Translations under genes and position numbers: made by a program
The notes under the pieces: generated by a model
Database searches by the model: none
Seen by the model: the letters and a program-made list of their open reading frames with translations, nothing else
What the model was told of the DNA's origin: nothing
In this document: piece by piece, positions 1 to 20,720 of the stretch
Numbering within the stretch: position 1 is the first letter of the stretch
Layout: each line of letters begins with the position of its first letter
Source of the DNA: a virus
Direction: 5' to 3' (one strand)
Length of the DNA: 20,720 nt
IMG/VR virus record: IMGVR_UViG_3300044858_004902
Span: 1 to 20,720 of that record

Positions 1-26
1 CACAGAAGGGCAGGTTTGGGGTATGA
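1..26 (+). CDS. C-terminal end of a preceding LamG-type protein (partial)
   Basis: Only the last codons are in the window. Reading from base 3, they give QKGRFGV followed by a TGA stop at 24-26. The next two genes end in HKGRFGL and RRGRFGL, so this is almost certainly the tail of a third member of the same LamG-type family. The stop overlaps the next ATG as ATGA, exactly as at the following junction. The rest of the gene lies upstream and cannot be described. Confidence 0.72.
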
Positions 27-742
27 GCACTAATTACTCTCCTGCTGTTGTGCGGCCCGGGCTAGTGTTGTTTCTTGACGCAGGTAACGTCAAGTCGTAT
101 CCCGGATCAGGATCGACAGTTAATAACCTTGTTCCTGGTGTGGCATATCCGTCAGTATCTTTGTTTGGCGATACAGTAAATTATGGGAGCATCGCAAACG
201 GTGTTGTCACATTAGGGGGCGCCAAAAATAATTCATCCTCTGGGACAATTCTAAGAGGCGCAGGTAATCTGGGCACAACAATTAATAGTGATTTCTCCTC
301 CATGGGATGGCTGTATAGGACAAGTTCATACAGCGGCGAAATATTGTCATACGTGGAATCTTCTTTTAGGGTGAGTTTTGATATAGACAGCGCAGCAATG
401 ACATTCTATCAGAGAATGCAGAATTCTCCATACACAGTTAATACGACAGGGGTGGTTGTCACGAATGCCTTAAATATATGGATACACTTTGCCCTTACTA
501 AGACAGGCAATTCGTGGGCATTCTATAAAAACGGAACACTATTGGGCACAAACACATTTACTATGAACGAAGTAATTCCAGCTGGGACTGCATTTCATAT
601 TGGCGGCGCATGGTCAGATGACGACTACTTGTCTAACTGTATGGACGGAAAAGTTGGGCCCATCATGCACTACACAAGAGCACTTTCCGCCGCCGAGGTT
701 CAACAAAACTTCAATGCACATAAAGGAAGGTTTGGACTATGA
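23..742 (+). CDS. LamG/concanavalin A-like phage surface protein
   Basis: A 239-residue protein with the layout of phage LamG (laminin G, concanavalin A-like lectin fold) proteins. The opening NYSPAVVRPGL leads into a first strand ending in LDAGN, followed by SYPGSGS. A central beta-rich region includes WIHFALTKTGNSWAFYKNG, the usual 'hydrophobic strand, K, strand, NG turn' of this fold. The closing YTRALSAAEVQQNF helix is followed by GRFGL. Such domains sit on phage virions and usually bind carbohydrates or decorate fibres, but the ligand is not visible here. No signal peptide or membrane segment is seen. The start is the ATG at 23, which overlaps the previous stop (ATGA), with an AAGG-type ribosome site inside the previous gene's GRFG codons. 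It is translationally coupled to the next gene by another ATGA. The fold is fairly certain; the exact virion position is inferred. Confidence 0.8.
   Translation: MSTNYSPAVVRPGLVLFLDAGNVKSYPGSGSTVNNLVPGVAYPSVSLFGDTVNYGSIANGVVTLGGAKNNSSSGTILRGAGNLGTTINSDFSSMGWLYRTSSYSGEILSYVESSFRVSFDIDSAAMTFYQRMQNSPYTVNTTGVVVTNALNIWIHFALTKTGNSWAFYKNGTLLGTNTFTMNEVIPAGTAFHIGGAWSDDDYLSNCMDGKVGPIMHYTRALSAAEVQQNFNAHKGRFGL
724..729 (+). promoter_or_regulatory. Ribosome-binding site inside the GRFG codons of the upstream LamG gene
   Basis: GGAAGG lies nine bases before the ATG at 739 and is read in the upstream gene as part of Lys-Gly-Arg (codons AAA GGA AGG). It is the only good Shine-Dalgarno sequence for the second LamG gene, so the conserved C-terminal protein motif and the next gene's translation signal share the same bases. 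A similar AAGG run lies in the last codons of the partial gene, upstream of the ATG at 23. Confidence 0.65.
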
Positions 743-1905
743 GCCTTAACCATTCCCCAGCTGTTGTCCGTGATGGACTAATAATGTATTATGACACAGG
801 CAATACTAAGAAGTCGTTTAAAGGGAAGCCAACTACCAATTTAGTGGTGACGGCACCTTTGACAATCACCACCTATGCATATTGTTCTGGCCCAGTGGCG
901 ACAGTAGTAGAAGATGCGACAGGGGCATTACGAACCGTCAACCGATATACAATTACTGTAGGGGGAGGAGGTCTCGCCCAGAGAGCAAGAGTGGTTATAA
1001 CACCGACCACAACGGGAGTAAATTATGCCTTTACTTGCAAGATAAAGTATAACGGCGGAGCAGCTGGGGTGTCTTGGTATGGCCCTGATGCGTCAAAAGG
1101 CAACCCAGAACCGACCAATAACACCTATACAACAAACACAACTTCATATACTGCAATTGGTAATGGGTGGTATCTCGCTAAAGAGGAGTTTTCTTTCGCC
1201 ACCAACCCGACCGGTGGAGGATGGTTATGTTACGGCCCTGTCAATGCCGCCTTAGGTGAGACGTTTGACGTGTATGAAGAGCAGTTTGAGGTTCAGCAAT
1301 ATGCAACGCCATATGAAAATGGCACAAGGTCTGCAACTCAGTCTATCTTAGACATTACCGCCAAACACACATTGAATGTCGGCAGCTTGGCATGGAGCTC
1401 TTCAAATAGTCCAGTGTTTAATGGAACATCTAGTTATCTTTATTCTACAGGAGCTCTGAATGGATTTCTCACAAATGGAATAACCATAACTGCAATGTTT
1501 AAATTGAATGCCAATCCAAGTGGGTTTTCTCAAATTTTTGGTGATTCGGGAATAGCCGGGGCAATATATGTAAGGAGTAATGGTAACATATTCGGGCAAC
1601 TTAGTATCACAGGTACAGGAAATGTCCTTTCTGGTGACTTTACTCCAACCTTAGGGACTTGGTACGAGGCGACCGTTGCATGGTCTTTTGGTGGTACGGT
1701 AAAACTGTACGTGAATGGGACACTTAGAACACAGTCTGCGGCTGCTTCCAATACGTTGTCTGCCTTTGGTGGGACAAGCGCAGGATTCTACTCAGGGACT
1801 TACTTAAACTATGATTTAGGTTTGGCACAAATATATAACAGAGAGCTTACTGCCGCCGAAATTTCTCAGAACTTTTTTGCCCGTAGAGGAAGGTTTGGAT
1901 TGTGA
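739..1905 (+). CDS. LamG-type phage surface protein with an inserted carbohydrate-binding-like domain
   Basis: A 388-residue paralogue of the preceding gene. It keeps the same ends (NHSPAVVRDGL then DTGN at the N-terminus; YNRELTAAEISQNF then RGRFGL at the C-terminus) but has about 150 extra residues after the first strand. That insert (about residues 30-185) is beta-rich and ends in a phage-typical linker, FEVQQYATPYENGTRS, which in related proteins joins a carbohydrate-binding-module-like sandwich to the LamG domain. The LamG core follows (about residues 200-388), with FNGTSSYL, WYEATVAWSFGG and KLYVNGT strands. The likely role is surface attachment or decoration; the ligand is unknown. It starts at the ATG of an ATGA overlap. 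Its own GRFG codons are followed not by another coupled start but by a promoter-like motif, so it closes this translational chain. Confidence 0.8.
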   Translation: MSLNHSPAVVRDGLIMYYDTGNTKKSFKGKPTTNLVVTAPLTITTYAYCSGPVATVVEDATGALRTVNRYTITVGGGGLAQRARVVITPTTTGVNYAFTCKIKYNGGAAGVSWYGPDASKGNPEPTNNTYTTNTTSYTAIGNGWYLAKEEFSFATNPTGGGWLCYGPVNAALGETFDVYEEQFEVQQYATPYENGTRSATQSILDITAKHTLNVGSLAWSSSNSPVFNGTSSYLYSTGALNGFLTNGITITAMFKLNANPSGFSQIFGDSGIAGAIYVRSNGNIFGQLSITGTGNVLSGDFTPTLGTWYEATVAWSFGGTVKLYVNGTLRTQSAAASNTLSAFGGTSAGFYSGTYLNYDLGLAQIYNRELTAAEISQNFFARRGRFGL

Positions 1906-1912
1906 ATAAATA
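1905..1912 (+). promoter_or_regulatory. T4-like late promoter motif AATAAATA
   Basis: One mismatch to the T4 late-promoter -10 consensus TATAAATA. Its first base is the last base of the LamG stop codon, and it ends 26 bases before the GTG start of the fibre gene. Three other gaps carry the same ATAAATA core at nearly the same distance. No -35 box is needed at T4-type late promoters. The match to T4 biology is inferred from sequence only. Confidence 0.65.
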
Positions 1913-1926
1913 TAACTGTATAGATA

Positions 1927-1932
1927 TAAGGA
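1927..1932 (+). promoter_or_regulatory. Ribosome-binding site TAAGGA supporting a GTG start
   Basis: TAAGGA ends six bases before the GTG at 1939, the expected Shine-Dalgarno spacing. It supports GTG as the start of the fibre gene. The encoded MASKLLITPFNGS opening also looks like the natural N-terminus of this structural family. Confidence 0.7.
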
Positions 1933-1938
1933 AAACCA

Positions 1939-3987
1939 GTGGCATCTAAACTCTTAATTACCCCATTCAACGGTTCCACGACAGCCGGCCAAGATCCCAC
2001 GATTAAATTCCAGGGTACGGGTAATGCATCCGACATTACCTTGCGAGTTGCTGCTGACGGAAACCTGTCGTTCGAGGGCACTGCTGGGCAATTAATGTCT
2101 ATTACCAACTCAATGTCTGGGACAATATTCTCAGCCAATGACGTGTCAGGTATTCCATCGATAGAAGTTCTTGACACAGGTCTCGTCAAGCTAAATGAGT
2201 TCAACGGCAACCTCCAAATTGGCGGCACAACCAATACTGCAAACCAAGTTACTCTCAAAGGAACCACAGAATCGACCAGTATTACAACTGGATCGTTAGT
2301 ATTGTCTGGTGGCGCTGCTGTAACTAAAAACCTCTATGCTGGTGGATCGGTGGTTGCTGCATCAGGGACAACAGGGGCGGGATATTTTGGATTAGGAACA
2401 GTATTGTCCTCTGGTGCGGGAGCAAATGACACCACATTGCGGTGGGATGGTTCGTCCGGATCGCTGAGATTCTCTTACGGAACATCTATCGTAGGCACTC
2501 TAAGCTCAGCAGGAGCACTGACAGTAAACGGAGCAGTAAACGGAGCATACTTCTCTACTCAAGCAGTATCGTCGTATGGGTACGGGTTCTGGACTGGCGT
2601 ACCTGGAACATATGGAATACTGATGTCTCCAGCAACAGATGGGACATATGGCGGTAGAATAGCTGGTGAAACAACTTCTGATTATAACATGTACTTCACG
2701 ATGACCCAAGCAACTAATCGTGGATTCATGTTTAGAAATGCATATGCCACACCTTTATTTGCAATAAATGGGGACGGGGTTAGATCTAACGTAGCAATTA
2801 CTTCAACTGGGGCCATTACTGGAACGTCCCATGTAGTAACAAGTAACTGTACCTTATCGGCCGGTACAGGTAGTACTACCAATAATTTAAATATTAAAGG
2901 ATCAGCTGCTGGAGCTACAGGCATATCACTGTATGATTCTGCTAATGCCTGGAAAATGCAGATCTATGGTGATGGCGCAGATTACGGCTGCTTGGGTTCT
3001 AACTGGGGTGCTTGGGATCTTAGGAAAACAATTAGTGGTGCATTGTATTTAAACAACAATGCCACTTACTATCTCAATCCAGCATCGACCACCAACCTGT
3101 CGTCTTTGACCGTAGCGAATACAATTACTGGGAGCGTCAGCGGCAGTGCTGCCACCTTAACTACGGCTAGAAATATTGGTGGTACCTCCTTTAATGGCTC
3201 AGCTAATATTATACCTCAGTATATTGCAGACTCGGGGCTTTATAGAATCACTAATCCTGGTGGTGGTGGTAGTACTAGTGCTACAAGTTCTCAAGTAGGT
3301 GCAATAAGAATTTCTTTACCTGTTGCAGGTGCTCAAAACACAATGGTAAGGTTTTCAGTAAAGATATATGAATATACTACTAATGAATCTTTTGAAGTCC
3401 ATTGTGGCGGTTATGTGTATACTGGAAATACTTGGGCTAATAACCCATTTGCCTACATAATTGGTAATCCTGGAATTGATCGTAATTTTACTGTTAGATT
3501 TGGATACACTGCTGGCGGTAAGATGTGTGTCTATATAGGAGAGCTAGCTTCATCATGGTCCTACCCACAAGTTAATGTTACGGAAGTGCAATGTGGTTAT
3601 TCTGGTCAATCAACCAATTGGACTACCGGATGGGCAATAGGATATGAGGCATCAGCATTTGAAAGTGTTACCGCTACTATATCTAATTGCCAAGTTGGCC
3701 AGTTAGCTGTAGCAACCCCCGCCGCATTAGGAACTGCGGCGGTTGGCACGAGCTCTTTAGTGGCTAGATCAGATCACGTTCACCAGTCTCCGACCACTAT
3801 TTCTGGTAATGCGGGTAGTGCTAATGCGCTGATGTCTGCAACAACCACAGTAAATGTATCGGCTGCTACTGCACCAAGTACCGGACAAGTACTAACAGCA
3901 ACAAGTTCCACAACTGCAACTTGGCAGACTGCAGGCGGTGGTGTTTCTGTTGGTGATGCTATGGCATATGCTATAGCATTAGGATAA
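1939..3987 (+). CDS. Tail-fibre-like mosaic structural protein
   Basis: A 682-residue low-charge, Gly/Ser/Thr/Ala-rich protein with several modules common in phage fibres. The N-terminal part (about 1-95) contains SGTIFSANDVSGIPSIEVLD, frequent in virion proteins of T4-like aquatic phages. Next come TTGSLVLSGGAAV (about 113-126) and fibre segments with GANDTTLRWDG. ATLTTARNIGGTSFNGSANI lies near 402-421. A beta domain spans about 430-590 after a GGGGS-like linker. AALGTAAVGTSSLVARSDHVH lies near 594-614; its HxH could bind metal as in trimeric fibres. GQVLTATSSTTATWQ lies near the end. It probably forms a trimeric fibre or adhesin on the baseplate or tail. No intramolecular chaperone (peptidase S74-like) domain is seen. 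The start is a GTG with a good ribosome site and a late-promoter motif. The PAAR gene follows four bases after its stop. Base composition changes along the gene, suggesting domain exchange. Confidence 0.75.
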   Translation: MASKLLITPFNGSTTAGQDPTIKFQGTGNASDITLRVAADGNLSFEGTAGQLMSITNSMSGTIFSANDVSGIPSIEVLDTGLVKLNEFNGNLQIGGTTNTANQVTLKGTTESTSITTGSLVLSGGAAVTKNLYAGGSVVAASGTTGAGYFGLGTVLSSGAGANDTTLRWDGSSGSLRFSYGTSIVGTLSSAGALTVNGAVNGAYFSTQAVSSYGYGFWTGVPGTYGILMSPATDGTYGGRIAGETTSDYNMYFTMTQATNRGFMFRNAYATPLFAINGDGVRSNVAITSTGAITGTSHVVTSNCTLSAGTGSTTNNLNIKGSAAGATGISLYDSANAWKMQIYGDGADYGCLGSNWGAWDLRKTISGALYLNNNATYYLNPASTTNLSSLTVANTITGSVSGSAATLTTARNIGGTSFNGSANIIPQYIADSGLYRITNPGGGGSTSATSSQVGAIRISLPVAGAQNTMVRFSVKIYEYTTNESFEVHCGGYVYTGNTWANNPFAYIIGNPGIDRNFTVRFGYTAGGKMCVYIGELASSWSYPQVNVTEVQCGYSGQSTNWTTGWAIGYEASAFESVTATISNCQVGQLAVATPAALGTAAVGTSSLVARSDHVHQSPTTISGNAGSANALMSATTTVNVSAATAPSTGQVLTATSSTTATWQTAGGGVSVGDAMAYAIALG

Positions 3988-3991
3988 CACA

Positions 3992-4279
3992 ATGCCAGCT
4001 ATAACAAGATTGGGAGTTGACCCTAGTGCAGGACATTGTTGGCCTTCACGACCTGCAGATTCGGGTTCGCCCAATGTATTTGTAAATGGGATTGCCACAA
4101 CTCGCATAACAGACCATTATCCAACACATTGCTGCTGCAATTCTTGCCATGATGGTGTGGCGTCAAAAGGATCGTCTACTGTGTTTGCAAACGGATTGGC
4201 TGTTCATAGAATTGGTGATGATATTAGTTGCGGCGATATATCAGCATCAGGGTCATCAAATGTGTTCGCAGGTGGGTAA
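3992..4279 (+). CDS. 5.4: PAAR-type spike tip protein (gp5.4-like)
   Basis: A 95-residue protein, about the size of T4 gp5.4, that caps the central gp5 spike and sharpens it for piercing the host outer membrane. The PAAR fold is supported by three internal strand repeats, GSPNVFVNG (25-33), GSSTVFANG (60-68) and GSSNVFAGG (87-95), which fits the pseudo-threefold cone of the family. ATTRITD and AVHRIGDD follow the first two. His and Cys residues able to hold the tip metal are present: H15, C16, H42, H46, C80. The run CCCNSC at 47-52 is an extra cysteine cluster. AGGA at 3981-3984, inside the end of the fibre gene, is the ribosome site, so it is probably co-translated with the fibre. T4 also places its PAAR gene just before the wedge genes. 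The phage context argues against a type VI secretion role. Confidence 0.88.
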   Translation: MPAITRLGVDPSAGHCWPSRPADSGSPNVFVNGIATTRITDHYPTHCCCNSCHDGVASKGSSTVFANGLAVHRIGDDISCGDISASGSSNVFAGG

Positions 4280-4281
4280 TC

Positions 4282-4298
4282 TTTGATAAATAATCAAA
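4282..4298 (+). repeat. Perfect 6-base inverted repeat around the late-promoter motif
   Basis: TTTGAT (4282-4287) and ATCAAA (4293-4298) are perfect inverted copies separated by AAATA. They frame the GATAAATA motif just after the PAAR stop codon. The stem is short and AT-rich and has no U-tract, so it is not a convincing terminator. It may be chance. Confidence 0.4.
4285..4292 (+). promoter_or_regulatory. T4-like late promoter motif GATAAATA
   Basis: One mismatch to TATAAATA. It lies six bases after the PAAR stop and ends 27 bases before the gp25 start. It would drive the gp25-gp6-gp7 segment. Confidence 0.65.
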
Positions 4299-4319
4299 CA
4301 TAACATCAAGAATACCATA

Positions 4320-4706
4320 ATGAAATTCACATATTCTGACTTCGGGTTATTATTCAAAAAACACCCATCTACTCAAGATATAATTGTTAAGTATGACGTA
4401 GATGCAATTCGCCAAGCACTAACTGTGTTGTTTTTGACAAACAACTATGAAAAACTGTTCGATCCAAATTTTGGGATTGGTATGAGGGGATTGTTGTTTG
4501 AAAACATGACATCCATCACCAAAATTGCGCTGCTCAAAAAGATAAAAAATCAAGTTGCATTTTATGAACCTCGTGTGGTTGTTGAAGATATAAAGATGAA
4601 CAATGATTTTGATTCAAATGATCTTAGAGTAGACTTTTATTTTTATCCTGTTGGGAATCCTTCCCAAAAAGAAATATTAACACTGTCATTTGAAAGAATT
4701 AGATAA
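4320..4706 (+). CDS. 25: Baseplate wedge protein gp25 (GPW/gp25 family), sheath initiator
   Basis: A 128-residue protein, close to the 132 of T4 gp25, which has a lysozyme-like fold without lytic activity. In T4-type baseplates gp25 sits in the inner ring, stabilises the gp6-gp53 contact and starts sheath polymerisation by donating a strand to the first sheath subunit. Visible family features are an early basic and aromatic N-terminus (YSDFGLLFKKHP), the central FLTNNYEKLFDPNFGIGMRGLLFE segment, and the conserved EPR motif at about 85-87 (YEPRVVVEDI), followed by an alternating C-terminal strand region ending LSFERIR. The ribosome site is weak (AAGAA-like, 4308-4312). gp6 begins three bases after the stop. 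Here it sits between PAAR and gp6; in T4, gene 25 is elsewhere, while other T4-like phages place it beside gp6. Confidence 0.92.
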   Translation: MKFTYSDFGLLFKKHPSTQDIIVKYDVDAIRQALTVLFLTNNYEKLFDPNFGIGMRGLLFENMTSITKIALLKKIKNQVAFYEPRVVVEDIKMNNDFDSNDLRVDFYFYPVGNPSQKEILTLSFERIR

Positions 4707-4709
4707 CCC

Positions 4710-6500
4710 ATGAGTACATTCAATAATAGCAACATTCGTGTCTCAGATCTCGATTTTGCGTCTATAAAGAGCAACTTTATTGAGTATCTAAAATCTCAAG
4801 CAGAATTTGCAGACTATGATTTTCAAGCATCGGGAATGTCTATTTTGCTTGACGTTATGGCATACAACACATACTATAACTCTGTCCTAGCTAACTTTGT
4901 TGCTAATGAGACATTTATCGACAGTGCAGTTAAGCGTAATTCTGTTGTGGCACATGCTAAATCTTTAGGATATCGCCCAAAATCAGTTAAGTCTGCGAAA
5001 GCAAAAATCCAATTGACATTGACAAACGCTGTTGGTGAACCAAACCAATTGGTAATGAAAGCTGGTACTCCATTTGAAACTACAGTTAGGGAACAAACAT
5101 TCCAGTTTGTTACTCTGAATGACATTAAAGCATCTGTCGATAATAGCGCATACAACTTCGGGGAATTCCACATTTATCAAGGTCAATTCCAACAAAACAC
5201 ATTTGTTGCAAGCGGGAAAAAGGCTGAGAAATTCACATTACCAAATGCAGGTGTTGACTCATCTAGTATTCGTGTTGTGGTTCAAACATCTGCAACAGTT
5301 CTTGATTATGCATTTTATAACCCATCAGATACAGTTGTTGATATTGATGGCGACTCAAATACATTCTTCATCCAAGAGGGCATTTCTGGTAAAGCAGAGA
5401 TCTATTTTGGCGACGGCGTTATTGGGAAACAGTTGGCAGCAGGAAACATTATAACTGTTACTTATATTACATCATTGGGCCAGAGTGCCAATGATGCAAA
5501 GGTTTTTAAATTGACAGGAACAATCGAAGGTAACAGCGTGGTTAGTGTTTCGACAATTGAAACTGCCAGTGGTGGTGCAGACCCTGAGGATATTGATTCT
5601 ATTCGATTCAATGCAACAACATATTTTGGTGTTCAAAATAGGGCTGTAACCGCAGGTGATTATCGGGCCCTAATTTTGCAGAATTTCCAAAACGTGAAGA
5701 ATGTGGTAACGTGGGGTGGAGAAAAACAAGTTCCACCAGAATATGGCAAAGTGTTTGTTTGCATTCAACCTAAAAATACGGATTTTCTTACTGATTCAGA
5801 AAAGGCGGAAGTTTCTGAAATTGTAAGAAAACGAGCAGTTGCAAACGTCTCAGTTAAGTTTTTGGATCCAGAATATATTGACATAGAGCTTACAACCTCA
5901 GTATTTTATGACCCAGTTAAAAATGATAAGAACACATTGGATTTACAGAATAGTGTGATAACTGCAATATCACAATACGGTGATAATTATCTAGGTAACT
6001 TCGATAATACATTTAGGTATTCTCAGCTTAGTAGAATCATCGACAATTCAGATTTTTCGATTCTCAATAACCTGACAAGTTTTAGAGTCTTTAAATCATT
6101 CATACCGGTCTTGTCTGAATACAATGGTATAGACTTCATATTCAATAACAGTATGTCACCAAACGTTTATGATCCTGTTGTGTATTCCAGTGGGTTTTAT
6201 ATTGCTGGTGCAACAGAAAAGATGTTTATAAAAGATAATGGTTTGGGAATATTGAGACTGGTTTATAACGATGCTGCTGGTGTCGAGCGAGTTTATGATG
6301 CTAATGTTGGAACGGTTAAGTATGATGTTGGTTCGATAAGCACTAAATCATTAGACATAACCGAATATGATGGTAATGAAATACAAATCTTTATAAAGCC
6401 CAAAATCAATGACATATTATCCAAAAACAACAACATTGTGCGACTACAATCGAAAAATGTAACTGTTAACATATTAACCGATTCGACTGAGAACAGATAA
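4710..6500 (+). CDS. 6: Baseplate wedge protein gp6 (baseplate J-like)
   Basis: 596 residues, against 660 in T4 gp6. gp6 dimers form the continuous inner iris of the baseplate, joining the six wedges and changing shape when the sheath contracts. The N-terminal signature is clear: FIEYLKSQAEFADYDFQASG (about 24-43), MSILLDVMAYNTYYNSVLANFVANETFIDSA, then KRNSVVAHAKSLGYRP (about 76-91). A central beta domain contains IYFGDGVIGKQL (about 230-241), a strand-turn motif typical of baseplate J-like proteins, and GGADPEDIDSIRFNA followed by the YRALI helix (about 288-325). No membrane or signal segment is seen. The stop overlaps the next gene's ATG by one base (TAATG), so translation is coupled to the gp7-related gene, the T4 order 6-7. 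Confidence 0.92.
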   Translation: MSTFNNSNIRVSDLDFASIKSNFIEYLKSQAEFADYDFQASGMSILLDVMAYNTYYNSVLANFVANETFIDSAVKRNSVVAHAKSLGYRPKSVKSAKAKIQLTLTNAVGEPNQLVMKAGTPFETTVREQTFQFVTLNDIKASVDNSAYNFGEFHIYQGQFQQNTFVASGKKAEKFTLPNAGVDSSSIRVVVQTSATVLDYAFYNPSDTVVDIDGDSNTFFIQEGISGKAEIYFGDGVIGKQLAAGNIITVTYITSLGQSANDAKVFKLTGTIEGNSVVSVSTIETASGGADPEDIDSIRFNATTYFGVQNRAVTAGDYRALILQNFQNVKNVVTWGGEKQVPPEYGKVFVCIQPKNTDFLTDSEKAEVSEIVRKRAVANVSVKFLDPEYIDIELTTSVFYDPVKNDKNTLDLQNSVITAISQYGDNYLGNFDNTFRYSQLSRIIDNSDFSILNNLTSFRVFKSFIPVLSEYNGIDFIFNNSMSPNVYDPVVYSSGFYIAGATEKMFIKDNGLGILRLVYNDAAGVERVYDANVGTVKYDVGSISTKSLDITEYDGNEIQIFIKPKINDILSKNNNIVRLQSKNVTVNILTDSTENR

Positions 6501-9500
6501 TGGTTTCTAATTTAAAACCAAAAGTTGCAAGTGTTGTAAGTGATCAATTGCCTGAGTTCATAAATGACTCATATCCAAACTTCACGAGATTTTTAGAGGC
6601 TTATTATACGTGGATTGAAACTAACGGTAATCCACTTGGGTTTGTTAGAAATATCAACGAACAGCATGATTATGATACAGCAGATGAGATGTTTAAGACG
6701 CTCATCGAAAATAACATTCTCAGTAACTTACCTTCGGCATTGATTGTTGATAAGGCACTTTTAGTTAAAAATATCAAAGACATTTTCAGAACTAAAGGAA
6801 CAGAAGCGTCATTTCAATTTCTCTTAAATGCATTATATGGTGAGGAAGCAAGTCTTGGTTGGGGAAAAGATACTTACACCAAATTATCAGAAACAGAATT
6901 TACAAGGGAACAAACACTAACAATAAGAAGGCCGAGAGTAACTGCAACTGCAAGAATATTCCAAGGCAAAGTTGTTGATGTTGAAATGATTAATAATGAT
7001 CCTGGATTTTTGACTGTACCTGAAATAACATTCAGCAGAATATCAGACGATATTGATATTCCTGATATTGATTATCACCTTCATGGTAGCATTACATCAG
7101 CTAATGTTATGAGTGGCGGATATGGTTATACGACTGCCACAGTGACAGTTAGTGGTGCAAGGGATTTAAGTGGCCAAGCTGCAGTTGTAACAGCAAACAT
7201 ACTGAATGGGGAAGTTTCTTCGTTTAACATAGCAAATTATGGTTCAAAGTATAAAGAGAAACCAATACTAACAATAACCGGTGATGGCACTGGCGCAACA
7301 GCATCCGTTGAATGGTCTGCAGTTCTGGGCGAGGTTGAGATTATAGATGGTGGTATAGGTTGGACTACAGCTCCAAAAATCTCATTCATTGGTGGTACAG
7401 GGACAAAAACAGTTTATAAAAGTGGACTAGATATTGATGGACTACCAGGCATCGTTTCTGTTACTGTACCTAATAGAGTTGCCAATGTGATATTTAATTT
7501 GAATACAGCAGGGACAATTACATCAGCCACAATAATTAATCCTGGTGAGGGATATCAATATAAACCAACCATCAGATGGGACATTCAACCATCAGCAGAT
7601 GCAAAAGCTATTGTAAAAATAAACAACGGTCAAATTTCATCGATTGAGATAAAAGAAGGTGGAACAAATTATACCGAACCACCTTCCGTGACATTCACAG
7701 CCTTCGATTATGATTACTTCAAATTGATAGGTAATCGTATAACACAGCAAGGAACAGTATTTGCATCAGCAGTTGTCGATAATGTTACATCTTATATAGT
7801 GGATGAAGAAGAATACTTTGTTTTGACTTTGCAAAAGAAAGGTATTAGAGGAACATTTATTCCAGGAAGTGTGTTGTCCGGCAATGACAATATTGCAATA
7901 GTAACACCAATGTTCACTTCAGTTGATATAAGAAATGCAGGATCAGGATATTTGAAAGGCAACATCATACATTTTGATGATGATGGTATTGGTGGTAGAC
8001 TAACAGTTGAACACACATCACGTGGTAGTGTCGATGAATTGATCATAGCAAATCCGGGATCGAAGTATGTTGTTGGTGATGAAATTGTTGCTGCAGGCAA
8101 CGCAGTTGGGACAAATTTCTTAGGTAAAGTTACTCATGTCGATGGTATTGGTGCGAAGGCTGATGTTGTCATGGGGATTGACGAAGCCAAAATTCTCGAC
8201 AACGGTTACGGTTATACATTAAATGATGAAATATACATTTATGGTGGCGCTCAATTCGACCCTAAAGCGAACAATAAACTAGCAAGATTGCGTGTTAGCC
8301 AAATAATATCATCCAACGATTACAAGGGCGCAAACATAATATCTGGTGGTAGTGGGTATCAGTATGTTTCATTAGCTATTCTACCAGATTCTGGATCATC
8401 GACAGCACTAAGAATTATTCGTCCTGATGGCACAGCATTTAAATGGACAGGTTCATATGTGTCCCAAACCGAAACATTGGTTAAATCTGTAGTCAATGGG
8501 GCAATCAAAACTGTCACATGGACAATGGAAGATCCGGACTTGGGTGATTCATCCGTAACTATGATAGTTAATGGAGCTAATGCCCTCCTATCAGGAACGT
8601 TCTCAGCTGGTGCATTGTCAGCAACCATAACAGTAACAGACTCGGGTGTAAATTATGTTGATCCGGTTGTTAGTGTGACCACGGCTGCAGGTTTACCGTC
8701 AGCAGGTAGTGGTGGTGAAGTTAAATTGACAATGGGTGCTCAAGGACAAATTCTAACCGCAACAAGAATATCAGCAGGATCAGGTTATGCTAATGATGAT
8801 GTGCTTGTTGTTTCAGAACGTGCAGGGAAATATGCTAATATTGCTCCTATACTAAAAGATGGTGGTATTGGTTCATTGACATTGATCGATTCTGGTGAAT
8901 TCACTGAAGTTGATAAGTATGGAAAATACAAGTACACTATTGTTTCGACAGGGACGGGTTTGGGTCTAGAATTGGACTTATATTACAAACCGGTCAAAGT
9001 AAATGTTACTGATACAGGAAAATACTACACAGATTATACAGTTGTTTCGTCTGAAGGTCATGGCTCTGGTGCTATATTATGGCCTGTCATTTCGGGTGGT
9101 GTCATTACAAGAGTTGATGTGAAATATGGCGGTGCGCACTATCATTATGACTGCATTCTCGAGATAGTAGCTAACACAGGATCAAATGCAATACTAACAC
9201 CAGTTATTGAGGATGGGATTTTAAAATCTGTGACTGTTGTTGCTGGTGGAACAGGTTATCCAGCCAATACAGCTGTCAATTTAATTTATTCAACTAGCAC
9301 AATTGACCCTGACCCATATCCATCTTTATTGGTTGGTGTGTCGGCAGCACCTGATAATTATTTTAGAATGATAAGTAATGTGCAAACCGCCGTAACCTCT
9401 GTTTCATACAAGGTGGATAACGTTGTTGGCGAAGCAACAGTAGCGGGAGATACCTCACCATTATGGCCTTTGAGTAGCGGCGGGATTGTAAATACAATGT

Positions 9501-12484
9501 TCCAGTTTGTCGATTTTGTCGATATCTGGCCGCAGGATGTGGATTTCCCTAATGAGGCTGAATATGTTGTAAGCTCTGAGGAATATGGCAAAATAATCGA
9601 GGTCAAATTAACATCACCTGGTACAGGGTATTTCTCTGATGATGAGCGAATTCCTCTGACAATGACTGTTGTTGGTGACGGCACCGGCGCAATGGTGCGA
9701 CCTGTACTGAAAGATGGCGGCTTTATTGAAGTTGTTATTTTAGACGGTGGCCAAGAATATACTTCAGCTCAGATTCTACTGAGCGGCGGCCAAACATCTG
9801 GCACCACGGCAACATTCAATATAACTATCGATAACGGAGTTATCACTTATGTAACTATAGTGGAAGGCGGTACAGGATATTACTACGGTACGAGAGCAGT
9901 AATTTCGGGTGACGGTGTAGGTGCTAGTGTAGAAGTAGAAATAGACACTGGTATCACAAAAGTGGATATTGTTGATGGTGGTAGTTTATACGGTGATAAT
10001 ATTACCAGTGTTATCGATAACATAACAACATCAATTATTGACTTGTCTGTTACAGATGATCCTCCAACAGATGTTTCTCCTGGCACTGGTGCTGTGTTGA
10101 AGGGCATCGCCATCGATGGTGTCATAACCGAAATCCAAATTATTAACCCAGGAGTCAATTACCACAATCCGTTGGTTACTGTAAATTCGATTAACGGTTC
10201 CGGCGCCGTCATATTAGCATTTGCTGAACGTCCAATAAAGAATATCAATGTAGTTTCCCCTGGCACAAAATATGTAAATGCGTCATTAAGCATTTATGGT
10301 GATGGTACTGGTGCAGCAGCATCAGTAACTGTATCGAAAAATTCACTTAATGGAATACACATCCCTTATGCAGGCAATCGATATTCAAGAAAACCATCTT
10401 TGAGCATTGTTGATAATAGCGGATATGGAGCGATATCAGAAGCAACAATTATCAATCCTGGATTTGGGTATGACGAATTCCCGGCTTTGGTTGTCAATAG
10501 TCAAAACTCGGTTGATGGATCTATTACAAAAACAGCAACTGATGCAGCAGAAAACGGATTTGAAATCACATTATCTGATGTATCTGGTGTCGAAGTTGGT
10601 ATGCAGATAAACGACACCTCAGGCAACAATGTTATTCAATCTCTATCATTTATAACTAACATAGTTTCTAATGTATTGACATTGAATAAAACTTTACTTG
10701 CCAACATAAACAATAATACTCAAGTGAAGATCATAAATGAGCCTAAAGCAGCTGGTGGCGAGGTTGTGTCATTTAGTAAATCAATAGGCAAAGTCAATAG
10801 TGTAAGATTTGACGAGTTTTCCATAGGTGAAACATACATTCCACTTGTCAGGTTCCCTATAAGAGGTATTGTATCGGAAAATGTGAGTTTCTATGCAAAT
10901 GAAATGGTGTTTGTGGAAGGCGCTGTCTATCCTGACAATGACTATACTAATGGGCCACATGCAACTGTCAATTCTATTGACTATGATAAAAACATGATAA
11001 CTTTGGTTGATGCAACTGAGAATTTCATCATTTCAACAGAAAGTGGATTCTCAATTATTATGGAAGGAGAAACAGCCAATACTATCGATGGTAATTATGT
11101 GGTACATGAAGCATCATTTAAGATTGCCCCAGGCGATGTACTGGTTGGTGCTAAGTCGCAGTCAAAGTGTAAATTGTTACAAATGAACCGTGCATCAGGT
11201 TATGGCGTTTTGGGTGGTGTTGGAAATGGGCCAATTAAAACGACACTAATGCAGGGTGCAGTCAACGACTCAAAATATAAGATGCATGATAACAAGCGGC
11301 ATCAAGATTTCTCATACATCATTTCGACAGGTATTTCAAAATCAGAATATGAGAAATTTATCGATAAGAACTTGCACTTAGCTGGTTACTCAATGTGGGG
11401 CAACATTGCACTAAACACAACGCTACAGAGTAAGATGAAACTTCCTCTAACAACAACCGGACAAGCTATCTACGATTTGATTGTGTTAGATTTGACAATG
11501 CAAATGGGATATCTACCTAAGTCATTTTATCAGCAATGGCGCACAGAAAACACAACAATTGCTAGTATGCTAAATCAATCAATTGAAGCAACAGAGCTGT
11601 ATGTTGCCAATGGATTTGAAACCAATACAACGTGGCCTGCTGAGAGGACATATGCACTGTCAATAACTGGAAGTTCGTATGTGCTATCGGGAACAACATT
11701 GACTGTAACAACACTGTCAGCGCATGGTTTAGTAATTGGTGATAAGGTTAAATTGGACTTCTTAACTGGTGGCGGAATTTCCAATATATACTATGTTACA
11801 GATATAAATGCTGGTGCTAACACATTTACAGTGGACACAACTGGCAAGAAATACATCGCTAGATATGAGTCAACAGGTGGTGTAACTTCAACATCGATAA
11901 CTGTGTACTCAAAATTATATACAGGTGTTGATGCTAACGGAGATCATGTTTTAATATCACACAAATTAGCAGCAAATGATGTGATCACCGCAACTAAGAT
12001 ATCACCAACAACCAGTTTGATTTCTGGGCCCGATGTGAATAACAATAGTAATGGAAATGGTCTTCCGGAAGATTGGCCCGCTTGTGCGTATTATGTCTCA
12101 TCAGGAACTATAAGTGGTGGGTCATATGTTAATGGATCGCAGACAATAGCAAGTATTGCATCAAATTCATTCACGTTCACCAATGGTGCTGTCAATAATG
12201 GAGGAAGTGGGGTAAATACATCAGGTTACATGGAATTTTATCCCACAACCACATCGGGAACAGTCACAATACAAAAGATAACATCAAGACAGTATGGTGG
12301 GACTACATATAAACCTTGGAAAACTGGAACAACATACAATATGGGTGACTGGGTCGAGCTGAGTCATAATGAACTGTTCTATGCAAAAACAGAACATATT
12401 TCTGATGGATCAAACAAGCCATTAGGAGTGAGTTCCGAGTGGATACTACGGGAAAATTTACAGAGAACAGACCTAGTTCTCTGA
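6500..12484 (+). CDS. 7: Giant gp7-related baseplate wedge protein with a Gly-Tyr beta-repeat array
   Basis: 1994 residues, nearly twice T4 gp7 (1032). It occupies the gp7 slot between gp6 and gp8. Residues about 15-112 resemble the wedge core near the C-terminus of T4 gp7: LPEFINDSYPNFTRFLEAYY, then TKGTEASFQFLLNALYGEE (98-116), recalled in T4 as KGIEASYKFLFKVLYNEE. Residues 1600-1639 (RHQDFSYIISTG...HLAGYSMWGN) resemble the T4 segment ending in HPVGF. Between them lies a beta array (about 160-1332) of some two dozen units with turns such as DGGIGW, NPGEGY, NPGFGY and strands like ITGDGTGATASV. Then come GDVLVGAKSQ (near 1560), an HGLVIGD module (H1742), and a C-terminal carbohydrate-binding-like motif (W1940 to W1981). 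It should join gp6, gp8 and outer parts of the wedge. The gp7 assignment rests on remembered T4 sequence and gene order; the array's function is unknown. Confidence 0.78.
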   Translation: MVSNLKPKVASVVSDQLPEFINDSYPNFTRFLEAYYTWIETNGNPLGFVRNINEQHDYDTADEMFKTLIENNILSNLPSALIVDKALLVKNIKDIFRTKGTEASFQFLLNALYGEEASLGWGKDTYTKLSETEFTREQTLTIRRPRVTATARIFQGKVVDVEMINNDPGFLTVPEITFSRISDDIDIPDIDYHLHGSITSANVMSGGYGYTTATVTVSGARDLSGQAAVVTANILNGEVSSFNIANYGSKYKEKPILTITGDGTGATASVEWSAVLGEVEIIDGGIGWTTAPKISFIGGTGTKTVYKSGLDIDGLPGIVSVTVPNRVANVIFNLNTAGTITSATIINPGEGYQYKPTIRWDIQPSADAKAIVKINNGQISSIEIKEGGTNYTEPPSVTFTAFDYDYFKLIGNRITQQGTVFASAVVDNVTSYIVDEEEYFVLTLQKKGIRGTFIPGSVLSGNDNIAIVTPMFTSVDIRNAGSGYLKGNIIHFDDDGIGGRLTVEHTSRGSVDELIIANPGSKYVVGDEIVAAGNAVGTNFLGKVTHVDGIGAKADVVMGIDEAKILDNGYGYTLNDEIYIYGGAQFDPKANNKLARLRVSQIISSNDYKGANIISGGSGYQYVSLAILPDSGSSTALRIIRPDGTAFKWTGSYVSQTETLVKSVVNGAIKTVTWTMEDPDLGDSSVTMIVNGANALLSGTFSAGALSATITVTDSGVNYVDPVVSVTTAAGLPSAGSGGEVKLTMGAQGQILTATRISAGSGYANDDVLVVSERAGKYANIAPILKDGGIGSLTLIDSGEFTEVDKYGKYKYTIVSTGTGLGLELDLYYKPVKVNVTDTGKYYTDYTVVSSEGHGSGAILWPVISGGVITRVDVKYGGAHYHYDCILEIVANTGSNAILTPVIEDGILKSVTVVAGGTGYPANTAVNLIYSTSTIDPDPYPSLLVGVSAAPDNYFRMISNVQTAVTSVSYKVDNVVGEATVAGDTSPLWPLSSGGIVNTMFQFVDFVDIWPQDVDFPNEAEYVVSSEEYGKIIEVKLTSPGTGYFSDDERIPLTMTVVGDGTGAMVRPVLKDGGFIEVVILDGGQEYTSAQILLSGGQTSGTTATFNITIDNGVITYVTIVEGGTGYYYGTRAVISGDGVGASVEVEIDTGITKVDIVDGGSLYGDNITSVIDNITTSIIDLSVTDDPPTDVSPGTGAVLKGIAIDGVITEIQIINPGVNYHNPLVTVNSINGSGAVILAFAERPIKNINVVSPGTKYVNASLSIYGDGTGAAASVTVSKNSLNGIHIPYAGNRYSRKPSLSIVDNSGYGAISEATIINPGFGYDEFPALVVNSQNSVDGSITKTATDAAENGFEITLSDVSGVEVGMQINDTSGNNVIQSLSFITNIVSNVLTLNKTLLANINNNTQVKIINEPKAAGGEVVSFSKSIGKVNSVRFDEFSIGETYIPLVRFPIRGIVSENVSFYANEMVFVEGAVYPDNDYTNGPHATVNSIDYDKNMITLVDATENFIISTESGFSIIMEGETANTIDGNYVVHEASFKIAPGDVLVGAKSQSKCKLLQMNRASGYGVLGGVGNGPIKTTLMQGAVNDSKYKMHDNKRHQDFSYIISTGISKSEYEKFIDKNLHLAGYSMWGNIALNTTLQSKMKLPLTTTGQAIYDLIVLDLTMQMGYLPKSFYQQWRTENTTIASMLNQSIEATELYVANGFETNTTWPAERTYALSITGSSYVLSGTTLTVTTLSAHGLVIGDKVKLDFLTGGGISNIYYVTDINAGANTFTVDTTGKKYIARYESTGGVTSTSITVYSKLYTGVDANGDHVLISHKLAANDVITATKISPTTSLISGPDVNNNSNGNGLPEDWPACAYYVSSGTISGGSYVNGSQTIASIASNSFTFTNGAVNNGGSGVNTSGYMEFYPTTTSGTVTIQKITSRQYGGTTYKPWKTGTTYNMGDWVELSHNELFYAKTEHISDGSNKPLGVSSEWILRENLQRTDLVL
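6985..10500 (+). repeat. Degenerate beta-repeat array within the gp7-related gene
   Basis: About two dozen copies of a protein repeat, mostly 35-60 residues apart. Each has an 'N/D/S-P/G-G-x-G/x-Y' turn, a short strand often starting with P, a GDGTGAxA-like loop, and a strand-G-strand before the next turn. Examples are SGGYGY, DGGIGW, NPGEGY, EGGTNY, NAGSGY, DNGYGY, SGGSGY, SAGSGY, AGGTGY, SPGTGY, EGGTGY, NPGVNY, SPGTKY and NPGFGY. The copies have diverged at DNA level, so this is an old protein repeat, not a recent DNA expansion. Spacer segments of other sequence interrupt it (for instance around 7700-7910 and 8430-8560). Confidence 0.8.
12307..12450 (+). other. Carbohydrate-binding-like aromatic module at the end of the gp7-related protein
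   Basis: Residues W1940 to W1981 follow the spacing of short carbohydrate-binding modules (CBM5/12-like): W, then TYNMGDWV, then ELFYAK, then a loop rich in G, S and P, and a final EWIL. The pattern of Trp, Tyr-x-x-Gly-Asp, Tyr-x-Ala and Trp is visible. No ligand can be named from sequence, and the module may be purely structural. Confidence 0.5.
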
Positions 12485-12492
12485 CATAAATA
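12485..12492 (+). promoter_or_regulatory. T4-like late promoter motif CATAAATA
   Basis: Starts immediately after the TGA stop of the gp7-related gene and ends 24 bases before the gp8 ATG. One mismatch to TATAAATA. A strong TAAGGA ribosome site (12505-12510) lies between it and the start, six bases before the ATG. Confidence 0.68.
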
Positions 12493-12516
12493 TATCGATA
12501 CAATTAAGGACTAACT

Positions 12517-13992
12517 ATGTCAGCCATAATCACAAATAACTATAGAGTCACAAATGTCGAAACTTTTCTGAAGTCCCTCGAGGGATCACCAGCATCTAAT
12601 TACCTATATACATTTATTGGTAATTCATTGACTTGGTCTGATTCTCGTGGTGCTGGTGCTGTGAATGACACAACAGTTCCGCCACCTGTCGATACTCTAG
12701 ACGACTTTAACTTTATATGGAATAACATGCTTGCTCTTAAGAGAGTTCAAAGGGCAAATGTGTCTGCAGGCATATTGAAGCGAAATTGGACTGCAAACAC
12801 ATATTATGACATTTATCGACATGATTATGGTTTAACTGGTGTCACTGGATTAAGTGAGAATGGTTCAACAACAACCCCACTTACTCTAGCAGATGCAAGA
12901 TACTATGTTGTAACTAAAAATGGTAACGTGTATATTTGTGTAGGTAATAACCGTGGTCAGAACGCATCATTGATTGATCCTCAAACGCAAGGAACAGGCA
13001 TAGGGTTCTCCAATTTCACATTATCAGACGGGTATGTTTGGAGATATATTGCTACTGTCTCTTCCACCGACTATGCAAATTTTTCAACTATAGAATTTCA
13101 TCCTGTTAAAACTATAACAACTCCTCCTGATATCGGAGATTCGTATGAGTCACAATATCTGGCACAAGAGGCAGCAAAAACGAACGGCGGCGCAATTTAT
13201 AATGTATTGGTCGGTGCAGCAGGTAACAATACTGACCCTGCCACTCAATCACAAATAATTGATAGCCCAAATGCACTCATATCAATAAAAGGCGATGGTA
13301 CTGGGCTACAAATAAGGCTGCACACAAATGCAAGTGGCGGCGTATCTTATGTTAGTGTATTAAACCCTGGATCTGGTTATTCTTACTGTAGTATAACACT
13401 ACCGTCATTTTCTGGAACTAAATTAACACCAATTTTGACACCCAGGTATGGCCTGGGCGCTCGCCCTGTTCAAGACTTAAATGCGTATTATTTGCTGATT
13501 AGTTCAACTCTAACAAAGAATGAAGGTGATGGGGATTTCACAACATCGAATAACTACAGGCAGGTTGGCTTGGTATTAAATCCATTGATAGGTGGTGGCA
13601 CCACAGTTGCTAATGCATCAACATTAGATGCATCAATAACTCTAACTTTAGCTAATGCAACTGTGTCATTTGAAGTAGATGCTGAGGTTGTGAATAATGC
13701 TAATGGAACTCGAGGGCGGGTCATTGATTGGGCACCTGATGTATTTAAATTGAGGGTGAACTTCGGAAAACCTACACTTCTAAGTAATTGGGGCCCAGTG
13801 GCATCATTTTCTGCACTCGATACCATATATCAAATAACCTCAGGTGGGAATAGTGATAATGTGGCTATCGCATCAGTAACAGATCCTGAAGTTTCACATC
13901 ACACTGGTGACATCTTGTATTTTGAGAACAGAAGACCAATTCAGAGAGACCCAAACCAAATTGAAGAAATACATATTGCAATCGAATTCTAA
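12517..13992 (+). CDS. 8: Baseplate wedge protein gp8, enlarged
   Basis: 491 residues; T4 gp8 has 334. gp8 is a dimeric wedge component bound to gp7 and gp10 at the outer baseplate. Recognisable parts are DFNFIWNNMLALKRV (about 68-82), the LKRNWTANTYYDIYRHDYG segment (about 88-106), NGNVYICVGNN, SDGYVWRYIATVSSTDYANF (about 170-189), and a C-terminus HHTGDILYFENRRPIQR...QIEEIHI that closely parallels the remembered T4 gp8 ending (HSGEMIYMENRPPI...TEEINI). The extra length includes a copy of the gp7-type beta repeat at about residues 251-292 (ISIKGDGTG...SVLNPGSGYSY) and a later beta segment (about 350-440). It lies directly after gp7 as in T4, with its own promoter-like motif, and 15 bases before the DUF4815 gene. 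Confidence 0.85.
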   Translation: MSAIITNNYRVTNVETFLKSLEGSPASNYLYTFIGNSLTWSDSRGAGAVNDTTVPPPVDTLDDFNFIWNNMLALKRVQRANVSAGILKRNWTANTYYDIYRHDYGLTGVTGLSENGSTTTPLTLADARYYVVTKNGNVYICVGNNRGQNASLIDPQTQGTGIGFSNFTLSDGYVWRYIATVSSTDYANFSTIEFHPVKTITTPPDIGDSYESQYLAQEAAKTNGGAIYNVLVGAAGNNTDPATQSQIIDSPNALISIKGDGTGLQIRLHTNASGGVSYVSVLNPGSGYSYCSITLPSFSGTKLTPILTPRYGLGARPVQDLNAYYLLISSTLTKNEGDGDFTTSNNYRQVGLVLNPLIGGGTTVANASTLDASITLTLANATVSFEVDAEVVNNANGTRGRVIDWAPDVFKLRVNFGKPTLLSNWGPVASFSALDTIYQITSGGNSDNVAIASVTDPEVSHHTGDILYFENRRPIQRDPNQIEEIHIAIEF

Positions 13993-14007
13993 CTTAAGGC
14001 AATAACA

Positions 14008-17000
14008 ATGACGATTAATTTTTCAGTTGCTCCATACTATGATGATTTTGACTCAACCAAAAACTATCACAAGATACTTTTTGTCCCGGGCCGAGCACTA
14101 CAATCACGTGAATTAACACAAATTCAGTCCATATTGCAGCATCAGATTAAGCTCAATGGGGATTACATGTTCAAAAATGGTGCAATGATTGTACCAGGTA
14201 ATGTTGATCTTTTGAACAACGTCAGATATGTAAAATTGGAATCGACAATAGATGGTGTTTCAACTGACACGATAATCGACAGCTTCTTAGATAAAAAAAT
14301 TGTAGGTGCAACTACCGATGTTAAGGCAGTTGTTATTCATGTTGAAAAATCGACTGCCTCCGAACCGCCAACCTTGTTTATTAACTACATTTCGGGTGGT
14401 GTGGTAAACAATGTATTCAGCACTGAGTTTATTAGAAACGAAGAGCTGTGTTTAGAAGAAGATGCCAACACTATTCTTAAAGTGTTGAACCTGTCCACTT
14501 ACACTGGTTTGGGGTCATTGGCAAATATCAAAGAAGGTGTTTACTACATTAATGGATTCTTTGTTCAGAATGTTGCACAAGTAATCTCGCTCGATAAATT
14601 TGGCATTACACCAACATATCGCATAGGTCTTAGCTTTGTCGAGAACATCATAACAGCATTTGATGATCCGACACTTAATGATACAGCAGTCGATTCCAAT
14701 AACTTCGGTGCACCTGGTGCTGATCGATACCAAGTTGTTCTTACATTGGATAAGAGATCATTATTTGAAGACCAAGAAAACACCAATACTACAAATGATC
14801 AATTTATCGACCTTCTCCACGTTAAGGATGGTCAAATCCAATTCAAAGTTAACAAAACCGAATTGAGTGAATTTGAAAGGACGTTGGCAAGGAAAACATA
14901 CGACGAGTCTGGTGATTATGTTGTCAGACCGTTTAAATATGAAGTACATGAGTACCGAAACAACAACAGAGGCGATTGGGCGCCATCAACAGTCTATATT
15001 GAAGGTGACATTATAAAGAAGAGTGTGACTGTTGGTATCACAACTAAAGATCAGTACTTTGTTGCATTGGTTAATGGTGTATCATCTCCAACAACATTTG
15101 TCCCCACTAACACATACGGTGAATTTGACGACTCCACAATGCGTTGGCTGGCTACTGATAAGCCAGTATTTAACACAGGGTTTCACAAATCAACATCAGC
15201 AGAAACATTTGACAAACAACTACTAGACTCCTCACTCGGACTGATAAAGATATCAGAAGGTACAGCATTTATCAAGGGATTTGAAGTTGATGTGTCGGGA
15301 TACAGAACTGTCACGTTCAACAAAGCAAGAGAAATCAAACGTGTGGCGAACAGCGTAATAAAGTGCAATACGGGAGCATACATTCTTGTTAATACAGTTA
15401 GAGGAATTCCACCACTAACCCATATCGACTCGTCAAATAAAGTGCTGTCAAAATTGACCATTAAGAATGCAGTCGGCGCTTCTGTAGGAACATGCAGAAT
15501 AAGGAACGTAGAATACGATTCAGGCACCACAACTCTAGATTCTTGCGTATATAAGTGCTTCATTTTCGACATTGTTATGGATGACGGAAAACTATTTTAT
15601 CGGGATGCTAAAAAGATCATTACAGCTAGCAACACAACATTCTCTGCCAATGTTGTGGGGACAAGAGTTGCTTTGTCGGGGTCAGTGACAGGGTCAGCAG
15701 GAACTATAAATGGTGATGGTACTCAGTTCTCGTTGGATCTTGTTGTTGGTGACACAATTGTCATTTCTGGCGTTTCGTATCGTGTTTCAGCTGTAACCGA
15801 TTCTGTTACATTGACATTAGATACAGCAACACCAACTATAGCAACCGCTGTCCCAGTGTATTTGGAAAGAACGGAACTTGTTGGTGCGGCGTCATTACTA
15901 CAGAAACTACCTACAGGTTTTGTGAGGTCTCTGAGAGGTTCTGATGACAGTGAATTATCAACTGAATACTACACCAAACGTGTTGAGCAATTTGTGGCGA
16001 GTGGTACAACTAAGGCGATACCTCTGACAGTTACTGGTGAGACATTTGCCCCAAACACAACTGGTAATTACTTCATTGCATTGGCTGACGGATCAGCTAT
16101 ACCTGTAGTTGCAACTGTTGCTGGAGCAGGCACAAGCAGTATTACAATCTCAGGATTGACGAATGCAGTAACATATCGTGTGATGTACACCGTTAAAAAG
16201 ATATCAGCTGCTGCTAAAGAAAAGCAAAAAATAAGAAAAATAAAAACGGTCGACTTTACGACAGTTAATTCAGTGAGTGGCGAGTTCATGCAGCTGACTG
16301 AAGCAGACTGCACAAGAATAATTTCGATATCACAGTCTGGTGGCACACAATTCAATTATGCGAGCCCTGCTGCAACTGTATCATATGATGTATCGGTGTT
16401 GGCAACAGATGTCACATCAAATTACAGACTGGACTCGGGTCAAACAAACACATATTATGGCCTCGGTAAAATTTATCCACTAAATGGGTTCAAACCAAGT
16501 GCGCCTATTCGTGTGACATATGAGTATTTTGATCACACTCAAGGTGATTACTTCTCTGTAAATTCGTACAATGTCCCATACAATATGCTACCTGTATTTA
16601 ATGGTGTTAGTGCGGCAGATTACTTGGACTTTAGGCCACGCATCGATGATAATGGCACCACATTCGACGCTGCAACTGGAGCATCAGTTACAGAACCATT
16701 ATCAGAATTCTACTCACTACAAACAGACTATTCTTACTACCTAGCTAGACGTGATATTCTACAACTCGACCCTAAAGGATCATTTAGGGTTGAAGAAGGT
16801 ATACCTGCTGATCTACCAGTTGCGCCGCTGCCTAATGATGATAATGTCATATTAGCTTACGTCGATTTGGATCCTTACACATTTACTTCCAATAGTTCAA
16901 ATGTTCATATCACCAATAATCCTATGCAAAGATACACCATGAAGGATATTGGTGCAATAGATAACAGACTAAAGAATGTTGAATACTACACTGCACTAAA

Positions 17001-20000
17001 TGCTCTGGAACAACAAACAAGTCTACTTCAAATCAAGGACCAATTTGGACTTGACAGATATAAAAATGGATTCATTGTTGATCGATTCAAAGATCATGGT
17101 GCTGGTAACGTTTCCAACCCCAACTACAGATGCGCTATCGATCCCGGTAGTTTAGAGTGCCGCCCGTCGTTCTACTCCGACGATGTTAGACTGCTAGAGA
17201 AGGAAGGCCAGTCCAGGACAACGAATAGTTACCAGGTTACAGGTGATATTGCAACACTCCCTTATTCTAGTGTTGTTTTGATGGAGCAAAAAACAGCAAC
17301 AACACCCGAGTATATTACACCATACACCCATGTTAGATCAATGATTGGTGACTTAAAGATATTCCCTGCATCAGATACATGGGTTGATACAGTAACATTG
17401 CCTGTGATAAATCAAGTCGGAAATGGAAACTTTGCCGCTGTTCAAGTTATGGCACAATCAACAGGCATACTTGGTACAGTATGGAATTCGTGGCAAGCTA
17501 CAGGCAGAACAACAATTGCATCGACACTAACCAATAGTGTTAGTAGAGTTGGTGTTGGTGCTCAAGGTGCCGAAACATCAAGAACGAATGTGGTTTCGAC
17601 AAACACATTAAATGGAACTGACTTACTAACTTTTGGTCGTGGCGGGATAGAGACATTTGTTCAAGAACAGATAGACGAAGTTGGAAGAGTAACTTCAGTA
17701 GTTGATGAAAGTTGGTCGCCATTTATCAGACAAAAAGCTATAGTTCTCTTTGCTAAGAGAATGCTTCCTATAAACGGGTTCGATGTGTATGTTGATAACA
17801 CAACTTTGACTCAATATGTTGTACCTGCAAGTACATTGAGATTAACTGATAAAGTCGGCACATTCTTGAACTATAGTACATCGAATATCGATCACTCCAA
17901 CTTAACTTCTAGGCAATATGGATCAAATTCATATGACATATTGGAGAGAGGTGAAGTTATACGAGGTGCCACATCCGGTGCAACAGCAATTGTTGTGTGC
18001 GAAGAAACACAAGTGGAGTTAGGTATCTCGGAATTGGTCCTTAAGGTGTTAAATGTAAAAGGTACATTTGTTGCCAATGAAAAGATTGTGGGCACCACTT
18101 CAGGCGCTTCTGCAACCTTTACATCTGTTACGACAGAAACGAATATCAGAACAAATAGTGCTGGTAGTTTCTACGGAATTTTAATGTTACCTAACAACAG
18201 TCAGGTTAGAATAACTGCTGGTATTGTGACGATCTCTTTAAGAGATAACATCGATCAGAAAAGTGCCAAAACAACCTCATTTGCAATGTACGATGGTCAA
18301 GGCATAATTCAGACAATGCAGACAACTATAATGTCTATCAGAAATGGAGTCATTAGTAGGAGAAATGCCTCGGAGACGTCACAAACTACTGAGAATTGGT
18401 CAACGGTCGTATCCAGTACAGTCATTGCAACTGAAGTGACAAACTGTAACTGTGCATGTAACTGTGCATGTGATTGCGGCTCAGACCCATTATCACAAAC
18501 ATTTATGCACAGTGATCGGGGCGGCATATTCTTAACATCAATCGACTTGTATTTCTATGACGTGGATCAAGATGAGTCGACAGGTGTATCATTCGAGATT
18601 CGTGAGGTTGTGAATGGGTATCCCGGCCCAGGTGTTGTGCCGTTCAGTCACGTTGTGAAATATCCTAGTGAGTTAGTTGCATCGAAAACATCATTGGTAC
18701 CTACAAAATTCACGTTCGATTCACCGGTTTATCTACCTGACAATAAAGAATATTGTTTTGTTGTTGCATCTGGCATCAGCAATACGAGATTGTGGATTGC
18801 TAAAATGGGAGAAGTTTCCTTAGATGGTAGGTCTGTGGTGTCACAACCAAGTTTAGGGTCAATGTTTAGGTCACAGAATAACTCAACTTGGGATGCTGAT
18901 CAACTTAGTGATATGTGCTTTACATTATACAAAGCTAAGTTCAACATCACAACTCCGGGTCATGTTGCATTCAAGAACATTCCTCTGGGATCGACAAAGT
19001 TAGATAACAACCCATTCAAAATCAATGCAAGTTCTACAACTGTCAGAGTGTCGCACAAAAATCACGGCCTATATGATGGTGCAATAATAACCTTCTCTGG
19101 TGTGGTGTCGGCTCTAACTCATCCAACCTCTGTTGAATTGAATAAAGACTTTACCATTAGTGATGTTGAGTTAGATTCCTACACAATCACAATTCCTGTT
19201 GCTGCAACAAATTCTGGCTGGTACGGCGGCGCAGCATGTATGGTCACAACAGGCAGAAGAATGGACACAATGCATGTTAGCGGAAAGGATTTTGTCCTCC
19301 CTGGCACTCACATAAATTACACATACCGTGGCACAACTAGAATTAACAACGTTGTTGAAAAGCTTGCAATCGATTATCCTGTCCAATTGAATAGGAACAT
19401 CGAGTTTGATAATCCTAGATATGTTCTGACACCTGCGAATGAAACAGATACTGTAAATGAAGACTCATTTTCTTTTGATGCTTTCTTATACAGCAACAAT
19501 GAAAACTTATCGCCTGTTGTTGATTTACCAACATACTCATTACACACAATCAGTAACAAGATCAATAACCCAACAAGTGCAATAAACAAAGAAATCGATA
19601 GTAATTTGATTTTTAGTGTGGCTGGTGGTCATTCTGGTGTCATAGTATTCAACAATGCCGGTTATTTTATTATTTCTGGTGGGCTTTATGGGTCATATGT
19701 CACTGAATTAGGAGGTATAAAGGTTGGAAAGTATGTCAAGTTTACAGGGACTGTATCTAATAATAGCCCTCTGTTAGTGACAAAAGTTGAAAAACTATCT
19801 ACACCTTCATATAAGATATACACATCATCAACTGTTGTCACTGAAACAGCACCAACAACGGCAATTACTTTGGTTAGGTATGATCATTATGTTGATGCAA
19901 TCTCTCCTGACACAGCAAGCAATTTGGCATCGTATGTATCGAAGATTGTAGAGTTACAGAAGCAGTCCTCAGGATTTAAATTGATGTTTGATTATAACAA

Positions 20001-20253
20001 ACCTGTGGATGCTCATATTGATGTTTACTATAAGGTGAATCTAAAATCAGCGTATGGTAATATCGAAAGACAAAATTGGACAAAACTGAGTGATGCTACA
20101 TTCGTTGAAGGCTTAACGTCAGTTTTCAGAGAACAGTCTATAGATATGGAAACCGCGTTGTACGATCAAATAATGATTAAGATTGTGTTGAATTCTGATA
20201 ATACTTCAAAGGTTCCTAGAATAAAGAATTTCAGATTGATTTCCTTGGCATAA
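14008..20253 (+). CDS. Giant DUF4815-type virion structural protein
   Basis: A 2081-residue virion protein of the DUF4815 type common in aquatic T4-like phages. The N-terminal signature is APYYDDFD...NYHKILFVPGRALQSRELTQ (8-40), then NGAMIVPG. An insert at 323-383 carries a W/YxxGD/W carbohydrate-binding-like pattern. A long conserved stretch at about 748-1008 includes YLDFRPRIDD, YSYYLARRDILQL, DLDPYTFTS, RYTMKDIGAIDNRLKNVEYYTALNALE. Two GExxxGxTSGA modules lie near 1315 and 1356. A cysteine motif occupies 1479-1491. SDPLSQTFMHSDRGGIFLTSIDLYF, NGYPGPGVVP and PSLGSMFRSQNNSTWDADQ span about 1492-1640. An NHGLYDG module has H1686, and the C-terminus contains FDYNKPVDAHIDVYYKVN. The position after gp8 suggests a peripheral wedge or fibre-attachment part, where T4 has gp9-gp10, but I see no likeness to those. 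TAAGG (13995-13999) is the ribosome site; there is no separate promoter. Confidence 0.8.
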   Translation: MTINFSVAPYYDDFDSTKNYHKILFVPGRALQSRELTQIQSILQHQIKLNGDYMFKNGAMIVPGNVDLLNNVRYVKLESTIDGVSTDTIIDSFLDKKIVGATTDVKAVVIHVEKSTASEPPTLFINYISGGVVNNVFSTEFIRNEELCLEEDANTILKVLNLSTYTGLGSLANIKEGVYYINGFFVQNVAQVISLDKFGITPTYRIGLSFVENIITAFDDPTLNDTAVDSNNFGAPGADRYQVVLTLDKRSLFEDQENTNTTNDQFIDLLHVKDGQIQFKVNKTELSEFERTLARKTYDESGDYVVRPFKYEVHEYRNNNRGDWAPSTVYIEGDIIKKSVTVGITTKDQYFVALVNGVSSPTTFVPTNTYGEFDDSTMRWLATDKPVFNTGFHKSTSAETFDKQLLDSSLGLIKISEGTAFIKGFEVDVSGYRTVTFNKAREIKRVANSVIKCNTGAYILVNTVRGIPPLTHIDSSNKVLSKLTIKNAVGASVGTCRIRNVEYDSGTTTLDSCVYKCFIFDIVMDDGKLFYRDAKKIITASNTTFSANVVGTRVALSGSVTGSAGTINGDGTQFSLDLVVGDTIVISGVSYRVSAVTDSVTLTLDTATPTIATAVPVYLERTELVGAASLLQKLPTGFVRSLRGSDDSELSTEYYTKRVEQFVASGTTKAIPLTVTGETFAPNTTGNYFIALADGSAIPVVATVAGAGTSSITISGLTNAVTYRVMYTVKKISAAAKEKQKIRKIKTVDFTTVNSVSGEFMQLTEADCTRIISISQSGGTQFNYASPAATVSYDVSVLATDVTSNYRLDSGQTNTYYGLGKIYPLNGFKPSAPIRVTYEYFDHTQGDYFSVNSYNVPYNMLPVFNGVSAADYLDFRPRIDDNGTTFDAATGASVTEPLSEFYSLQTDYSYYLARRDILQLDPKGSFRVEEGIPADLPVAPLPNDDNVILAYVDLDPYTFTSNSSNVHITNNPMQRYTMKDIGAIDNRLKNVEYYTALNALEQQTSLLQIKDQFGLDRYKNGFIVDRFKDHGAGNVSNPNYRCAIDPGSLECRPSFYSDDVRLLEKEGQSRTTNSYQVTGDIATLPYSSVVLMEQKTATTPEYITPYTHVRSMIGDLKIFPASDTWVDTVTLPVINQVGNGNFAAVQVMAQSTGILGTVWNSWQATGRTTIASTLTNSVSRVGVGAQGAETSRTNVVSTNTLNGTDLLTFGRGGIETFVQEQIDEVGRVTSVVDESWSPFIRQKAIVLFAKRMLPINGFDVYVDNTTLTQYVVPASTLRLTDKVGTFLNYSTSNIDHSNLTSRQYGSNSYDILERGEVIRGATSGATAIVVCEETQVELGISELVLKVLNVKGTFVANEKIVGTTSGASATFTSVTTETNIRTNSAGSFYGILMLPNNSQVRITAGIVTISLRDNIDQKSAKTTSFAMYDGQGIIQTMQTTIMSIRNGVISRRNASETSQTTENWSTVVSSTVIATEVTNCNCACNCACDCGSDPLSQTFMHSDRGGIFLTSIDLYFYDVDQDESTGVSFEIREVVNGYPGPGVVPFSHVVKYPSELVASKTSLVPTKFTFDSPVYLPDNKEYCFVVASGISNTRLWIAKMGEVSLDGRSVVSQPSLGSMFRSQNNSTWDADQLSDMCFTLYKAKFNITTPGHVAFKNIPLGSTKLDNNPFKINASSTTVRVSHKNHGLYDGAIITFSGVVSALTHPTSVELNKDFTISDVELDSYTITIPVAATNSGWYGGAACMVTTGRRMDTMHVSGKDFVLPGTHINYTYRGTTRINNVVEKLAIDYPVQLNRNIEFDNPRYVLTPANETDTVNEDSFSFDAFLYSNNENLSPVVDLPTYSLHTISNKINNPTSAINKEIDSNLIFSVAGGHSGVIVFNNAGYFIISGGLYGSYVTELGGIKVGKYVKFTGTVSNNSPLLVTKVEKLSTPSYKIYTSSTVVTETAPTTAITLVRYDHYVDAISPDTASNLASYVSKIVELQKQSSGFKLMFDYNKPVDAHIDVYYKVNLKSAYGNIERQNWTKLSDATFVEGLTSVFREQSIDMETALYDQIMIKIVLNSDNTSKVPRIKNFRLISLA
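18448..18471 (+). repeat. 12-base tandem repeat encoding an alternating-cysteine motif
   Basis: AACTGTGCATGT occurs twice in tandem, in frame, giving NCAC-NCAC. With flanking codons the protein reads NCNCACNCACDCG (residues 1479-1491), six cysteines at every second position. This sits just before the conserved SDPLSQTF segment of the DUF4815 protein. The role may be metal binding or cross-linking; this is not known from the sequence. Confidence 0.75.
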
Positions 20254-20256
20254 ATA
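20249..20256 (+). promoter_or_regulatory. T4-like late promoter motif CATAAATA, containing the upstream stop codon
   Basis: The motif contains the TAA stop (20251-20253) of the DUF4815 gene and ends 27 bases before the next ATG. One mismatch to TATAAATA. A weak ribosome site (CGGAAA, 20271-20276) follows. Confidence 0.66.
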
Positions 20257-20283
20257 TACAATTGAATACACGGAAATGCACGC

Positions 20284-20720
20284 ATGACACTTAATCTAAA
20301 TTCTGCACCATATTATGATGATTTTGATCCTGCTGACAATTATCTAAAGATATTGTTTCTGCCAGGTAGAACTATTCAGCCTCGTGAACTAACGCAATTA
20401 CAAACCACCATTCAAGAGCAAATAAAGAAGCACGGCGACTTCAATTTCCAAAATGGTGCAATGATTGTTCCTGGGTATATCAACTTTAGCAATAGAGTTA
20501 CATATGTAAAATTGAATGAGTTGGTTTCTGGGGTGTCAGTCAATAGTGTTATAGATGCACTCTCAGGGAAAATTGTTGTTGGTTCGACCACAGGAGTAAA
20601 AGCATTAGTTCTGTTTAGTGAAAAATCAACATTAACAGATTCAGCTGCATTGTTTGTTCAATATGTGTCAGGCGGATTAGATCCACTGGATACCTCAATA
20701 CTGTATTCAGAATTTAAACC
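20284..20720 (+). CDS. Second DUF4815-type virion protein, N-terminal part (runs off the window)
   Basis: An open frame from ATG 20284 to the window edge (145 full codons, no stop). It opens MTLNLNSAPYYDDFD, then NYLKILFLPGRTIQPRELTQLQ and FQNGAMIVPG, and later VVGSTTGVKALVLFSEKST. About 42 of the first 64 residues are identical to the preceding 2081-residue protein, so it is a tandem paralogue and likely another giant virion protein. An ATG at 20276 is out of frame and reaches a stop after three codons, so 20284 is the start. It has its own late-promoter motif, unlike the first copy, and could be expressed at a different level. Confidence 0.85.
   Translation, partial: MTLNLNSAPYYDDFDPADNYLKILFLPGRTIQPRELTQLQTTIQEQIKKHGDFNFQNGAMIVPGYINFSNRVTYVKLNELVSGVSVNSVIDALSGKIVVGSTTGVKALVLFSEKSTLTDSAALFVQYVSGGLDPLDTSILYSEFK

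Follow-up and report, generated by a model that had tools for sequence, protein, structure and literature searches.

Gly-Arg codons of a conserved C-terminal tail as probable ribosome sites for the next gene in phage LamG arrays

The viral record IMGVR_UViG_3300044858_004902 was analysed over positions 1 to 20,720, and this whole stretch of 20,720 bases of virus DNA is referred to here as the window. Two complete LamG genes (23-742 and 739-1905) stand at its left edge, preceded by the last 26 nt of a third, of which the contig edge cuts the rest. Baseplate genes adjoin: T4-type PAAR at 3992, gp25 at 4320 and gp6 at 4710, with large genes at 6500 and 12517 that have baseplate or virion-protein matches and a gene at 14008 from a family without known function. 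The features at the left edge are as follows.

1-26, + strand: 3' end of an upstream family member (QKGRFGV plus stop), cut by the contig edge; SD-like AAGGGCAGG at 6-14 and ATGA at 23-26
23-742, + strand: LamG1, 239 aa; Laminin_G_3 (PF13385), E 5.4e-11
725-742, + strand: GRFGL tail of LamG1; GGAAGG at 725-730, 8 nt 5' of the LamG2 ATG; ATGA at 739-742
739-1905, + strand: LamG2, 388 aa; Laminin_G_3 at residues 229-376 (C-terminal part), E 8.5e-15
1888-1905, + strand: GRFGL tail of LamG2; GGAAGG spelling, with a GTGA overlap at 1902 whose frame holds no long gene
1902-1949, + strand: 15-codon ORF opened by the GTGA overlap, stopping just past the GTG at 1939
1939-3987, + strand: the long gene that comes next (682 aa), starting at a GTG behind an AAGGA-type SD of its own (-4.0 kcal/mol)

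An earlier note on this DNA had described three family members ending in GRFGV, GRFGL and GRFGL, the first two overlapping the next start as ATGA. The translated tails and the starts of LamG1 at 23 and LamG2 at 739 bear this out, and the ATGA at 23-26 and 739-742 provides the short stop/start overlap of a coupled gene pair. The note's further reading, that the Gly-Arg codons supply the ribosome site (SD), fits the GGAAGG of the LamG1 tail but needs amending at the first junction, where the Gly codon is GGC, so that AAGG is formed across the Lys codon before it and the Gly codon itself (AAG GGC AGG, 6-14). At both junctions the SD-like run lies 8 nt 5' of the start, a usable spacing for an intragenic SD (-7.4 kcal/mol at each), and the family as a whole exceeds its synonymous null. 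Predicted anti-SD pairing at the three tails is -7.4, -7.4 and -7.5 kcal/mol, and ranges from +0.2 to -4.0 kcal/mol at eight other starts checked in the window. The pattern GGNMGNTTYGGNNTNTGA occurs three times (9-26, 725-742 and 1888-1905) and in none of 100 dinucleotide-preserving shuffles. The third tail reads GGA AGG TTT GGA TTG TGA with an overlapping GTGA start at 1902; by the ORF rule used below it is uncoupled, with GGAAGG retained, so that the window offers two good junctions and one exception. The 15-codon ORF at 1902-1949 could be a relic of a lost junction or cassette, or could relay ribosomes to the GTG at 1939. The 682-aa gene that starts there matched nothing in Pfam at E 0.1 or in PHROGs at E 0.01.

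The best matches listed for gp6 are from Prochlorococcus and Synechococcus phages, at 35-37% identity. A search for related loci with gp6 gave 3 loci, and one with LamG1 gave none that was confirmed. A single near-identical contig came up, L004, which agrees at 99.99% over 14,692 nt; its first base corresponds to window position 1806, so that it has no upstream extension and lacks most of the array; at 44,597 bases it is longer than the stretch fetched and could lengthen the genome downstream. At the other end of the window, the genes at 14008-20253 and 20284-20718, the latter running off the window, have closely similar starts (APYYDDFD, LPGR/VPGR, RELTQ) and look like a tandem pair; the former matches phrog_358, of unknown function.

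LamG1 and LamG2 score 43.3 and 55.6 bits against the Laminin_G_3 profile, above the curated cut-off of 27.6. An AlphaFold2 model of LamG1 (pTM 0.83, mean pLDDT 78) is a predicted jellyroll of the ConA-like fold, with a predicted C-terminal helix at 223-237 (block pLDDT 91-97) followed by the end of the GRFG tail. The best viral matches of the model are proteins named ConA-like or LamG-like jellyroll (E to 2e-17), S-SKS1 and S-PM2 among them. Its best PDB matches (E to 1e-10, 13-18% identity) are clostridial toxin binding domains, an arabinanase domain and trans-sialidases, which we take to hold ConA-like domains. That the LamG proteins are lectins or receptor binders is our guess from predicted fold and gene position.

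Across the family the conserved helix and tail read LTxxEIxQNFNAxRGR[FY]G[ILV]. Fifty-three of 150 candidate members, picked for a Gly at this place and an adjacent Arg or Lys, were aligned with LamG1; mean column identity is 25% and Gly and Arg are the sole invariant columns, the invariance of Gly following from the selection. Among the matches listed, GR[FY]G followed by 1-2 residues closes 277 of 385 dereplicated LamG ORFs, and the other 108 have different ends, often [ST]R[FY]G. The GRFG tail counts as a feature of the protein by itself, and the ribosome site exploits it. In bacterial contigs, a codon-neutral pattern returned 38 stretches, 3 of which (L247, L250, L254) are by eye LamG tails at a gene end; these contigs may themselves be phage, and the remaining 35 stretches look like chance.

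To relate codon choice to the following gene, viral contigs were scanned for DNA encoding NFNAxxGRFG with any Gly or Arg codon allowed, and a replication scan of viral contigs for NFNAxxGRYG used the same codon neutrality; each gave at least 120 stretches. At least 341 tails were collected; dereplicating them at 90%, on the tail together with up to 120 nt directly before the motif, left at least 295. ORFs were called mechanically, with a minimum of 80 aa for the next ORF, lowered to 15 aa where the contig end cut it off. The main contrast, among the matches listed, is between 132 tails overlapped by a following gene by 4 or 1 nt (coupled) and 117 uncoupled tails. Outside this contrast, again among the matches listed, stand starts at 0 to +6 (n = 22, GGR-AGR in 9), ATG overlaps that open short ORFs (n = 21, GGR-AGR in 17) and contig edges (n = 3, GGR-AGR in 1). 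Loci L001-L004, L127 and L223-L225 were left out.

Among the matches listed, Gly-Arg is spelled GGR-AGR in 115 of the 132 overlapped tails and in 45 of the 117 uncoupled ones (p = 7e-16), and AGG is the Arg codon in 85/132 versus 22/117 (p = 2e-13). Taken by themselves, the loci that only the second scan contributed show GGR-AGR in 41 of 51 coupled tails and in 11 of 39 uncoupled ones among the matches listed. Internal Gly-Arg dipeptides in the first-scan ORFs, among those listed, have AGG in 16/157 and GGR-AGR in 55/157, a background close to the uncoupled rate. The earlier note had proposed testing for a bias toward GGAAGG only where another gene follows; the bias is strong and the second scan agrees, but "only" goes too far for the 45 uncoupled tails with GGR-AGR. 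Sorted by the next gene, overlapped tails among the matches listed have GGR-AGR before LamG genes in 88/100, before non-LamG genes in 14/19 and before ORFs running off the contig in 13/13, compared with 6/14, 26/66 and 6/20 at gaps of at least 7 nt. Purine spelling thus tracks the overlapping start of any gene, LamG or other; the overlap decides and the kind of gene does not.

The association holds within contigs and across the family tree. In the 37 loci holding both tail kinds among the matches listed, the coupled tail is the more purine-rich in 26, the reverse is found in 0 and 11 are ties, the window's own locus included, while predicted anti-SD energy favours the coupled tail in 30, the uncoupled in 4 and neither in 3. 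A tree of 236 sequences of the LamG C-terminal domain yields 82 independent coupled/uncoupled pairs among the matches listed, which split 42 to 4 by spelling, with 36 ties, and 69 to 12 by energy, with 1 tie. Coupling changes 85 times on this tree, compared with a mean of 78 in 200 shuffles; it switches as often as when shuffled, so coupled and uncoupled tails are not separate lineages.

Resampling of synonymous codons gives the same direction. Mean SD energy is -7.8 against a null of -6.1 for tails with a 4-nt overlap (n = 86) and -8.6 against -5.9 for a 1-nt overlap (n = 46), although single coupled tails are seldom extreme (24% and 33%, respectively, fall in the strongest 5% of their own null). 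Uncoupled tails with a later gene (n = 100) pair more weakly than their null (-4.9 against -5.8, p = 6e-5), and those with no gene found after them (n = 17) have -5.1 against -6.0 (p = 0.08). Because this pairing is below synonymous chance, it suggests that a useless SD is avoided in uncoupled tails.

Several further ideas were tried and rejected. An overlapping start codon is present in just 2 of 18 uncoupled GGAAGG/GGGAGG tails among the matches listed (the window's third and that of L045), so relics of lost junctions do not account for them; both uncoupled tails of S-SKS1 read GGAAGA. A toggle at the amino-acid level fares little better, given that the presence of Gly follows coupling only weakly among the matches listed (141 coupled and 113 uncoupled Gly tails, 25 and 41 non-Gly tails; odds ratio 2.0, p = 0.013). 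The 25 coupled members without Gly among the matches listed have weak SDs (mean -3.5), so an overlap can do without a Gly SD. Junction SD strength was expected to follow SD use at the other genes of the contig, taken as a proxy for host group, but showed no correlation with it (74 loci, Spearman -0.01, p = 0.94).

A second form of the site appears where the next start lies 1-6 nt past the stop. The Gly-Arg run is then further off, and final GGA-GNN codons put GGAG near the start. These are the last two codons at 11 of 34 such junctions (9 of them GGA-GTA), compared with 2/154 uncoupled and 8/168 overlapped tails, and Gly-Val tails with a start 1-6 nt on use GGA in 10/10 cases versus 2/13 when uncoupled. 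L020, L030, L091, L109 and L119 are examples: a spacing of 2 or 3 nt separates the stop from the next start, and Gly-Val at the end of the tail is written GGA-GTA, with GGAG near the start. The shifted SD is absent from 23 of the 34 near junctions, and the pattern was spotted after seeing the data.

The idea of swapping receptor genes at these junctions, also raised in the earlier note, is supported in part: in some pairs of relatives, at loci other than the window's, putative lectin bodies are replaced between conserved ends. The pairs were picked for broken similarity and so illustrate exchange but give no rate. A replaced module between matching flanks is seen in L158/L191, L008/L017, L018/L050 and L140/L141. 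Downstream DNA shared by L158 and L191 is 93.7% identical over 4.2 kb; cassette 2 has 99% protein identity and cassette 3 only 36%, although the DNA of cassette 3 is almost the same in both where it begins and over its final 38 nt. Identity of the DNA climbs to nearly 100% at one junction's ATG and drops again about 55-100 nt into cassette 3. The first cassette of L191 is cut by the contig end, and its visible part differs from L158 up to the junction; a search with a gene beside these two arrays returned the same two contigs only. In L008/L017 the array is diverged but a block around the first junction is common to both; the flanking DNA is 96% identical over 438 nt on one side and 91% over 403 nt on the other. 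One body is replaced in L018/L050 (flanks 89-95%) and in the less close L140/L141 (flanks 88 and 83%). In L148/L222 there is one flank only, the right, at 98.6%, and the body retains one similar stretch; L026/L067 and L048/L079 are less clear cases of exchange.

Array length also varies. Chains of 1 to 6 were counted across loci, with contig ends included as they stand: joined at less than 7 nt, the 437 LamG ORFs (not dereplicated) form 155 single genes, 75 chains of two, 32 of three and 8 of four to six. No difference of a whole LamG cassette between close relatives was noticed among the pairs looked at, a non-systematic inspection. Relative to L059, L210 has an inserted gene of 385 aa that lacks a GRFG tail; this extra gene precedes the LamG gene and begins with MIIQG, an opening found also in the LamG genes of L059, L107 and L055.

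The left edge of the window very probably shows one end of a tandem series of LamG (ConA-like) genes, themselves probably translationally coupled, in a T4-like, cyanophage-like virus, with Gly-Arg codons that double as the SD. The last codons would carry two messages. The peptide is kept with or without a following gene; where a gene starts at a 4- or 1-nt overlap, Gly-Arg would mostly be written GGR-AGR and place an SD 8-11 nt 5' of the start, from which terminating ribosomes may re-initiate, and where no gene starts at the overlap the spelling would relax and SD-like forms tend to be avoided. Comparison across loci shows the dual spelling, its tie to the overlap and the replacement of bodies, and we infer re-initiation, tolerance of insertions and lectin or receptor binding. 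Because each gene bears the ribosome site of the one that follows and starts with an ATG overlapping the one before, the unit from one ATG to the next could be exchanged without upsetting expression. A wider reading, to which we give a little short of an even chance, is that of an open-ended array of lectin heads, each gene also the primer of its successor, with a joint of about 40 coding nt, spanning helix tail, SD, overlapping start and conserved N-terminus, for in-register exchange between phages and codons that record the next start.

The arrays might instead be ordinary overlapping genes, in which an SD in the predecessor's end is common and GRFG merely lies there, with nothing specific to the family. 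Overlap with an intragenic SD is indeed the underlying mechanism, and Huber et al. 2019 (PMC6728339) describe an SD inside the upstream gene as typical of overlapping pairs. Non-LamG overlaps in the same loci likewise pair more strongly than synonymous chance (p = 0.003 and 1e-5), and purine spelling precedes non-LamG genes too, in the 14 of 19 listed matches given above. LamG junctions are, however, far stronger: 71% of 93 and 81% of 58 LamG pairs reach a dG of -6 or below, compared with 22% of 88 and 27% of 74 other overlapping pairs in the same loci, measured at the same place, although these are mechanical ORFs and may include false genes. In addition, the SD of diverged cassettes comes from one conserved peptide, and pairing in the family's uncoupled tails is weaker than synonymous chance, which leaves this a possible but doubtful account of the whole.

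Two further accounts turn on recombination. If the block of about 40 nt made of tail plus start were primarily a homologous joint for the exchange of bodies, the SD would be a by-product. The four two-flank pairs and the one-flank L148/L222 agree with such a joint, but a pure joint predicts the same spelling in uncoupled members, and 26 of 37 loci among the matches listed switch spelling with the peptide unchanged; we consider this unlikely. Alternatively, coupled cassettes could be duplicates or gene-conversion products that share the tail by descent, with no selection for initiation. The junction DNA kept between the otherwise diverged arrays of L008 and L017 means that tails may travel by recombination. 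Against copying as the source of the purine spelling, GGAAGG, GGGAGG, GGGAGA and GGAAGA coexist in coupled tails, coupling is unclustered on the LamG tree, the independent pairs among the matches listed still split 42 to 4, and uncoupled tails lie below their synonymous null, so we regard it as highly improbable. 

Under the dual-message reading, a short sequence stands under two constraints, the protein tail and the next gene's ribosome site, the second of which can be read from synonymous codons. Tail spelling is, at the level of sequence, a probabilistic hint of a gene at the overlap and would be useful at contig ends, where it hints at whether a gene should follow. If the joint also guides exchange, it would provide a simple account of how phages vary putative lectin heads with expression intact.

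LamG domains are known in phage tail proteins (PMC7824862). Short overlap and an SD inside the upstream gene are shared with the termination-reinitiation of Huber et al. (PMC6728339); compared with the system described there, a conserved C-terminal peptide spells the SD here, the codons follow the overlapping start and the arrangement is repeated in tandem. The same study (PMC6728339) reports that in Cyanobacteria SDs are infrequent at de novo starts and ample for re-initiation, with Cyanobacteria nevertheless among the three groups with the lowest SD fraction at overlaps (40%), and that Bacteroidetes hardly use SDs for either. Among the starts checked, the window has a strong SD only at LamG tails and fits the cyanobacterial pattern in part, given the 40% figure, and the array of Flavobacterium phage immuto, without a visible SD, is in line with the Bacteroidetes pattern.

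Phages S-SKS1, S-PM2 and immuto have sequences similar to the LamG genes and similar tails (KGRYGL, RTRFGL and KTRFGL). Unlike the window, S-SKS1 has two copies 12 nt apart, with the SD in the spacer and GGAAGA tails, and the S-PM2 tail is uncoupled. In immuto the copies lie 1 nt apart with TRFG or TRFN tails and, by eye, no SD-like run; none of 10 ATG starts in this locus (L224), LamG starts pooled with others, reached a dG of -4.5. The first LamG-like gene there (L224:5900-7460) overlaps its annotated tail-fibre-like predecessor by 1 nt. A limited search of open-licence literature found no description of this tail or of SD spelling in LamG arrays, which is weak evidence of absence. Coupling at overlaps by an intragenic SD is already known; as far as these limited searches show, an SD spelled by a peptide, with codons that follow the overlap, in tandem, is new.

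Lambdoid phages exchange gene modules at conserved boundary (linker) sequences. The LamG arrays resemble them in having diverged modules between short conserved ends, but differ in that the boundary is coding and bears the ribosome site of the next module.
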